Origin: Cognatilysobacter terrigena
Lineage (GTDB): Bacteria; Pseudomonadota; Gammaproteobacteria; Xanthomonadales; Xanthomonadaceae
NCBI RefSeq assembly: GCF_004361065.1
Contig: NZ_SELT01000007.1
Span: 1-64,000, forward strand
Length of the DNA stretch: 64,000 nucleotides
Reading direction: 5' to 3'
A program made the position numbers and the translations under genes. Positions within the stretch are counted from its first letter, which is position 1, and each line of letters begins with the position of its first letter. The notes under the pieces were generated by a model that was given only the letters and a program-made list of their open reading frames with translations, had not been told where the DNA came from and did not search any database. Shown here one piece after another: positions 1-64,000 of this stretch.

Positions 1-409
1 AGTCGGAGATGTTCGACGACGCGGTGCCGCCGTTGTTGGCCGCCGCGCTGCCGAGCGTGGCGAGGGCGACGCTGTTGTCGGTGGAGTTGTCCGTCGAGTT
101 GTCGTCGTGCGAGTCGGTCGTCGAGTTGTCGTTGCCCGAGTCCGAGATCGCAAGGTCGAGGTTGGTGGAGTTGTCGTTGTACGAATCGTTCGTGGAGTCG
201 TTATTGAAGCCCGAACGGTTGTCGTTGTTCGAGTCGTTCGTCGAGTTGTCGTTGTAGGCGTCGTTGGTGGAGCTGTCGGTCGCGGTGGTGCCGGCGAGCG
301 TCAGGCGGTCGTTGCTGTTCAACGCGTCGGTCACGCTCTGCGCGAACGCCGGGGCAGCGGCAAAGCCGAGCGCCAGTGCGACGGAGGCGGCGATGAGGTT
401 CTTGCGCAT
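1..409 (-). CDS. Secreted Asn/Asp/Ser/Thr-repeat protein, 3' end outside window
   Basis: The reading frame starts at an ATG complementary to 407-409, preceded by AAGGAGAACC, a good ribosome binding site, and stays open to base 1, giving at least 136 residues. The N-terminus MRKNLIAASVALALGFAAAPAFA is a textbook signal peptide with cleavage before Gln24. From about residue 45 to 110 the chain is almost only N, D, S and T in loose repeats such as YNDNSTNDS and NDNST, then turns to A/G/L-rich sequence (VALATLGSAAANNGG). The matching DNA repeats (gagttgtcgttg units) are visible. I do not recognise a family; an exported, intrinsically disordered surface or ion-binding protein is a guess. The C-terminus lies outside the window. 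Confidence 0.75.
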   Translation of the reverse strand, partial: MRKNLIAASVALALGFAAAPAFAQSVTDALNSNDRLTLAGTTATDSSTNDAYNDNSTNDSNNDNRSGFNNDSTNDSYNDNSTNLDLAISDSGNDNSTTDSHDDNSTDNSTDNSVALATLGSAAANNGGTASSNISD

Positions 410-476
410 GTGGTTCTCCTTGGGATGTCGAATTTCAGGGGAGGAAGCGCCCCTTTTCGGACGCATCGCCCTCGTC

Positions 477-492
477 GCATATCCCGTGCCAA
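477..492 (-). promoter_or_regulatory. rpoN-type promoter: Candidate sigma-54 (-24/-12) promoter
   Basis: Read on the minus strand the bases are TTGGCACGGGATATGC: a full TGGCACG -24 element, then GC at the -12 position with the required 10 bases between GG and GC. One base of the consensus TTGC is changed to ATGC. Transcription would begin near 465, about 55 bases upstream of the ATG of the repeat protein at 409. Sequence match only. Confidence 0.4.
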
Positions 493-494
493 CC

Positions 495-510
495 CGTGAC
501 CTACGTCACG
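495..510. promoter_or_regulatory. Inverted repeat CGTGAC-N4-GTCACG
   Basis: A perfect 6-base inverted repeat with a 4-base centre (CTAC) lies directly upstream of the candidate -24 element. The spacing resembles that of FNR/CRP-superfamily operators (half-sites separated by 4 bases), but the half-site is not a standard one. The remainder of the 369-base gap 410-778 shows no further gene. Confidence 0.3.
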
Positions 511-778
511 AATTCGCGCGCGCCCCACATGGATGAATGCTTTGCGAACCCGAGCGTCAAGCGAGGCGTTCGAAATTCACATGTCGTGTCTGCAAACCGT
601 TCAACAGCATCGAAAATTTTTCCGCGCATGAAGCTGCACGCACGAGTCCGCTTTAACCGAACGAGCACGAAAACGAGATGGCCGTTTCGCACGCAGTGCA
701 CGTTTTCGCGCGTGTGGAGCTCTGACAACGACCAACGCGGGCAGCGGACACGACCATGCGAAACCGTGCCGACGCAAT

Positions 779-1570
779 TCAATCGTGCGGGATCGCGCGC
801 ACTTCGCAGACGGCGCGCAACGCGGCCTTGATCGGCCGACCACGCGAACGCAACAGTTCGCGTTGCGTCTGCCAGTCGGGAAAGCGCTGTTCGACTTCCG
901 CCCAGAATGCGGGCGAGTGGTTCGCCTGTATCAGATGGCAGAGCTCGTGCACGAGCACGTATTCGAACGCCGCGGGCGGCGCGAGCACGAGCGCGAGATC
1001 CAGGCGCATGCGGTCGTCCGGAGCGAGCGAGCCCCACAGCGACGTGAGCGGACGGATCGTCGTCGTGCGCGGCGCGCGCGGCAGCGTCGGCAGGTATTTC
1101 GGCATCCAGCGCCCGACGTCCGCCTTCGCTTGCGCCAGATAGAAATTCGAGAACGCCTTGCGCACCGCGGCTTCGCCAAGCGCAGGCGGCAGCGTGGCGA
1201 CTACCTGCTCATGGTCGAGCTCGACGCGCAGGAAACGGCCTTCGCGCCACTGCAGCGGCGCATCGACGCCGCGCAACGGCAGCGTCGTGCTTTCGCCGAT
1301 GCGCAGCGGCTGCACGTCGCCGAACGTATGCGCGAGCTGGCCGGCGAGCCAGGCGGCATGTTCCTGCACGAAGGCGAGCGCGCGACGATCGCTCGTGCGC
1401 GGCGGCACCGTGAGCCGGATGCCCCGCTCGGTGACGGTCAGGCGCAGCCCGCGCACGCGGCGGTTGTCGACGCGCTGCACGTCCACGATGCGACCGTCCG
1501 GCAGCGTGACCTGCAGCGGCGCACGCGGCGTCGCGGGTGCCGCGTGCGGCGGTCGCGCGCGGAAGAACAT
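779..1570 (-). CDS. YgjP/DUF45-type zinc metallopeptidase
   Basis: 263 residues. The conserved core is at the C-terminus: HELCH at residues 208-212 gives the HExxH zinc site and NHSPAFW at 217-223 supplies the third ligand region, the arrangement of the YgjP-like (DUF45, M48-related) metallopeptidases. No signal peptide, so presumably cytoplasmic. The substrate is unknown for most of this family. Its ATG lies 7 bases after the rdgC stop, so it is probably translated from the same message as rdgC. The end of this gene faces the long gap 410-778. Confidence 0.85.
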   Translation of the reverse strand: MFFRARPPHAAPATPRAPLQVTLPDGRIVDVQRVDNRRVRGLRLTVTERGIRLTVPPRTSDRRALAFVQEHAAWLAGQLAHTFGDVQPLRIGESTTLPLRGVDAPLQWREGRFLRVELDHEQVVATLPPALGEAAVRKAFSNFYLAQAKADVGRWMPKYLPTLPRAPRTTTIRPLTSLWGSLAPDDRMRLDLALVLAPPAAFEYVLVHELCHLIQANHSPAFWAEVEQRFPDWQTQRELLRSRGRPIKAALRAVCEVRAIPHD

Positions 1571-1577
1571 CCAGCGG

Positions 1578-2483
1578 CTACTCGACCTTCGACAGCTTCA
1601 GGGCGGGCTCGAGCACGGTGAACAGACGACGCAGCTCGTGGCTCATCAGCGCGAAACGCGCCTCGAGCTCGGCACGCAGGTCCTCTCGCTCGGTGTTCTC
1701 GAGCGTGTCGACCGCGCCGTCCAGCAGCTTGAACTTGCGGATGACCAGATCCTCGCCGAGCACGAAGCTGACATGGTCGTCGAGATTCAGCGCAAGCCGC
1801 GTGACCTGCTTGCCCGACTGCAGGTGCTTGTCGATCTCGGCGTTGTCGACGAGTTCCATGCGCTGGCACTTCACCACCGCGCCCTGGTCGAGCGCATCGC
1901 GCAGTTCGCATTCGTCGCCGAGGCTGAGGCCGTCCGGCAGCGCTTCACCCGCCACCCAGCCGGTCAGTACCGAACGCGGCGCGACTTCCGCATTGAGCGG
2001 CAGTGCGGGAAAGCTGCCGAGCGCACGGCGGATCTCGCTGACGACGCTTTCGGCGGACTTCTTGCTCGACGTGTCGATCGCGACGATGCCCTGCTTCATG
2101 TCGAGGATCGCATCGGTGCGCGAGGGCCGCACGAATGCGCGCGGCAGCAGTTCGGTGATGAGCTCGTCCTTCAGGCGCTTGCGCGTGCGGCCGCCGGGGC
2201 GACGCCCTTCCTTCTCCTCGATCTCGTCGAGTTTCTTCTGCAGCAGGTCGTTGACGACCGCGCCCGGCAGCAGCCGGTCCTCACTGCCGACGGCGAGCCA
2301 GTAGGCGTCGTCGAGCATGTGCTTGAAGCCTTCGGTGTCGCGACCGAATGGCGAAACGAAGCCGCGCGTCGAGAGCTCCATCGGGCCGACGGGGCGCAGC
2401 GCGGCTTCTTCGAGGCCGGCGTCGAAGGCGTCGAGTTCGAGCGATGTCGGAAAGCGGAACAGGGTCAGGTTGCGGAAGAACAT
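1578..2483 (-). CDS. rdgC: Recombination-associated protein RdgC
   Basis: 301 residues, the usual length for RdgC, beginning MFFRNLTLFRFP as in family members and ending in the typical KLSKVE-like tail. RdgC is a ring-forming, sequence-independent DNA-binding protein on the nucleoid that restrains RecA-mediated recombination. It lies 75 bases downstream of ttcA and 7 bases upstream of the metallopeptidase gene, all on the minus strand, so a three-gene transcription unit is likely. Recognition rests on overall sequence rather than on a catalytic motif. Confidence 0.93.
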   Translation of the reverse strand: MFFRNLTLFRFPTSLELDAFDAGLEEAALRPVGPMELSTRGFVSPFGRDTEGFKHMLDDAYWLAVGSEDRLLPGAVVNDLLQKKLDEIEEKEGRRPGGRTRKRLKDELITELLPRAFVRPSRTDAILDMKQGIVAIDTSSKKSAESVVSEIRRALGSFPALPLNAEVAPRSVLTGWVAGEALPDGLSLGDECELRDALDQGAVVKCQRMELVDNAEIDKHLQSGKQVTRLALNLDDHVSFVLGEDLVIRKFKLLDGAVDTLENTEREDLRAELEARFALMSHELRRLFTVLEPALKLSKVE

Positions 2484-2558
2484 CGAAGATCCGGAGAGTG
2501 GAAAACGGGCCGCCTGGGCGGCGGCCGGAAGGTCGGTTCGGAGACAGGCGCGGTGCGC

Positions 2559-3464
2559 TCAGTCGTCGCGTGCGTCGTTTGGTTCGCCGGCGAGCCAGGC
2601 GTGCGCGTCGGGCAACGGCGCATCGCCGTGGCGGCCGAGCGCGAGGAAGTCGAACAGCGTCGTATCCGACAGCTGTGACGGGCGGATGTCGCCGAGCGCG
2701 CGCGAGATGGTTTCGATCCGCCCGGGCGACTCGCGCTCCCACGCATCCATCATCTTCTTGACCTGCTTGCGCTGCAGGTTTTCCTGCGAGCCGCAGAGGT
2801 TGCAGGGAATGATCGGGAACTGCTTCGCCTCGGCGTACGCGGCGATGTCGTCTTCCTTGACGTAGGCGAGCGGGCGGATCACCACGTGCTTGCCGTCGTC
2901 GCTCTGCAGCTTGGGCGGCATGCCCGAGAGCTTCGCGTGGAAGAAGAGATTCAGGAAGAACGTCGCGACCAGATCATCGCGATGATGACCGAGTGCGATC
3001 TTGGTGAAGCCTTTCTGCTCGGCGTACGTGTAGAGCGCGCCGCGACGCAGTCGCGAGCACAGCGAGCACATCGTCTTGCCTTCCGGCACGACGCGCGTCA
3101 CCACCGAATACGTGTCCTGCTCGAGGATCTTGTACGGCACGCCGATCGACTCGAGGTACGTCGGCAGCACGTGCTCGGGGAAATCCGGTTGCTTCTGGTC
3201 GAGGTTGACCGCGACCAGTTCGAACTTCACCGGCGCCTTCTTCTGCAGCTGCAGAAGGATGTCGAGCATCGTGTAGCTGTCCTTGCCGCCGGACAGGCAG
3301 ACCATCACCTTGTCGCCCTCCTCGATCATGCCGAAGTCGGCGATCGCGCGGCCCACCTGGTGGCGCAGGCGCTTGGCGAGCTTGTTGGCCTCGTGCTGCG
3401 CGCGCTTGGCGCGCGGCGGCAACGGTTCGGCGAGGGGAATGACGGGCAGTGCGACGGTGCTCAT
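2559..3464 (-). CDS. ttcA: tRNA 2-thiocytidine synthetase TtcA
   Basis: 301 residues. The PP-loop ATP-binding motif SGGKDS is at 58-63 and the pair CSLC at 133-136 is followed by CNLC near residue 222, which together ligate the [4Fe-4S] cluster of TtcA. The enzyme adenylates and thiolates cytidine 32 of several tRNAs. All catalytic elements are intact. The ATG at 3464 is followed by a 20-residue Pro-rich leader before the conserved fold. Likely the first gene of the ttcA-rdgC-metallopeptidase unit. Confidence 0.95.
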
Positions 3465-3558
3465 GCCGTCATTCTACGGGCGGGGCGTCGCAGGGCCTGA
3501 CTGCATTCAGCGCCGGCCCGGCTCGCTGGCGGTCGCGTGCGCAGGCTAAGCTCGCCGC

Positions 3559-3768
3559 ATGAACGACGGTCGCAACCCCGCCGACATCGCCCGCCAGCTC
3601 GCCGAGCTCCGCCAGCAGCACCGCGACCTCGATCTGGCGATCGAGGGCCTGAAGCATGCCAGCGTGCGCGACGAACTCGCCGTCACCCGGCTCAAGAAGC
3701 GCAAGCTCCAGCTCAAGGACGCGATCGCGCGGCTGGAGTCCTCGCTGATTCCGGACGAGCCGGCCTGA
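3559..3768 (+). CDS. Small DUF465 (YdcH-like) helical protein
   Basis: 69 residues, strongly charged and predicted helical: Glu/Arg/Lys-rich heptads from residue 9 to 60 and the characteristic LKKRKLQLKDAIARLE segment of the DUF465/YdcH family. No enzyme motif. Function in the family is not established; a short coiled-coil is the visible property. It is transcribed away from ttcA across a 94-base spacer and converges on plsB. Confidence 0.85.
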   Translation: MNDGRNPADIARQLAELRQQHRDLDLAIEGLKHASVRDELAVTRLKKRKLQLKDAIARLESSLIPDEPA

Positions 3769-3825
3769 CGCGAACCGCGACGCGCCTCGCACCTGGGGCG
3801 CGAGCGCGTCACGCATCCGCCCGCC

Positions 3826-6594
3826 TTACGACGCGGCCTTCGCCGCGGAGGCCTTGGCCGCTTCCGCCGCCTCCGGGCTGACCTTCTCGATCGAATGCCG
3901 CAGCTCGCGGCCGAGGATGAACTTCGCGTCCTTGGCCCAGGCGTCGAGGCGTTCGTCGAAAGTGAGCTTGCCGTTCTCGTCGGCCCACACCATGCGCAGT
4001 TCGCGCAACTTCGCGATGAAGCCCCGGAACAGCGACTTGTCGAAGAACTCCGGCGCGGCCGGCGCGTACAGCAGCGACAGGCGTTGCGCGGCGAGGTGGC
4101 AGAGCGTCTCCAGCTCGCCCGCACTGAGCGTGCCGGGGCCGTTCTTCACCAGCACCGAAATCGCGATGTAGTAGCGCTCGAACGCCTGCTGCAGCGAGTG
4201 GCCGATCGCGCGAAGACGGAACACCTCGTCGGACTGGCTCGCGCTGCGCGAGAGCTGTTCCGGATCGTCGTCGTCGCGTCGGCGCAGCAGCCCTTCGGTC
4301 TGGAACAGGTCGACCGTGGCCCGCAGGCGCTCGGCGAATTCGTCCTCGCTCCACGGCAGGAACAGCTCGCTCTGCAGGAACGGATACACGCTGCGCCCCA
4401 GGCGCAGCACCGACGACAGCGTCATGCGGCGGTTGTGCTGGAAACAGCACGCGACCCACGCCGCCGCAGTGAACAGGTGCAGCACGTTGTTGCGGAAGTA
4501 GCTGAGCAGCACCGCCTTTTCTTCGTCGACCTCCAGCACGTCGCCGAGCGGATGCTTCACGCGCACGAGGACGTTGATCTCCTCGCCGTGCGCGATGATC
4601 TCTTCCGGCGTGTGCGGCGTGACGGTGACGCGATCGGAATACGGCAGCTGCGCGAGCAGCTTCTTGCTGAGCGCGATCTGTTCGAGCAGGTCGACTTCGC
4701 TCATCGCGTGCTTCGGCGTCGACAGCAGCGCGAGCGCGAGCAGGTTGATCGGATTGACGTCCGCTGCGCCGTTGACGTTGATCTGGATGCGATCGGCCAG
4801 CGTGTCGACCGTATCGTTGAGCCACGCCGGCTTCTCGTCTTCCGACACCGGGCGACCGTCCCAGTCGGGTGCCTTTTCCGCCAACACGTCGGTCAGGCGG
4901 ATCGGCTCGCCGAAGTTCACGACGACCTGGCCGTAGTTGCTGCCGAGCACCTTCGGGATGCCCATCAGCAGCTGCCAGATCGATTCCTTTTCCTTGGGCT
5001 TGCCCGACAGCTCGTCGAGATAGCTGCGGCCTTCCATCAGCTTTTCGTAGCCGATGTAGACGGGCTGGAACAGCACGGGCCGCGTCGGCGCGCGCAGGTA
5101 CGCGCGCAGCGTCATTGCGATCATGCCGCCCTTGGGCTGCAGCAATCGCCCGGTGCGCGAGCGGCCACCCTCGATGAAGTACTCGATCGAATAACCGCCG
5201 GCGACGAGCTGCGCGAGGTATTCGGAGAACACCGCCGAATACAGCGCGCTGCCGCGGATCGAACGACGCAGGAAGAACGCACCGCCCGTGCGCAGCAGCG
5301 TGCCGACGACGGGCAGGTTGAGGTTCACGCCCGCCGCGATGTGCGGCGGCACGATCCCGCGCGTGTACAGCAGGTAGCTGATCAGCAGGTAATCCATGTG
5401 GCTGCGATGGCAGGGCACATAGATGACTTCGTGGCCGGGCGCGTCTTCCTTGACCCGATCCAGGTGATGCACCAGCACTCCGCGATAGATGCGGTTCCAC
5501 ACCGGCTGCAGCAGAAAGCTCGCCGAACGCACGACCGGATGCGAGTAGTCGGCCGCGATCTCGTACGCAAGTGCGTGCGCCTTCTTCCACGCCTCGGCCA
5601 TGCTGCTGTTGTCGCGCCGCGCCTGGTCCGCGATGGCATCGAGCACGCCCGGCGCGGCGAGCACGCGGTCGACGAGCAGGCGGCGCGTCGACAGGTCCGG
5701 CCCGATCACCGCGGTGCGGATGCGGCGGAAGTGCGCGCGCAGCACGCGCGAGAGCTTGCGCACCGTGCGTTCCGGCGGCAGGCCTTCGTCGACGATCGTG
5801 CGCAGCGACACCGGCGGCGCGAAGCGCACGTACGTCTCGCGCCCGTTGAGCGCGATCGACAGCAGGCGACGGAAGCGACCGACCAGCTGCCAATTCTCGG
5901 AGAACAGCACCGAGAACCAACCGGTGGTCTTCTCGGGCGCGCGGCCGACGTAGATCGAGACGGGCACCAGCTGCACGTCCATGGACGGATCGGTGCGGTG
6001 CGCATCGATCAGGCGCGCGAGCGATTCCGAATGCGACTTGCCGTTCTCGACGCGCGGGCGTTCGAGAACGCCGGGAATATTGGGGATCGGCGCGAGCGGG
6101 CCGACGTTGCGGCGCGACAGCGCGACGTAGGCACGACCGCGGCCTGTCGGGTCGCCGGGCAGCGGCGTCAGCGGAGAGGGCAGGCCGGCCTCGCGGCAGG
6201 CGCGGTCGAGGATCAATGCGTTCGAGAGGCCGTAGTCCTCGAGCACGTAGCAGACGGGGCGACCGTTCCAGTCGGGCACGTGTTCGGCGGGCGACGTGGG
6301 TTCGATTTTGAGCGCGACCCACGGCGCCATGGCGCGTTCGAGGAGCCGCGCCCACCACGGACGCGAAGCCGGACGGGCGGGACGGGGCGGCGGAACGTCA
6401 CCGCGACCCGCGCCGGGCATCGGCAGGTCCGGCTGGGCGGGATCGATCGCGCGCGCGGCTTCGACGTCGACGTCGGATTCGGTGCCGGCCGGCGTGGGCG
6501 CGGCAGGGGGCGGTGTGTCGTCGCCGTTGGCGGTCGGCGCGGCGTCCGGGAACGGCAGGGGCGTCTGTTGGGCCATCGCCGGCATTATGCCCAA
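3826..6594 (-). CDS. plsB: Glycerol-3-phosphate acyltransferase PlsB
   Basis: 922 residues. PlsB acylates sn-glycerol-3-phosphate at C1, the first step of phospholipid synthesis at the inner membrane. The acyltransferase HX4D box HRSHMD is at 396-401, followed by the phosphate-binding block with FIEGGRSRTGR and the later VYIGYEK motif. It is longer than the E. coli enzyme (about 807): the first ~100 residues are a Pro/Ala-rich low-complexity stretch, and there is an Ala/Lys-rich tail. Three possible ATGs (6594, 6585, 6576) exist; the first is used here but the true one is uncertain. Upstream 6595-6670 should hold its promoter. Confidence 0.95.
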   Translation of the reverse strand: MGIMPAMAQQTPLPFPDAAPTANGDDTPPPAAPTPAGTESDVDVEAARAIDPAQPDLPMPGAGRGDVPPPRPARPASRPWWARLLERAMAPWVALKIEPTSPAEHVPDWNGRPVCYVLEDYGLSNALILDRACREAGLPSPLTPLPGDPTGRGRAYVALSRRNVGPLAPIPNIPGVLERPRVENGKSHSESLARLIDAHRTDPSMDVQLVPVSIYVGRAPEKTTGWFSVLFSENWQLVGRFRRLLSIALNGRETYVRFAPPVSLRTIVDEGLPPERTVRKLSRVLRAHFRRIRTAVIGPDLSTRRLLVDRVLAAPGVLDAIADQARRDNSSMAEAWKKAHALAYEIAADYSHPVVRSASFLLQPVWNRIYRGVLVHHLDRVKEDAPGHEVIYVPCHRSHMDYLLISYLLYTRGIVPPHIAAGVNLNLPVVGTLLRTGGAFFLRRSIRGSALYSAVFSEYLAQLVAGGYSIEYFIEGGRSRTGRLLQPKGGMIAMTLRAYLRAPTRPVLFQPVYIGYEKLMEGRSYLDELSGKPKEKESIWQLLMGIPKVLGSNYGQVVVNFGEPIRLTDVLAEKAPDWDGRPVSEDEKPAWLNDTVDTLADRIQINVNGAADVNPINLLALALLSTPKHAMSEVDLLEQIALSKKLLAQLPYSDRVTVTPHTPEEIIAHGEEINVLVRVKHPLGDVLEVDEEKAVLLSYFRNNVLHLFTAAAWVACCFQHNRRMTLSSVLRLGRSVYPFLQSELFLPWSEDEFAERLRATVDLFQTEGLLRRRDDDDPEQLSRSASQSDEVFRLRAIGHSLQQAFERYYIAISVLVKNGPGTLSAGELETLCHLAAQRLSLLYAPAAPEFFDKSLFRGFIAKLRELRMVWADENGKLTFDERLDAWAKDAKFILGRELRHSIEKVSPEAAEAAKASAAKAAS

Positions 6595-6670
6595 GCGTGT
6601 TCATCGGGCCGGGAACGACGGCGAACCGGTCGGCGCCGGGCAGGCATCGTGAACGCAAGGCGTGACCGCG

Positions 6671-6701
6671 GCCAAAAGAAAAAGGAGGCCGCGAGGCCTC
6701 C
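6671..6701 (-). terminator. Rho-independent terminator downstream of rep
   Basis: On the minus strand GGAGGCC and GGCCTCC (6684-6690 with 6695-6701) form a perfect 7-bp GC stem with a 4-base loop followed by TTTTTCTTTT (6683 down to 6674). It lies about 130 bases beyond the rep stop codon and insulates plsB from rep transcription. Confidence 0.8.
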
Positions 6702-6786
6702 CCAAAACCCGGCCGGAGCCGGAGGGACAACAACGATGTGGACAGTGCCGGTGGAACCGGACTCGACCAGCTTAATAAAGCGTTAT

Positions 6787-6807
6787 TCCGAAAGCAATAC
6801 TTTCGGA
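6787..6807. repeat. Perfect hairpin inside an AT-rich island
   Basis: TCCGAAAG and CTTTCGGA are perfect 8-base arms around CAATA. They sit in about 65 bases (6769-6832) that are strikingly AT-rich compared with the surrounding high-GC DNA, just beyond the rep stop. No T-tract follows on either strand, so it is not a standard terminator. Confidence 0.5.
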
Positions 6808-6833
6808 TATGACGATAAGTAATTGATTGTTCG

Positions 6834-8813
6834 TCAGCCGTCCAGCAGCGCCCGGATGGCCGCGAACCCCGCATCTGCCCGCGCCTTCTTGTTTTCGGCG
6901 TCGGCGACCGGGTCGGCGCCATCGCGCTGGATCTCGGCGGCGGGCAGTTCGTCGAGGAACCGGCTGGGCTTCAGCCGCAGCACTTCGCCCCAGCGCTGCG
7001 CCATCTTCGAGTACGACAGCCACAGTCGTTCCTTCGCCCGGGTGATGCCGACGTAGAGCAGTCGGCGCTCTTCGTCGAGCCGGCCTTCGTCGAGCGACGC
7101 CTCGTGCGGCAGCGTGCCGTCTTCCATGCCGACGATGAAGACGTAGCGGAACTCGAGACCCTTGGCCGCGTGCAGCGACATCAGCCGCACCTGGTTGCCG
7201 GCCTCGCCCTTGTCCGCATGCGAGAGCAGTGCGAGTTGCGCCGCGAGTTCGCCCGGGCCCGCGTTGCGCGCGCCTTCGAACCAGCCGGCGAGTTCGTCGA
7301 TGTTGGCCTTGCGGCGCTGGAAGCTCGCCTCGTCCTTGCACTGCGCGCGCACCGACGCGAGCAGCCCGCTGCGTTCGGCGACTTCACCGACCAGCTCGGA
7401 CGGCGCGGCGGTGGCCGACTTCGCCCGCAACTGGCGCACCAGCGTCGCGAAGGAATCCAGCGCATTGGCCGCGCGCGGCGGCAGCTGCTTCAGCGCGCCG
7501 ACGTTCTCGATCGCCCGCGCCATCGGCATGTGCGCATGCGCCGAGAGTTCGGCGAGCTTCGCCAGCGTGCCCGCGCCGACTTCGCGCTTGGGCGCCTGCA
7601 CGGCGCGCAGGAATGCCGCGTCGTCGTCGGGATTGGCGAGCAGGCGCAGCCAGCTCAGCACGTCCTTGACCTCGCCGCGGTCGAGGAACGCGGTGCCGCC
7701 CGACAGATGATACGGCACGCGCATCAGCTGCAGCGCCTTCTCCAGCGGTCGGCTCTGGAAATTGCCGCGGAAGAGAATGCAGAAGTCGCTCCACGGCGCG
7801 CGCGTGGACGCCGCGATGAACTGGATCTCCGCGGCGATGCGTTCGGCTTCGTGGCCCGCTTCGCGACATTCCCAGATGCGGATGCGCTCGCCGTCGGCCT
7901 GGTCGGACCACAGTGTCTTCAGGTGTTCGTGCGGGTTGTTCGCGATCAGCGTGTTCGCCGCGCGCAGCACGCGATTGCTGCAGCGGTAGTTCTGTTCGAG
8001 CTTGACGATACGCAGCGTCGGATAGTCGGTGCCGAGCTGCAGCAGGTTGTCCGGGTTCGCACCGCGCCAGGCGTAGATCGACTGGTCGTCGTCGCCCACG
8101 CAGGTGAACAGACCACGCGGACCGGCCAACGCCTTGAGCAGGCGGTACTGCGCGTCGTTGGTGTCCTGGCATTCGTCGACGAGCAGGTAGCCGATGCGCT
8201 CGCGCCACGTCAGCCGCAGCTCTTCGTCGGCTTCGAGCAACTGCACGGGCAGGCGGATCAGGTCGTCGAAGTCGAGCGCGTTGAAGCTGTTGAGGCGCGC
8301 CTGATAGAGCTCGTAGATCGTTGCCGCTTCGACTTCCCGCGGGGCGCGCGCTTCGCGCATCGCTTCTTCCGGCGACAACCCCGCATTCTTCGCGCGCGAG
8401 ATCAGGTTCTTCACCGCATCGATCGCGTCGGGCTTGCTGCCTGCCGGGAGCAGGTCCTTGATCTGCGCGGCGGAGTCGTCGGCATCGAAGATCGAGAAGC
8501 CGCGGCGCAGCCCCGCCTTCGCATGTTCGATCTGAAGGAATTTCAGGCCGAGCGCGTGGAACGTGCAGATCGTCAGGCCTTCGGCCGCGTCGCCCTTGAT
8601 CCGCTTGGCGACGCGCTCGCGCATTTCCTTCGCGGCCTTGTTGGTGAACGTGATCGCCGCGATGCGCTTGGCCGGCATGCGCCCCGACGCGATCAGGTGC
8701 GCGATCTTCTCGACGATGACGCGCGTCTTGCCCGACCCTGCGCCGGCAAGCACGAGAAGCGGGCCGTCGCAATGCTCGACGGCGGCACGTTGCTGGGGAT
8801 TGAGACCGTGCAT
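6834..8813 (-). CDS. rep: ATP-dependent DNA helicase Rep
   Basis: 659 residues, close to the 673 of E. coli Rep. Superfamily 1 motifs are in order: Walker A GAGSGKT at 24-30, VDECQDTN (motif II), GDDDQSIYAWRGA (motif III), QNYRC (motif IV) and VFIVGMEDGTLPH toward the C-terminus. Rep is a 3'-5' translocase that helps the replisome through bound proteins. The N-terminal MHGLNPQQRAAVEH fits Rep better than UvrD, although the two paralogues are close. A terminator follows at 6701-6671. Confidence 0.92.
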   Translation of the reverse strand: MHGLNPQQRAAVEHCDGPLLVLAGAGSGKTRVIVEKIAHLIASGRMPAKRIAAITFTNKAAKEMRERVAKRIKGDAAEGLTICTFHALGLKFLQIEHAKAGLRRGFSIFDADDSAAQIKDLLPAGSKPDAIDAVKNLISRAKNAGLSPEEAMREARAPREVEAATIYELYQARLNSFNALDFDDLIRLPVQLLEADEELRLTWRERIGYLLVDECQDTNDAQYRLLKALAGPRGLFTCVGDDDQSIYAWRGANPDNLLQLGTDYPTLRIVKLEQNYRCSNRVLRAANTLIANNPHEHLKTLWSDQADGERIRIWECREAGHEAERIAAEIQFIAASTRAPWSDFCILFRGNFQSRPLEKALQLMRVPYHLSGGTAFLDRGEVKDVLSWLRLLANPDDDAAFLRAVQAPKREVGAGTLAKLAELSAHAHMPMARAIENVGALKQLPPRAANALDSFATLVRQLRAKSATAAPSELVGEVAERSGLLASVRAQCKDEASFQRRKANIDELAGWFEGARNAGPGELAAQLALLSHADKGEAGNQVRLMSLHAAKGLEFRYVFIVGMEDGTLPHEASLDEGRLDEERRLLYVGITRAKERLWLSYSKMAQRWGEVLRLKPSRFLDELPAAEIQRDGADPVADAENKKARADAGFAAIRALLDG

Positions 8814-8958
8814 GGGAACTGCGGCGTCGCGGGATGCGCATGGTACGGCGTCCCGTTCGCGAGGTCCGTGCGACGCGTTCAGGCTCTCGTGCCATCAGTT
8901 GGCTGTCGCGCGGCCGCCCACGACTGCACACTAGCCACTTTCCGAACGTTGGACCTGC

Positions 8959-9696
8959 ATGAACGCCCGTTTGTCGACCGCCGCGATCGCCCTCCTTCTA
9001 CTGGCGGCGCCTTCGGTGCATGCAGCGGACCAGGGCAGCCAACCCGACGCGCGCTCCCTCGAGTACGAGATGGCGTTCCGCGGCCATCCCGACCTTGAGT
9101 TCCGCATGTACGGCGTTCAGGCGTATGGTCGTAAGCAGTACGATCGCGCGCTCGTACTCCTGCGACGTGCCGCGCACTTCGGCGACAAGCCTTCGCAGGG
9201 GCTGATCGCGGAGATGTACGCGCTCGGCCAGGGCGTTCCCCCGGATATGGCGCTGGCCTACGCATGGATGGATCTTGCCGCCGAGCGCGGGTATCGCGAC
9301 TTCATCGTGCGTCGGGAACGCTACTGGGCGCGTATGACGGAGGCCGACCGCGCTCGTGCGCTCGAAGTCGGTCAGTCGGTTTACGCCGAATACGGCGACG
9401 ACGTCGCAAAGCCGCGCTTCGCCGATCAGTTGCGTCGTGAATCCCACAACGGGGTGGGCAGCCGGACGGGCTACAACAGCAACGCCCGGATCAAGATTCC
9501 CAGCCAATACGGCGTGCAGACCGTCGACGGCACGCTTCTCAACAGTCTCGAGTACTGGAATGCCGACCAGTACTGGGCGTTGCAGGATGCGCTGTGGAAG
9601 GAGCCCGGTGGTCACGTCGATGCCGGCGAACTGCAGGATGTCCGGTCCGCGCCGGCCGCGTCGTCCGACGCCACGCGCGCCGGCGACGACCGCTAG
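8959..9696 (+). CDS. Exported Sel1-like repeat protein
   Basis: 245 residues. Residues 1-22 form a signal peptide ending AAPSVHA. Residues about 55-115 contain Sel1-type helical repeats (KQYDRALVLLRRAAHFGDKPSQ; GLIAEMYALGQGVPPDMALAYAWMDLAAERG), a protein-interaction solenoid. The remaining 110 residues are unlike any family I know and include an Arg/Asn-rich stretch and a Tyr/Trp-rich segment (YWNADQYWALQDALW). Divergent from rep across 145 bases that should carry both promoters, and 29 bases upstream of tdk, so they may be cotranscribed. Confidence 0.8.
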   Translation: MNARLSTAAIALLLLAAPSVHAADQGSQPDARSLEYEMAFRGHPDLEFRMYGVQAYGRKQYDRALVLLRRAAHFGDKPSQGLIAEMYALGQGVPPDMALAYAWMDLAAERGYRDFIVRRERYWARMTEADRARALEVGQSVYAEYGDDVAKPRFADQLRRESHNGVGSRTGYNSNARIKIPSQYGVQTVDGTLLNSLEYWNADQYWALQDALWKEPGGHVDAGELQDVRSAPAASSDATRAGDDR

Positions 9697-9725
9697 CGTC
9701 GTCGTCGCCGGCGTAAACTGACGCG

Positions 9726-10355
9726 ATGGCGAAGCTGTATTTCTACTACTCGGCGATGAACGCCGGTAAGACCACCACGCTGCTGCAGTCCGCGCACAAC
9801 TACGCGGAGCGCGGCATGCGTACGTTCGTCCTGACGCCCGCGCTCGACGATCGCGCGGGGCGCGGCGTAGTGGCCTCGCGCATCGGCCTTTCGTCGCAGG
9901 CGACGGCGTTCTCGCGTGACGACGATCTCGAACGCTGCGTCCGCCACGACATCGACGAACATGGCCCGTTGCATTGCGTGCTCGTCGACGAAGCGCAGTT
10001 CCTGACGAAGGCGCAGGTCTGGCAGCTCACCGAGATCGTCGACGCGCTGCGCGTCCCGGTGCTCTGCTACGGGTTGCGTACGGATTTCCGCGGCGAACTG
10101 TTCGAAGGCAGCCAGTATCTGCTCGCCTGGGCGGACGAGATCGACGAGATCAAGACGATCTGCCACACCGGCAAGAAAGCGACGATGACGGTGCGTGTCG
10201 ATGAGCAGGGCCGCGCGGTGCAGGACGGCCCGCAGGTCGAGATCGGCGGCAACGAGCGTTACGTCTCGGTGTCGCGCGCGCAGTTCAAGAAGGTCATGCG
10301 CGGCGAAGGCACGATCGAGCCGATGCAGGTGCCGTTTCCGTTCGACGCCGCGTAA
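9726..10355 (+). CDS. tdk: Thymidine kinase
   Basis: 209 residues of the type II thymidine kinase family, which phosphorylates deoxythymidine in salvage. P-loop MNAGKT at 11-16, the DE-box VDEAQFL near 87-93 and the substrate lasso [12 protein letters not shown] near 174-184 are present. The family's zinc site is eroded: the first cluster is CHTGKK (only Cys146 kept) and the second is SRAQ at 183-186 where C..H is usual, so zinc binding is doubtful. The gene converges on the kinase gene with 20 bases between stops. Confidence 0.93.
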
Positions 10356-10375
10356 CGCGCGCCGCGCTCCGCTGC

Positions 10376-13219
<2,844 letters not shown>

Positions 13220-13240
13220 GATCCGACCGCGCGCCGCGTA

Positions 13241-13816
13241 TCAGGCGGCCTGCTCGTCGCCTTCCAGGCTCGCGAGCAGGAACAGGCGCGCCTTCTGCCA
13301 GTCGCGGCGGATCGAGCGCTCGGAGCGATCCTGCAGCGCGGCGATCTCCAGTTCCGACAGGCCACCGAAATAGCGAAGCTCGACCACCTGCGCGAGACGC
13401 GGGTCCACCGCGGCGAGCTTGTCAAGCGCGCCGTCGAGCGCGAGCAGGTCTTCGTCGAGGCGGATCGCGCCTTCGCCGTCTTCGGGAATCGACGTGACGC
13501 GCTCGAGGCCGCCGCCGCGCTTCTGCGCGAGGCGCTGGCGCACGTGGTCGACGACGACGCTGCGCATCGCCGTGGCGGCGTACGCGAAGAAGTGCGCACG
13601 GTCGCCGAACTGCGCGCCGTGGCTGCCGATGAGCTTGAGGTAGGCCTCGTGGACGAGCGCGGTCGCGTCGAGCGTCTGCTCCTGTTGTCCGGCGAGCTGG
13701 CGACGCGCCATGGCGTGCAGTTCGTCGTAGAGCGTGCCGAGTACGCGATCGAGCGCCTCGCGGTTGCCATCGCGCGCGGCGTCCAGCCAGTTCGTGATGT
13801 CCGCGGCGTCCGTCAT
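13241..13816 (-). CDS. ECF sigma factor, kinase-associated group (TIGR02999 type)
   Basis: 191 residues. Region 2 is marked by ATALVHEAYLKLIG and the region 2.4-like AYAATAMRSVVVDHVRQRLAQ; region 4 by VVELRYFGGLSELEIAAL with a helix-turn-helix. The sequence fits the family annotated as TIGR02999 (ECF43), which typically lies beside Ser/Thr kinases and has no classical anti-sigma factor. That is the arrangement here, with the kinase gene 21 bases downstream. The upstream neighbour mutM ends... rather, mutM lies upstream on the same strand and ends 91 bases from this start, leaving room for a promoter. Confidence 0.9.
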   Translation of the reverse strand: MTDAADITNWLDAARDGNREALDRVLGTLYDELHAMARRQLAGQQEQTLDATALVHEAYLKLIGSHGAQFGDRAHFFAYAATAMRSVVVDHVRQRLAQKRGGGLERVTSIPEDGEGAIRLDEDLLALDGALDKLAAVDPRLAQVVELRYFGGLSELEIAALQDRSERSIRRDWQKARLFLLASLEGDEQAA

Positions 13817-13907
13817 GGGCTACGTCCTCCGTTACGGACTATACGCCGCCGACCGGTACCCACCGTGGGCCGGAAGGCATGGAAGGCGGGCTCCGTTGGA
13901 CCGGCGG

Positions 13908-14720
13908 TCAGCGTTGGCAGGCCGGACACCAGACGCTTGCACGTTGCCCGATGGCCGCCTGCTTCAGCGTCCGGCCGCAGGTGGGGCAGGGCTCGCCGCC
14001 GCGGCCGTACACCGCGAGCTCCTGCTCGAAGTAGCCGGGCGCGCCATCCGGGCTGATGAAGTCGCGCAGGGTCGTGCCGCCGCGGCCGATGGCGTAGGCG
14101 AGGATGGCCTTCACGGCATCGGCCAGCCGGGCGTAGCGGTCGCGCGAGACCTTGCCGGCGGCGCGAAGCGGCGAGATCCCGGCGCGGAACAGCGCCTCGG
14201 CCGCGTAGATGTTGCCGACGCCCACCACCACCGCCTGATCCATCAGGAAGATCTTCACCGGCGCCGTGCGGCCGCGCGACAGGCGGAACAGCCAGTCGCC
14301 ATCGAACGCATCCGACAGCGGCTCCGGGCCGAGGTCGGCGAGCAGCTCGTGTGTCTCGCCGGGCGGCTGCCAGAGCAGGCAGCCGAACCGGCGTGGATCG
14401 TTGAAGCGCAGCACGCGGCCGGAATCGAGCGACAGGTCGACGTGGTCGTGCGCGCGCAGCGGCGTGTCGGCCGGCAGTACGCGCAGCGAACCCGACATCC
14501 CCAGATGCAGCAGCGCGCTGCCGACGGCGGTGTCGAGCAGCAGGTACTTCGCGCGACGACGCACCGCATCGACGCGCTGGCCCGGCAGCAGGTTCGACAC
14601 TTCCGGCGGGATCGGCCAGCGCAGGTCGGGGCGTCGCAGCATCACCTGCATGACGCGACGGCCTTCGACGTGCGGGGCGAGGCCGCGTCGCGTGGTTTCG
14701 ACTTCGGGCAGTTCGGGCAT
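13908..14720 (-). CDS. mutM: Formamidopyrimidine-DNA glycosylase MutM
   Basis: 270 residues from the ATG at 14720, chosen because the mature enzyme must begin with Pro2-Glu3 (MPELPEVE), the catalytic nucleophile and acid. An in-frame ATG 51 bases further upstream would bury them. The enzyme excises 8-oxoguanine and formamidopyrimidines. The helix-two-turn-helix region and the C-terminal zinc finger (CPTC then CPAC, 16 residues apart) are intact, as is the ring-binding Arg in the finger tip. Divergent from the desaturase gene. Confidence 0.96.
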
Positions 14721-14933
14721 CGCGGCGTCGCACGGGCGGGTCCGCTTGCAAGGTGGCGGCGCCGTCGCCATCTCGCAAGGCGCCCGCCGCTTTCACATGG
14801 CGGTGCGCTGTCGCGTGCGTGAACCGCTGTGCCGTCCGCAGTTCCTGGACGGCTGCGGTGCATACGGCGGTGGCATGATGCGTACGTCGCCCGCGCGACC
14901 GGCCCCGCGGCCGCTTCCCCCTCGGAGTGTTCG

Positions 14934-16139
14934 ATGTCTTCTTCCCTCAGCGATTTCCTGGTCGGCGGCGCGTTGCAGCTGGGCTGGGGATCGATGCTGG
15001 TCTACCTGCTGGTGGCCACGCAGATCACCATCTTCACCGTCACCCTTTACCTGCACCGGTCGCAGGCGCACCGCGCGGTGGATTTCCACCCGGTGCTCGC
15101 GCACTTCTTCCGTTTCTGGTGCTGGCTCACCACCTCGATGATCACCAAGGAGTGGGCGGCGATCCATCGCAAGCACCACGCCAAGTGCGAGACCGAAGAG
15201 GATCCGCACAGCCCGCAGATCAAGGGCATCAAGACCGTGTTCTGGCGCGGCGTCGAGCTCTATCGCGAAGCGCGTGCGCAGCGCGAGGACATCGAGAAGT
15301 ACGGCAAGGGCTGCCCGGACGACTGGATCGAGCGCAAGCTCTACACGCCGTTCGCGACGATGGGTCCGACGGTGCTGCTGTTCCTCAGCTTCTTCCTGTT
15401 CGGTTTCAAGGGCATCGCCGTGTGGGCGATCCAGATGGCGTGGATCCCGTTCTGGGCGGCCGGCGTCGTCAATGGCCTCGGCCACTGGTGGGGCTACCGC
15501 AACTTCGAGACCACCGACACCGCGACCAACCTCACGCCGTGGGGCGTGTGGATCGGCGGCGAAGAGCTGCACAACAACCACCACGCATTCCCGTCGTCGG
15601 CGAAGTTCGCGCTGCGCAAGTGGGAATTCGACATCGGCTGGTTCGCGCTGCGCGGATTCGAGGCGGTCGGCCTTGCAAAGGTGCTGCGCGTCGCGCCGTC
15701 GCTGGACGTGCGCCCGAACATCGACATGCCGGACGCCGAGACGCTCAAGGCGCTGCTCGCCATCCGCTTCCAGGCGATGACCGACTACTACCGCGGCGTC
15801 ACCCTGCCGGCGTTGCGCGAGGAAGCTGCGGCCGCCGGCGCGAAGATGCGCGCGGTGCTGCCGCGCCCACTGCGCAAGGGTCTGGCCGATGGCGGCCGCT
15901 GGCTCGACGACGAGAAGAAGGCACGCCTGCAGGCGTTCCTCGCCGAACGTCCGAAGCTGGCCACGCTCGCGGAATATCGCGCGCGCCTCGCCGCGGTACT
16001 CGACGACCGCTCGCACGACGCCAAGGCCACGCTCGCCCGTCTGCACGCGTGGTGCCAGGAGGCCGAGGCCAGCGGCATCGCCTCGCTGCAGCAGTTCTCG
16101 GCGCGCATGAAGGGCTATGCGCTCGCGTCCGCGCACTGA
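14934..16139 (+). CDS. Membrane fatty acid (acyl-CoA) desaturase
   Basis: 401 residues from the ATG at 14934, which has GGAG 7 bases upstream; an ATG 105 bases earlier would add an implausible Arg-rich leader. Three histidine boxes mark the di-iron site of integral membrane desaturases: HRSQAH, HRKHH and HNNHH. Hydrophobic pairs lie between them. It introduces a double bond into acyl chains, probably tuning membrane fluidity. The 150-residue C-terminal extension is charged and soluble. The following EF-hand gene starts 1 base after the stop. Confidence 0.9.
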   Translation: MSSSLSDFLVGGALQLGWGSMLVYLLVATQITIFTVTLYLHRSQAHRAVDFHPVLAHFFRFWCWLTTSMITKEWAAIHRKHHAKCETEEDPHSPQIKGIKTVFWRGVELYREARAQREDIEKYGKGCPDDWIERKLYTPFATMGPTVLLFLSFFLFGFKGIAVWAIQMAWIPFWAAGVVNGLGHWWGYRNFETTDTATNLTPWGVWIGGEELHNNHHAFPSSAKFALRKWEFDIGWFALRGFEAVGLAKVLRVAPSLDVRPNIDMPDAETLKALLAIRFQAMTDYYRGVTLPALREEAAAAGAKMRAVLPRPLRKGLADGGRWLDDEKKARLQAFLAERPKLATLAEYRARLAAVLDDRSHDAKATLARLHAWCQEAEASGIASLQQFSARMKGYALASAH

Positions 16140-16140
16140 C

Positions 16141-16500
16141 GTGCGACACGGCATTCGCCACCTCGGGGCCGCGCTCATCTGCGCGGCCTCGTCGTTTGCA
16201 GGCCTCGCATTCGCCGCCGGGCCGGTGACGTCGAGCAGCGATTACCTCTCGCGCATGGACACCGACGGCGACAAGCGCGTGTCGCTCGCGGAGTTCCAGG
16301 CGTGGATGGGCTACGCGTTCGAACGCATGGACGTGAACCATGACGGCACCGTGTCGCAGGCCGAACTGCCCGGCGGCCGCGGCAAGCCGATCTCGCTGGC
16401 GGAGCATCGCGCTGCACTCGCGGCACGATTCGCGAAGCAGGACGTCAACCACGACGGTGTGCTCGACGCGCGCGAACTCGCGGCACCGCCACAGCGCTGA
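16141..16500 (+). CDS. Exported EF-hand calcium-binding protein
   Basis: 119 residues from a GTG at 16141, which directly follows the desaturase stop and places a clean signal peptide (RHGIRHLGAALICAASSFAGLAFA) at the N-terminus. An ATG at 16117 in the same frame would overlap the desaturase. Three EF-hand loops are visible: DTDGDKRVSLAE, DVNHDGTVSQAE and DVNHDGVLDARE, all with acidic residues at the ligand positions. A periplasmic calcium-binding protein of unknown role, tightly coupled to both neighbours. Confidence 0.85.
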   Translation: MRHGIRHLGAALICAASSFAGLAFAAGPVTSSSDYLSRMDTDGDKRVSLAEFQAWMGYAFERMDVNHDGTVSQAELPGGRGKPISLAEHRAALAARFAKQDVNHDGVLDARELAAPPQR

Positions 16501-17367
16501 ATGAAGCCGCCGGCGATCGATGGCGTCGGCGCGAGCCGCGTGCAGCTGCGGCCGGGTGATGGCCTGACCGTGCTCGACGCCTTGTGCGCGCGGTTCCCGG
16601 CGGTCGATCGCGCCACGTGGACGTCGCGGTTCCTGCGTGGTCGCGTGCTGGATGCGAACGGCGTCGCACTGGATGTATCGACCGCACTCGTCCGCGGTGG
16701 CGACGTCTTCTATTACCGCGAAGTGCGGGACGAGGAGGCGTGCAGCGGTGTCGAAACGCTGCTGCATGTCGACGACGACATTGCCGTGGTGGACAAGCCG
16801 CATGGGCTCGCGGTGATGCCGGCCGGGCGCTTCGTGCACGACACGTTGTTGGCGCGGCTCGTCCGCAGGCTTGGCATCGACGACATCGCGCCGCTGCATC
16901 GGATCGATCGCGATACGGCGGGGCTGGTGATGTTCTCCCTGCGTGCGACGTCGCGCGACGCCTATCTCGACCTGTTTCGCAGTCGCGCGATTCACAAGCG
17001 CTACGAGGCGATTGCGCCACCGTTGCCGCATCTCGCGTTCCCACTCGAACGCAGCAGTCGCCTCGAGCCAGGCGCGCGGTTTCCTGCGATGCAGGAGGTC
17101 GACGGTACGCCGAACAGTTGTAGCCGGGTCGATGTTCTCGAGCGCGGAGAAATCTTGTGGCGTTACACGCTCGAGCCGGTCACGGGGCGCAAGCACCAGC
17201 TCCGCGTGCATATGGCGGCGCTGGGGGCGGCGATCGCGAATGATCCGTTGTATGGGGGCGTCATCACGGGTGATGGCGCGCCGCTAGCGCTTCTTGCGCG
17301 GTCGATTCGGTTTGAGGATCCGCTTAATGGGCGGCGGCGCGTGTTCGAGAGTTCGTTGTCTCTCTAG
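16501..17367 (+). CDS. RluA-family RNA pseudouridine synthase
   Basis: 288 residues; the ATG is the base after the EF-hand stop, so translation is coupled. The catalytic motif HRIDRDTAGL, with the essential Asp, is near residue 124-133. The family motif GRKHQLRVHM is near 233-242. An S4-like region precedes the catalytic domain. It isomerises uridine in rRNA or tRNA; which site cannot be told from sequence. The last gene of a three-gene run starting with the desaturase. Confidence 0.9.
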   Translation: MKPPAIDGVGASRVQLRPGDGLTVLDALCARFPAVDRATWTSRFLRGRVLDANGVALDVSTALVRGGDVFYYREVRDEEACSGVETLLHVDDDIAVVDKPHGLAVMPAGRFVHDTLLARLVRRLGIDDIAPLHRIDRDTAGLVMFSLRATSRDAYLDLFRSRAIHKRYEAIAPPLPHLAFPLERSSRLEPGARFPAMQEVDGTPNSCSRVDVLERGEILWRYTLEPVTGRKHQLRVHMAALGAAIANDPLYGGVITGDGAPLALLARSIRFEDPLNGRRRVFESSLSL

Positions 17368-17392
17368 TCGCTGGGGTTCGCGGGGAGCAACA

Positions 17393-17580
17393 GCGTTTCG
17401 TCCGCTGACGCGGCCGAGTTACTTTCTTTGCTGGTGCAAAGAAAGGTAACCAAAGAAAGCACCTTCCTCGACGAATCTACAGCTCGCGACCGGTAGCACT
17501 CTCGCGATCGCCACACTCGGCATCCTGCCTCGGGTGGCGACGGCCGACGTCCTGTCGGCCGCCCCTTCGGGGTCTCTACG
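17393..17580 (+). repeat. Dispersed palindromic repeat, copy A
   Basis: 188 bases nearly identical to 51507-51694. The core at 17418-17450 is GTTACTTTCTTTGC, a 4-base loop and GCAAAGAAAGGTAAC, an almost perfect hairpin, followed by a conserved ~110-base GC-rich segment ending in GGCCGCCCCTTCGGGG. Lies between convergent genes (pseudouridine synthase and GST). It occupies most of the gap 17368-17665. Confidence 0.85.
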
Positions 17581-17665
17581 ACTGGTGTAGCGGTTGCGGT
17601 ACTTAAAGGCAAAGGACTTCGCACTGCCCGTGCGCTGCCCAAAAATACGTGTCGCCAACGAACTG

Positions 17666-18352
17666 CTACTTCGCCGGCGCCCCGAACAGCACCTTCCGCT
17701 CCTCGTCCGTCATCGGCTTCGCGTACGACGCCTGTGCATCGGCGTACACGCGCTTGGTCGCCTCGCGCTCGCCCACCTGTGCGAACCAGCGCTTGAGGTG
17801 GGGCGTGTCGTCGAGGTTCTGCTTGTGCGCTTCGTGCGGGACGATCCACGGGTAGATCGCCATGTCGGCGATGGAATACGCGTCGCCGGCGACGAACTCG
17901 CGGTCGGCCAGGCGCTTGTCGAGCACGCCGTACAGGCGCGCGGTTTCGCGGGTGTAGCGGTCGATCGCGTACGGCACCTTTTCCGGTGCGTAGACGTTGA
18001 AGTGGCCGTTCTGCCCGGCCATCGGACCGAGCCCGCCCATCTGCCAGAACAGCCACTGCAGCACTTCGGTGCGGCCGCGGAGGTCCTGCGGGATGAAGCG
18101 GCCGGTCTTGTCGGCGAGATAGAGCAGGATCGCGCCGGATTCGAACAGCGGGAGCGGGCCGCCGCCGTCGGCGGGTGCGTGGTCGACGATCGCGGGGATG
18201 CGGTTGTTCGGCGCGATGGCGAGGAACTCGGGCTTGAACTGCTCGCCCGCGCGGATGTCGACCGGAAGGATGCGGTGCTCCAGGCCCGTCTCTTCGAGGA
18301 ACAGGCGGATCTTGTAGCCGTTGGGCGTGGCCCAGTAGTGCAGGTCGATCAT
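17666..18352 (-). CDS. YfcG/Ure2-like glutathione transferase family protein
   Basis: 228 residues from the ATG at 18352, which has GGAG 6 bases upstream; another ATG at 18364 is possible. Thioredoxin-like N-terminal domain with the TPNGYKI motif typical of the Nu-class/YfcG group, where a Thr-Asn pair replaces the classical Tyr/Ser, then NNRIPAIVDH and ESGAILLYLA, and an all-helical C-terminal domain. E. coli YfcG reduces disulfides with glutathione; this function is inferred here. Convergent with the pseudouridine synthase, with repeat copy A between. Confidence 0.88.
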   Translation of the reverse strand: MIDLHYWATPNGYKIRLFLEETGLEHRILPVDIRAGEQFKPEFLAIAPNNRIPAIVDHAPADGGGPLPLFESGAILLYLADKTGRFIPQDLRGRTEVLQWLFWQMGGLGPMAGQNGHFNVYAPEKVPYAIDRYTRETARLYGVLDKRLADREFVAGDAYSIADMAIYPWIVPHEAHKQNLDDTPHLKRWFAQVGEREATKRVYADAQASYAKPMTDEERKVLFGAPAK

Positions 18353-18505
18353 GTCCGGCTCCATGCAGGGGAAGCCGCGATGCTAGGCCTGCAGTGCGAC
18401 ACCGGCGTCGTCGCTCCGCGCACGCAGCGTTGCGGCGGCCGTGGCGATTGATCGGTTCGCGACGACGCACGCGCTAGCGTCGACGCCTCCGTCCGGGGCC
18501 CGGCC

Positions 18506-19879
18506 ATGCACCGACACACCGACCGCACGCCGCCGTCGCCACACGCACCGCACGTGCTGCGTCCGTCGCGTCGCGCGCCCGCGCCAGGCCTGCCCTCGCG
18601 CCTGCGCGAAGCGATCGAGCCGTTGCCCGACATCGACGATCCCGCGTTCGCCGAAGCGTTCGACCGCTACGCCCACTGTCGCGTCGTGCTGCTCGGCGAG
18701 GCGAGCCACGGCACGTCCGAGTTCTATCGCGCGCGCGCCGCGATCACGAAGCGGCTGGTGGAGCGACACGGCTTCCGCATCGTCGCCGTCGAGGCCGACT
18801 GGCCGGATGCCGCCGTCATCGATCGCCACGTCCGCCACCGCGCGCCGAATGCCGACGCCGAGCCGCCGTTCACCCGCTTCCCGACGTGGATGTGGCGCAA
18901 CGCGGAAGTCGCCGAACTGTTCCGCTGGATGCGCCACTTCAACGAACCGCGCGACGCCCGCGACCGCGCCGGGTTCTACGGCCTCGATCTCTACAGCCTC
19001 GGCGCGTCGATGCGCGCCGTCATCGACTATCTCGACGACGTCGACCCCGACACCGCCGCGCTCGCCCGCAAGCGCTATGCCTGTCTGACGCCGTGGGCCA
19101 AGGAGCCCGCGCACTACGGCCTCGCCGCGCTCACGCACGAGCAGGCCCGCTGCGAGGACGCCGTACTGTCGATGCTGCGGGAGATGCTGGAGAAGCGCCT
19201 GGAATTCGCGCGGCTCGACGGCGCCGACGCGTTCGAGGCCGAGCAGAACGCACGACTCGTCGCCAATGCGGAGAACTACTACCGCGCGATGTACCGCGGC
19301 GCGGCCGAGAGCTGGAACGTGCGCGATGCGCACATGGCCGAGACGCTGCTGCAGGTGCTGCGCGCGCGTGGGGAGACGTCGCGCGCCGTCGTCTGGGCGC
19401 ACAACTCGCATATCGGCGATGCACGGCAGACCGAGATGGGCCGCGAACGCGGCGAGCTCAACCTCGGCCAGCTGTGTCGCGAGCAGTTCGGGGACGATGC
19501 CGCGCTGATCGGCTTCGGTACCGACACCGGCACCGTCGCCGCGGCCAGCGACTGGGACGCGCCGATGCGCGTCATGCGCGTGAATTCCTCGATGGCCGAC
19601 AGCGTCGAGCGCCAGTTCGTCGATGCGGGCGAGCCGAGGGGTGTGCTGCACCTGCGGGATATCGAGCCGTCGCTGCGTCGCGAACTCGAACGCGAGCGGC
19701 TCGAACGCTTCATCGGCGTGATCTACCGGCCGGACACGGAACGCTGGAGCCATTACGCGGAAGCCTCGCTGGCGCGGCAGTTCGACGCCTACGTCTGGTT
19801 CGAGACCACGCGCGCCGTCGATGCACTCGAGGGCCCGCACGCCCGCGGCGTGCCCGAAACCTATCCGTTCGGCGTATGA
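18506..19879 (+). CDS. Erythromycin esterase family protein
   Basis: 457 residues. The GEASHGTSEFY motif near residue 70-80 and VAVEADWPDA near 101 are hallmarks of the erythromycin esterase superfamily (EreA-like), whose active site uses a His and Glu pair. Later VWAHNSHIGDA is also conserved. No signal peptide. True macrolide hydrolysis is shown for only a few members; many chromosomal homologues have unknown substrates, so resistance should not be assumed. Divergent from the GST gene. Confidence 0.88.
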   Translation: MHRHTDRTPPSPHAPHVLRPSRRAPAPGLPSRLREAIEPLPDIDDPAFAEAFDRYAHCRVVLLGEASHGTSEFYRARAAITKRLVERHGFRIVAVEADWPDAAVIDRHVRHRAPNADAEPPFTRFPTWMWRNAEVAELFRWMRHFNEPRDARDRAGFYGLDLYSLGASMRAVIDYLDDVDPDTAALARKRYACLTPWAKEPAHYGLAALTHEQARCEDAVLSMLREMLEKRLEFARLDGADAFEAEQNARLVANAENYYRAMYRGAAESWNVRDAHMAETLLQVLRARGETSRAVVWAHNSHIGDARQTEMGRERGELNLGQLCREQFGDDAALIGFGTDTGTVAAASDWDAPMRVMRVNSSMADSVERQFVDAGEPRGVLHLRDIEPSLRRELERERLERFIGVIYRPDTERWSHYAEASLARQFDAYVWFETTRAVDALEGPHARGVPETYPFGV

Positions 19880-19907
19880 GCCTGCGCGCCATGCGACACC
19901 ACACCGC

Positions 19908-20483
19908 ATGAGCGGCGATCCCACCATCGCCGGGCTGCTTCCCGCGTCGTGGCCGTGGACGCTGCTGGGTGCGGTGATCTACCCGGTGTGGCTCGCGGCG
20001 GGCGTCGCCGATGTGCTGGTGCACCGCCGCGACCGCATCGAAGTCCACACCGGTACGCACGAATCGTGGATGCACGTCGCGATGTGCATCCAGATGGGCA
20101 TTCCGGTGCTGCTCGTGCTGTTCCTGGACGTGACCGTGCCGGTGTTCCTCATCGCGACGGCCGCGGTCGTCGTGCACGGCTGGACCTCATGGCGCGACGC
20201 GCGCTTCGCCGATCGCGTGCGGCACATCGGCCCGCTGGAGCAGAAGGTGCACGTCGCGCTCGATGCCGTGCCGTGGCTCGGCCTGCTGCTGCTCGCGCTG
20301 CTGCATGCGCCGGCGCTGCGCGGCCTCGTCGGTGCGGGCGCGGCCGACTGGTCGTGGCGATGGCGCGACCCGCCGGTCCCGACCGCGGCGATCGTCGCGG
20401 TCGTCGTCAGTGCCTTCGCCTTCGGCCTGATGCCGTCGGTGCTCGAGCTGCGTCGCGCCTATCGCACGGTGCGCGCGCTGTAA
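19908..20483 (+). CDS. Hypothetical polytopic membrane protein
   Basis: 191 residues from the ATG at 19908. Hydrophobic segments at about residues 10-32, 50-75, 100-120 and 150-172 predict four to five membrane helices. A His-rich loop [21 protein letters not shown]... lies between the first two. I do not recognise the family. It starts 29 bases after the esterase stop and ends 49 bases before acs, so it could belong to either transcript. Confidence 0.7.
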
Positions 20484-20532
20484 CCCGTCATCGCGCTCCG
20501 GCACACTGCGCGCACTGTCCGAGGAGCCGCCC

Positions 20533-22478
<1,946 letters not shown>

Positions 22479-22482
<4 letters not shown>

Positions 22483-22797
22483 CGCGCGATGCCTCGGCAT
22501 CGCGTAATGCGGGGACACCGTCGCGCATGGTCTCAGCGATCGGTGGTGGCGTGCTTGGCGCTGTTGTCGCATGCATGGCGAAGGGTTGCTGATCGGCATC
22601 GATCAGATGGACCCCGGTTTCGACGAGTTGTCGGTGCCGATCGACGCGATCCGCGGCATCGCGCTGCTGTTCGTCGATGCGCTGATGCTGACGAGCTCCG
22701 GCGGCGCGGTGCGTCTGATCGTGTTGCCCTGGGCGGCGTCGGCGCCGCACTCGGCACGTTCGCGGGCTGGTGTAGCGCGCGGCAAGCATTGCGCTGA
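22479..22797 (+). pseudogene. Possible frameshifted small membrane protein
   Basis: Downstream of acs, coding-like sequence changes frame. An ATG overlapping the acs stop starts a 37-codon ORF; from 22571 another frame reads well (LLIGIDQMDPGFDELSVPID, then a hydrophobic stretch); from about 22727 a third frame reads ALGGVGAALGTFAGWCSARQ to a stop at 22797. Third-position GC is high across the middle part. This could be one small membrane protein gene broken by two frameshifts or just open non-coding sequence. The rest of 22798-22894 shows nothing. Confidence 0.25.
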
Positions 22798-22894
22798 GGT
22801 CGTGCTGCGTCGCCTCTCGATGACAAGGTGAACTTGCATCACCCACAACGCGCGGGGCGTTGCGAAACCGTGCGTCGACGCTCTGCCCGCGCCG

Positions 22895-23809
22895 CTATGT
22901 CACGAGACATTCCGAAAAATACGCACTCGCCGCGGTGACCTTCGGCGGCGGATTGCGCGCGTAGGGATGCACCGCGTGCACGTCGATGCTCGAGCGCACG
23001 TCGTCGGCGAGCACGCGCACGAGCGCGCCGCTCTGGACGTGCGGCTCGGCGAGGTAGTCCGCGAGCAGCGCGATGCCGCCACCCGCGAGCGCCACCTGCA
23101 ACTGCCCCAGCGTGTTGTCGACCGCGATGCCGCGGCCGATCGGCACCTCCAGCCCGGGCACCGACCACGTGCGCGCGTGCTCGTCGTAGCGCAGGCAGTC
23201 GTGCTCGATCAGGTTGGCGGGTGTTCGCGGCACGCCGCGCCGCGCGAAGTAGTCGGGCGACGCCACCACCGAGCCGCGAATCGCACCCAGCCGTCGCGCG
23301 ACGAGCCCGGAATCGGGCAGGCGACCGATGCGGATCGCGATGTCGTAGCGATCGCCGACGAGATCCGCGACGGTGTCGTCGAGCTGCAACGCGACCTGCA
23401 GCTCCGGGTGCCGCTCGACCAGCCCCGCGAGCACGGGCGCCACGCGCGCGACGCCGAAGCTGATCGTCGCGGTGATGCGCAGCAGGCCGCGCGGCACGTC
23501 GCGGAGGCGACCGAGGTGCTGCTCCGCCGCGTCGGCCTGTTGCACGACGGTGCGGCAGTACGCGAGCAGCGCGTCGCCGGCTTCGGTCGCGGCCACGCGG
23601 CGCGTGGTGCGATTGAGCAGGCGCGTGCCGAGATGGCGTTCGAGCCGCCCGACCGCCTTGCTCACCGCGCCTTTGGTCAGGCCGAGGCGCCGGCTCGCCG
23701 CGGTGAAGCCGCCCACGTCGAGCACGGCGGCGAACACCGCCATGTCGGCGAGGCGTTCGGTCAGTCGCAGGTCGTTATTGGCGTGCATGTGGAAACAAAG
23801 AAGCCACAA
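22895..23809 (-). CDS. LysR-family transcriptional regulator
   Basis: 304 residues (297 if the ATG at 23788 is used). N-terminal winged helix-turn-helix with AVLDVGGFTAASRRLGLTKGAVSKAVGRLE, then a linker helix and a periplasmic-binding-protein-like effector domain (RITATISFGVARVAPVL; YDIAIRIG; GGGIALLADYLAEP). LysR proteins of this subgroup often control the divergently transcribed gene, here the small ORF and cupin starting at 23874. The effector cannot be inferred. Confidence 0.92.
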   Translation of the reverse strand: MWLLCFHMHANNDLRLTERLADMAVFAAVLDVGGFTAASRRLGLTKGAVSKAVGRLERHLGTRLLNRTTRRVAATEAGDALLAYCRTVVQQADAAEQHLGRLRDVPRGLLRITATISFGVARVAPVLAGLVERHPELQVALQLDDTVADLVGDRYDIAIRIGRLPDSGLVARRLGAIRGSVVASPDYFARRGVPRTPANLIEHDCLRYDEHARTWSVPGLEVPIGRGIAVDNTLGQLQVALAGGGIALLADYLAEPHVQSGALVRVLADDVRSSIDVHAVHPYARNPPPKVTAASAYFSECLVT

Positions 23810-23873
23810 TCGGGCGGATTATCAGCCGAGGGAACCCGCGCGAGACTGGCCGCCCATCCGAGGAGGTCCCGCC

Positions 23874-24047
23874 ATGTGCCGTTCCGAATTCCTCAAGACT
23901 CTGGCTACGATGCTCGCCGGCGCCCACACCGCCGGCCCGGTGTCGCTCGCCGGTTGGCCCGTGCAGGCACGCCGCCGCCGCGACTCCGAGGACGTCGAGC
24001 GCCGTCGCGCCCCGCGCCCCGCCGCCCGCCCCGCGACCTGCTCATGA
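23874..24047 (+). CDS. 57-residue hypothetical protein coupled to cupin gene
   Basis: The ATG is preceded by GAGGAGGTCCCGCC, an excellent ribosome binding site, and the stop TGA overlaps the cupin ATG (ATGA). The N-terminal half MCRSEFLKTLATMLAGAHTA is mildly hydrophobic; the second half is Arg-rich (ARRRRDSEDVERRR) and ends PATCS. No family recognised. It may be a real small protein or a leader whose translation feeds the cupin gene. Divergent from the LysR gene across 64 bases. Confidence 0.55.
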   Translation: MCRSEFLKTLATMLAGAHTAGPVSLAGWPVQARRRRDSEDVERRRAPRPAARPATCS

Positions 24048-24385
24048 CCGCGCGCGTCCTCCGCGGCCCCGCCGTGACGGCGTCCCGCCCCTGGGGCGCC
24101 GTCCCCGCCGCCGACTTCGGCGACATCGCCGCGAGCATCCACTGGACCGACGCCGCTTACCCCTGGCACGTCAACGACGGCGCCGAGCTGTTCGTCGTCC
24201 TCGACGGCCAAGTGCTGATGCAGTGGCGCGCCCACGACCGGGCCCCGGTCGAGGACACCCTTCTGCATGCCGGCGACGTCTGGTCGGGCCGCGACGGCGT
24301 GGTGCATCGCGCCATCCCGCAGGGCGAGGCGCGGGTGCTGGTGGTGGAGAGGCGGGAGGCGGATGTACTGGTGGACGGGGCTTAG
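24044..24385 (+). CDS. Single-domain cupin protein
   Basis: 113 residues. A beta-barrel cupin pattern is visible: YPWHVNDGAELFVVLDGQVLMQW (first motif, with WHVNDGAE) and LLHAGDVWSGRDGVVHRAIP (second motif, with a His). No further domain. Cupins of this size are often sugar-, antibiotic- or small-molecule-binding proteins; the ligand is unknown. Overlaps the preceding small ORF by 4 bases and may be LysR-controlled. Confidence 0.8.
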   Translation: MTARVLRGPAVTASRPWGAVPAADFGDIAASIHWTDAAYPWHVNDGAELFVVLDGQVLMQWRAHDRAPVEDTLLHAGDVWSGRDGVVHRAIPQGEARVLVVERREADVLVDGA

Positions 24386-24408
24386 TCCACGCTGGCTAAC
24401 ATCGCCGC

Positions 24409-24960
24409 ATGGACAGCAGCCTCCTGACACCGCGCTATCGATTGCGACTGGTCGTCCCGGAGGACGAAGCCCATTACGTCGCCTTGTATCGCGATCCGGA
24501 CGTGATGCGGGCAATCGGCCCGTTACCCGACGTCGAGCACCTGCGCGCCGCATTTGGTCGGGTGCGACGCCATAACACCGCATCGAAGCCAGGCCACCGC
24601 GTCTGGGCGATTCGCGACCGCCAAAGCGAACGACCCATCGGAATTACCGCCCTGTTGCGTGCGGGTGGGCGTGCCGAGCTTGGAATCATGCTGCTGCCCG
24701 GGGTATGGAATCGCGGCGTCGCGAAAGAAGTTTTCCGGCCGCTTCTGGATCACGCCTTCGGACCGATGGGTTTGGACGTGGTCGATGCGGAGCGTCGCGA
24801 TGACGAGCACGCAGTGGTCATCGACCGTTTGCTGCACCCCTTCGGATTTCTAAACGCGGACCCCACCGCTCCGGGCCTCCGCCGCTGGGCCCTGTCTCGA
24901 GCCGCATGGCACAGCGACTGCGGACGGCCGGCGATTGGCGCGGAGCATCTATCGCGCTAG
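24409..24960 (+). CDS. GNAT-family N-acetyltransferase (RimJ/RimL type)
   Basis: 183 residues. RYRLRLVVPEDEAHYVALYRDPDVMR is the typical N-terminus of RimJ/RimL-like GNATs, and ELGIMLLPGVWNRGVAKEVFRPLLDHAF carries the acetyl-CoA binding motif A, though the usual Q/RxxGxG loop is altered to PGVWNRG. Two GNAT beta strands follow. Substrate unknown. It ends 30 bases before the borosin-like methyltransferase gene, so they may share a transcript; a tailoring role is possible but speculative. Confidence 0.8.
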   Translation: MDSSLLTPRYRLRLVVPEDEAHYVALYRDPDVMRAIGPLPDVEHLRAAFGRVRRHNTASKPGHRVWAIRDRQSERPIGITALLRAGGRAELGIMLLPGVWNRGVAKEVFRPLLDHAFGPMGLDVVDAERRDDEHAVVIDRLLHPFGFLNADPTAPGLRRWALSRAAWHSDCGRPAIGAEHLSR

Positions 24961-24990
24961 GGTGGCCGGGTCGTTGAAGGGGAGCGACTC

Positions 24991-25854
24991 ATGTCCACGC
25001 CGCCGGGGAGCTTGGTGTGCGTGGGGCTCGGGATGATGTTGGGAGCGCATCTCGGACCGCGCGCACGCAATCAGATCGAACAGGCCGACGTGGTATTCGT
25101 CGCGGCCTCGGACGCGCTCGTCGAGTTGTGGCTGCAGGAGATCCGGCCCGACGCCCGCAGCCTCCAGCCGTTCTATGCGGAAGGCAAGCCGCGTCACGTG
25201 ACCTACCGCGAGATGACGGACGCGATGCTGGATGAAGTGCGCGCCGGCCGACGCGTCTGCGGTGCCTTCTACGGTCACCCGGGCGTGTTCGCAAAGGTTC
25301 CTCACGACGCAATCGCGCGCGCGCGGGATGAAGGCTTCGATGCCTCGATGGAGCCTGGCGTTTCTGCTGAGGACTGTCTGTACGCGGATCTGGGCATCGA
25401 TCCGGGCCACGTCGGCTGTCAGCATTTCGAAGCCAGTCAGCTGCTCTTCTACCGGCGTCATGTCGATCCGTCTGCCTATCTCGTGCTATGGCAGATCGGC
25501 CTCGTCGGCGATCGGAGCCACCGCCGCTTCAGCACATCCGCCGCGCACCGCGACCTGTTCGTCGAGCGTTTGTCCGAGTGGTATCCACTCGAGCACGAGT
25601 TGATCGTCTACGAAGCGCCGACGTCACCGATTGAATCGCCGCGCGCGGATCGTCTTGCGTTGTGTGATCTTCCCGGCGCTGAACTCCGCATGTGTTCCAC
25701 GCTCGTCGTTCCACCCGCGCGATCCATGGTTCCTGATACGGACATGCTCGCGCGTATCGCGGCGCTCGACGCTGGCGCGAAAACCGCCCGATCCGATCCC
25801 AACAGAACTGATGTTCCCACCGCCATCCAGAAGAGAGGCCCGTTCCATGTCTGA
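24991..25854 (+). CDS. Borosin-type peptide alpha-N-methyltransferase (SonM-like)
   Basis: 287 residues of the tetrapyrrole-methylase (SAM-dependent class III) fold, but matched to the peptide backbone N-methyltransferase branch. GSLVCVGLGMMLGAH at 6-20, FYAEGKPRHVTYREM at 61-75 (active-site Tyr/Arg region), YGHPGVF at 94-100, MEPGVSAEDCLYADLGIDPG at 120-139, FEASQ at 146-150, WYPLEHEL at 197-204 and YEAP at 207-210 follow the order of the split-borosin enzyme SonM of Shewanella as I know it. It would methylate backbone amides of a partner precursor; the gene immediately downstream overlaps it by 8 bases and is the candidate. GGGGAG lies 7 bases before the ATG. The last ~25 residues are a polar tail. 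Main alternative: an uncharacterised tetrapyrrole methylase paralogue. Confidence 0.88.
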   Translation: MSTPPGSLVCVGLGMMLGAHLGPRARNQIEQADVVFVAASDALVELWLQEIRPDARSLQPFYAEGKPRHVTYREMTDAMLDEVRAGRRVCGAFYGHPGVFAKVPHDAIARARDEGFDASMEPGVSAEDCLYADLGIDPGHVGCQHFEASQLLFYRRHVDPSAYLVLWQIGLVGDRSHRRFSTSAAHRDLFVERLSEWYPLEHELIVYEAPTSPIESPRADRLALCDLPGAELRMCSTLVVPPARSMVPDTDMLARIAALDAGAKTARSDPNRTDVPTAIQKRGPFHV

Positions 25855-26122
25855 AGCGATCCGGTTCCTCGAAACACTTGCGTGCGACCCCCGCGCCGAC
25901 GCGCGGGACTTCGAAGCCCTTCGGACCCTGCCGGCGGAGATGCGCCGTGCAGTCCTGCGACGCGATGCGTCGGGGCTGGCGGGTCTATTGGGCGGACGCA
26001 CGACGATGGCCTGCGCCATCATGCTGCCGGACAACGAAGAGCCGGCCGACGCGCCTTACGAGCCCGAAGATGTTCCCGAGGAGCCGGGTCGCCCGTCGGA
26101 AGGCGTATCGATGGCAGCCTGA
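25847..26122 (+). CDS. Candidate split-borosin precursor peptide
   Basis: 91 residues. The ATG at 25847 has AGAGAGG 8 bases upstream and overlaps the methyltransferase 3' end by 8 bases, so synthesis is coupled. Residues 1-50 are a compact helical leader (AIRFLETLACDP ... LRRDASGLAGLLGG) of the kind called a borosin binding domain. Then comes a short hydrophobic stretch TTMACAIML at 52-60, the likely methylated core, and an acidic Pro/Glu-rich tail (DNEEPADAPYEPEDVPEEP) to residue 80. No enzyme motif. Assignment depends mainly on context with the methyltransferase; core boundaries and methylated positions are inference. Confidence 0.75.
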   Translation: MSEAIRFLETLACDPRADARDFEALRTLPAEMRRAVLRRDASGLAGLLGGRTTMACAIMLPDNEEPADAPYEPEDVPEEPGRPSEGVSMAA

Positions 26123-26130
26123 GCAGGTAT

Positions 26131-26163
26131 GCTCGGATGTCCGGAACGTCCGGACATCCGAGC
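26131..26163. promoter_or_regulatory. Perfect 14-bp inverted repeat / hairpin
   Basis: GCTCGGATGTCCGG and CCGGACATCCGAGC flank AACGT with no mismatch, 8 bases after the precursor stop and 23 bases before the GGDEF start codon. There is no T-tract, so it is either an RNA hairpin protecting or uncoupling the precursor message or a dimeric operator for the next gene. Confidence 0.6.
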
Positions 26164-26186
26164 GGCTTCGCCGGTATGCGTGACCT

Positions 26187-27989
26187 ATGAAAGCTCTCAG
26201 GCTTTGCTTTGTTCTGGTCGTCGTCATCGGTGCGTTCGCGCCCGGCATGGCACCGGCTACTGACGCGAGTCAATTGCTCCGTCGGGCGGACGAGGTCCGC
26301 AGTTCGGACCCCGCGACGTTCAATCGGCTATTGACGCAACTCGATCAGCTGCAGCCCAAGCTGACGGCCGCCCAAAAGCGCCACCTGCAGCTGCTCGATG
26401 CGTATCGTGATTCCATCGCGGGTCGCTACGACGAGGCGATTCGTTCGTCGTTGGCCCTCTACGAGAACGCACCCGAGATCGAGCTGAAGTACCGGGCCGG
26501 TCTCCTTGTCGCCAACGTTGCAGCCGTAACGCGCGACTTCGGCCTGGGCTTGCGCTACCTCGAACGCTCCCTCGAACTCGAACCGAAGCTTACGGATCCG
26601 CAGCTGCGCCAGCACGGCTACGGCGTTGCAGCTGCGCTCTATAACCAATTCGGTCAGTACGAGCTCGGCGAGAAATACGCAGAGCGCATGCTCGCCGAAG
26701 GCGCCACCGGTCGAAACCGCTGCGCCGCGAAGCAGTTTCGCGCTGAAGCGCTGCTGGGCTTGGGTCGTCTTGTCGATTCCGACGCGGAAATTCAAGCTGC
26801 GATCGACGACTGCGCGAGCCAGAAGGAAGCGATTTTCGCGAATCTGATCCGTCGGACGCTTGCCCAGCGATGGGCGGCCAATGGAGAGGTCCGGCGTGCA
26901 GTTGCTCTGCTGGAAGCCAGTCTTCCCGAAGTGATGGGGACGCATTACACGCGCCTGATCGGTGAAATACGCAGCCTGCTGGCCGAATATCGCTTGAAGC
27001 TCGGCAACGAAGCTGCAGCGGAAGCAGATGCGCACTACGTTGCGACGATCGAAGGCCAGGACGCGCAATGGTTGCCGAGCGTTACGGCGCATCACGTTCT
27101 TTACGAAATTGCGTTGCGTCGAGGCGATAGTGCGAAGGCGCTCGACGAATACCGCAAATATGCCGAGGCCGAACGTGCGCGCCTCGACGACATCAAGACA
27201 CGCGAATACGCGTTTCAGCTGAGCCGGCATGAGCTCAGCCAGAAAAACCAGTCGATCGCGCTGTTGAAGAGCCAGAACCAGTTGCTGTTGTTGCAGCAGC
27301 AGGCGACGCGCGCTTCCGCGTGGAACACCCGCCTTGCCATCGCCCTTCTCCTCGTCCTCGTCGCTTCCGTCGGCTACTGGGGCTGGCGCGCGCGGCGGAT
27401 GCACGGGTCACTTCGCACTTTGGCGGAAACGGACGGACTCACCGGACTCTCCAATCGCCGTCATTTCCGCGCACGCTCCGAAGCCGCGCTCGCACTCTGT
27501 GCACAACGCAAGCGCCCCGCCTGCGTGTTGCTCTTCGACCTCGATCACTTCAAGCAGATCAACGATCAGTGCGGCCATTCCTCGGGCGACTGGGTGCTGC
27601 GGGAGGTCGCGCGCGTCGGTCGGCTGCATTGCCGCGAGCAGGATCTGTTCGGGCGCATCGGCGGCGAGGAGTTCGCGATGACGCTCGTCGACTGCGACGC
27701 GGAAGCGGCGATGCGCACGGCCGAGGCCTGCCGTCGCGCGATCGCCGGGATCGACGCCAGCGTGGCCGGCTGCGGGCAGCCGGTCGCCGCCAGCATCGGC
27801 GTGGTGACGACGTCGGTGTCGGGCTACGAGTACGAGGCGCTGATCGCGCACGCCGATGCCGCGATGTACCGGTCGAAGGTCGCGGGCCGCAATCGCGTGA
27901 CGCTGTACGAGCGTCCCCCGGTGCCGCAGCCGGGCGTGGTCCCGGCGATCGACCGCCGCAACGCCGAGGCGATGCTCAAGCAGTACTAG
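26187..27989 (+). CDS. TPR-containing membrane diguanylate cyclase (GGDEF)
   Basis: 600 residues. Signal peptide (1-24), then about 300 residues of TPR-like helices (for example DAYRDSIAGRYDEAIRSSLALYENAP, YNQFGQYELGEKYAERML), a coiled linker rich in Gln/Leu (NQSIALLKSQNQLLLLQQQ), one membrane helix near 379-400 and a cytoplasmic GGDEF domain. The active site is GGEEF at 492-496, and the inhibitory RxxD site is intact (REQD at 483-486, five residues upstream), so c-di-GMP synthesis with product inhibition is expected. The periplasmic TPR part would sense a peptide or protein. Starts 64 bases after the borosin-like precursor. Confidence 0.93.
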   Translation: MKALRLCFVLVVVIGAFAPGMAPATDASQLLRRADEVRSSDPATFNRLLTQLDQLQPKLTAAQKRHLQLLDAYRDSIAGRYDEAIRSSLALYENAPEIELKYRAGLLVANVAAVTRDFGLGLRYLERSLELEPKLTDPQLRQHGYGVAAALYNQFGQYELGEKYAERMLAEGATGRNRCAAKQFRAEALLGLGRLVDSDAEIQAAIDDCASQKEAIFANLIRRTLAQRWAANGEVRRAVALLEASLPEVMGTHYTRLIGEIRSLLAEYRLKLGNEAAAEADAHYVATIEGQDAQWLPSVTAHHVLYEIALRRGDSAKALDEYRKYAEAERARLDDIKTREYAFQLSRHELSQKNQSIALLKSQNQLLLLQQQATRASAWNTRLAIALLLVLVASVGYWGWRARRMHGSLRTLAETDGLTGLSNRRHFRARSEAALALCAQRKRPACVLLFDLDHFKQINDQCGHSSGDWVLREVARVGRLHCREQDLFGRIGGEEFAMTLVDCDAEAAMRTAEACRRAIAGIDASVAGCGQPVAASIGVVTTSVSGYEYEALIAHADAAMYRSKVAGRNRVTLYERPPVPQPGVVPAIDRRNAEAMLKQY

Positions 27990-28082
27990 GCCGGGCCGTC
28001 GGTCCGGCCTCCACCCGGCGTCGACATGCCCGCGACATGGCGGGCGTAGCGTTGGGCATCCGCCACCTGCGACCCGCCCGCC

Positions 28083-28340
28083 ATGGACGAGAACCGCCGC
28101 ATCGCGGATTACCTGCGTTCGACCGCCGATCTGACCGAGTACTTCCGCACCTGCAAGCAGACGGGCGACATGACGCTGGTCGAAAGCGCGCTGCGCGACA
28201 TGCCGGAGTGGGCGACCTTCCACGAGGTGAGGAGCGCGCTGGGCGCGGCCGGGCTGCGATTGAGCGTGGCGCCGCTCGGGCCGGCCGAAAAGGTGCTGCC
28301 GGAGTATTCGGAGCGCCGGAAGGGGCCGCGTAAGCACTGA
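28083..28340 (+). CDS. Small hypothetical protein
   Basis: 85 residues, soluble and charged. The central part SALRDMPEWATFHEVRSALGAAGLRLSVAPL looks like the last helices of an XRE-type DNA-binding domain (antitoxin-like proteins often end in ALGLRLSV), but the helix-turn-helix itself is not evident and no toxin gene is adjacent. Function not assigned. Followed by a bidirectional terminator shared with rpmG. Confidence 0.65.
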   Translation: MDENRRIADYLRSTADLTEYFRTCKQTGDMTLVESALRDMPEWATFHEVRSALGAAGLRLSVAPLGPAEKVLPEYSERRKGPRKH

Positions 28341-28407
28341 TTCGATGCGTCGGCAGACGTCGCCGCATGCGGACGTCGAACCGCGCGTCGTCAACATCGC
28401 ACCCAAC

Positions 28408-28435
28408 AAAAAACCCGCCTCTCGGCGGGTTTTTT
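28408..28435. terminator. Bidirectional rho-independent terminator
   Basis: AAAAAACCCGCC, loop TCTC, GGCGGGTTTTTT: a 6-bp GC stem flanked by six A and six T, so it can end transcription of the upstream plus-strand gene and of rpmB-rpmG from the minus strand. Confidence 0.95.
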
Positions 28436-28461
28436 GCGAAGTCGGATCGTTCGGCCGAGGC

Positions 28462-28626
28462 TTACTTGATCTTGCCTTCCTTGTACATCACGTGCTTGCG
28501 CACGACCGGATCGAACTTCTTGATCTCCATCTTGCCCGGAGTGTTCTTCTTGTTCTTGTCGGTCGTGTAGAAGTGGCCGGTGTTGGCCGACGAAATCAGG
28601 CGAATCTTGTCGCGCTTGGAAGCCAT
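28462..28626 (-). CDS. rpmG: 50S ribosomal protein L33
   Basis: 54 residues: [20 protein letters not shown] ... ending MYKEGKIK, the usual length and sequence of bacterial L33. No CxxC pairs, so this is the zinc-free (C-minus) form. The start is 13 bases after the rpmB stop, the standard rpmB-rpmG operon. Transcription ends at the terminator at 28435-28408. Confidence 0.96.
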
Positions 28627-28639
28627 CGTCGTCTACTCC

Positions 28640-28876
28640 TCAGATCTTTTCGCCGCGTGCGCGGAGATCGGCGAGGACGGCGTCGATGCCGTTCTTGTCG
28701 ATGGTGCGCAGGGCATTGGCGGAAACGCGCAGGCGGACCAAGCGGTTCTCCGAAGCGACCCAGAAGCGGCGCTCGTGGAGGTTCGGCTGGAAACGACGAC
28801 GGGTCTTGTTGTTCGCGTGGGAGACGTTGTTACCCGTCACCGTACGCTTGCCGGTCACTTGGCAGACTTTGGACAT
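28640..28876 (-). CDS. rpmB: 50S ribosomal protein L28
   Basis: 78 residues from the ATG at 28876 ([17 protein letters not shown]), the canonical L28 start; two extra in-frame codons upstream are not used. GAGGTG lies 5 bases before the ATG. First gene of the rpmB-rpmG operon; promoter expected in the gap above it. Confidence 0.97.
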
Positions 28877-29357
28877 ACGCACCTCGAAAGGTATGAGTGC
28901 TTCCCTTGGCCAGGGAGGCGGCGGCCCTGACGCGCTCCGTTAGGAACGCATCGCGCGATTCAGGCGGGACCCGCGGGGCGGGCGATTCGCTGGCGACGGA
29001 AAACGCGCTTTCCGGTCGACGTCGGGGCCCGACACAGGGCCGGCGGACGCAGCGAGCCGCGCATTATGGCGGCCGAGGCCTTTGCGGGCAAGCACTTACG
29101 TGTGAATCAGTCGGCCCACGCTGGGCGATCGTCCGCGTGCAAGCCGGGTTTTGCGATCGGCATCCCGTGATCGCCCGCCTCGTCCCGACGGGAACGCACC
29201 CCCGCGGCCCGCCGCGACGCCGCGACTGCGGGCCGGAGCCCGCCCTAACGACCCTCAGATCGCCCAGCGCATGGTTCGCGCCACAGCGCCTGATCGCCTG
29301 CGAGATCGGCTGCCCGGACGGGGCTAGGCTGGCGCCCTGACCGCCGAGGAGACCCCC
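28877..29357. other. Gene-free stretch upstream of rpmB
   Basis: 481 bases without a credible gene on either strand; open frames here have poor composition. It must contain the rpmB promoter (minus strand) and any promoter of the GFA gene (plus strand). Nothing else is recognisable. Confidence 0.6.
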
Positions 29358-29768
29358 ATGGACGCCGCCGTCGCCCGTCATGCCGCCTGCGCCTGCGGCC
29401 AGCTCGCGGTCGCGTGACGCGGCGAACCCGTGCGCGTCTCGATCTGCCACTGCGACGCCTGCCAGCGCCGCACCGGCACCCGGTTCGGCTGGCAGGTCCG
29501 GTTTCCGCAGGACGCGGTCACGCCGACCGGCGACGTCGCGCACTACCGCCGCGTCGCCGATAGCGGGCGCGCACTCGACTTTCGCTTCTGCCCGCGCTGC
29601 GGAAGCACGGTGTGGTGGACGATGGACCGCGACCCCGGTCTGGTCGTCATTGCCGGCGGCGCATTCGCGGATCCGAGGATCCCGCCGCCGACGGTCGCGG
29701 TCTACACCGATCGCCAGCACGCCTGGACGACGATGCCGGCGCTGATGGATATCGAATCGCATCCGTAG
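29358..29768 (+). pseudogene. GFA-family (glutathione-dependent formaldehyde-activating-like) gene with in-frame TGA
   Basis: The ATG at 29358 has GAGGAGACC just upstream and encodes CACGQLAVA, the first zinc-ligand motif of the GFA fold. After 19 codons an in-frame TGA (29415-29417) interrupts it, and the same frame continues as a perfect GFA protein: CHCDACQRRTG, FCPRCGSTVWW and ending IESHP. A GTG at 29430 could restart translation but would lose the first CxC zinc pair. GFA members are carbon-sulfur lyase-like zinc proteins, often of unknown substrate. A nonsense mutation of a Cys (TGC) or Trp (TGG) codon is the simplest reading; sequencing error cannot be excluded. Confidence 0.7.
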
Positions 29769-29826
29769 ACGCAGCGCCTCCCCGGGCGCGAGCTGCGCCT
29801 CGGTGCCGTGCGGGGCCGGCGAGCCG

Positions 29827-30297
29827 TCAGGCGCCGGACAACCAGTCCGCGCCCGCCTGTCCGATCTGCCCGTCTTCCGCGGCCTGCGCCCCGGCGACGC
29901 CGATGCCACCGACAACCTGGCCGTCGACCATCAGCCGCACCCCGCCCTCGAGCGGCAGGGCGGACGGCAACGCCAGCACCACCTGCGCGCCGCCCTCGAG
30001 CAGCCGCTGATGGAAGCCAGTATCGCGCTGGTAGTTCGCCGCGTGCTGCGCCTTGGCGATCGCGACGTCGACGCTGGCGTTGGTGGTGCCGTCCATGCGC
30101 AGGAAGTGCAGCAGGCGACCCGACTCGTCGACGATGGCGATGGAGACCGCCCAGCCGTTGCGTTCGGCTTCCGCTTCCGCGGCAGCGGCGATGTGCCGCG
30201 CGGCGGCGAGGCCGAGGACCGTTCGTGTACGCAGGTGTTTATCGGCGCGGTTCTGCATGGGCATCCCGATCATGGTAAACGGCGAACCGCTGATCAT
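29827..30297 (-). CDS. GlcG/HbpS-family heme-binding-like protein
   Basis: 156 residues. The family pattern is clear: AAARHIAAAAEAEAERNGWAVSIAIVDESGRLLHFLRMDGT, AIAKAQHAANYQRDTGF, and VRLMVDGQVVGGIGVAGA. Members include the heme-binding HbpS and the glycolate-operon protein GlcG. No signal peptide. Several ATGs near the 5' end (30297, 30273, 30264, 30258) leave the start open by up to 13 codons. Convergent with the GFA gene. Confidence 0.85.
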   Translation of the reverse strand: MISGSPFTMIGMPMQNRADKHLRTRTVLGLAAARHIAAAAEAEAERNGWAVSIAIVDESGRLLHFLRMDGTTNASVDVAIAKAQHAANYQRDTGFHQRLLEGGAQVVLALPSALPLEGGVRLMVDGQVVGGIGVAGAQAAEDGQIGQAGADWLSGA

Positions 30298-30435
30298 CGC
30301 GGTGCGTGCATTGGATTGGCCAACGCGTCATGGAGTCGATGCGGAACGTCGTGATTTCCGCACGTCGATGCGTCTCACGCGCACCCGCCTTGTTCCGCGG
30401 CCGGGTTTCGCTCGCGGTGCGCGGGACGCGCAGCC

Positions 30436-30777
30436 TCAGTGCGAGGCCCGATCCCGGTTCCACCCGCGATGCCGGATGTCGAGCATCAGGCTGTACACCG
30501 CGGTGAACGCGGGGAACAGGTTCTGGATGACGCCGACGGAATCCTGCTTCTGGGAGAACAGGAAGTAGCTCAGCGTCATCAGTGAGCCGACCACGCTCAT
30601 GTACCAGAAGAGCCGCGGGATCACCGGCTTGCCCGCGCGCTTGCTCGCGACGAACTGCACCAGCCAGCGACCGCCGAACATCGCGGCGCCGACCAAGCCG
30701 ATCACCTTCCACGGCGATGCATGCAAACCCGTCCAGGCGAGCCACGGGATCGGTGAATTCATCACGTCGCCGACCAC
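30436..30777 (-). CDS. LAB_N-domain membrane protein
   Basis: 113 residues from a GTG at 30777 that has GGAGG seven bases upstream; an ATG at 30762 is the alternative. Three hydrophobic segments (around 22-42, 54-74, 84-100) and the sequence GRWLVQFVASKRAGKPVIPRLFWYMSVVGS match the lipid-A-disaccharide-synthase N-terminal (LAB_N) domain, found free-standing beside ArnC-like glycosyltransferases. It starts 2 bases after the stop of the glycosyltransferase gene, with which it probably forms a functional pair in lipid-linked sugar transfer. Confidence 0.85.
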   Translation of the reverse strand: MVGDVMNSPIPWLAWTGLHASPWKVIGLVGAAMFGGRWLVQFVASKRAGKPVIPRLFWYMSVVGSLMTLSYFLFSQKQDSVGVIQNLFPAFTAVYSLMLDIRHRGWNRDRASH

Positions 30778-30779
30778 GC

Positions 30780-31505
30780 TCAGACCTCCTCGACGCGGGT
30801 CACGCGCGAGCGCTTGATCAGCCACGAGACGCCGCGCAGGTCGCTGATGCCGACCAGCGCGCGGTTGAGATTGTTGTACTTCGACACGCCGCTCGCGCGG
30901 TGGCGATGGTTCACCGGCACGCTCACCGTCTGCCAGCCGGCGCGTTGCATCAGCGCGGGCAGGTAGCGATGCATGTGATCGAAGTAGGGCAGGTCGAGGA
31001 AGGCGTCGCGCTCGAACAGCTTGATGCCGCAGCCGGTGTCGGGCGTCGAGTCGCGCAGCATGCGCGAGCGGATCGCGTTCGCCGCCTTCGACGCCCAGCG
31101 CTTGCTGCCCGTGTCCTGGCGGTTGACGCGCCAGCCGGCGAACAGCTTCACCTCGGGGCCGGATGCATCGCGCTTGGCGAGCAGCTTCGGAATGTCGGCC
31201 GGATCGTTCTGGCCGTCGCCGTCGAGCGTCGCGATCCACGCGCCACGCGCCGCTTTGACGCCGGTGCGCGTCGCGGTGCTCTGTCCGCTGTTCCTGAGGT
31301 GGCGCACGACGCGCAGTTCCGGTGCTTCCGACTTCAGCGCCTGCAACGCGGCGACGGTGCCGTCCTTCGAGCAGTCGTCGACGTAGACGATCTCGAAGTC
31401 GGTCACGCCGCGCAGCGCGGCGACGATCTCGCGCACGAGCGGCGCGACGTTGCCTTCCTCGTTGAAGACCGGCACGACGACGGAGAGCGGAAGAGAAGCG
31501 GTCAT
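30780..31505 (-). CDS. Family 2 glycosyltransferase (DPM1/ArnC-like)
   Basis: 241 residues. PLSVVVPVFNEEGNVAPLV is the nucleotide-sugar-binding start, VYVDDCSKDGT and TLDGDGQNDPADIPKLL carry the metal-binding acidic residues. No C-terminal membrane helices, so it resembles soluble dolichol-phosphate-mannose-synthase-type enzymes that charge a polyprenyl phosphate. The downstream LAB_N protein probably completes it at the membrane. The 218 bases upstream (31506-31723) show no gene. Confidence 0.9.
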   Translation of the reverse strand: MTASLPLSVVVPVFNEEGNVAPLVREIVAALRGVTDFEIVYVDDCSKDGTVAALQALKSEAPELRVVRHLRNSGQSTATRTGVKAARGAWIATLDGDGQNDPADIPKLLAKRDASGPEVKLFAGWRVNRQDTGSKRWASKAANAIRSRMLRDSTPDTGCGIKLFERDAFLDLPYFDHMHRYLPALMQRAGWQTVSVPVNHRHRASGVSKYNNLNRALVGISDLRGVSWLIKRSRVTRVEEV

Positions 31506-31723
31506 GGAACTCTCGGGGGATGCGGGGCCACGTCCGTGCGGCAAAGGTGACGCGCCGATTGGAGCAGGATTGTCGCCGATAGTTCCGGCGACGGGCGGCG
31601 CGGGATTCGAAGCGGCGATCGGCGGATCGGTACGGCAGCGTCGTCGGGTTCGATGCGTCGTTGCGGCCAGCGTCGTGGCGTCGATTCGCGGCGTTCGCCA
31701 GCGACGCACAACGCGTCGTGACG

Positions 31724-32647
31724 TCAGTCCTCGCGACGCGTGCGCAGGCGCTCGAGCACGCCATCCAGCGATTCGAGATCGCTGTAATGGATGACGAGGC
31801 GGCCCTTGTTGCCGCGGCCGTTGAGCACCGACACCTTCGTGCCCAGCGTCTCGGCGAGTTCGCGTTCGAGCGCGACGATGTCGGCGGTCGGCTTGGCCTT
31901 GGCCGCCGCGGCGCGCGGCTTGGCGTTGCCGGCCGGTACCTGGCCCGCCATCAGCTGCTGCACGCGATGTTCGACTTCGCGCACCGACCAGCCCTGGTCG
32001 GCGGCCTGCTTGGCCAGCGCGATCGCGGCCTGCGGCGCGAGCGGCAACAACGCGCGCGCATGGCCCATCTCGATCGCGCGCGTCTCGACCAGCACGCGAA
32101 TCTCCGGCGGCAGCTCGAGCAGGCGCAGCAGGTTCGACACCGCCGCGCGCGAACGGCCCACCGCTTCCGCGGCCTGCGCATGCGTGAGATCGAACTCGTC
32201 GATGAGGCGCTGCAGCGCCTGCGCTTCTTCCAGCGGATTGAGGTCTTCGCGCTGGATGTTCTCGATCAGCGCCATCGCGACGACGGTGCGGTCGTCGACT
32301 TCGCGCACGACGACCGGGATCTCGCTCAGCCCGGCGAGCTTGGACGCACGCCAGCGACGCTCGCCCGCGATGATTTCGAACGTCTTGCCGCCGTGGTCGC
32401 GGATCTCGCGCACCACGATCGGCTGGATGACACCCTGCGCCTTGATCGATTCCGATAGCTCGGCGAGCTTGGCTTCGTCCCAATGACGGCGCGGCTGGTA
32501 CTTGCCGGCCACGAGCGCGTCGACCGGCAACTGCCGCAGCTGATCCCCGGGCTGCGCTTCGACGATCTGCGGCGCCTCGGCGGCGGCCTTCGGCCCGAGC
32601 AACGCTTCGAGCCCGCGGCCGAGGCCGCGCTTCTTCGCGGAACTCAT
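31724..32647 (-). CDS. parB: Chromosome partitioning protein ParB
   Basis: 307 residues. N-terminal nuclease-like CTP-binding domain with LSESIKAQGVIQPIVVRE and GERRWRASKLAG, the GERR motif of the ParB CTPase, then a helix-turn-helix (LTHAQAAEAVGRSRAAVSNLLRL) that binds parS, and a C-terminal dimerisation region. ATG overlaps the parA stop (ATGA). I found no obvious parS consensus in this window. Confidence 0.96.
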   Translation of the reverse strand: MSSAKKRGLGRGLEALLGPKAAAEAPQIVEAQPGDQLRQLPVDALVAGKYQPRRHWDEAKLAELSESIKAQGVIQPIVVREIRDHGGKTFEIIAGERRWRASKLAGLSEIPVVVREVDDRTVVAMALIENIQREDLNPLEEAQALQRLIDEFDLTHAQAAEAVGRSRAAVSNLLRLLELPPEIRVLVETRAIEMGHARALLPLAPQAAIALAKQAADQGWSVREVEHRVQQLMAGQVPAGNAKPRAAAAKAKPTADIVALERELAETLGTKVSVLNGRGNKGRLVIHYSDLESLDGVLERLRTRRED

Positions 32648-33450
32648 GCCGCGGCCTCCTTCATCGCCTTCTTGGCCGCCTGCTCACGTTCCTTATTGCG
32701 ACGCACGACTTCGCCGGCGAGGCCGAGATACGCGACGCCGCCACGGCTCGCGCGGTCGTAACCGACGATCGACTGCCCGTGGCTCGGCGCCTCGGCCAGG
32801 CGCACGTTGCGCGGCACGATGGTGCGGAACACGCGGTCGCCGAAATGGTTGATGAGTTCCGCCGACACCGCGTTCGCGAGGTTGTTGCGCACGTCGAACA
32901 TGGTGCGCAGCACGCCTTCGATCTCGAGGTTCGGATTCAGGCGCGTGCGGATCGCTTCGATGGTTTCGACCAACGCCGAAATACCTTCGAGCGCGTAGTA
33001 CTCGCACTGCATCGGCACGATCACCGAGTCGGCCGCAGTCAGCGCGTTGAGCGTGAGCAGCGACAGCGCCGGCGGGCAGTCGATGAGGATGAAGTCGTAG
33101 TCGGCGCGCAGCGGTTCGAGCACGGCCTTGAGCTTCTGCTCGCGCGCGCTCTCGTCCATCAGGCGGATTTCCGCCGCGGTGAGGTCGATGTTGCCGGGCA
33201 GCAGGTCGAAGTCCTCGGCGGTGCGCACGATGGCGCTCTTCGCTTCGGCTTCGCCGAGCAGCACCTCGGTGATCGACGCTTCGATCGCGCGCTTGTCGAC
33301 GCCCGATCCCATCGTCGCATTGCCCTGCGGGTCGAGGTCGACGAGCAGCACCTTCTGTGGCGCGCGCGCCAGGCCAGCGGCCAGGTTGACGGCCGTCGTG
33401 GTCTTGCCGACGCCGCCCTTCTGGTTGGCGATCGCGATGATGCGGGCCAT
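32644..33450 (-). CDS. parA: Chromosome partitioning ATPase ParA
   Basis: 268 residues from the ATG at 33450 (MARIIAIANQKGGVGKTTTA), with deviant Walker A KGGVGKTT at 11-18, Walker A' and the Walker B LIDCPPALS. Forms the ParABS segregation system with ParB. It is transcribed away from rsmG, which lies on the other strand. Confidence 0.96.
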   Translation of the reverse strand: MARIIAIANQKGGVGKTTTAVNLAAGLARAPQKVLLVDLDPQGNATMGSGVDKRAIEASITEVLLGEAEAKSAIVRTAEDFDLLPGNIDLTAAEIRLMDESAREQKLKAVLEPLRADYDFILIDCPPALSLLTLNALTAADSVIVPMQCEYYALEGISALVETIEAIRTRLNPNLEIEGVLRTMFDVRNNLANAVSAELINHFGDRVFRTIVPRNVRLAEAPSHGQSIVGYDRASRGGVAYLGLAGEVVRRNKEREQAAKKAMKEAAA

Positions 33451-33549
33451 TCGGCTCGTTCCCCTGCTGGGCTGGATGACACGGCGTCGGTCGATCGCCA
33501 CGGCGTGAGCCGCGGGCGGTCGGGGTCCGTTCCGGACCGCATAGTATGC

Positions 33550-33571
33550 CCGTGAAGACGCGCCTTCACGG
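33550..33571. promoter_or_regulatory. Inverted repeat CCGTGAAG-N6-CTTCACGG
   Basis: Perfect 8-base arms with a 6-base centre lie in the 162-base spacer between divergent parA and rsmG, about 40 bases before rsmG and 100 before parA. A possible operator; it does not match parS. Confidence 0.4.
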
Positions 33572-33612
33572 CGCCCGGATCGACGGCATGCGCCGCCGGT
33601 CATACTGTCGCC

Positions 33613-34266
33613 ATGCGCGCCGACCTGCCCCCCGACCTTCGTCCGATGCTTGAGTCCGGACTGGCCGAGATCGGCCTCGATCCGGCCCATGCGGAGCGAC
33701 TGCTCGGCTACCTCGCCCTGCTGGTCCGCTGGAACGGGACCTACAACCTGACGGCCATCCGCGACCCGCGGGAGATGGTGGTCAAGCACCTGCTCGACTC
33801 GCTCGCGATGCACCCGTTCGTCGACCCGGTGGTCGCCGCGGGCGGCGCACTGGCCGATCTCGGCACCGGCGCCGGCCTGCCGGGCATCCCGCTGGCGATC
33901 GTGAAGCCGGGGCTGAAGGTCACGTTGGTCGAAAGCGCGGGAAAGAAGGCCCGCTTCATGCGGCAGGCGATCCGCGAGCTGGGACTGCCGGCTGCACGGG
34001 TGGCCGAATCGCGGATCGAGGCCCTCGACGAGCCGGGCGCGTACACCGCGATCACCGCCCGCGCGCTCGCGACGATCCCGTTGATCCTCGAGCTGGGCGG
34101 GCACCTGCTCGCGCCGGACGGCGTACTGCTGGCGATGAAGGGCGTCTATCCCGCGGACGAGCTGGCGCAGCTGCCCGAGGGATGGCGGCTGCGCGACAGC
34201 CATGTGCTGCGCGTGCCGGGACTGGACGCGGAGCGCCATCTGGTCGTCGTCGAGCGGGCGCGCTGA
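33613..34266 (+). CDS. rsmG: 16S rRNA m7G527 methyltransferase RsmG
   Basis: 217 residues. Conserved [21 protein letters not shown], the SAM-binding loop [17 protein letters not shown] and [13 protein letters not shown]. RsmG methylates G527 of 16S rRNA; loss gives low-level streptomycin resistance in other bacteria. In many genomes rsmG lies just upstream of parAB on the same strand; here it is divergent from them. The 205 bases downstream contain no gene. Confidence 0.96.
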
Positions 34267-34471
34267 GCCACCCGACGTGTGACGTAGCGAACGCAAATCA
34301 GGGCGGACCGGCGATCATCTGCCCCGAAACTGCCACTAACGTCGCTTATGTCGACATCAACGGACAGCTGAGCCCGCAGGAGCGTGTCGGGTCCTTTGCA
34401 GGTTCGCGTTCCGGAAGGCGGCGACTGGGCTGACGTTAAAGATCGCGACCTACGATCCTCGAGACGACCCA

Positions 34472-35047
34472 TCACTCGCGCGCCGGGCACCACGCCACGC
34501 TCCCGACCAGCCCCTCGATCGCCAGCGGCTCCACGGTCCAGGCGTCGACGGGCCCCAGCTCGGCATCCGCCACGACCAGCCGCGGTGGGCCCCCCAGGCC
34601 GTCGAACCGCAGCCGGTCCAGGCCGAACGCCAGACCCCGGCCCTGCGCCTTGAGCACCGCTTCTTTCGCGCACCACAGTCGCAGGAAGGCGGCTTCCCGG
34701 ACGTCGGGCGCGAGCTGCGCCAGTGCGGCCGCCTCGTCTGCATGGAAATAGCGGTGCGCGAGTTCCAGCGCGCGCGGCCGGGGCTTCGGCGATTCGATGT
34801 CGATCCCTACCCGGACGCCCTCGCCCAGCGCGATCGCCAGCCGGGCCCCGCTGTGGCTCCAGTTGCAGTCCAGTCCCGGCCGGCGCAGCAGCGGCCGTCC
34901 GTGCGGGCCGCGGTCGAACGCGATCGACGCCGCGTCCACCTCGAGCACGGTCGACAACCAGTCGCGCACCAGCGACTCCGCGGGCACGCCGGCGGGGTGC
35001 GGGAGGTCGACGACGCGGACCGGGCCGGGGCGACGGGCGGCGGACAA
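34472..35047 (-). CDS. 4'-phosphopantetheinyl transferase (Sfp type)
   Basis: 191 residues. Motifs NWSHSG at 62-67, GIDIE at 81-85 and WCAKEAVLK at 125-133 bind CoA, magnesium and carry the catalytic Glu/Lys. It transfers phosphopantetheine to carrier proteins. It is divergent from the AMP ligase gene (74 bases apart), so both are expected to serve the aryl-polyene pathway, arming the carrier protein that receives 3-hydroxybenzoate. It might also serve other carrier proteins. Confidence 0.9.
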   Translation of the reverse strand: MSAARRPGPVRVVDLPHPAGVPAESLVRDWLSTVLEVDAASIAFDRGPHGRPLLRRPGLDCNWSHSGARLAIALGEGVRVGIDIESPKPRPRALELAHRYFHADEAAALAQLAPDVREAAFLRLWCAKEAVLKAQGRGLAFGLDRLRFDGLGGPPRLVVADAELGPVDAWTVEPLAIEGLVGSVAWCPARE

Positions 35048-35120
35048 GCAGGGGCCTTTGGCTGACCGGACAGGGGCCGCAGCGTAAAGTACCGACGGGG
35101 AAAGGCGTCAGGTCGGGCAC

Positions 35121-36488
35121 ATGTCGGCGGTCATCGGTACGGAACGGGAGCGGGCGTCGCGCCTGCAGGCGCTGGTCACGGGCGCGTCGTCGCGCGTGGT
35201 CGCCTACGACGCCGGTGTTCCGGTCACCCGCGCGACGTTCGAGCGCCACGTGCGCGCCGTCGCCGCCGCGCTGCCGCAGGCCGCCTATGCGGTGAACCTC
35301 TGCGAAGACCGCTATCGCTTCATCGTCGCGCTGTGCGCCGTCGCGCTGCGCGGGCAGGTGACGCTGCTGCCGCCGTCGCGCGCGCCGGCCGTCGTCGATG
35401 TCGTACGCGCCGACCATCCCGATTCGATCTGCATCGGCGATACGTCGCTCGATCCAGCGCCGCCGAGCTACTGGCAACTGCCCGACGCGCTTGCCGAGCT
35501 CGACGGTGCACCGCTCGCGATCGACGCCGACGCGACGCTGCTGATCGGTTTCACTTCGGGCAGCACCGGCGCGCCCAAGCCCAACCTCAAGACGCTCGCG
35601 AGCTTCGTCACCAGCACCGCGCAGAACGTCGCCGCGCTGCACGACCTGCTCGCGCTCGACGACATGACGCCGCTCGTCGCGACCGTGCCGCCGCAGCACA
35701 TGTACGGCATGGAGATGTCGGTGATGTTGCCGCTGCTCGGCGATGTCGCGGTGCATGGCGGCCGTCCCTTCTTCCCGCAGGACGTCGCGCGGGCCGTCGC
35801 GGAGTGTCCGCGCGCGCCGGTGCTCGTCAGCACGCCCGTGCACCTGCGCGCACTCGTGCAGGCGCATCACGACGATCCGTCGTTCGCGATGCCGCCGATC
35901 GCGGCGATCGTGTCGGCCACCGCGCCGCTGCCGCAGGATCTCGCGCAGGCCGCCGAAGCCGCGTTCGGCTGCGAAGTGCGCGAGATGTTCGGTTCGACCG
36001 AAACCTGCATCCTCGCGCGCCGACGCACGGCGCACGACGACGCGTGGACGCTGCTTCCGGGTGTCACGCTCTCGCCACAACCCGACGGCACGCTCGTCGA
36101 CGCACTGCACCTGGCGTCGCCGGTCGCACTCGCCGATCTCGTCGAGCTGTTGGCCGACGGACGGTTCCGTCTGTGCGGTCGCAATGCGGACCTGCTCGAG
36201 ATCGCGGGCAAGCGCGCGTCGCTCGGCGACCTCACGCGCAAGCTGCTGGCGGTGCCGGGCGTCGTCGACGGTGTGGTCGTGCAGCTCGATGCCGACGCAC
36301 ATGGCGTATGTCGCATCGCGGCATTGGCCGTCGCGCCCACGCTGTCGCCCGACGACATCCTGCGTGCGCTGCGTCAGCAGATGGATCCGGTGTTCCTGCC
36401 GCGTCGTCTTCGTTGCATCGCGTCATTGCCGCGCAACGAAACGGGCAAGCTCCCGCGTTCGACGGTGCTCGATTTGCTGCGCAGCTGA
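35121..36488 (+). CDS. Acyl/aryl AMP ligase (XanA2-like)
   Basis: 455 residues, shorter than most AMP ligases. The phosphate-binding loop TSGSTGAPKP is near 145-154, then the MFGSTETC block, the RLCGRNADLLEIAGKR hinge, and ETGKLPR at the C-terminus with the catalytic Lys. In Xanthomonas a ligase of this type (XanA2) loads 3-hydroxybenzoate onto an acyl carrier protein during xanthomonadin synthesis; I infer the same here from the divergent PPTase and the XanB2-like chorismatase at 61830. No carrier protein gene is seen nearby. Confidence 0.78.
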   Translation: MSAVIGTERERASRLQALVTGASSRVVAYDAGVPVTRATFERHVRAVAAALPQAAYAVNLCEDRYRFIVALCAVALRGQVTLLPPSRAPAVVDVVRADHPDSICIGDTSLDPAPPSYWQLPDALAELDGAPLAIDADATLLIGFTSGSTGAPKPNLKTLASFVTSTAQNVAALHDLLALDDMTPLVATVPPQHMYGMEMSVMLPLLGDVAVHGGRPFFPQDVARAVAECPRAPVLVSTPVHLRALVQAHHDDPSFAMPPIAAIVSATAPLPQDLAQAAEAAFGCEVREMFGSTETCILARRRTAHDDAWTLLPGVTLSPQPDGTLVDALHLASPVALADLVELLADGRFRLCGRNADLLEIAGKRASLGDLTRKLLAVPGVVDGVVVQLDADAHGVCRIAALAVAPTLSPDDILRALRQQMDPVFLPRRLRCIASLPRNETGKLPRSTVLDLLRS

Positions 36489-36649
36489 ACGGCACATTGC
36501 ACTTCACGTAACGCCCACGCGTTGCACGACTAACGACGCTCGAAAGCGGCTGTTTTCATACGCGGCCGTCACGGCTGCCTTTCCAGACTTCATTCGCCCC
36601 CCGCATGAGGGGTGCCGAATTCACCCTCTGACTGGATAGGAGAACACCC

Positions 36650-36922
36650 ATGGGCTTCATCATTTGGCTGATCGTCGGCGGCATCATCGGTTGGGTCGCG
36701 AGCATGATCATGCGCACCGACGCCCAGCAGGGCGCGCTGATGAACATCATCGTCGGCATCGTCGGTGCCTTCCTCGGCGGTTGGCTGGGCGGCATGCTTC
36801 TCGGCAACGCCGGCAGCATCAACAATGGCGACTTCTCGCTGTCGGGCCTGCTGATGTCGCTGCTGGGCGCCGTCGTCCTGCTCGCCATCGTCAACCTGTT
36901 CCGTCGTGGTCGCGTGCGTTAA
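36650..36922 (+). CDS. GlsB/YeaQ/YmgE-family stress membrane protein
   Basis: 90 residues with three hydrophobic segments; GFIIWLIVGGIIGWVASMIM and the Gly-rich GIVGAFLGGWLGGMLLG are the family signature. TAGGAGAACACCC precedes the ATG. These proteins are induced by osmotic and other stresses in many bacteria, but their mechanism is unknown. Stands alone: 161 bases upstream, and a strong terminator downstream. Confidence 0.92.
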   Translation: MGFIIWLIVGGIIGWVASMIMRTDAQQGALMNIIVGIVGAFLGGWLGGMLLGNAGSINNGDFSLSGLLMSLLGAVVLLAIVNLFRRGRVR

Positions 36923-36941
36923 TCCGCGCAACCCACGAACG

Positions 36942-36975
36942 AAGAAAAAGGCCCGGCAATCCGGGCCTTTTTCTT
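36942..36975. terminator. Bidirectional terminator between stress gene and xthA
   Basis: A perfect 15-bp inverted repeat, AAGAAAAAGGCCCGG, loop CAAT, then its complement ending CCTTTTTCTT. A-tract and T-tract flank the GC stem so it works for both converging genes. Confidence 0.95.
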
Positions 36976-36991
36976 GTGCGGCGATCCGGCG

Positions 36992-37786
36992 TCAGCCCTG
37001 CGAAGCGAGCTCGACCCATGCCGGCGCGTGGTCGCTCGGGCGCTCCCACGTGCGCGGCTCCTTGTCGATGCCCGCAGCGATGCAGTCGCTCTTCAACGCA
37101 TCGGACACGAGCGTGAGATCGATGCGCAGGCCGAGGTTCCGCCGGAATGCGAACTGGCGGTAGTCCCACCAGCTGAACTCGCGCGACTCGGGATTCAGTG
37201 CACGGAACGCGTCGTGCAGACCGAGTGCATGCAGGCGATCGAGCGCATCGCGTTCGGCGCGCGAGGTGAGGATGTGGTCCTCGTTCCACTGCACCGGATC
37301 GTGCACGTCGCGCTCGTCGGGCGCGATGTTGAAATCGCCGAGCAGCACCAGCTTCGGGTGTCGCGCGAGCTCGCCTTGCAGCCACGCGTGCAGCGCGTCC
37401 AGCCAGCGCAGCTTGTACGCGTACTTGTCGCTGCCGACGGACTGCCCGTTGACGACATACACGTCGACGATACGCACGCCGTTCACCGTCGCCGCGAGCA
37501 CGCGCCTCTGCTCGTCCTCGAAGCCCGGGATTCCCATCTGGACGTCACTGATGACGCCACCGCCCGGCGCGTCCATCCGCGCGAGGATCGCAACGCCGTT
37601 GTACGTTTTCTGCCCCGAGAACACGCTGCGATAGCCCATCGCGGCGATGTCGGTGTCGGGAAAGCGTGCGTCCTCGAGCTTGGTTTCCTGCAGCGCCACG
37701 ACGTCCGGCCGCGCGGCGGCGAGCCACTGCTCGAGGTGCGGCAGTCGCACGTTCAGTGAATTGACGTTCCAGCTGGCGATCTTCAT
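36992..37786 (-). CDS. xthA: Exodeoxyribonuclease III
   Basis: 264 residues from the ATG at 37786 (MKIASWNVNSLNVRL); two extra codons upstream are possible. Endonuclease/exonuclease/phosphatase fold with NVNS, LQETKLED (metal-binding Glu), GDFNIAPDERDV and the C-terminal PSDHAP with the catalytic Asp-His. Acts in base-excision repair as an AP endonuclease and 3'-5' exonuclease. Confidence 0.95.
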   Translation of the reverse strand: MKIASWNVNSLNVRLPHLEQWLAAARPDVVALQETKLEDARFPDTDIAAMGYRSVFSGQKTYNGVAILARMDAPGGGVISDVQMGIPGFEDEQRRVLAATVNGVRIVDVYVVNGQSVGSDKYAYKLRWLDALHAWLQGELARHPKLVLLGDFNIAPDERDVHDPVQWNEDHILTSRAERDALDRLHALGLHDAFRALNPESREFSWWDYRQFAFRRNLGLRIDLTLVSDALKSDCIAAGIDKEPRTWERPSDHAPAWVELASQG

Positions 37787-37856
37787 GACCAAAGTCTAGC
37801 GGCACGGACGCGTCGCGCTGGCATGATCCGGATCTTCGCCAATCCGCACCGCCGTC

Positions 37857-38861
37857 ATGACCCCGATCGACCTGCGCAGCGACACCGTCACCCGCCCCAC
37901 GCCGGCCATGCGCGAGGCCATGCTGCGCGCGGAGGTGGGCGACGACGTCTACGGCGAGGATCCGACCGTGATCGCGCTGCAGGACCGCGTCGCGGCCGAT
38001 CTCGGCTTTGACGCGGCACTGTTCACGCCCACCGGCACGCAGGCCAACCTGGTCGCGCTGATGGCGCATTGCGAGCGCGGCGATGAATACATCGTCGGGA
38101 TGGACGCGCACACCTACAAGTTCGAAGGCGGCGGCGCGGCGGTGCTGGGCTCGATCCAGCCACAGCCGATCCCGCACGCGGCCGACGGCACGTTGCCGCT
38201 CGATGCGGTCGAGCGCGCGATCAAGCCGGTCGACCCGCACTTCGCGCGCACGAAGATCCTCGCGCTGGAGAACACCTGGCACGGTCGCGTCATGCCGCTC
38301 GACTACCTCGCCGCGGCGCGCGCGTTGTGCGATCGCCGCGGGCTGGGCCTGCATCTCGATGGCGCCCGCCTGTACAACGCGGCGGTCGCGTCGAACGTTC
38401 CGGCGCGCGAGATCGCGAAGCATTTCGACAGCGTGTCGGTCTGTCTGTCGAAAGGACTGGGTGCACCGGTGGGTTCGGTGCTCGCGGGCACGCGCGAACT
38501 GATCGAGCGCGCGAAGCGCTGGCGCAAGGTCTGCGGCGGTGGCATGCGCCAGGCCGGCATCCTCGCCGCGGGCGCGCTGCATGCGCTCGACCATCACGTC
38601 GCGCGTCTCGCCGACGATCACCGCCGCGCCGCGACGCTCGCCGACGAACTCGCGTCACTCGGCCTGCCGGCGCACGCCCACACCAACATGGTCTTCGTCG
38701 ACATTCCGGTCGACCGCCAGGCTGCGCTGAAGGCGCATCTAGGCGAGCGCGGCGTCGTGATCTCGACGGGCTACCTGCCGACCGTCCGCCTCGTCATGCA
38801 CCTCGACGTCAACGACGACGGCGTGGCGCGCACGATCGACGCGTTCCGCAGCTTCTCCTGA
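37857..38861 (+). CDS. ltaE: Low-specificity L-threonine aldolase
   Basis: 334 residues, fold-type I PLP enzyme. MTPIDLRSDTVTRPTPAMREAM is the family N-terminus, LALENTWHGRVMP and HLDGARLYNA contact the cofactor, and Lys199 in SVCLSKGLGAPVGS forms the aldimine. It splits L-threonine and L-allo-threonine to glycine and acetaldehyde. Its stop lies 1 base from the converging aldehyde dehydrogenase stop; an acetaldehyde link is possible but speculative. Confidence 0.95.
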   Translation: MTPIDLRSDTVTRPTPAMREAMLRAEVGDDVYGEDPTVIALQDRVAADLGFDAALFTPTGTQANLVALMAHCERGDEYIVGMDAHTYKFEGGGAAVLGSIQPQPIPHAADGTLPLDAVERAIKPVDPHFARTKILALENTWHGRVMPLDYLAAARALCDRRGLGLHLDGARLYNAAVASNVPAREIAKHFDSVSVCLSKGLGAPVGSVLAGTRELIERAKRWRKVCGGGMRQAGILAAGALHALDHHVARLADDHRRAATLADELASLGLPAHAHTNMVFVDIPVDRQAALKAHLGERGVVISTGYLPTVRLVMHLDVNDDGVARTIDAFRSFS

Positions 38862-38862
38862 A

Positions 38863-40263
38863 TCAACGCGCCAGCCAGCGAATCACGCGATCGAGCTTCG
38901 CGTACGGCGGTTTCAGCAGATCGGTGACGGCGAAACGGCGCTGCTGGAACACCGGCAGCAGCTTGCTGAAGGTGTCGAAGCCCGCCTGCCCGTGGATCGC
39001 GCCCATGCCGCTCGGCCCGATGCCGCCGAACGGCAGGCCCTGCGCGCCGAAATGCAGCAGCGTGTCGTTGACGGTGACGCCGCCGGCGAGCGTGCCGTCG
39101 ACGAGCCGCTCGATGGTCGCGCGCAATGTGCTGAAGGGATACATCGCGAGCGGGCGTTCGAGTGCGGCGACGCGCGCGATCGCATCGTCGATCGAGTCGT
39201 ACGTCAGCACCGGCAGGATCGGTCCGAAGATCTCGTCCTGCATGACGCGCAGCGACGATGGCGGATCGAGGATCAGCGTCGGCGGAAGCAGGCGCGTCGC
39301 GGCGTCGCCCTCGCCGAACGGCGCGATCACCTTGGCGCCCGCAGCGCGTGCTTCGTCGATGTAGCCGCGAAGCCGCGCGAACTGCGCATCGTTGATGATG
39401 CGCGTGTAGTCGGCATCGCCACGCAGCTGCTCGCCGTAGCGCTCGCGCAGTTGCGCCGTCACCGCGTCGACGAACGCATCGCGGCGCGCGCGATCCACCA
39501 GCGCGTAATCGACGCCGATGCACGTCTGTCCCGCGTTGAACCACTTGCCGGTCGTGATGCGCGCCGCGGCGAGCGCGACGTCGAAATCGGGCGCCACGAT
39601 CGCCGGCGCCTTGCCACCGAGCTCGAGCGTCACGGGTGTCAGATTCGGTGCGGCCGCGGCCATCACCTTCCGACCGACGGCCGTTGAGCCGGTGAACAGC
39701 AGGTGGTCGAAAGGAAGCGACGCGAACGCCGCGCCGACGTCGGCGCCACCAAGCGCCACGGCGACGCGATCGTCCGGAAACACTGCCGCGAGCAGGTCGC
39801 GCAGCCATTCGCTCGTGCGCGGCGTGTGCTCGGAAGGTTTGAGATAGACGTGGTTGCCCGCCGCGATCGCGCTCACGAGCGGTACGAGCGCGAGATTCAC
39901 CGGGTAATTCCACGGCGAAATGATGCCGACCACGCCGACCGGCATCGGTCGCACGCGCGCCCGCGCCGGCCACAGCCGCCAGCCGACCTTCGCGCTCCGC
40001 GTACGCGTCCACCGGCGCAGGTGCGCGAGTGCGTGGTCGATCTCGGCGAGCACGATCAGCGTTTCCGCGATCAGGTTCTCGTGCGTCGAGCGATGGCCGA
40101 AGTCCGCGCGGATCGCGGTGTCCATCGTCGACTGCCGCGCACGGAATTCATCGCGCAGGCGATGAAGATCGGCACGTCGCTGCGCGAGGTCCGGCTTGCG
40201 CGCGCGCCACGCGGCGAGCAGGCGTGCATGCGTGGCGGCGAGGTCGGGATTCAGCGCGTTCAT
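38863..40263 (-). CDS. Coniferyl-aldehyde-dehydrogenase-like ALDH
   Basis: 466 residues of the NAD(P)-dependent aldehyde dehydrogenase superfamily. Catalytic Glu214 in LELGGKAP and Cys248 in FNAGQTCIG are present, as are the NAD-binding FTGSTAVGRKV and the SPWNYPVNLAL motif. The short length and lack of an extended C-terminus fit the coniferyl aldehyde dehydrogenase/ALDH3-like branch, but the substrate cannot be fixed from sequence. Divergent from the carbonic anhydrase gene by 44 bases. Confidence 0.88.
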   Translation of the reverse strand: MNALNPDLAATHARLLAAWRARKPDLAQRRADLHRLRDEFRARQSTMDTAIRADFGHRSTHENLIAETLIVLAEIDHALAHLRRWTRTRSAKVGWRLWPARARVRPMPVGVVGIISPWNYPVNLALVPLVSAIAAGNHVYLKPSEHTPRTSEWLRDLLAAVFPDDRVAVALGGADVGAAFASLPFDHLLFTGSTAVGRKVMAAAAPNLTPVTLELGGKAPAIVAPDFDVALAAARITTGKWFNAGQTCIGVDYALVDRARRDAFVDAVTAQLRERYGEQLRGDADYTRIINDAQFARLRGYIDEARAAGAKVIAPFGEGDAATRLLPPTLILDPPSSLRVMQDEIFGPILPVLTYDSIDDAIARVAALERPLAMYPFSTLRATIERLVDGTLAGGVTVNDTLLHFGAQGLPFGGIGPSGMGAIHGQAGFDTFSKLLPVFQQRRFAVTDLLKPPYAKLDRVIRWLAR

Positions 40264-40307
40264 GCGGTCGCGTCGGGCGGCGGAAGCCGACAGCCTACAA
40301 TCCGCGC

Positions 40308-40844
40308 ATGGCGATCCGACCCTACCTCGAACACCTTCCGACCCTCGGTGCGCGCTGCTACGTCGACGAGGCGGCCACCGTCATCGGCGACGTCGTGCTC
40401 GGCGACGACGTGTCCGTCTGGCCGGGCACGGTCATCCGCGGCGACGTCAACTTCATCCGCATCGGTGATCGCACCAATATCCAGGACGGCACCGTCGTGC
40501 ATGTGAGCCACGACGGCCCGCACGCCAAGCTCGGCGGTTTCGCCACGCGCATCGGCGCCGACGTCACCATCGGCCACAAGGCCATCGTGCACGCCTGCAC
40601 GATCGAGGACGCCGTGCTGATCGGCATGGGCGCGATCGTGCTCGACGGCGCGGTGGTGAAGAAGCACGGCTTCGTCGGCGCAGGTGCGGTGGTGCCGCCG
40701 GGCAAGGTGGTCGGCGAGCGCGAGCTGTGGCTCGGGAACCCCGCCAAGATGGTGCGCGTGCTCAGCGATGCGGAAGTCGAAGCGCTGTACTACTCCGCGC
40801 AGCACTACGTGCGGCTCAAGGACCACTACCTCGGCGCTGGCTGA
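40308..40844 (+). CDS. Gamma-class carbonic anhydrase family protein
   Basis: 178 residues of left-handed beta-helix hexapeptide repeats. Residues GDRTNIQDGTVVHVS and IGHKAIVHACTIED carry the three zinc-ligand histidines of the gamma class. These proteins are often called YrdA-like; carbonic anhydrase activity is proven for only some members. ATG at 40308. Ends 49 bases before the RDD gene, but the RDD operon has its own GGGGA ribosome site. Confidence 0.92.
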   Translation: MAIRPYLEHLPTLGARCYVDEAATVIGDVVLGDDVSVWPGTVIRGDVNFIRIGDRTNIQDGTVVHVSHDGPHAKLGGFATRIGADVTIGHKAIVHACTIEDAVLIGMGAIVLDGAVVKKHGFVGAGAVVPPGKVVGERELWLGNPAKMVRVLSDAEVEALYYSAQHYVRLKDHYLGAG

Positions 40845-40893
40845 GGCGGCGCGTGGACGGTAGAGTCGTCGGCGGGGGATAGGGGATTTGAAG

Positions 40894-41412
40894 ATGGACG
40901 AGTCGTGGGCCACGGGGCGGCCTGACGCGCACAATCCGTACGCGACGCCGCAGGCCGTCGTCGCGATGCCGCCGCCGCTGCGCGAAGCCTTTGCGTACGT
41001 GCCGGCGAGCCGGTGGTTGCGCCTCGGTGCGCGACTGCTCGATCAGCTGTTCGTGCTGCTGGCGTTCGTGCCGCTCATCGTGGGCCTCGCGCTCGGCGAG
41101 AACATGCGCGGCTTCTATGCGCTCGCGCTGGCGACGCCGCTGCTGCTGATCGCGCTGCTCGTCGCGAACATCATCGGGCTCGATCGCCGCGGCCAGACGC
41201 TCGGCAAGCGACTGGTCGGTATCCGCATCCTGCGCAGCGACGGCTCGCATCCGACGCTCGGTCGCAGCTTCGGCATCCGCTCGGTCGTGCCGTTCCTGAT
41301 CGCGTTCTTCTTCGGCCCGTTCGGGCTGATCGATGCGCTGTGGATCTTCGGCAACGAGCGCCGTTGCCTGCACGACCTGATGGCCGACACGATCGTCGTC
41401 CCCGCGCAATGA
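40894..41412 (+). CDS. RDD-family membrane protein (first gene of MoxR operon)
   Basis: 172 residues from the ATG at 40894, which has GGGGA 7 bases upstream; a TTG at 40888 is in frame. After a 35-residue Pro-rich cytoplasmic N-terminus the RDD domain begins (LRLGARLLDQLFVLLAFVPL), with three to four membrane helices and the conserved GQTLGKRLVGIRIL loop. RDD proteins may act in transport or envelope stress; function unknown. Overlaps the next RDD gene by ATGA. Confidence 0.88.
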   Translation: MDESWATGRPDAHNPYATPQAVVAMPPPLREAFAYVPASRWLRLGARLLDQLFVLLAFVPLIVGLALGENMRGFYALALATPLLLIALLVANIIGLDRRGQTLGKRLVGIRILRSDGSHPTLGRSFGIRSVVPFLIAFFFGPFGLIDALWIFGNERRCLHDLMADTIVVPAQ

Positions 41413-42122
41413 CGCCCGCGGCCCGGCGCGCGGTCGCGCTGCTCGACACCCACCACGACGTGGTGACGCCCGAAGGCGTCGCCCTGCACCTGCCCGTCGC
41501 TGGGCCGGTGCCGCGCGCGCTCGCGTGGCTGATCGACTTCGCGATCCGCATGGCCGTGCTGTTCGCGCTGTCGATGGTGCTGGGGCTGCTCGGCGGCGCC
41601 GGCGCGGGTGCGATGGCGGTGGTCGCGTTCCTGCTCTACTGGTTCTATCCGGTCGTCTGCGAAGTGATGTTCGACGGACGCTCGCCCGGCAAGCGCGCGC
41701 TCGGCCTGCGCGTGGTCGCCGCCGATGGCGCGCCGATCGGCTGGCGCGCGTCGTTCGCGCGCAACCTGCTGCGCGTGGTCGACATGCTGCCGTTCGGCTA
41801 CGCACTGGGACTCGTGTCGTGCCTGGCCGATCCCGCCGCACGTCGCCTGGGCGACATGGTCGCCGGTTCGCTCGTGGTGCATCTGGTGCCCGATTCGCGC
41901 GGCGACGCGGCGCCCGTGGTCGCGCCGCATCCACCGCGCGTGCCGCTGCAACCGGCGGAACAGGCGGCGATCGTCGACTTCGCCGAGCGTGCGCCGGTGT
42001 TGACGGTCGCGCGTCGTGACGAACTCGCCGACATCGCGTCGCCGCTGGTGAACGCACGCGGCTCGCGCGCGTCCGAGGCGTTGTACGCAGTCGCCGCCTG
42101 GTTGCTGGGGCGTCGCGCATGA
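41409..42122 (+). CDS. RDD-family membrane protein (second)
   Basis: 237 residues. RDD domain (VPRALAWLIDFAIRMAVLFAL ... GRSPGKRALGLRVVAADG) with about four membrane segments and a C-terminal soluble tail of ~80 residues rich in Pro, Ala and Arg. It is a paralogue of the preceding gene and overlaps it and the following gene by 4 bases each, implying coupled translation. Confidence 0.88.
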   Translation: MTPAARRAVALLDTHHDVVTPEGVALHLPVAGPVPRALAWLIDFAIRMAVLFALSMVLGLLGGAGAGAMAVVAFLLYWFYPVVCEVMFDGRSPGKRALGLRVVAADGAPIGWRASFARNLLRVVDMLPFGYALGLVSCLADPAARRLGDMVAGSLVVHLVPDSRGDAAPVVAPHPPRVPLQPAEQAAIVDFAERAPVLTVARRDELADIASPLVNARGSRASEALYAVAAWLLGRRA

Positions 42123-43135
42123 AGCAGGACGCGTTCGTCGAGCGCCACCTCGCCGAATGGGAGGCGTTCGAGCACTGGCTCGACACGCGCGGTGGCAATG
42201 CGCGTCGCGCACGCGGCACGTACGACGCCTACACGCTGTCCGACAGCGAGATTCCCGCGCGGTACCGCCGCATCACGCAGCAGCTCGCGCTCGCTTCGCG
42301 CCGCGGCTACAGCACGCAGGTGACGGCGCGGCTGCGCTCGCTCATGCAGCGCGGCCATGCGGTGCTCTACCGCACGCCGGCGCCGCGCTGGCGACGCGTG
42401 CTCGCCTTCTTCCTGGGCGGATTCCCCAGGCTGGTGCGCGAGGAATGGCGCTACATGGTCGCCGCCGCGGGGCTGCTGTACGTGCCGGCGGTGCTCGTGT
42501 ACGCGGCGATCCAGTTCGATCCCGATCTTTCGTCCGCGCTGTTTCCGCCGGAAATGCTCGCGCAGTTCGAGCAGATGTACGACCCGGCCGACGCCGCGCG
42601 CAAGCTCGGCCGCGACAGCGGCACCGACGTCGCGATGTTCGGCTTCTACATCTGGAACAACGTGTCGATCGCGTTCAAGACGTTCGCCAGCGGTGCGCTC
42701 GCCGCGATCGGCTCGATCATCGTGCTGATCCAGAACGGGTTGCTGATGGGTGGTGTCGCCGGCCACCTGCAGGCGGTGGGGCGTGGCGATCCGTTCTGGC
42801 GCTTCGTGTGCGGGCATGCGTCGTTCGAACTTACCGCGATCGTCATCGCCGGCGGCGCGGGCATGCAGATCGGCCTGCGCCTGCTGATGCCCGGGCAACG
42901 GCGTCGCATCGACGCGTTGGTCGAGGCGGGCAAGCGCGGCGCGCTGCTCAGTGCCGGCGTGTTCGCGATGCTGGTGATCGCCGCATTCCTCGAAGCGTTC
43001 TGGTCGTCGATCGGCTGGATGCCGGCGGCGGTGAAGTATTCGGTCGCGGCGGTGCTGTGGTCGCTGGTCGCGCTGTGGTTGCTGCGCGGCGGACGCGGGC
43101 GCCTGCCGGACGAGATCGACGAGGCCGAGGCATGA
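42119..43135 (+). CDS. SpoIIM-like (stage II sporulation protein M family) membrane protein
   Basis: 338 residues. Soluble N-terminal ~100 residues, then five to six hydrophobic segments in the SpoIIM arrangement, with the conserved FYIWNNVSIAFKTFASG and GHASFELTAIVIAGGAGMQIG. The family in Bacillus takes part in engulfment, but non-sporulating bacteria carry it beside MoxR/DUF58 genes as here, where its function is unknown. 4-base overlaps at both ends. Confidence 0.88.
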   Translation: MKQDAFVERHLAEWEAFEHWLDTRGGNARRARGTYDAYTLSDSEIPARYRRITQQLALASRRGYSTQVTARLRSLMQRGHAVLYRTPAPRWRRVLAFFLGGFPRLVREEWRYMVAAAGLLYVPAVLVYAAIQFDPDLSSALFPPEMLAQFEQMYDPADAARKLGRDSGTDVAMFGFYIWNNVSIAFKTFASGALAAIGSIIVLIQNGLLMGGVAGHLQAVGRGDPFWRFVCGHASFELTAIVIAGGAGMQIGLRLLMPGQRRRIDALVEAGKRGALLSAGVFAMLVIAAFLEAFWSSIGWMPAAVKYSVAAVLWSLVALWLLRGGRGRLPDEIDEAEA

Positions 43136-44661
43136 GGATCGACGACCTCACCGTCGCGCTGCGCCCGCGTTCGTCGTGGGAGGCGATCGAACTCGGCACC
43201 GCGCTCGTGCGTCGCCACGCGCGTGCGATCTGGCGGCCGTGGCTGCTGCTCACGCTGCCGGCGTTCGTGCTGGTCAATGCCGCGTGCTGGGCACTCGGCC
43301 ATCCCGGCGTCGCCATGTTCGTGATGTGGTGGCTCAAGCCGGTGTTCGACCGCCTGCCGCTGTTCGTGCTGTCGCACGCGGTGTTCGGCGAAGTGCCGGA
43401 CACGCGCGCGACGTTGCGCGGCGCGTTCCGAGGCGGTGGCCGCGCGATGATCGGCTACCTGTCGTGGCGACGCCTGAGTCCTGCGCGCGCTCTGCTATTG
43501 CCGGTCGACGTGCTCGAAGGCGGGCCGGCGGCGCAGGCGGGTGCGCGACGTCGTGTGCTCGCCGGTCCGGCCTACGGTGTCGCGTCGCTGTGCCTACTGG
43601 TGTTCGCGAATTTCGAGGCGGCGCTGGTCTTCGGCTTTGCCGGCATCGCCCTGCTGTTCATCCCCAACGAGTTCGTGCGCGCGGCGTTCCAGGATCTCTG
43701 GCTCCAGATGCGCGAAGCGCCGGCGTGGATGACGCTGATCGAGAACGGGCTGGTGTGGGCAGCGACCAGCGTGCTCGAGCCGTTCTATGTCGGAAGCGGC
43801 TTCGGCCAGTACCTCAACCGCCGCACCGAGATCGAGGGCTGGGACATCGAACTCGCGTTCCGCCGACTGCGCGCGCGGCTGCTCGACGCCGCCGGCCCGG
43901 CGCTACTGATCGCCTGCGTGCTGCTCGCGCCGCGCCTGTCGTTCGCGGCGGAGCGCTCGACGATGGCGCAGTGCCCGCTGCCCGTGCACGACACCTCGAT
44001 GCTGCAACGCGCGTTCGGCGGCGACTACCGCGACGCGCGCGGCTTCGAGCATGCGGTCGAGAAGGCCTATCAGGATCCGCGCCTGCATCCGCAGCGCAAG
44101 GTGTCGACGTGGAAGCCCAAGCATCCGGAAAAGCGCGAGGCGAAGCCGCAGCGCCTGCCGGACTGGCTCATCGCGATCGGCAAGGCGATCGCGTCGATCG
44201 GCGAAGTCACGCTGTGGGCGATCGCCGGCGCGCTCGTGCTGCTGCTCGTCTGGTTGCTGTATCGCTGGTGGCCGACGCTGCAGTCGATCGTGCGCGAGCC
44301 ACGCGTACCGCCGGCGCCGCCGGTCGAGCAGGCGGTCGCCGAACCGGTGCCGCTGCCGCGCGACATCGTCGCGAGCGTGCGTCGCCTGTGGGCCGCTGGC
44401 CATGCGCGCGACGCGCTGGCGCTGCTGTATCGCGCTGCGGTCGAGGCCATGCTCGGTGCGACGGATCGCGTGCTGCCGCCGGGCGCAACGGAAGCCCAGT
44501 GCCTGCGCGCGTCGCAGGCCTTGCCGGAATCGCCGCGTCGCGCATTCGCACGCGTGGTGCGCCTGTGGCAGTACGCCGCGTGGGCCGAACGCGTGCCCAC
44601 CGATGACGAATTCGAAGCGGTGCTCGACGATGCCGCGCTGCAGTTCGGGTGGCGGGCATGA
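43132..44661 (+). CDS. DUF4129 membrane protein
   Basis: 509 residues. The N-terminal half is hydrophobic with several membrane helices (for example AIWRPWLLLTLPAFVLVNAACW and ASLCLLVFANFEAALVFGFAG). A second membrane helix group lies near 355-380. The C-terminal ~110 residues (SVRRLWAAGHARDALALLYRAAVEAML ... RLWQYAAWAERVPTDDEFEAVLDD) are the DUF4129 domain, often fused to transglutaminase-like proteins in MoxR operons. No transglutaminase Cys-His-Asp triad is seen. Overlaps neighbours by 4 bases. Confidence 0.82.
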   Translation: MRIDDLTVALRPRSSWEAIELGTALVRRHARAIWRPWLLLTLPAFVLVNAACWALGHPGVAMFVMWWLKPVFDRLPLFVLSHAVFGEVPDTRATLRGAFRGGGRAMIGYLSWRRLSPARALLLPVDVLEGGPAAQAGARRRVLAGPAYGVASLCLLVFANFEAALVFGFAGIALLFIPNEFVRAAFQDLWLQMREAPAWMTLIENGLVWAATSVLEPFYVGSGFGQYLNRRTEIEGWDIELAFRRLRARLLDAAGPALLIACVLLAPRLSFAAERSTMAQCPLPVHDTSMLQRAFGGDYRDARGFEHAVEKAYQDPRLHPQRKVSTWKPKHPEKREAKPQRLPDWLIAIGKAIASIGEVTLWAIAGALVLLLVWLLYRWWPTLQSIVREPRVPPAPPVEQAVAEPVPLPRDIVASVRRLWAAGHARDALALLYRAAVEAMLGATDRVLPPGATEAQCLRASQALPESPRRAFARVVRLWQYAAWAERVPTDDEFEAVLDDAALQFGWRA

Positions 44662-45785
44662 AGCGCCTGCATGTCCCGCTGATCGCGATCGGCGCGGCGC
44701 TCGTCGCGCTGGTGGTCGCGCGGTGGCTGCATACCTACGAGCGTGTGGACGAGTGGATCGACCTGCCGCGCACGGGCGAGGCGGCGACGAATCCGTTGTT
44801 CGGCCTGCGCGTGGCGCTGGAGAAGGACGGCCGTCGCGTGCATGCCTGGCGTCGCCTCGCACCCGAGGCCATGCATCTCGCGCCGACCGACACGCTTCTG
44901 TACGACGGCGACATCCGTGCGATCTCGACGCCGGTGCGTCGCGCGCTGCTCGACTGGGTGCGCCGCGGCGGCCATCTCATCGTTGCGCTGCCGGCGCCCG
45001 ATGCCGCGCTCGACGTATTCACCCATCGCGATGCGACGCATGTCGGCGTGCCGCTGCTCGACGAGATCGGCGTGCGCATGCGTCGCGGCACCGGCGGCTG
45101 CATCGGTGACGGCGATACCGCGATCTACACGCTCTGCGGCACGCGTCGCTTCGACGTCCCGCCCGGCACCGCGCAGCGCATCGGCGACGACGAGGGCGAC
45201 GTGCTGGCGCGCGTACGCGTCGGCGCGGGCAGCGTCGATGTCGTCGGCTCGCTGGAATTCGTCGACACCGATCGCCTCGAGCAACGCACGAACGCCGCGT
45301 TCGCGCACCAGCTAATCAGCGGTGGCGATGCGCACGGCGTCGTGCACCTCGTGCACAGCAGCGACATGCCGTCGCTGTGGATGACGCTGGTGAGCCGCGG
45401 CTGGCCGGTCTGGCTGCCGCTGGCGCTGCTGCTCGCGGGCTGGATGTGGGCGCGCATGCGTCACTTCGGCCCGTTGATTCCGTCGCCGACGCTGGAGCGT
45501 CGCTCGCTGCTGGAGCATGTCGCCGCCAGCGGCCAGCACCAGTGGCGTTACGGCCGCGCCGACGCGCTGTACGCCGCGCTGCTCGACGCCTTCCAGGCGC
45601 GCCTGCGCCGACGCGATCCGCAGGCCGCCGCGCTGCAGGGCGAGGCGCAGACGTTGCGCCTCGTCGAACGCACCGGCCTGCCGCATGCGCAGGTCATCGA
45701 CGCCCTCACACCGCCCGATCCACGCGACGCGAAAGCGCTCGCGACCCGCATCGCCACCCTTGTCCGCATGAGAAACCGGCTATGA
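44658..45785 (+). CDS. DUF4350 membrane-anchored protein
   Basis: 375 residues from the ATG at 44658 that overlaps the previous stop. N-terminal membrane anchor (HVPLIAIGAALVALVVARWL), an extracytoplasmic alpha/beta domain (TDTLLYDGDIRAISTPVRRALLDWVRRGGHLIVALP) of the DUF4350 type that resembles glutamine-amidotransferase-like folds, a second helix near 250-270 (WPVWLPLALLLAGWMW) and a cytoplasmic helical tail. Standard member of MoxR-DUF58 operons. Confidence 0.85.
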   Translation: MKRLHVPLIAIGAALVALVVARWLHTYERVDEWIDLPRTGEAATNPLFGLRVALEKDGRRVHAWRRLAPEAMHLAPTDTLLYDGDIRAISTPVRRALLDWVRRGGHLIVALPAPDAALDVFTHRDATHVGVPLLDEIGVRMRRGTGGCIGDGDTAIYTLCGTRRFDVPPGTAQRIGDDEGDVLARVRVGAGSVDVVGSLEFVDTDRLEQRTNAAFAHQLISGGDAHGVVHLVHSSDMPSLWMTLVSRGWPVWLPLALLLAGWMWARMRHFGPLIPSPTLERRSLLEHVAASGQHQWRYGRADALYAALLDAFQARLRRRDPQAAALQGEAQTLRLVERTGLPHAQVIDALTPPDPRDAKALATRIATLVRMRNRL

Positions 45786-46762
45786 CCGATACCGCTGCCA
45801 CTCCGCTCACCGGCGACGCCCTCGCCGAGGCCGCATCGCGCCTGCGGGACGCGGTGTCCGGCGCCTTCATCGGCCAGCCCGATGTGCTGGAGCAGATCCT
45901 CGTCGCGCTGCTCGCCGGCGGCCACGTGCTCATCGAGGGCGTGCCCGGCCTCGGCAAGACGCTGCTGGTGCGCGCGCTCGCACAGGCCATCGACTGCCAG
46001 CACGCGCGCGTGCAGTTCACGCCCGACCTGATGCCCAGCGACATCAGCGGCCACGCCGTGTGGGATCCGAAGACGGAGACGTTCTCGATCCGCCGCGGCC
46101 CGGTGTTCACCAACCTGCTGCTCGCCGACGAGATCAACCGCGCACCGGCGAAGACGCAGGCCGCGTTGCTCGAAGCGATGGCCGAACGACAGGTCACCAT
46201 CGAAGGCCAGAGTTTCCAGCTGCCGCCGCCGTTCATGGCGCTCGCCACGCAGAACCCGCTCGAACACGAAGGCACGTATCCGCTGCCGGAAGCGCAGCTC
46301 GACCGTTTCCTGCTCAAGGTGCTGATCGGCTATCCGTCGCGCGCCGATGAAGTGCGCATGGTCGCCGACGTCAGCCGTGGCGCCGCGAGCACGTTCGATC
46401 TCTCCAGCGTGCCGCGCGTGCTCGGCCCGGACGACATCGTCGCCATGCAGAACGCGACCGCTCAGCTGCACGTCGACGACGCGATCGTCGATTACGCCGT
46501 GCGCATCGCCGCGAGCACGCGCGACTGGGCCGGCATCGCGCTCGGCGCCGGCCCGCGCGGCTCGATCGCGCTGGTGCGTTGCGCGCGTGCCCAGGCGGTG
46601 CTCGCCGGCCGTGACTTCGTTACGCCCGACGACGTGCGCGAAGTCGCGCTGCCGGCGCTGCGCCATCGCATCGGCCTGTCGCCGGAGCTGCAGCTCGAAG
46701 GCCAGTCCACCGACACCGTGCTCAAGGCGCTGCTCGCACGCGTGGAAGCGCCGCGCCAGTGA
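45782..46762 (+). CDS. MoxR-type AAA+ ATPase
   Basis: 326 residues. Walker A GVPGLGKT near 60-67, Walker B LLLADEINRAPAKTQAALLEAM, sensor 1 region ATQNPLEHEGTYPLPEAQLDRFLLKV and the arginine finger region downstream. MoxR ATPases act as chaperones that mature or activate metalloenzymes and envelope complexes, working with DUF58 and VWA proteins. Here the partner DUF58 gene is next and overlaps by 4 bases. Confidence 0.95.
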   Translation: MTDTAATPLTGDALAEAASRLRDAVSGAFIGQPDVLEQILVALLAGGHVLIEGVPGLGKTLLVRALAQAIDCQHARVQFTPDLMPSDISGHAVWDPKTETFSIRRGPVFTNLLLADEINRAPAKTQAALLEAMAERQVTIEGQSFQLPPPFMALATQNPLEHEGTYPLPEAQLDRFLLKVLIGYPSRADEVRMVADVSRGAASTFDLSSVPRVLGPDDIVAMQNATAQLHVDDAIVDYAVRIAASTRDWAGIALGAGPRGSIALVRCARAQAVLAGRDFVTPDDVREVALPALRHRIGLSPELQLEGQSTDTVLKALLARVEAPRQ

Positions 46763-48087
46763 ATTCGTCGCGCACCCGCGTGCCGCGTCCTGCGACGCCG
46801 CTGTTCGTGCTGCTCGCCGCGTGGTCGGCGATCGGCGTGCCGGTGGTGTTCGGGTACGTCGAGCGCGCGGCGTGGCTGTGGGCCGGTGTCGCGATCGCAG
46901 TGGTCGTTGCGGTCGACGCGCTGCGCCTGCTGGGCCTGCGGCCGCCGAACGTGCGCCGCGAGATGCCGGAAACGTGGCCGGTCGGCGTCGAGACGGCGGT
47001 GACGCTGCACTTCGACGACATAGCGCCGCGTCGCATAGCCGCCGACGTGTTCGACCTGCATCCGGGCGGCTGGCGCGTGCGCGATCTTCCGCGGCGTGTC
47101 GAGCTGCGTCGCGGTGTCGAGACCTCGATCGAGTACGCGCTCACGCCGCAGGAGCGCGGCGATTTCGGCTTCGAGGGCGTGCAGCTGCGCCTGCGGTCGC
47201 CGTGGCGCCTGCTGTGGCGCGATGTCGTGATCGGGCGTGCGCAGGCGGTGCGGGTGTTCCCCAACTTCGCGCCGCTGGCGAAGTTCGCGATGTTCAGTGC
47301 GGACCAGGCGTCACGCCTCGTCGGTGCGCACATCAAGCGGCGTCGCGGCGAAGGCACCGATTTCCACCAGATGCGCGACTACCGCGTCGGCGATTCGATG
47401 CGGCAGATCGACTGGAAGGCCACTGCACGCACGCGTCGCCTGATCTCGCGCGAGTACCAGGACGAGCGCAACCAGCAGGTCGTGCTGATGCTCGACACCG
47501 GCCGCCGCCTGCTCGCGCGCGACGATGCGATGAGCCATTTCGACCACGTGCTCGACGCCGCGCTCGTCGTCGCCTGGCTCGCGTTGCGACAGGGCGATGG
47601 CGTCGGCCTGCTCGCGAGCGGTGGCGATACCGCATGGGTGCCCCCGCAGCGTGGCGCCGCGGCGATCGATCGCCTTCTGCGCGCGACCTATGCGCTGCAG
47701 CCGCGCCCGGTCGCCACCGACTTCCTTGCCGCGGCCACCGAGATCGCGCTGCGCCAGCAGCGTCGCTCGCTGGTCATGATGGTCACCAACCTGCGCGACG
47801 AGGACATGGACGACGTGCTCGCCGCCGTGCATCTGCTGCGGCGTCGCCACCTGGTTTGCATCGCGAGCCTGCGCGAAGCGGCGCTCGATACGACGCTCGC
47901 GGCGGACGTCCGTGATCTGCAGGGCGCGCTCACCGCCGGCGCGACGGCGCAGTACCTCGCGCGCCGCACCGAGGCGCACGATGCGCTGCGCAGCCACGGG
48001 GTGCTGGTGCTCGACGTCACCTGCGACCAGCTGCCGGCGGCGCTGGTCGAGAAGTACCTGTCGGTGAAGCGCGACGGGCTGCTCTAG
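46759..48087 (+). CDS. DUF58 domain protein, last gene of MoxR operon
   Basis: 442 residues, starting at a GTG that overlaps the moxR stop (GTGA). Two N-terminal membrane helices (LFVLLAAWSAIGVPVVFGYV and AWLWAGVAIAVVVAVDAL), then an extracytoplasmic beta-rich region, and the DUF58 signature GAHIKRRRGEGTDFHQMRDYRVGDSMRQIDWKATAR followed by a VWA-like part with LMLDTGRRLLA (MIDAS-like). It is the usual MoxR partner. Confidence 0.93.
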   Translation: MNSSRTRVPRPATPLFVLLAAWSAIGVPVVFGYVERAAWLWAGVAIAVVVAVDALRLLGLRPPNVRREMPETWPVGVETAVTLHFDDIAPRRIAADVFDLHPGGWRVRDLPRRVELRRGVETSIEYALTPQERGDFGFEGVQLRLRSPWRLLWRDVVIGRAQAVRVFPNFAPLAKFAMFSADQASRLVGAHIKRRRGEGTDFHQMRDYRVGDSMRQIDWKATARTRRLISREYQDERNQQVVLMLDTGRRLLARDDAMSHFDHVLDAALVVAWLALRQGDGVGLLASGGDTAWVPPQRGAAAIDRLLRATYALQPRPVATDFLAAATEIALRQQRRSLVMMVTNLRDEDMDDVLAAVHLLRRRHLVCIASLREAALDTTLAADVRDLQGALTAGATAQYLARRTEAHDALRSHGVLVLDVTCDQLPAALVEKYLSVKRDGLL

Positions 48088-48185
48088 CGCAGTCGCGCCG
48101 CGGCGGTCATGCTGCGGGCGGTTCGCGGTCTAAAGCAATGAGCGTGCGTCGGGATCGACGCAATGCACGTCCGCCGCTGGTGGCC

Positions 48186-48719
48186 TCAGGCGACGCGCGG
48201 CGCGGTTTGTGCGACGTCGTCGAACAGCGCGTTCTCGGTTTCCCGCAGCAGGCCCTGCGCGTAGATCGCCCACGCCAGGTATGCGCGGATGCGCTGGAAG
48301 TAGCGATGGCCGAACGGTTCGCGCTCGCGGATGCGTCGCTCGCAGCGGCGCTTCTGCTCTTCAAGGTATTCGCGGATGCGCACCAGCTTCTCGCGCGCGC
48401 GCGGCACCGAGAGGCCCTGCAGCGCGAAGAAAGGCAGCGTCTCGTAATGCGGATGGCGCGACAGCGGCGACTTGTTCCAGTTCACCGCGGCGATCGCGGC
48501 GAGCTGGCCCGGCGTGCCGCACTGCCCGCAGCTGCAGGTCACCTGCCAGCGCTCGCCGTTGAACTCGAGCGGCGGCTCCTCGCCACAGGCCGCGCAGGGA
48601 TTGATCCAGCGGGCGGCGTCGAGCGGATCGTCCGGGCCGAAGTCGAGCCACGACGGATCGATGTCGATCACGCGGTCCAGCGGGTTGACGGCGCGCAGCG
48701 ATTGGGGGCGATCGTGCAT
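48186..48719 (-). CDS. Zinc-ribbon hypothetical protein with Lar-like motif
   Basis: 177 residues from the ATG at 48719, with GAGG upstream. Cysteines 42, 45, 62, 64 and 67 (PCAACGEEPPL ... VTCSCGQCG) followed by AAIAAVNWNKSP resemble the zinc ribbon and AIxxWN ending of Lar restriction-alleviation proteins. The remaining C-terminal ~90 residues are helical and strongly basic/acidic. Whether it acts on restriction systems is unknown; no restriction genes are nearby. Convergent with the DUF58 gene. Confidence 0.7.
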   Translation of the reverse strand: MHDRPQSLRAVNPLDRVIDIDPSWLDFGPDDPLDAARWINPCAACGEEPPLEFNGERWQVTCSCGQCGTPGQLAAIAAVNWNKSPLSRHPHYETLPFFALQGLSVPRAREKLVRIREYLEEQKRRCERRIREREPFGHRYFQRIRAYLAWAIYAQGLLRETENALFDDVAQTAPRVA

Positions 48720-48899
48720 TTCAATCCTCGGGGAATGGCCATGACGGCCGGTCGGCCAGGTCCCCTGTGTGTAGAAGGCCGCCACGGGCGGCGCGCGCAT
48801 TGTGCGGCCGTGAGCGTGAACAAGATGCTGTGGACGATGGCACGATGCGTCGCAGGGCGGGCCGTTTACGCACGCCGATCGCGTTGACCGGAGATTACG

Positions 48900-49379
48900 A
48901 TGCGTCGACCTGCGACCGTCATCACGCTGTTGCTCGCCATCGGTGCCGCGTGGCTCGCCGCGCGCGGGCCAACATCGCGAGCGCCGTACGATGCGCCGAC
49001 CTCCAATACGCCGCGAACGCCGATCGGCTCGTCCGCCCCCGCACGCGACGACGAGTCGATCCTCGCGGCCGTCCGCAGCCACGCGCAGGACGCCCCGGTC
49101 GACGGCCGCGGCCGTGTGCTGCGCGTGCTGCCCGACGACCGCGAAGGCAATCCCCACCAGCGCTTCCTGATGCAGCTCGACGACGGCACCACGGTGCTGG
49201 TCGCGCACAACATCGCCCTCGCACCGCGGCTGGATGGGCTCGCAGCGGGCGACCTCGTCGAATTCCGCGGCGATTACGTGTGGAACGAGAAAGGCGGCGC
49301 GCTGCACTGGACGCATCGCGATCCGCATGGCACGCACCGCGACGGCTGGCTGCGCTGGCGCGGTCGCACCTACGACTAG
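48900..49379 (+). CDS. DUF3465 exported protein
   Basis: 159 residues. N-terminal membrane anchor or signal ([18 protein letters not shown]), a short linker and the DUF3465 domain ([66 protein letters not shown]). A small beta-barrel (OB-like) fold of unknown role. The stop TAG overlaps the converging YkgJ-like gene's stop by 2 bases. Confidence 0.88.
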
Positions 49380-49639
49380 GGCGCGGTCGCCCTTTCGAGG
49401 TGCACGAGCATCCGTAGCGCGTCGTCGCGATCGACGCCGCACATCGACGGCGACGGCCGCAGCGACGCACACACGGCCGGTCGACGCGGATCGTCGAACA
49501 GGCGGCAGCGGAGCTGCTCGTCGAGTTGCACGCAGGCCACGCCCGCAGGCTTGCCGTGCGGCATGCCCGGAATCGGCGAGCTGATCGACGGCGCGATGCA
49601 GCAGGCCGCGCAGCCGGCGCGACAGGGGACCGCGCTCAT
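49376..49639 (-). CDS. YkgJ-family cysteine-cluster protein
   Basis: 87 residues from the ATG at 49639, which overlaps the aroE stop (ATGA). Nine cysteines: CRAGCAACC at the N-terminus, then C45 and C51-region ([16 protein letters not shown]), CASL and the C-terminal MCG, the YkgJ/Fe-S- or zinc-binding pattern. Function unknown; the family is thought to bind a metal or iron-sulfur cluster. Last gene of the aroE unit. Confidence 0.85.
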
Positions 49640-50493
49640 CGCAGGTCGCGACCTTCGCGCAACGCGTCGTACACCGGTGCGGTGTCGGGCATGACGTCGT
49701 GCCACAGACGGAAGCTCTCGGCGGCCTGTTCGACCAGCATGCCGAGGCCGTCGATCCCGACCGTTGCGCCCGCGTGCTGCGCGGCCTCGAGGAATGGCCG
49801 AGCGGCCTCGCCGTAGCCGAGATCGACCGCGGTCCACTTCGTGTGCAGTCCGCGCGGCAGCGGCCAGTCGACCGGCACGCCATCGCGCGCCGCGGAGGTG
49901 GTGTTGATGACGATCGTATAGAGCGGATCGTCACGGTCGAGGTCGGTCCACCCGCCCCACGGCTGCAGTGCGACACGGGGCGAGGCGAGTCGCTTCTTCA
50001 GTGCGATCACCCGCTCTGGCGAGCGATTGGTGAGGCCGAGTTCCGCGACGCCGGCCGCCAGCAACGCCGGAGCGACACCTGCCGCCGCACCGCCCGCGCC
50101 GATCAGCAGCACGCGCGCACCGTCGAGCATCACGCCGTGGCGATCGCGGAGGTCGCGCACCAGGCCGATGCCGTCGGTGTTGTCGCCGTACCAGCGCGCC
50201 GCACCGTCGGCATCGAGCCGCACCAGCGTGTTTACCGCACCGGCCTGCGCCGCGCGATCGCCGAGCACCGTGCACAGCGAGGCCGCGGCGATCTTGTGCG
50301 GCAGCGTCACGTTCGCGCCGCGGCCGCCTTCGTCGCCGAACCGACGCACCGCAGCGGCGAAATCGTCCGGCGCCGCATCGATGCGTGTGTACTCGAGATC
50401 GATGCCGAACTGCGCTGCGAACGCCGCGTGGATGAACGGCGACCGCGAATGCGCGACGGGGTGGCCGAACACGGCGAATCGGTTACGGTGCAT
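49636..50493 (-). CDS. aroE: Shikimate 5-dehydrogenase
   Basis: 285 residues from the ATG at 50493, which has GAGG 5 bases upstream; an ATG 24 bases earlier lacks one. Substrate-binding [24 protein letters not shown] (catalytic Lys), GDNTDGIG and the NADP-binding [16 protein letters not shown] are in place. Reduces dehydroshikimate in the chorismate pathway, whose product chorismate also feeds the chorismatase at 61830. Confidence 0.95.
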
Positions 50494-50519
50494 CGGTCCT
50501 CGGCTGCCGGAATTCATGC

Positions 50520-51422
50520 GTGCGCACCGTACACCACCGATCCCGCGGCGTCGCCGTCGCCCTCGCCATGCTGTTCGCCGCGACGCCGTGCACCGCGTTC
50601 GCGCCCTGGGGCATGGAAGGTGTCGGCACGGTCTCCACGCGCGACACCGAGATCCGCGCGACGGTGAGCCCGGACGGCCAGACGATCGTCTGGGGCAGCC
50701 CGGATCGCGCGGGCGCGTCGGGCGGCTGGGACCTGTGGCGCGCGCATCGCATCGACGGCCGCTGGCAGAACGCGGAGCCGCTCGCGCTGAACACGCCCGC
50801 GAAGGAATTCGATCCGATGTTCAGTGGCGATGGTCGGTGGCTGTACTTCTTCTCGAACCGCGCTGGCGGACAGGGTGGCGATGATCTCTATCGCGCGCCG
50901 GTCGCGGCCGACGGTGCGATCGGCGCCGCAAAGAACCTCGGCCCGGGCGTCAACACGCGGGGCGACGAATGGGCGCCGACGCCGAGTCGCGACGGCCGCC
51001 GCCTTTTGTTCGCGAGCGACGGACAACGCGGCGCGCGTCGTCACGATCTGTTCGTCGCGACGTGGAACGGCACGGCATTCGTCGACGCGAAGGCGGTCCC
51101 GGGGATCGCGACCGACGCCGACGAATTCGACGGCGCGTGGATCGGCGATGGCGACGGGCTGGTGTTCGCGCGATCGACGGATGTGGAATCGAAGCCGATC
51201 CGCCTCTATGTCGCCACGTGTCGCGCGAAGGCGTATGGCGACGCCGTGCCGATGGCGGTGGCGTTCAATACCGAGGAGGCGTGGACGCTCGGGCCGGCGG
51301 TCGATTGGAACCGTCCGGTGGAGATGTTGATCACCGGCGCGGCACCGTCACCGAAGGCGGGGAAGCTTGATATCTATCGGGTGCTGACGCCGGTAGTGAG
51401 GGGGGATGGGAGTTGTGGGTGA
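50520..51422 (+). CDS. Exported TolB/PD40-type beta-propeller protein
   Basis: 300 residues from a GTG at 50520. Signal peptide to about residue 27 (LFAATPCTAFA). The body has repeated PD40/WD40-like units: VSPDGQTIVWGSPDRAG, FSGDGRWLYFFSNRAGG, PSRDGRRLLFASDGQRG and GDGDGLVFARSTD. Such proteins are periplasmic propellers or peptidase-associated sensors; no enzyme domain is attached. Divergent from aroE across 26 bases. Confidence 0.85.
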   Translation: MRTVHHRSRGVAVALAMLFAATPCTAFAPWGMEGVGTVSTRDTEIRATVSPDGQTIVWGSPDRAGASGGWDLWRAHRIDGRWQNAEPLALNTPAKEFDPMFSGDGRWLYFFSNRAGGQGGDDLYRAPVAADGAIGAAKNLGPGVNTRGDEWAPTPSRDGRRLLFASDGQRGARRHDLFVATWNGTAFVDAKAVPGIATDADEFDGAWIGDGDGLVFARSTDVESKPIRLYVATCRAKAYGDAVPMAVAFNTEEAWTLGPAVDWNRPVEMLITGAAPSPKAGKLDIYRVLTPVVRGDGSCG

Positions 51423-51506
51423 TTGCCGTGCGGCATGCATCGTCATGCGCGCGATGACGCGGCGCGTCGGCGACATAGTGTGTTGTGGCGGTTCGCACGG
51501 TCAAAG

Positions 51507-51694
51507 GCGTTTCGTCCGCTGGCGCGGCCGAGTTACTTTCTTTGCTGGTGCAAAGAAAGGTAACCAAAGAAAGCACCTTTCTCGACGAATCTACAGCTCG
51601 CGACGGCTAACTCCTCGCGATCGCCACACTCGCCATCCATGGCTCGGGTGGCGACGGCCGACGTCGTGTCGGCCGCCCCTTCGGGGCCTTTACG
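51507..51694 (+). repeat. Dispersed palindromic repeat, copy B
   Basis: 188 bases, same length and orientation as copy A (17393-17580), with scattered mismatches. Hairpin core at 51532-51564. Lies between the PD40 gene and hemB, which converge. The rest of the 469-base gap 51423-51891 holds only the hemB terminator. Confidence 0.85.
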
Positions 51695-51843
51695 CTTTGA
51701 GTCGGTTGCCGATGTCACACGCATGAAGCGCGTAGTGCCGCTGACTCGCTGCACAAGGCGTGCAGAGCAGACCAAAGCGCGCGACATCTCCTACGTTTCG
51801 CATCATGTCGTCGCCTTCGGGCGCCGAAAGAAGTGCGATCCCA

Positions 51844-51873
51844 CAAACAACGAAGCCGCCCGAAGGCGGCCTC
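51844..51873 (-). terminator. hemB rho-independent terminator
   Basis: On the minus strand GCCGCC-TTCG-GGCGGC (51870 to 51855) is followed by TTCGTTGTTTG, a stable UUCG-tetraloop stem with a T-rich run 22 bases after the hemB stop. Confidence 0.75.
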
Positions 51874-51891
51874 ATGTGCAGGAGGAGTGGC

Positions 51892-54205
<2,314 letters not shown>

Positions 54206-55008
54206 GGCGGGACTCCAGCCAGAATTTCAGGATGAGCGTGACGAGGGCGAGGCCGGCCAGCAGCGACGCGGCGGCGAACGCCGCGGTGCTGTCGAACTCG
54301 TTGTAGAGGATCTCGATGTGCAGCGGCAGCGTGTTGGTCAGCCCGCGGATGTGGCCCGACACCACCGACACCGCGCCGAACTCGCCCATCGCGCGCGCCG
54401 CGCACAGCAGCACGCCGTAGAGCAGGCCCCACTTGATGTTGGGCAACGTCACGCGACGGAACATCGTCCATGCGCCTGCACCGAGCGAGCGCGCGGCGAG
54501 CTCTTCGTCCGCGCCCTGCTGTTGCATCAGCGGGATCAGCTCGCGCGCGACGAACGGGAACGTGATGAACAACGTGGCCAGCACGATGCCGGGACGCGCG
54601 AACAGGATCTTGAGGTCGTGCTGTTCGAGGAACGACGCGAACCACCCGTGCGAACCGAACAGCAGCACGAGGCAGAGACCGGCGACGACGGGCGACACCG
54701 CGAACGGCAGGTCGATCAGCGCGAGCAGCACGCGCTTGCCGCGGAAGTCGAAGCGCGTCACCGCCCAGGCGAGCAATACGCCGAACACCGCGTTGAGCGG
54801 CACCGCGATGCCGGCGGTGAACAGCGTGAGCTTCAGCGCCGCGATCGCGTCGTCGGTGGTCAGTGCCGACCACCACGCGCGGAAGCCTTCACCGAACGCC
54901 GCGCTCAGCACCATCAGCAACGGCAGCACGACCAGCGCGGCCATCAGCACGAACGCGAGCAGGATCAGCGGCCAGCGCATCCACGCCGGTGCGTCGAGGG
55001 GATGACGC

Positions 55009-55890
55009 TCAGCCACGGCGGCCTCCCTTCGAGTGCGCGAACAAGGACGGAATTGCGTTGATCGCAAGCAGGCAGACGAACGAGGCGACCAGCAGCAGCG
55101 CAGCGATCGCGATCGCGCCGTTGTAGTCGTATTCCTCGAGGCGAATCGTGATGAGCAGCGGCGCGATCTCCGTCTTGTACGGCAGGTTGCCGGCGATGAA
55201 GATCACCGAGCCGTATTCGCCGAGCGCGCGCGCGAACGGGAGCGAGAAGCCGGTGAGTGCGGCGGGCAGCACTTCGGGCAGAACGACGCGACGCCACGTC
55301 GTGAACCGCGACGCGCCCAGCGACGCCGCGGCCTCTTCCTGCTCACGGCCCAGCGTTTCCAGCACCGGCTGCACCGTGCGCACCGCGAACGGCAGGCCGA
55401 TGAACACAAGCGCGATCACGATGCCGATCGGCGTGTACGCGATCTTCCACCCGAGCGACTCCGCGTACTGGCCGACCCAACCTTTAGGCGAATAGATCGC
55501 GGTGAGTGCGATGCCGGCGACCGCGGTCGGCAATGCGAACGGCAGGTCGACGAGCGCGTCGAGCAGGCGTCGTGCAGGAAAGCGGTACCGCACCAGCACC
55601 CAGGCGATCAGCACGCCGGCCAGCGAGGTGATCACCGCCGCCGCGAACGACGCACCGAAGCTCAGCTTCAGCGCCTGCTGCACGCGTTCGTCGTGGATCG
55701 CGCGCAGCCAACCGTCGCGTCCCAGTCCTGCCGCGCGCACCGCGAGCGCGAGCAAGGGCAGCAGCACGACCGCGCCCAGCCACGCCATGCCGAGCCCAAG
55801 ACTCAGCCCGAAGCCCGGCAGCGGCGAGCGCCGCGCACGTCGGGGCGTGCGCGGCGTCGGGCCTTCGATCGCGGCGGCCGCGAGCGTCAC
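55009..55890 (-). CDS. cysT: Sulfate ABC transporter permease CysT (CysU)
   Basis: 293 residues from a GTG at 55890 that overlaps the sbp stop (GTGA). Six membrane helices after a 30-residue Arg-rich cytoplasmic N-terminus. EAA loop [26 protein letters not shown]. Forms the membrane channel with CysW. Confidence 0.94.
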
Positions 55891-56888
55891 GGGCGATAGA
55901 TGCGGTCGAAGAAGCCGCCGTCGGCGAAGTGCTGCGCCTGCGCCTTCTTCCAGCCGCCGAACGCGCCGTCGATGGTCACGAGCTTCACCTTCGGGAAGCG
56001 CGCGAGATCCGCGGCGGGCACGCCGGTGGGGTCGATCGGACGGAAGAAGTGCTTGGCCGCGAGCTGCTGGCCGGTGGGCGAGTACAGGAAGCGCAGGTAG
56101 GCCTCGGCCTGCTTGCGCGTGCCGTGCTTGGCGACGTTCTTGTCCACCCACGCCACCGGTGGCTCCGCGAGGATCGACACCGACGGCACGACGATCTCGT
56201 ACTTGCCCGCATTGCCCGGCTGCGAAAGCGTCAGCAGCGCCTCGTTCTCCCACGCGATCAGCACGTCGCCGATGCCGCGTTCGACGAATGTCGTCGTCGC
56301 GCCGCGCGCGCCGCTGTCGAGCACCGGCACGTTCTTGAACAGCTTCGACATCCAGTCGACGACCTTGTCGCCATCGCGCAGCTGCTGCGAGGCATACGTC
56401 CACGCGGCGAGATAGTTCCAGCGCGCACCGCCCGAGGTCTTCGGATTCGGCGTGATCACCGACACGCCCGGCTTCACCAGGTCACCCCAGTCCTTGATGC
56501 CCTTCGGATTGCCCTTGCGCACGAGCAGCACGATCGTCGACGTGTACGGCGCGCTGTTGTGCGGCAGGCGCGTCTGCCAGTTCGCGGGCAGGAGCTTGGC
56601 GTTGGCGGCGATCTGGTCGATGTCGCCGGCGAGCGCCAGCGTCACGACGTCGGCTTCCAGGCCGTCGATGACGGAACGCGCCTGCTTGCCGGAGCCGCCA
56701 TGCGAGGCGCGGATGTCGAGCGTCTCGCCGGTCTTCTGCTTCCACTCGGCGGCGAAGCGCGTGTTGACGTCGGCGTAGAACTCGCGCGTCGGGTCGTAGG
56801 ACACGTTGAGCAGTTGCAGGTCTTTGGCGTGCGCAGCGCCGGCGATCAGCGTCGCGGCGAGCACGGCGGTGCGGAGCAAGGTCTTCAT
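55887..56888 (-). CDS. sbp: Periplasmic sulfate-binding protein
   Basis: 333 residues from the ATG at 56888; residues 1-22 are a signal peptide (TLIAGAAHA cleavage). [28 protein letters not shown] and [14 protein letters not shown] are the conserved anion-binding blocks of Sbp/CysP. Captures sulfate or thiosulfate for the CysTWA complex. Lies 17 bases after the porin stop. Confidence 0.95.
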
Positions 56889-56905
56889 GGGGGAGGCCTC
56901 TGCGG

Positions 56906-58333
56906 TCAGAAGGAAACTTGGGCGCGGGTGAAGAAGGTCTTCTCGGTTTCGCGATCGGCGCCGGCGGCGGCACCGCCATCGAAGTCCGCTTCCGAGTAGT
57001 TGGCGACGAGCTTGAGGTTCTGGGTCAGGTACCAGTTGACGCCCAGCGTCCACGCACGGCTGCGGCGTGCGGCGGCGTTCGGGTCGGCGAACAGCGGGAA
57101 GGCGTCGTCGTCGATCTCCAGGGCGCCGATGCGCGCCGCGAGTTCCACAGCACCGAAGCCTGCGCCACCGACGTTAAAAGGATGGCTAGGGCGCGTTACG
57201 CCGCGATACGACGCGTCCTCGCCCGTGAGCACCCAGCTCGCGGCGAGCTGCCAGGCGCGGTTGTCGAGCGTGGCCGACGTCGCGCCGACGCGCAGATCCT
57301 GCTTCGACTCGATGTACTCGCCGAGCAGCCCGAACGGGCCGTTGTAGTAGTACGCCTGCGGCGACCAGCGCCGACGTTCGCCGTTCGCGAGCACCGCGGC
57401 GCGGTAGCCGAAGAACTGCACCTGGCCCGGCGTGCGGTAGCGCGGAAGCACGTTGGAGCCGGTGCCGACGGCGTCGCCCGTGCTCGCGGAAATGCCGAAG
57501 CCGAGGCCGGACAATGCGCTCGCGTCCTCGCGGAACGGTTCCCAGAACACGCGGCCGGCGTACTCGATCTTGGAGTCCGGATTGTTCGACGTCGGCGCGT
57601 CGCGGCCGTCCGGCGCGCCGTTGAAGGCGCCGACGGCATACGTCAGCCCGCTGGTGAACTCGCCCTGCAGCTGCGCGCCGAAGTCGCGGTTGGGTGCGAG
57701 CTCGGACGGATAGCCGAGTTCCATGAACGTCGTCGCGCCCGAGGACTGCAGGCGTTCCAGCCCGATCGGCGCCTTGAACTTGCCGGCGCGCACCGTCGCG
57801 CGCGGGTCGAACTTCAAGTCGATGTAGGCGTCGGCGATCGTCGCGCTGTCGCCGGCGAATTCCGGCATGACGCGGAAGCCGACCAGCTTGCCGAACTGGC
57901 CTTCAAGGATGGGCTGCACGCGGCGCAGCAGGAAGCCGTCGTTCTGCGGCAGCGCCTTGTCGTCGATCCACGCGCGCGCGTCGCCCTGCACGAGGCCGCG
58001 CAGCTTTACTTCGACGCCGTCGGCGGCGGGCGACTTGAACGAGACGCCCTTCGCTGCGCTGACGGTGAGCGTCGACGCGCTCGCGGCCTTGTTGGCGGCG
58101 TCCTCGGCCTGCAGTTCGAGCTGGCGCTCGATCACCTTGAGGCGCTGGTCGAGGTCGGCGACCGACGCGCCGGAGGCATCGGCAGATGGCGCATCGGCCG
58201 ACACGCCGAGCTTATGTTCGAGCACGCGCAGGCGCTCGGCCAGCTGGTCGACGGTGGGCGGGGATTGCTGCGCATGGGCGACGCTTGCGGCGGCGAGCAA
58301 CGCGACGGCGAGGAGGGTGGGACGTGCGGTCAT
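56906..58333 (-). CDS. OprO/OprP-type outer membrane porin
   Basis: 475 residues. Signal peptide (ending SVAHA), then a coiled-coil (residues about 25-85, [15 protein letters not shown] ... [16 protein letters not shown]) and a 16-strand beta-barrel ending in Phe (TRAQVSF) as required for BAM recognition. The family includes phosphate porins OprO/OprP. Placed between the regulator and sbp, it is probably a sulfate-facing porin; anion preference is inferred from context. Confidence 0.88.
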
Positions 58334-58420
58334 GAGGCGTTCCGTTGGGGTGGTTTCGCGCGCGGTGCGCGTCGAACGTTCGTGGTCGCGCGTCCGGTGG
58401 TCCGGTCGGCGCGTATGGGG

Positions 58421-58615
58421 TCAGCGTCCGTCCACCCGCAGCTTCTGGCTGCGCGTGATCTGGACGATGCGATCAGAGTGCACGACGACTTCCACCGAGC
58501 CGAAATGCAGCTCGCGCAACGCGGCGAGCACGGCTTCCTCGGCTTCGGTGACGGGAATGGCGAGGCGTGGCGGATCGCGCCGTGGCGTCGCGTGCGGAAA
58601 GGGCGTGGTGCTCAT
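58421..58615 (-). CDS. DUF2292 (YezD-like) small protein
   Basis: 64 residues from the ATG at 58615, overlapping the Rrf2 stop (ATGA). VLAALRELHFGSVEVVVHSDRIVQITRSQKLR is the DUF2292/YezD signature. In other bacteria YezD-like genes lie beside sulfate-assimilation genes; function unknown. It is 87 bases upstream of the porin. Confidence 0.85.
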   Translation of the reverse strand: MSTTPFPHATPRRDPPRLAIPVTEAEEAVLAALRELHFGSVEVVVHSDRIVQITRSQKLRVDGR

Positions 58616-59049
58616 GCGGGGATCTCCAGCGTGCGGGCGTCGTTCGCCGCGAGGCTGCCGACGCTCACCGCGTCGAGCACGTTCGACAGTGCGTCGCGGG
58701 CGTCGCGCATGACGGCGCGCAAGGCGCAGGCCTCGGGCTCGGGGCATTCGGGGCAGGCGCGGTAGGCGGTGACGCTGGCGCAGCGCACCGGCGCGAGCGG
58801 GCCGTCGATCACGCGGATGACGTCGCCGAGCATGATCTGCGTTGCCGGCCGCGCGAGCGCATGCCCGCCGGCCGGACCGCGACGGCTCTCGACCAGCCCG
58901 GCATCGCGCAGCTCGACCAGGATGGCCTCGAGGAATTTCTCCGGCGTGCCGCTGCGCTCGGCGAGCGCCCGCGCCTGAAGCCGCGCGCCGTCCGCCTGCG
59001 CGAGCGCGCTCAGGGCGCGCAGCGCGTACTTGGCCTTCATCGTCAGCAT
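58612..59049 (-). CDS. Rrf2-family regulator (sulfur-type)
   Basis: 145 residues. Winged helix with KAKYALRALSALAQ, the recognition region LEAILVELRDAGLVESRRGPAGGHALARP, and a Cys cluster C90, C99, C102, C108 that could bind an iron-sulfur cluster or sense thiols. First gene of the minus-strand sulfate block. A 25-base perfect inverted repeat covers its start, suggesting autoregulation. ATG at 59040 is an alternative. Confidence 0.92.
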   Translation of the reverse strand: MLTMKAKYALRALSALAQADGARLQARALAERSGTPEKFLEAILVELRDAGLVESRRGPAGGHALARPATQIMLGDVIRVIDGPLAPVRCASVTAYRACPECPEPEACALRAVMRDARDALSNVLDAVSVGSLAANDARTLEIPA

Positions 59050-59072
59050 TTCCCAGTCACCATGTGGGAAAT
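59048..59072. promoter_or_regulatory. Candidate Rrf2 operator
   Basis: ATTTCCCA, nine bases, TGGGAAAT: perfect 8-base inverted repeat overlapping the first codon of the Rrf2 gene at 59049, a position where a bound dimer would block transcription of the sulfate genes. Confidence 0.6.
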
Positions 59073-59165
59073 CTGCCGAGGCGCGCCCGCGGGCGGAAAG
59101 GGCGGCGAAGCATCACCTCATGCCCGGCCGGCATGACGCCTTGCCCGGGCCGTTACGATGGCGCC

Positions 59166-59996
59166 GTGCGTTCCCCGTTCCCGCCGCTGGTCCGCGTCAG
59201 TCTCGTCGTCCTCGGCGTGCTGGCGCTCGTGTGCACGATCGGGCCGTGGCTGCTGCCGTTCGATGCACAGACGCCCGATTGGGACGCGTTGTCGGTGGCG
59301 CCCGGTGTCGCGCGCCACGGCTTCGGCACCGATGCGATCGGTCGCGACGTCCTTGCGCGCACGCTCGCCGGCGGCCGCCTGTCGCTGGGCATCGGCGTGC
59401 TGTCGAGCGTGCTCGCGCTGCTGATCGGCCTGACCTACGGCGCGGTCGCGGGCCTTGCCGGCGGGCGCGTCGAACGCCTGATGGTGCGCGGGCTGGACGT
59501 GGTGAGCGCGATTCCGTTCCTGCTCGTCGTCATCCTGCTGCTCACGCTGTTCGATCGGTCGCTGACGCTGCTGCTCGCGGCGATCGGCGGCTACGTCTGG
59601 ATCGACTTCGCGCGCGTGATGCGAGCGGAAGCCGCGCGTCTTCGCAACGAGCCCTTTGTGCTCGCCTCCGAGGCGATGGGCGCGACCTTCGGCCAGCGCC
59701 TGCGCCTGCACGTCGTGCCGAACCTCATGCCGCTGGCGATGGTGTACCTCGGCCTGATCCTGCCGCAGGCGATCCTGGTCGAAAGCTTCCTCGGCTTCCT
59801 CGGCCTGTCGATCGACGAACCCGGCGCGAGCTGGGGTTCGCTGCTCAACGACGGCGTGCAGGAACTCGACAGTGCGCCGTGGACGCTGCTGTTTCCCGCC
59901 GCCTTCCTCGTGACCACGCTCGCCGCGTTCCAGATGCTCGGCGACGGCCTGCGCGACTGGCTCGACGTGCGCACGCGCCCGCAGGCGGCGGCATGA
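59166..59996 (+). CDS. Peptide/nickel-type ABC permease (OppC/DppC-like)
   Basis: 276 residues from a GTG at 59166. The first membrane helix (SLVVLGVLALVCTIGPWLL) is followed by the OppC-type motif HGFGTDAIGRDVLARTLAGGR, and the EAA loop EAMGATFGQRLRLHVVPNLMP is near 172-192. Four more helices follow. No OppB-type partner or binding protein is encoded in the window. The stop overlaps the ATPase ATG. Confidence 0.9.
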   Translation: MRSPFPPLVRVSLVVLGVLALVCTIGPWLLPFDAQTPDWDALSVAPGVARHGFGTDAIGRDVLARTLAGGRLSLGIGVLSSVLALLIGLTYGAVAGLAGGRVERLMVRGLDVVSAIPFLLVVILLLTLFDRSLTLLLAAIGGYVWIDFARVMRAEAARLRNEPFVLASEAMGATFGQRLRLHVVPNLMPLAMVYLGLILPQAILVESFLGFLGLSIDEPGASWGSLLNDGVQELDSAPWTLLFPAAFLVTTLAAFQMLGDGLRDWLDVRTRPQAAA

Positions 59997-61570
59997 GCAC
60001 GTTGTTGCAGCTGCGCGATCTCGAGGTGGAAGCGGGTGGCCGTCGCCTGCTTGCGTTGCCTTCGATCGTGCTGCGCGCCGGCGAATGCACCGCGCTGGTC
60101 GGCGAGAGCGGCAGTGGCAAGAGCCTGACCGTGCAGTCGTTGCTTGCACTGCTCCCGCACGGGCTCGACGCACGCGGATCGCTGACGTTCGACGGTCGCG
60201 ACATCGCGCTCGGCTCGACGGCGCATCGCGCGCTCGCCGGCCGTGGCCTCGCATGGGTGCCGCAGGATCCGCTGGCCTCTCTGCATCCGCTCAAGCGTAT
60301 CGGTGCGCAACTGGTCGAAACGTTGCGCGTGGTGCGCGGTCTGGCGAAAGCGGACGCGAGCGTCGAGGCGCGCACGTTGCTCGACCGCGTGCAGGTGCCC
60401 GACGCGACCTCCGCACTGCGGCGCTATCCGCACGAGTTCTCCGGCGGGCAGCGTCAGCGCATTGCGATCGCACTCGCGCTCGCCACGCGTCCGCGCGTGC
60501 TCGTCGCCGATGAGCCGACGTCCGCACTCGATGCGCGCATCGCCCGCGACATCCTGCATCTGCTCGACACGCTGCGACGCGACGACAGCCTCGCGGTGCT
60601 GCTCGTCAGCCACGACCTGCCGCTGGTGGCCGCGCATGCGCAACAGGTGCTGGTGCTGCGACGCGGCGAAGTGGTGGAGCAGGGCGACGCGCGCGACGTC
60701 CTGACGCAGCCGCAACATCCCGACACACGCGAGCTCGTGGCTAGCGAGTCGCTGGACGTCGATGCGAGTGCAACTCGACGGAACGATGCGGCGTCCGACG
60801 TCGTGCTCGAAGCCCGCTGCCTTCGCCTTCGCTATCCCGGCGCCACGCGCGATGCACTCGACGGCGTCGATCTGGTCCTGCATCGCGGCGAAGCGCTGGC
60901 TCTGGTCGGCGAGAGCGGCAGCGGCAAGAGTTCGCTTGGCCGCGCGCTGTTGCGTCTGACGCGCGGCGCGCAGGGCGAGGTGCGACTGCATCACGACGGC
61001 CGCGTCGTCGACCTGCTCAACCTCACGCCGCGCGCGCTGCGCGAAGTCCGCCGCGCGATCGGCGTCGTGTTCCAGGATCCGTATGCGTCGCTGGATCCGC
61101 GAATGCGCGTACTCGATCTCGTCACCGAGCCGCTACGGCTGCACGGCATGGGCGATGCGAAGGCGATGCGCGAGCGCGCGGCCGCGCTGCTGCACGACGT
61201 AGGCCTCGACGCCTCGATGCTCGATCGCCACCCGCACCAGTTCTCCGGCGGGCAGCGCCAGCGCATCGCGATCGCGCGTGCGCTCGCGAACGATCCCGCG
61301 CTACTGCTCTGCGATGAAGCCGTGTCCGCGCTCGATGCGCATCACCGGCTGTCGATCCTCAACCTGCTCGATCGCCTCAAGCGCGAGCGCCAGCTCTCGT
61401 TGTTGTTCATCACCCACGACCTCGCCAGCGCGACGCATCTCGCCGAGCGCATCGCGGTGATGGAGCAGGGGCGCATCGTGGAAACCGGAGCGACGCGCGA
61501 CGTGCTCGCCGCGCCGACGCATCCGCACACGCAGGCGCTGCTCGGCGCGCGGCCTGCGATCGCGCGCTAG
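59993..61570 (+). CDS. Fused double ABC ATPase (OppD-OppF-like)
   Basis: 525 residues: two complete nucleotide-binding domains in one chain. Domain 1: Walker A GESGSGKS at 37-44, signature FSGGQRQR, Walker B VLVADEPTSALD. Domain 2: a second GESGSGKS near 305, FSGGQRQR and LLLCDEAVSALD. Closest to YejF/GsiA-type peptide transporter ATPases. Coupled to the permease by an ATGA overlap. Confidence 0.93.
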   Translation: MSTLLQLRDLEVEAGGRRLLALPSIVLRAGECTALVGESGSGKSLTVQSLLALLPHGLDARGSLTFDGRDIALGSTAHRALAGRGLAWVPQDPLASLHPLKRIGAQLVETLRVVRGLAKADASVEARTLLDRVQVPDATSALRRYPHEFSGGQRQRIAIALALATRPRVLVADEPTSALDARIARDILHLLDTLRRDDSLAVLLVSHDLPLVAAHAQQVLVLRRGEVVEQGDARDVLTQPQHPDTRELVASESLDVDASATRRNDAASDVVLEARCLRLRYPGATRDALDGVDLVLHRGEALALVGESGSGKSSLGRALLRLTRGAQGEVRLHHDGRVVDLLNLTPRALREVRRAIGVVFQDPYASLDPRMRVLDLVTEPLRLHGMGDAKAMRERAAALLHDVGLDASMLDRHPHQFSGGQRQRIAIARALANDPALLLCDEAVSALDAHHRLSILNLLDRLKRERQLSLLFITHDLASATHLAERIAVMEQGRIVETGATRDVLAAPTHPHTQALLGARPAIAR

Positions 61571-61571
61571 T

Positions 61572-61820
61572 TCAGAACAGCCCGCCGCCGAGGTGCAGGC
61601 GGATCACCGCGACCACGATCACCACGAGGTTGATCACGAGCCCGGCCTTCGCGCGGCCGCGATTCTCGCGACGCGTTAGTGCGAAGCCGATCGCACCGAG
61701 GATCGCGCCGAACGCGGCAAACGGAATCACCAGCCAGTTCATCGCGCCCAGCAGCGGAATGAGCGCCAGCAGCATCCACAGCAGCATGCCGACGCCCCAC
61801 AAGAGGCTGATCAATCCCAT
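61572..61820 (-). CDS. Small hydrophobic membrane protein
   Basis: 82 residues with three likely membrane helices (MGLISLLWGVGMLLWMLLAL, MNWLVIPFAAFGAILGAIGF, GLVINLVVIVVAVIRL). No family recognised; similar in size to DUF4190-like proteins. Lies 9 bases after the chorismatase stop on the same strand, so it may be the last gene of that unit. Its stop is 1 base from the converging ATPase stop. Confidence 0.65.
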   Translation of the reverse strand: MGLISLLWGVGMLLWMLLALIPLLGAMNWLVIPFAAFGAILGAIGFALTRRENRGRAKAGLVINLVVIVVAVIRLHLGGGLF

Positions 61821-61829
61821 CGCGTCATC

Positions 61830-62813
61830 TCACCCGTGGCAGCCGTCGATTTCGAGGCGTAGTTCGCGCCGGCATACGCGTGCATGCAGCACCACGCGCG
61901 GTGCGTCGGGCGCACGCGCGGCGAGGCCGGCATCGACCTGCGCGATCTCGTCCGCCTCACGCACGTAGGCCTTGAGCAGCGTTTCCGCGCCGAGCTGCGG
62001 CGCGAGGTCGGGTCGACGCGTGCGCGCGACGCCGACGAGCGCGCGGATGTTCTCCAGCGTTTCGTCGAGCTGCGCGTCCGGGCAGTCGGCGTGCAGCGAT
62101 TCGTGGCCGCGGATCGCCGCGGTCCCCGAGAGAAGCAGCGGCATCGGCGCCGGCGGCAGCATGGCGCGCGCGAAACTCGGCGGCTGCGGCCCGTACTGGC
62201 GCGGGTAGCGGTAGGCGCTGACCTGACGCGGATTTTCCAGCGGCGTGCCCGCCATGCGCGACGCGAGCCAGTACACCTGCAGGCGCCCGGTGCAACGCAC
62301 GCGGCCGATCGCGGTCGCCGCCGGCAACGTCGCCGTCGACAACGCTTCGCCGAGTCCGTCGGCGCGACCGACGCAGAAATGCTTGTAGCGTTCTTCGTCG
62401 CCCTCGCCGACGGTGATGTCGTCGAGGTAGTTCCAGATGCGCAGCAGATGCGGATAGCCGAGCTCGGCGGTGCGCCTGCGCAGCGCGGCATACGCGTGCT
62501 CGGCGGCGGCGCGGATGTCGCCATCGACTTCCGGTACGTCCATCGCGGCGACGAGCAGCGTGCCGTCGTGTGCGTAGGCGAGATCGTCGATGCGACCGGC
62601 CGCGACGTGCCCCGACGTGCGCCATACCTCGAACGGCGCGTCGCCCAGCGGCTCCAGCGCGACGCGGATCAGGCGCGGGTCGTCGGAGGTCGGTGCATTC
62701 GCACCGAACGCGACGACGGCGAGCACGTCGGGCGATGCGAGCAGCGCGTCCAGCGACTCGTGCGAATAGGACATCGACAGCGCGGGCGCGCCCACGGACA
62801 GCGGCAGCGTCAT
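61830..62813 (-). CDS. XanB2/FkbO-type chorismatase
   Basis: 327 residues. RIWNYLDDITVGEGDEERYKHFCVGRADGL, CTGRLQVYWLASRMAGTPLENPRQVSAYRYPRQYGP and RGHESLHADCP match the XanB2/FkbO/Hyg5 family, which splits chorismate; XanB2 yields 3- and 4-hydroxybenzoate, the xanthomonadin and quinone precursors. No transmembrane segments. ATG overlaps the flavoenzyme stop (ATGA), so both are co-translated. Supports an aryl-polyene pathway. Confidence 0.88.
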   Translation of the reverse strand: MTLPLSVGAPALSMSYSHESLDALLASPDVLAVVAFGANAPTSDDPRLIRVALEPLGDAPFEVWRTSGHVAAGRIDDLAYAHDGTLLVAAMDVPEVDGDIRAAAEHAYAALRRRTAELGYPHLLRIWNYLDDITVGEGDEERYKHFCVGRADGLGEALSTATLPAATAIGRVRCTGRLQVYWLASRMAGTPLENPRQVSAYRYPRQYGPQPPSFARAMLPPAPMPLLLSGTAAIRGHESLHADCPDAQLDETLENIRALVGVARTRRPDLAPQLGAETLLKAYVREADEIAQVDAGLAARAPDAPRVVLHARVCRRELRLEIDGCHG

Positions 62814-64000
62814 GGCGCGCCCTGCAGCGTGTCGCCTTCGAAGCCGATGCGCGCCTGGCGACGCCGCGCGAACCAGTTGCGCACCGCCGTGCGCGCCATC
62901 GACAACGCGGTCAACGCGTAGATCAGCCGGAAGATGCGCAGGCGCCACACCACCGAAGGCGCACGGAACACGTCGCCGGCGAGCATCGACACCACCGCGC
63001 GCTCGACGCCGATGACGTCGCGCGGATTCGCGAACAGGTGCTTCATCGTCGGCGAGGTGAAGCGGTAGATGAACCACTTGAACTCGTCGATGCCCGTGTC
63101 GAATTCCTTCTGCAGCGCCTTGAAGATCGAGGCTTCGCGCGCGGGCTCGCGCAGCGCGGCGTCGGCGGCCTTCGCACCCTGGTCCGCGCTGTGCATGGCG
63201 AGGAAGACGCCCGACGAGAACATCGGATCGACGAACGCGTAGGCGTCGCCGACCATCAGCCAGCCCGGTCCGTGCATGCGCGTGCATTCGTAGGCGTAGT
63301 TGCCGGTGGCGTGCACGGGCGCGACGCGCTCCGCGCCGGCCATGCGCTCGGCGGCTTCCGGCACGGAAAGAATCGTGCGCATCAGGAACGCCTCGCTGTC
63401 GCCGCCACGGTCCTTCAGGTACTCCGGCGAGCAGACCGCTCCGATGCTCATGACATCGTCGCGCAGCGGGATGAACCACATCCAGCCGTGCGCGTGGCGA
63501 TAGATCGTGATGTTGCCGGCGTCCGGCCCTTCGCGGCGCGTGACACCGCGGTAGTGGCTGAACACCGCCGCCGACTGGTGGCGGTCGTTGCGCTTCTTCA
63601 GCTTGAGCGCGCCGCCGAGCAGCGTGTCGCGGCCGGTCGCGTCGACCAGCAGCTTCGGGCGCAGCGTGTAGGCGCCGTCCGGGCCGCTGGCATGCACGCG
63701 CACGGGGCGACCATCGTCGCCGAACTCGACCTTCGACACTTTCGTGTTCTCGCGCGCGTCGACGCCCGCCTCGCGCGCGTGTTCGAACAGGATCTGGTCG
63801 AACTCCTCGCGCTTCACCTGGAACGCGAACTCGCTGCTGCCGCGCAGCGCGTGGTCGAAGTGGAAGACGTTGTAGCGGCCGCCTTCGACCGGGAAGTCCG
63901 CGCCGCGCTTGAGCACGCCGATCTCGCGCACCTTGTCGAGCACGCCCAGGCGTTCGAGGATCGGCATGTTCATGGGCAGCAGCGATTCGCCGATGTGGAA
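62810..64000 (-). CDS. Flavin-dependent oxidoreductase/halogenase (C-terminal part)
   Basis: 397 residues to the window edge; the start and the GxGxxG FAD-binding motif lie outside. The halogenase-type motif GWMWFIPL is present, as are DATGRDTLLGG and the flavin-site block GWLMVGDAYAFVDPMFSSGV. Such enzymes in aryl-polyene clusters include a xanthomonadin bromination candidate, but members also act as plain oxidoreductases. Catalytic Lys would be in the missing N-terminal part. Confidence 0.85.
   Translation of the reverse strand, partial: FHIGESLLPMNMPILERLGVLDKVREIGVLKRGADFPVEGGRYNVFHFDHALRGSSEFAFQVKREEFDQILFEHAREAGVDARENTKVSKVEFGDDGRPVRVHASGPDGAYTLRPKLLVDATGRDTLLGGALKLKKRNDRHQSAAVFSHYRGVTRREGPDAGNITIYRHAHGWMWFIPLRDDVMSIGAVCSPEYLKDRGGDSEAFLMRTILSVPEAAERMAGAERVAPVHATGNYAYECTRMHGPGWLMVGDAYAFVDPMFSSGVFLAMHSADQGAKAADAALREPAREASIFKALQKEFDTGIDEFKWFIYRFTSPTMKHLFANPRDVIGVERAVVSMLAGDVFRAPSVVWRLRIFRLIYALTALSMARTAVRNWFARRRQARIGFEGDTLQGAP

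Follow-up and report, generated by a model that had tools for sequence, protein, structure and literature searches.

A very likely type IV split borosin operon with a sensor diguanylate cyclase gene in Cognatilysobacter terrigena

The window considered here, that is, the whole stretch of 64,000 nucleotides of Cognatilysobacter terrigena that was analysed (from a parent genome of 3.22 Mb in 88 contigs), very likely carries a type IV split borosin operon, an assignment made from sequence alone and in which methylation itself is inferred. The sequence-only reading that preceded this analysis had proposed a methyltransferase together with its peptide substrate, and in this it stopped one gene short: the conserved unit comprises the enzyme, the precursor and a TPR-GGDEF sensor, and the sensor is likely to be part of a functional unit with the other two. 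That a receptor-like gene is conserved next to those for enzyme and precursor provides a direct, testable functional hypothesis, namely that the locus is a split borosin whose methylated peptide would be the ligand of a periplasmic receptor setting c-di-GMP levels, a model that, taken as a whole, could as easily prove wrong as right.

The methyltransferase and its precursor

The first gene of the unit (24991-25854, + strand) encodes a protein of 287 aa, identified by PDB and Pfam searches and by residue comparison as a SonM-like peptide backbone alpha-N-methyltransferase, its methylating activity being inferred. Its best solved relative is SonM (E 8.2e-79, over enzyme residues 6-256), and the same PDB similarity search returns OphMA-type fungal chains at E 1e-47 to 4e-44 and the first tetrapyrrole methylase at E 2.8e-6. 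Residues Y62, R68, Y72 and Y94 correspond to Y58, R67, Y71 and Y93 of SonM, whose mutation lowers the catalytic parameters of that enzyme (PMC8429565), and they are invariant among 23 aligned enzymes. The genome holds a single copy of such a methyltransferase gene. The earlier claim of a SonM-like N-methyltransferase holds, given the SonM match and the four active-site residues kept, and so do the motifs on which it was based (YGHPGVF, MEPGVSAED, FEASQ and YEAP), all of them located in this 287-aa ORF.

The alternative that would undo this assignment is that the enzyme is a tetrapyrrole methylase of the CobA/CysG type and the small ORF behind it unrelated or spurious, and its support comes from the Pfam family assigned to the enzyme, TP_methylase (E 2.7e-20). 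Pfam also places borosin enzymes, as far as is known, under TP_methylase. Against this alternative stand the SonM match, the SonA match and the leave-window-out profile of the precursor (see below), and the fact that the top NCBIfam score for the enzyme is only 31.6 bits for a cut-off of 525, the NCBIfam tetrapyrrole models scoring it equally far beneath their own cut-offs. With these scores, and with a PDB E value that is merely 2.8e-6 for the nearest tetrapyrrole methylase, a CobA/CysG-type enzyme was rejected, and the alternative as a whole is all but excluded, being refuted as far as sequence allows. Grouping with CobA/CysG was what the sequence-only reading had named as its own refutation; the grouping was checked by similarity search, without a tree, and the enzyme is not refuted as a member of the SonM/OphMA type.

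A gene for a GNAT acetyltransferase (24409-24960, Pfam 3e-17) lies immediately upstream of the enzyme gene, and it is not among the neighbours common to at least 5 of 81 loci. Promoter and terminator scans over 24300-28400 returned no hits.

The second gene (25847-26122, + strand) encodes the split-borosin precursor, of 91 aa, identified by its family profile and its match to SonA. Its ORF and that of the enzyme lie in different frames and share 8 bases (25847-25854), as had been read earlier. The borosin-binding leader domain (25847-25993, + strand, around residues 1-49) is predicted to be helical, with five short helices within residues 3-47 in a model of the whole precursor of modest confidence (mean pLDDT 73.8). 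It is followed by the predicted core region TTMACAIMLP (26000-26029, + strand, residues 52-61) and by an acidic C-terminal tail or follower (26030-26119, + strand, residues 62-91), with 10 acidic residues and 1 basic among its 30. The helical leader (as a prediction), the hydrophobic stretch TTMACAIML (residues 52-60) and the acidic tail of the sequence-only reading were all upheld, and its proposal that the enzyme acts in trans to make an alpha-N-methylated peptide is supported by homology, the methylation itself remaining inferred. SonA is methylated at L63 and I65 (PMC8429565), and a rough alignment with these positions would place methylation of the core inside residues 54-60. No signal peptide is evident in the precursor, as judged by eye.

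Used as a lone query, the precursor retrieves nothing useful from Pfam, NCBIfam or the PDB. With a profile built from 31 precursors, SonA becomes the top PDB match (E 8e-7, over leader residues 1-57), the first chain other than SonA appearing at E 0.15. As the initial precursor profile started from 12 peptides chosen by eye downstream of enzymes, its matches at such positions are partly circular, and the independent checks on that seed are the SonA match and a profile that leaves the window out. In the latter, made from the sequences of 95 relatives, the precursor ORF of the window scores 37.1 bits (E 6.5e-11), while the runner-up among the 460 ORFs of the window of at least 45 aa reaches 9.5 bits and no shuffle of the peptide, out of 2000, exceeds 10.9. 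The SonA profile match and the leave-window-out scores argue, as far as sequence goes, against the small ORF being unrelated or spurious. Fold comparison is too weak to serve alone: SonA ranks first at an E of just 2.4, OphMA chains come lower (the model gives a weak match to the OphMA clasp region) and no match has E ≤0.001. Genome-wide there is one clear precursor, along with weaker matches, the best of which (C5:90046) has E 0.006 and 30% identity.

The sensor gene and its linkage to the enzyme

The third gene (26187-27989, + strand) starts 64 bases past the precursor gene, on the same strand, and encodes a sensor diguanylate cyclase of 600 aa with a signal-peptide-like start, a TPR-like domain, a transmembrane helix and a GGDEF domain; the genome has one copy of it. 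A predicted periplasmic alpha-helical (TPR-like) superhelix (26265-27176, + strand, around residues 27-330 of the model) precedes the transmembrane stretch (27336-27386, + strand, residues 384-400) and the GGDEF domain (27423-27896, + strand, residues 413-570, Pfam 1.6e-40). The latter has an intact G-G-[D/E]-E-F motif, in the form GGEEF at residues 492-496, and an RxxD inhibition site, REQD, at 483-486, from which diguanylate cyclase activity is inferred. Across a set of 120 sensors, GGEEF is found in 119 and GGDEF in 1; the RxxD site, kept in 103, is not universal. All 120 have the transmembrane stretch and 116 an N-terminal hydrophobic stretch, and Cys179 and Cys209 are kept in every one of them, a pair that would possibly suit a periplasmic disulfide.

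Pfam recognises nothing in residues 1-370 of the sensor (E up to 0.01), and what is said of this part comes from a confident structure model (pLDDT 90.3, pTM 0.84). Foldseek ranks six pheromone-bound Rap receptors at the top (E 3.4e-5 to 1.2e-4; TMq 0.57 for the first), followed by LGN, CCR4-NOT, APC/C, LapB, NprR and others. In VIA-align, eukaryotic TPR proteins lead, namely the degron receptor APPBP2 and APC/C (Z 25-28), with Rap, MalT, NprR and AimR in lower rows at Z 20-24 (the Rap complexes at 23-24). The predicted fold is that of a TPR-like superhelix, a generic one which by itself is no proof of peptide binding.

Between the precursor and sensor genes lies a perfect inverted repeat of 15 nt with a 3-nt loop and no T tract (26131-26163, + strand), present at this single site in the window. 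The fold z-score of the intergenic gap is -4.7, and the corresponding gap of another locus (L002) likewise folds strongly; the repeat may possibly act as an mRNA element.

Enzyme relatives were gathered in one scan of genome contigs, which found 124, the best 80 being kept: they come mostly from Rhodanobacter, Dyella, Frateuria, Arenimonas, Pseudoxanthomonas and Lysobacter, with single representatives of Shewanella, Aliiglaciecola and Bowmanella. All 80 have a sensor homologue directly downstream, encoded on the same strand and complete in 78; in L009 and L032 it runs off the end of the contig, and the remaining parts match the sensor profile at 8e-120 and 3e-110, respectively. A precursor-like ORF on the same strand (E ≤0.001) accompanies 79 of the 80, two bogus internal starts (L006 6237 and L008 6212) having been excluded from the precursor counts; the remaining relative, L072, has only a weak one (E 0.0087), which was not counted.

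Would this linkage survive in loci not selected by the enzyme? In genome samples searched separately for enzyme and sensor, the family sample (60 genomes) has the enzyme in 26, the sensor in 24, all of them within those 26, and neither in 34; two genomes, G022 and G043, have enzyme and precursor without a sensor. In the order sample (121 genomes), both are present in 56, the enzyme only in 1, the sensor only in 8 and neither in 56 (Fisher 1.6e-24, uncorrected for relatedness), and a same-strand sensor lies within 3 kb of 63 of 72 enzyme matches, being absent for the other 9. Genomes with a sensor and no enzyme thus amount to 8 of 64 in that sample. In the class sample (149 genomes) the enzyme is found in 4 and the sensor in 1, which is that of the window; beside the three distant enzymes (3e-53 to 2e-67) no sensor is encoded. 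Some enzyme matches of the order sample contain in-frame stops, apparently from alignment overrun past the gene end, and the two that were checked (L163 and L165) are intact.

The association may also take the form of a fusion. Of the 60 family genomes, 4 encode sensor, GGDEF domain and methyltransferase as a single reading frame, each time with a SonA-like precursor upstream, and Pfam recognises TPR_12, GGDEF and TP_methylase in one such protein. A fifth fused frame (L101), truncated by the contig start, retains GGDEF and methyltransferase only, with no precursor in the 6 kb examined. A different architecture is that of a 540-aa ORF with two methyltransferase domains (L161:3826-5448, TP_methylase in two stretches), adjoined by a weakly matching SonA-like ORF.

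Regarding other partners, no conserved protease, transporter or exporter, or second tailoring enzyme was found within about 5 kb among ORFs of at least 100 aa in 81 loci, the other clusters shared by at least 5 of these loci being opposite-strand ORFs or flanking genes common to 6-7 loci.

Precursor cores, their pairing with sensors and covariation

The cores of the precursors fall into two main classes. In class A, which includes the precursor of the window, the core is short and hydrophobic, Pro and an acidic tail frequently come after it, and 44 of 53 cores contain Cys; examples are MACAIMLPDNEE in the window, MICMLFPADDD in Arenimonas and VCCMMLP, in tandem twice, in L007. Class B, found in Dyella and some Rhodanobacter, has a pattern resembling MQxPQxxQxPGHEEDE. 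Classes were assigned by a text rule, which wrongly put L104 (core GGRVRMWCVLVVPQEG) in class B, where it was kept. In another family of the order, ORFs of around 58-62 aa located ahead of sensors end in sequences such as LVCMILPDDDDEE. They match the profile only weakly (E 0.001 to 0.2); if they are precursors, the Cys-Pro-acidic pattern would be old. Separately, L089:2902-3336 encodes, upstream of an enzyme, a precursor with four repeated cores (SCLVFTPEE, TYFCWVATPEE, TYFCAVNTPE and PYFCGVLTPEE) that looks, as an inference, like a natural multi-core borosin precursor; no sensor was found alongside it in that stretch.

The nearest upstream neighbour of the sensor is a precursor in 108 of the 120 sensors, a set in which most loci were selected by enzyme and from which duplicates and L093, L118-L120 and L125 were excluded. 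Unfused pairs number 104, with no more than 299 nt between the matched precursor and sensor stretches. The other 12 sensors stand behind another sensor (5), at a contig edge (1), without a precursor (5) or behind the enzyme (1). The stretches examined hold 29 of the 30 sensor matches of the family sample, and for 25 of the 29 a precursor is the next feature upstream. Units may also be repeated: in L121 a sensor preceded by two precursors is followed by another sensor preceded by three; L122, L123, L096 and L166 hold similar repetitions, and in the 12 kb of L151:3221-15120 a single enzyme gene is accompanied by three precursors and five sensor-cyclase genes. An alternative order, with the sensor ahead of the enzyme, is seen in L156, L157, L159 and L160, whose SonA-like precursors end, for instance, in HAYDS or HAHD.

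Sensors that have no enzyme nearby limit the generality of this pairing. Among 28 enzyme-free sensor loci examined, the precursor is clear in 6 (L124, L126, L131, L134, L135 and L137), weak in 1 (L152) and missing from 21 (L091-L093, L127, L158 and 16 of L131-L150); the order sample contributes 36 sensor matches without a same-strand enzyme within 6 kb, and the counts cover 23 of these. The lone sensors of L131-L150 may respond to other ligands, or else to a peptide made elsewhere, both being mere possibilities. Precursors travel with sensors, yet many sensors stand alone, and strict pairing is doubtful in view of these lone sensors, the 8 sensor genomes without the enzyme and the 9 enzyme matches with no sensor near.

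If peptide and sensor were ligand and receptor, how would their sequences vary with respect to each other? Covariation was evaluated on 101 sets of core, leader, enzyme, sensor domain and GGDEF domain (from the 104 unfused pairs, 2 being without enzyme in the stretch and 1 lost to alignment filters) by partial rank correlation of distances with 500 permutations. With enzyme, GGDEF and leader held constant, the partial r between core and sensor distances is 0.32 (p 0.002, the permutation floor), whereas the values are -0.04 for core and GGDEF, -0.11 for core and enzyme and 0.06 for core and leader, each given the others (n=101). The correlation appears within each class (A, 0.27, n=53, p 0.002; B, 0.21, n=48, p 0.006), and in class B the core follows the enzyme as well (0.28, p 0.002). 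Sequence length was rejected as the source of the signal, because 163 random sensor columns, equal to the GGDEF count, still give a mean partial r of 0.28 (lowest 0.12); after thinning to 92, 70 and 51 sets, the values are 0.35-0.41. By linkage alone, it is the leader that would be favoured, as it lies nearer to the core than the sensor does.

In the whole set the signal peaks in sensor columns 151-210 and 211-300 and is lowest in 31-90 and in the stalk (301-360), although the region tracking the core differs by class, being highest at 211-300 in A and at 31-120 in B. In L123:1299-5855, two adjacent sensor-cyclases are separated by distances of 0.34 in the sensor domain, 0.02 in GGDEF and 0.67 in the core, possibly as if the cyclase part were held uniform while specificity drifts, and in all five within-locus pairs the divergence of the sensor exceeds that of the GGDEF domain. 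Partial Mantel tests can exaggerate significance, and the covariation between core and sensor, which fits a ligand and its receptor, is not proof of it.

A possible alternative is that this is an ordinary split borosin whose product has another role (as antibiotic, metallophore or protease inhibitor), the TPR-GGDEF protein sensing another cue and only regulating the operon or the use of the product, without binding the peptide. In its favour are the 21 of 28 enzyme-free sensor loci without precursor, the resemblance of TPR folds to many kinds of protein, the existence of some enzyme-precursor pairs without a sensor and the inference that the Cys of the core and the acidic tail would also suit metal binding. 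It fails, however, to predict that it is the core, and not the leader, that covaries with the sensor domain, as opposed to the GGDEF domain of the same protein, and that precursor-sensor units occur in tandem or apart from the enzyme. A second alternative, considered unlikely, is that the sensor binds the unmethylated or whole precursor, or that it forms a membrane complex with the enzyme and controls methylation rather than reading its product. The TPR-GGDEF-methyltransferase fusions, in which the enzyme would lie on the side of the sensor predicted to be cytoplasmic, and the tracking of the enzyme by class B cores speak for it; against it, the enzyme is a separate gene in most loci and the covariation of the whole set is with the core, not with enzyme or leader.

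Proposed route and relation to known systems

In the preferred reading, that of a mature peptide sensed by the TPR-GGDEF protein, the SonM-like enzyme would bind the helical leader of the separate precursor and, with SAM as methyl donor, methylate backbone amides of the core MACAIMLP in trans, a step supported by homology. The following steps are inferred: the core would be released, and either it or the precursor would get to the periplasm by a route that remains unresolved, no dedicated protease or exporter having been found nearby; the peptide would then bind the groove of the exported TPR-like domain (as suggested by linkage, covariation and fold); and binding would alter the activity of the cytoplasmic GGDEF domain, inferred from its sequence, and with it, up or down, the level of c-di-GMP. 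The cell would in this way be reading a signal of its own making, or gauging how much of the peptide it produces. That the peptide is the ligand of the sensor is an inference made without binding or c-di-GMP data, and the evidence leaves it evenly balanced.

A bolder reading, to which we give rather less credence, would be that backbone-N-methylated ribosomal peptides are pheromones in Gram-negative bacteria, sensed by co-encoded periplasmic Rap-like TPR receptors that control c-di-GMP, the precursor-receptor pairs having duplicated and diverged together under a shared methyltransferase. To our knowledge, no peptide-to-c-di-GMP pathway of the kind that this implies has been described. Should the peptide prove to be the ligand, ligands would become available for a diguanylate cyclase family without a known cue, and the purified sensor domain would serve as bait for the mature peptide; should the pheromone reading be true, a large group of split borosins would gain a function. 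As of 2021, no type IV pathway had yet been linked to a final natural product (PMC8429565).

With the SonM-SonA system of Shewanella oneidensis, also a type IV split borosin (PMC8429565), the locus shares a separate enzyme with an adjacent precursor, a helical borosin-binding leader and a C-terminal core. Unlike SonA, which has 71 aa and its core at its very end (62-71; PMC8429565), the precursor of the window continues past its core with an acidic tail of around 30 residues, and class A cores usually contain Cys; the locus of the window further holds the TPR-GGDEF gene. The fused fungal borosins of the OphMA type have a related methyltransferase (~1e-45), although there enzyme and core are fused and here they are separate genes. 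The link between GGDEF and borosins is not wholly new, at least one type having it already: in PMC11395268, the Figure 1 legend lists a GGDEF domain among borosin architectures, possibly in reference to the TPR-GGDEF-methyltransferase fusion type, and gives no sensor domain, linkage count or signalling role. In the open-access literature searched (most subscription papers being outside its scope), no borosin paper with diguanylate cyclase, c-di-GMP or Xanthomonadales was found, and GGDEF appeared only in PMC11395268.

A comparison can be drawn with the RRNPPA receptors (Rap, NprR, PlcR and AimR), all-helical TPR superhelices which the sensor resembles in its predicted, generic fold and three of which, Rap, NprR and AimR, are among its structural matches. 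Genes for RRNPPA receptors and their pro-peptides are, as far as is known, adjacent, as those for sensor and precursor are here. RRNPPA are cytoplasmic receptors of Firmicutes (PMC9765709), whereas the sensor domain of the window is predicted to be periplasmic and tethered to GGDEF, and the precursor lies upstream, lacks an evident signal peptide and should be backbone-methylated. The sensor was considered for membership in RRNPPA and is not placed there, given its predicted signal-like start, transmembrane helix and GGDEF output as opposed to cytoplasmic proteins with DNA-binding or phosphatase functions; it remains possible that the sensor works like an RRNPPA receptor without belonging among them.
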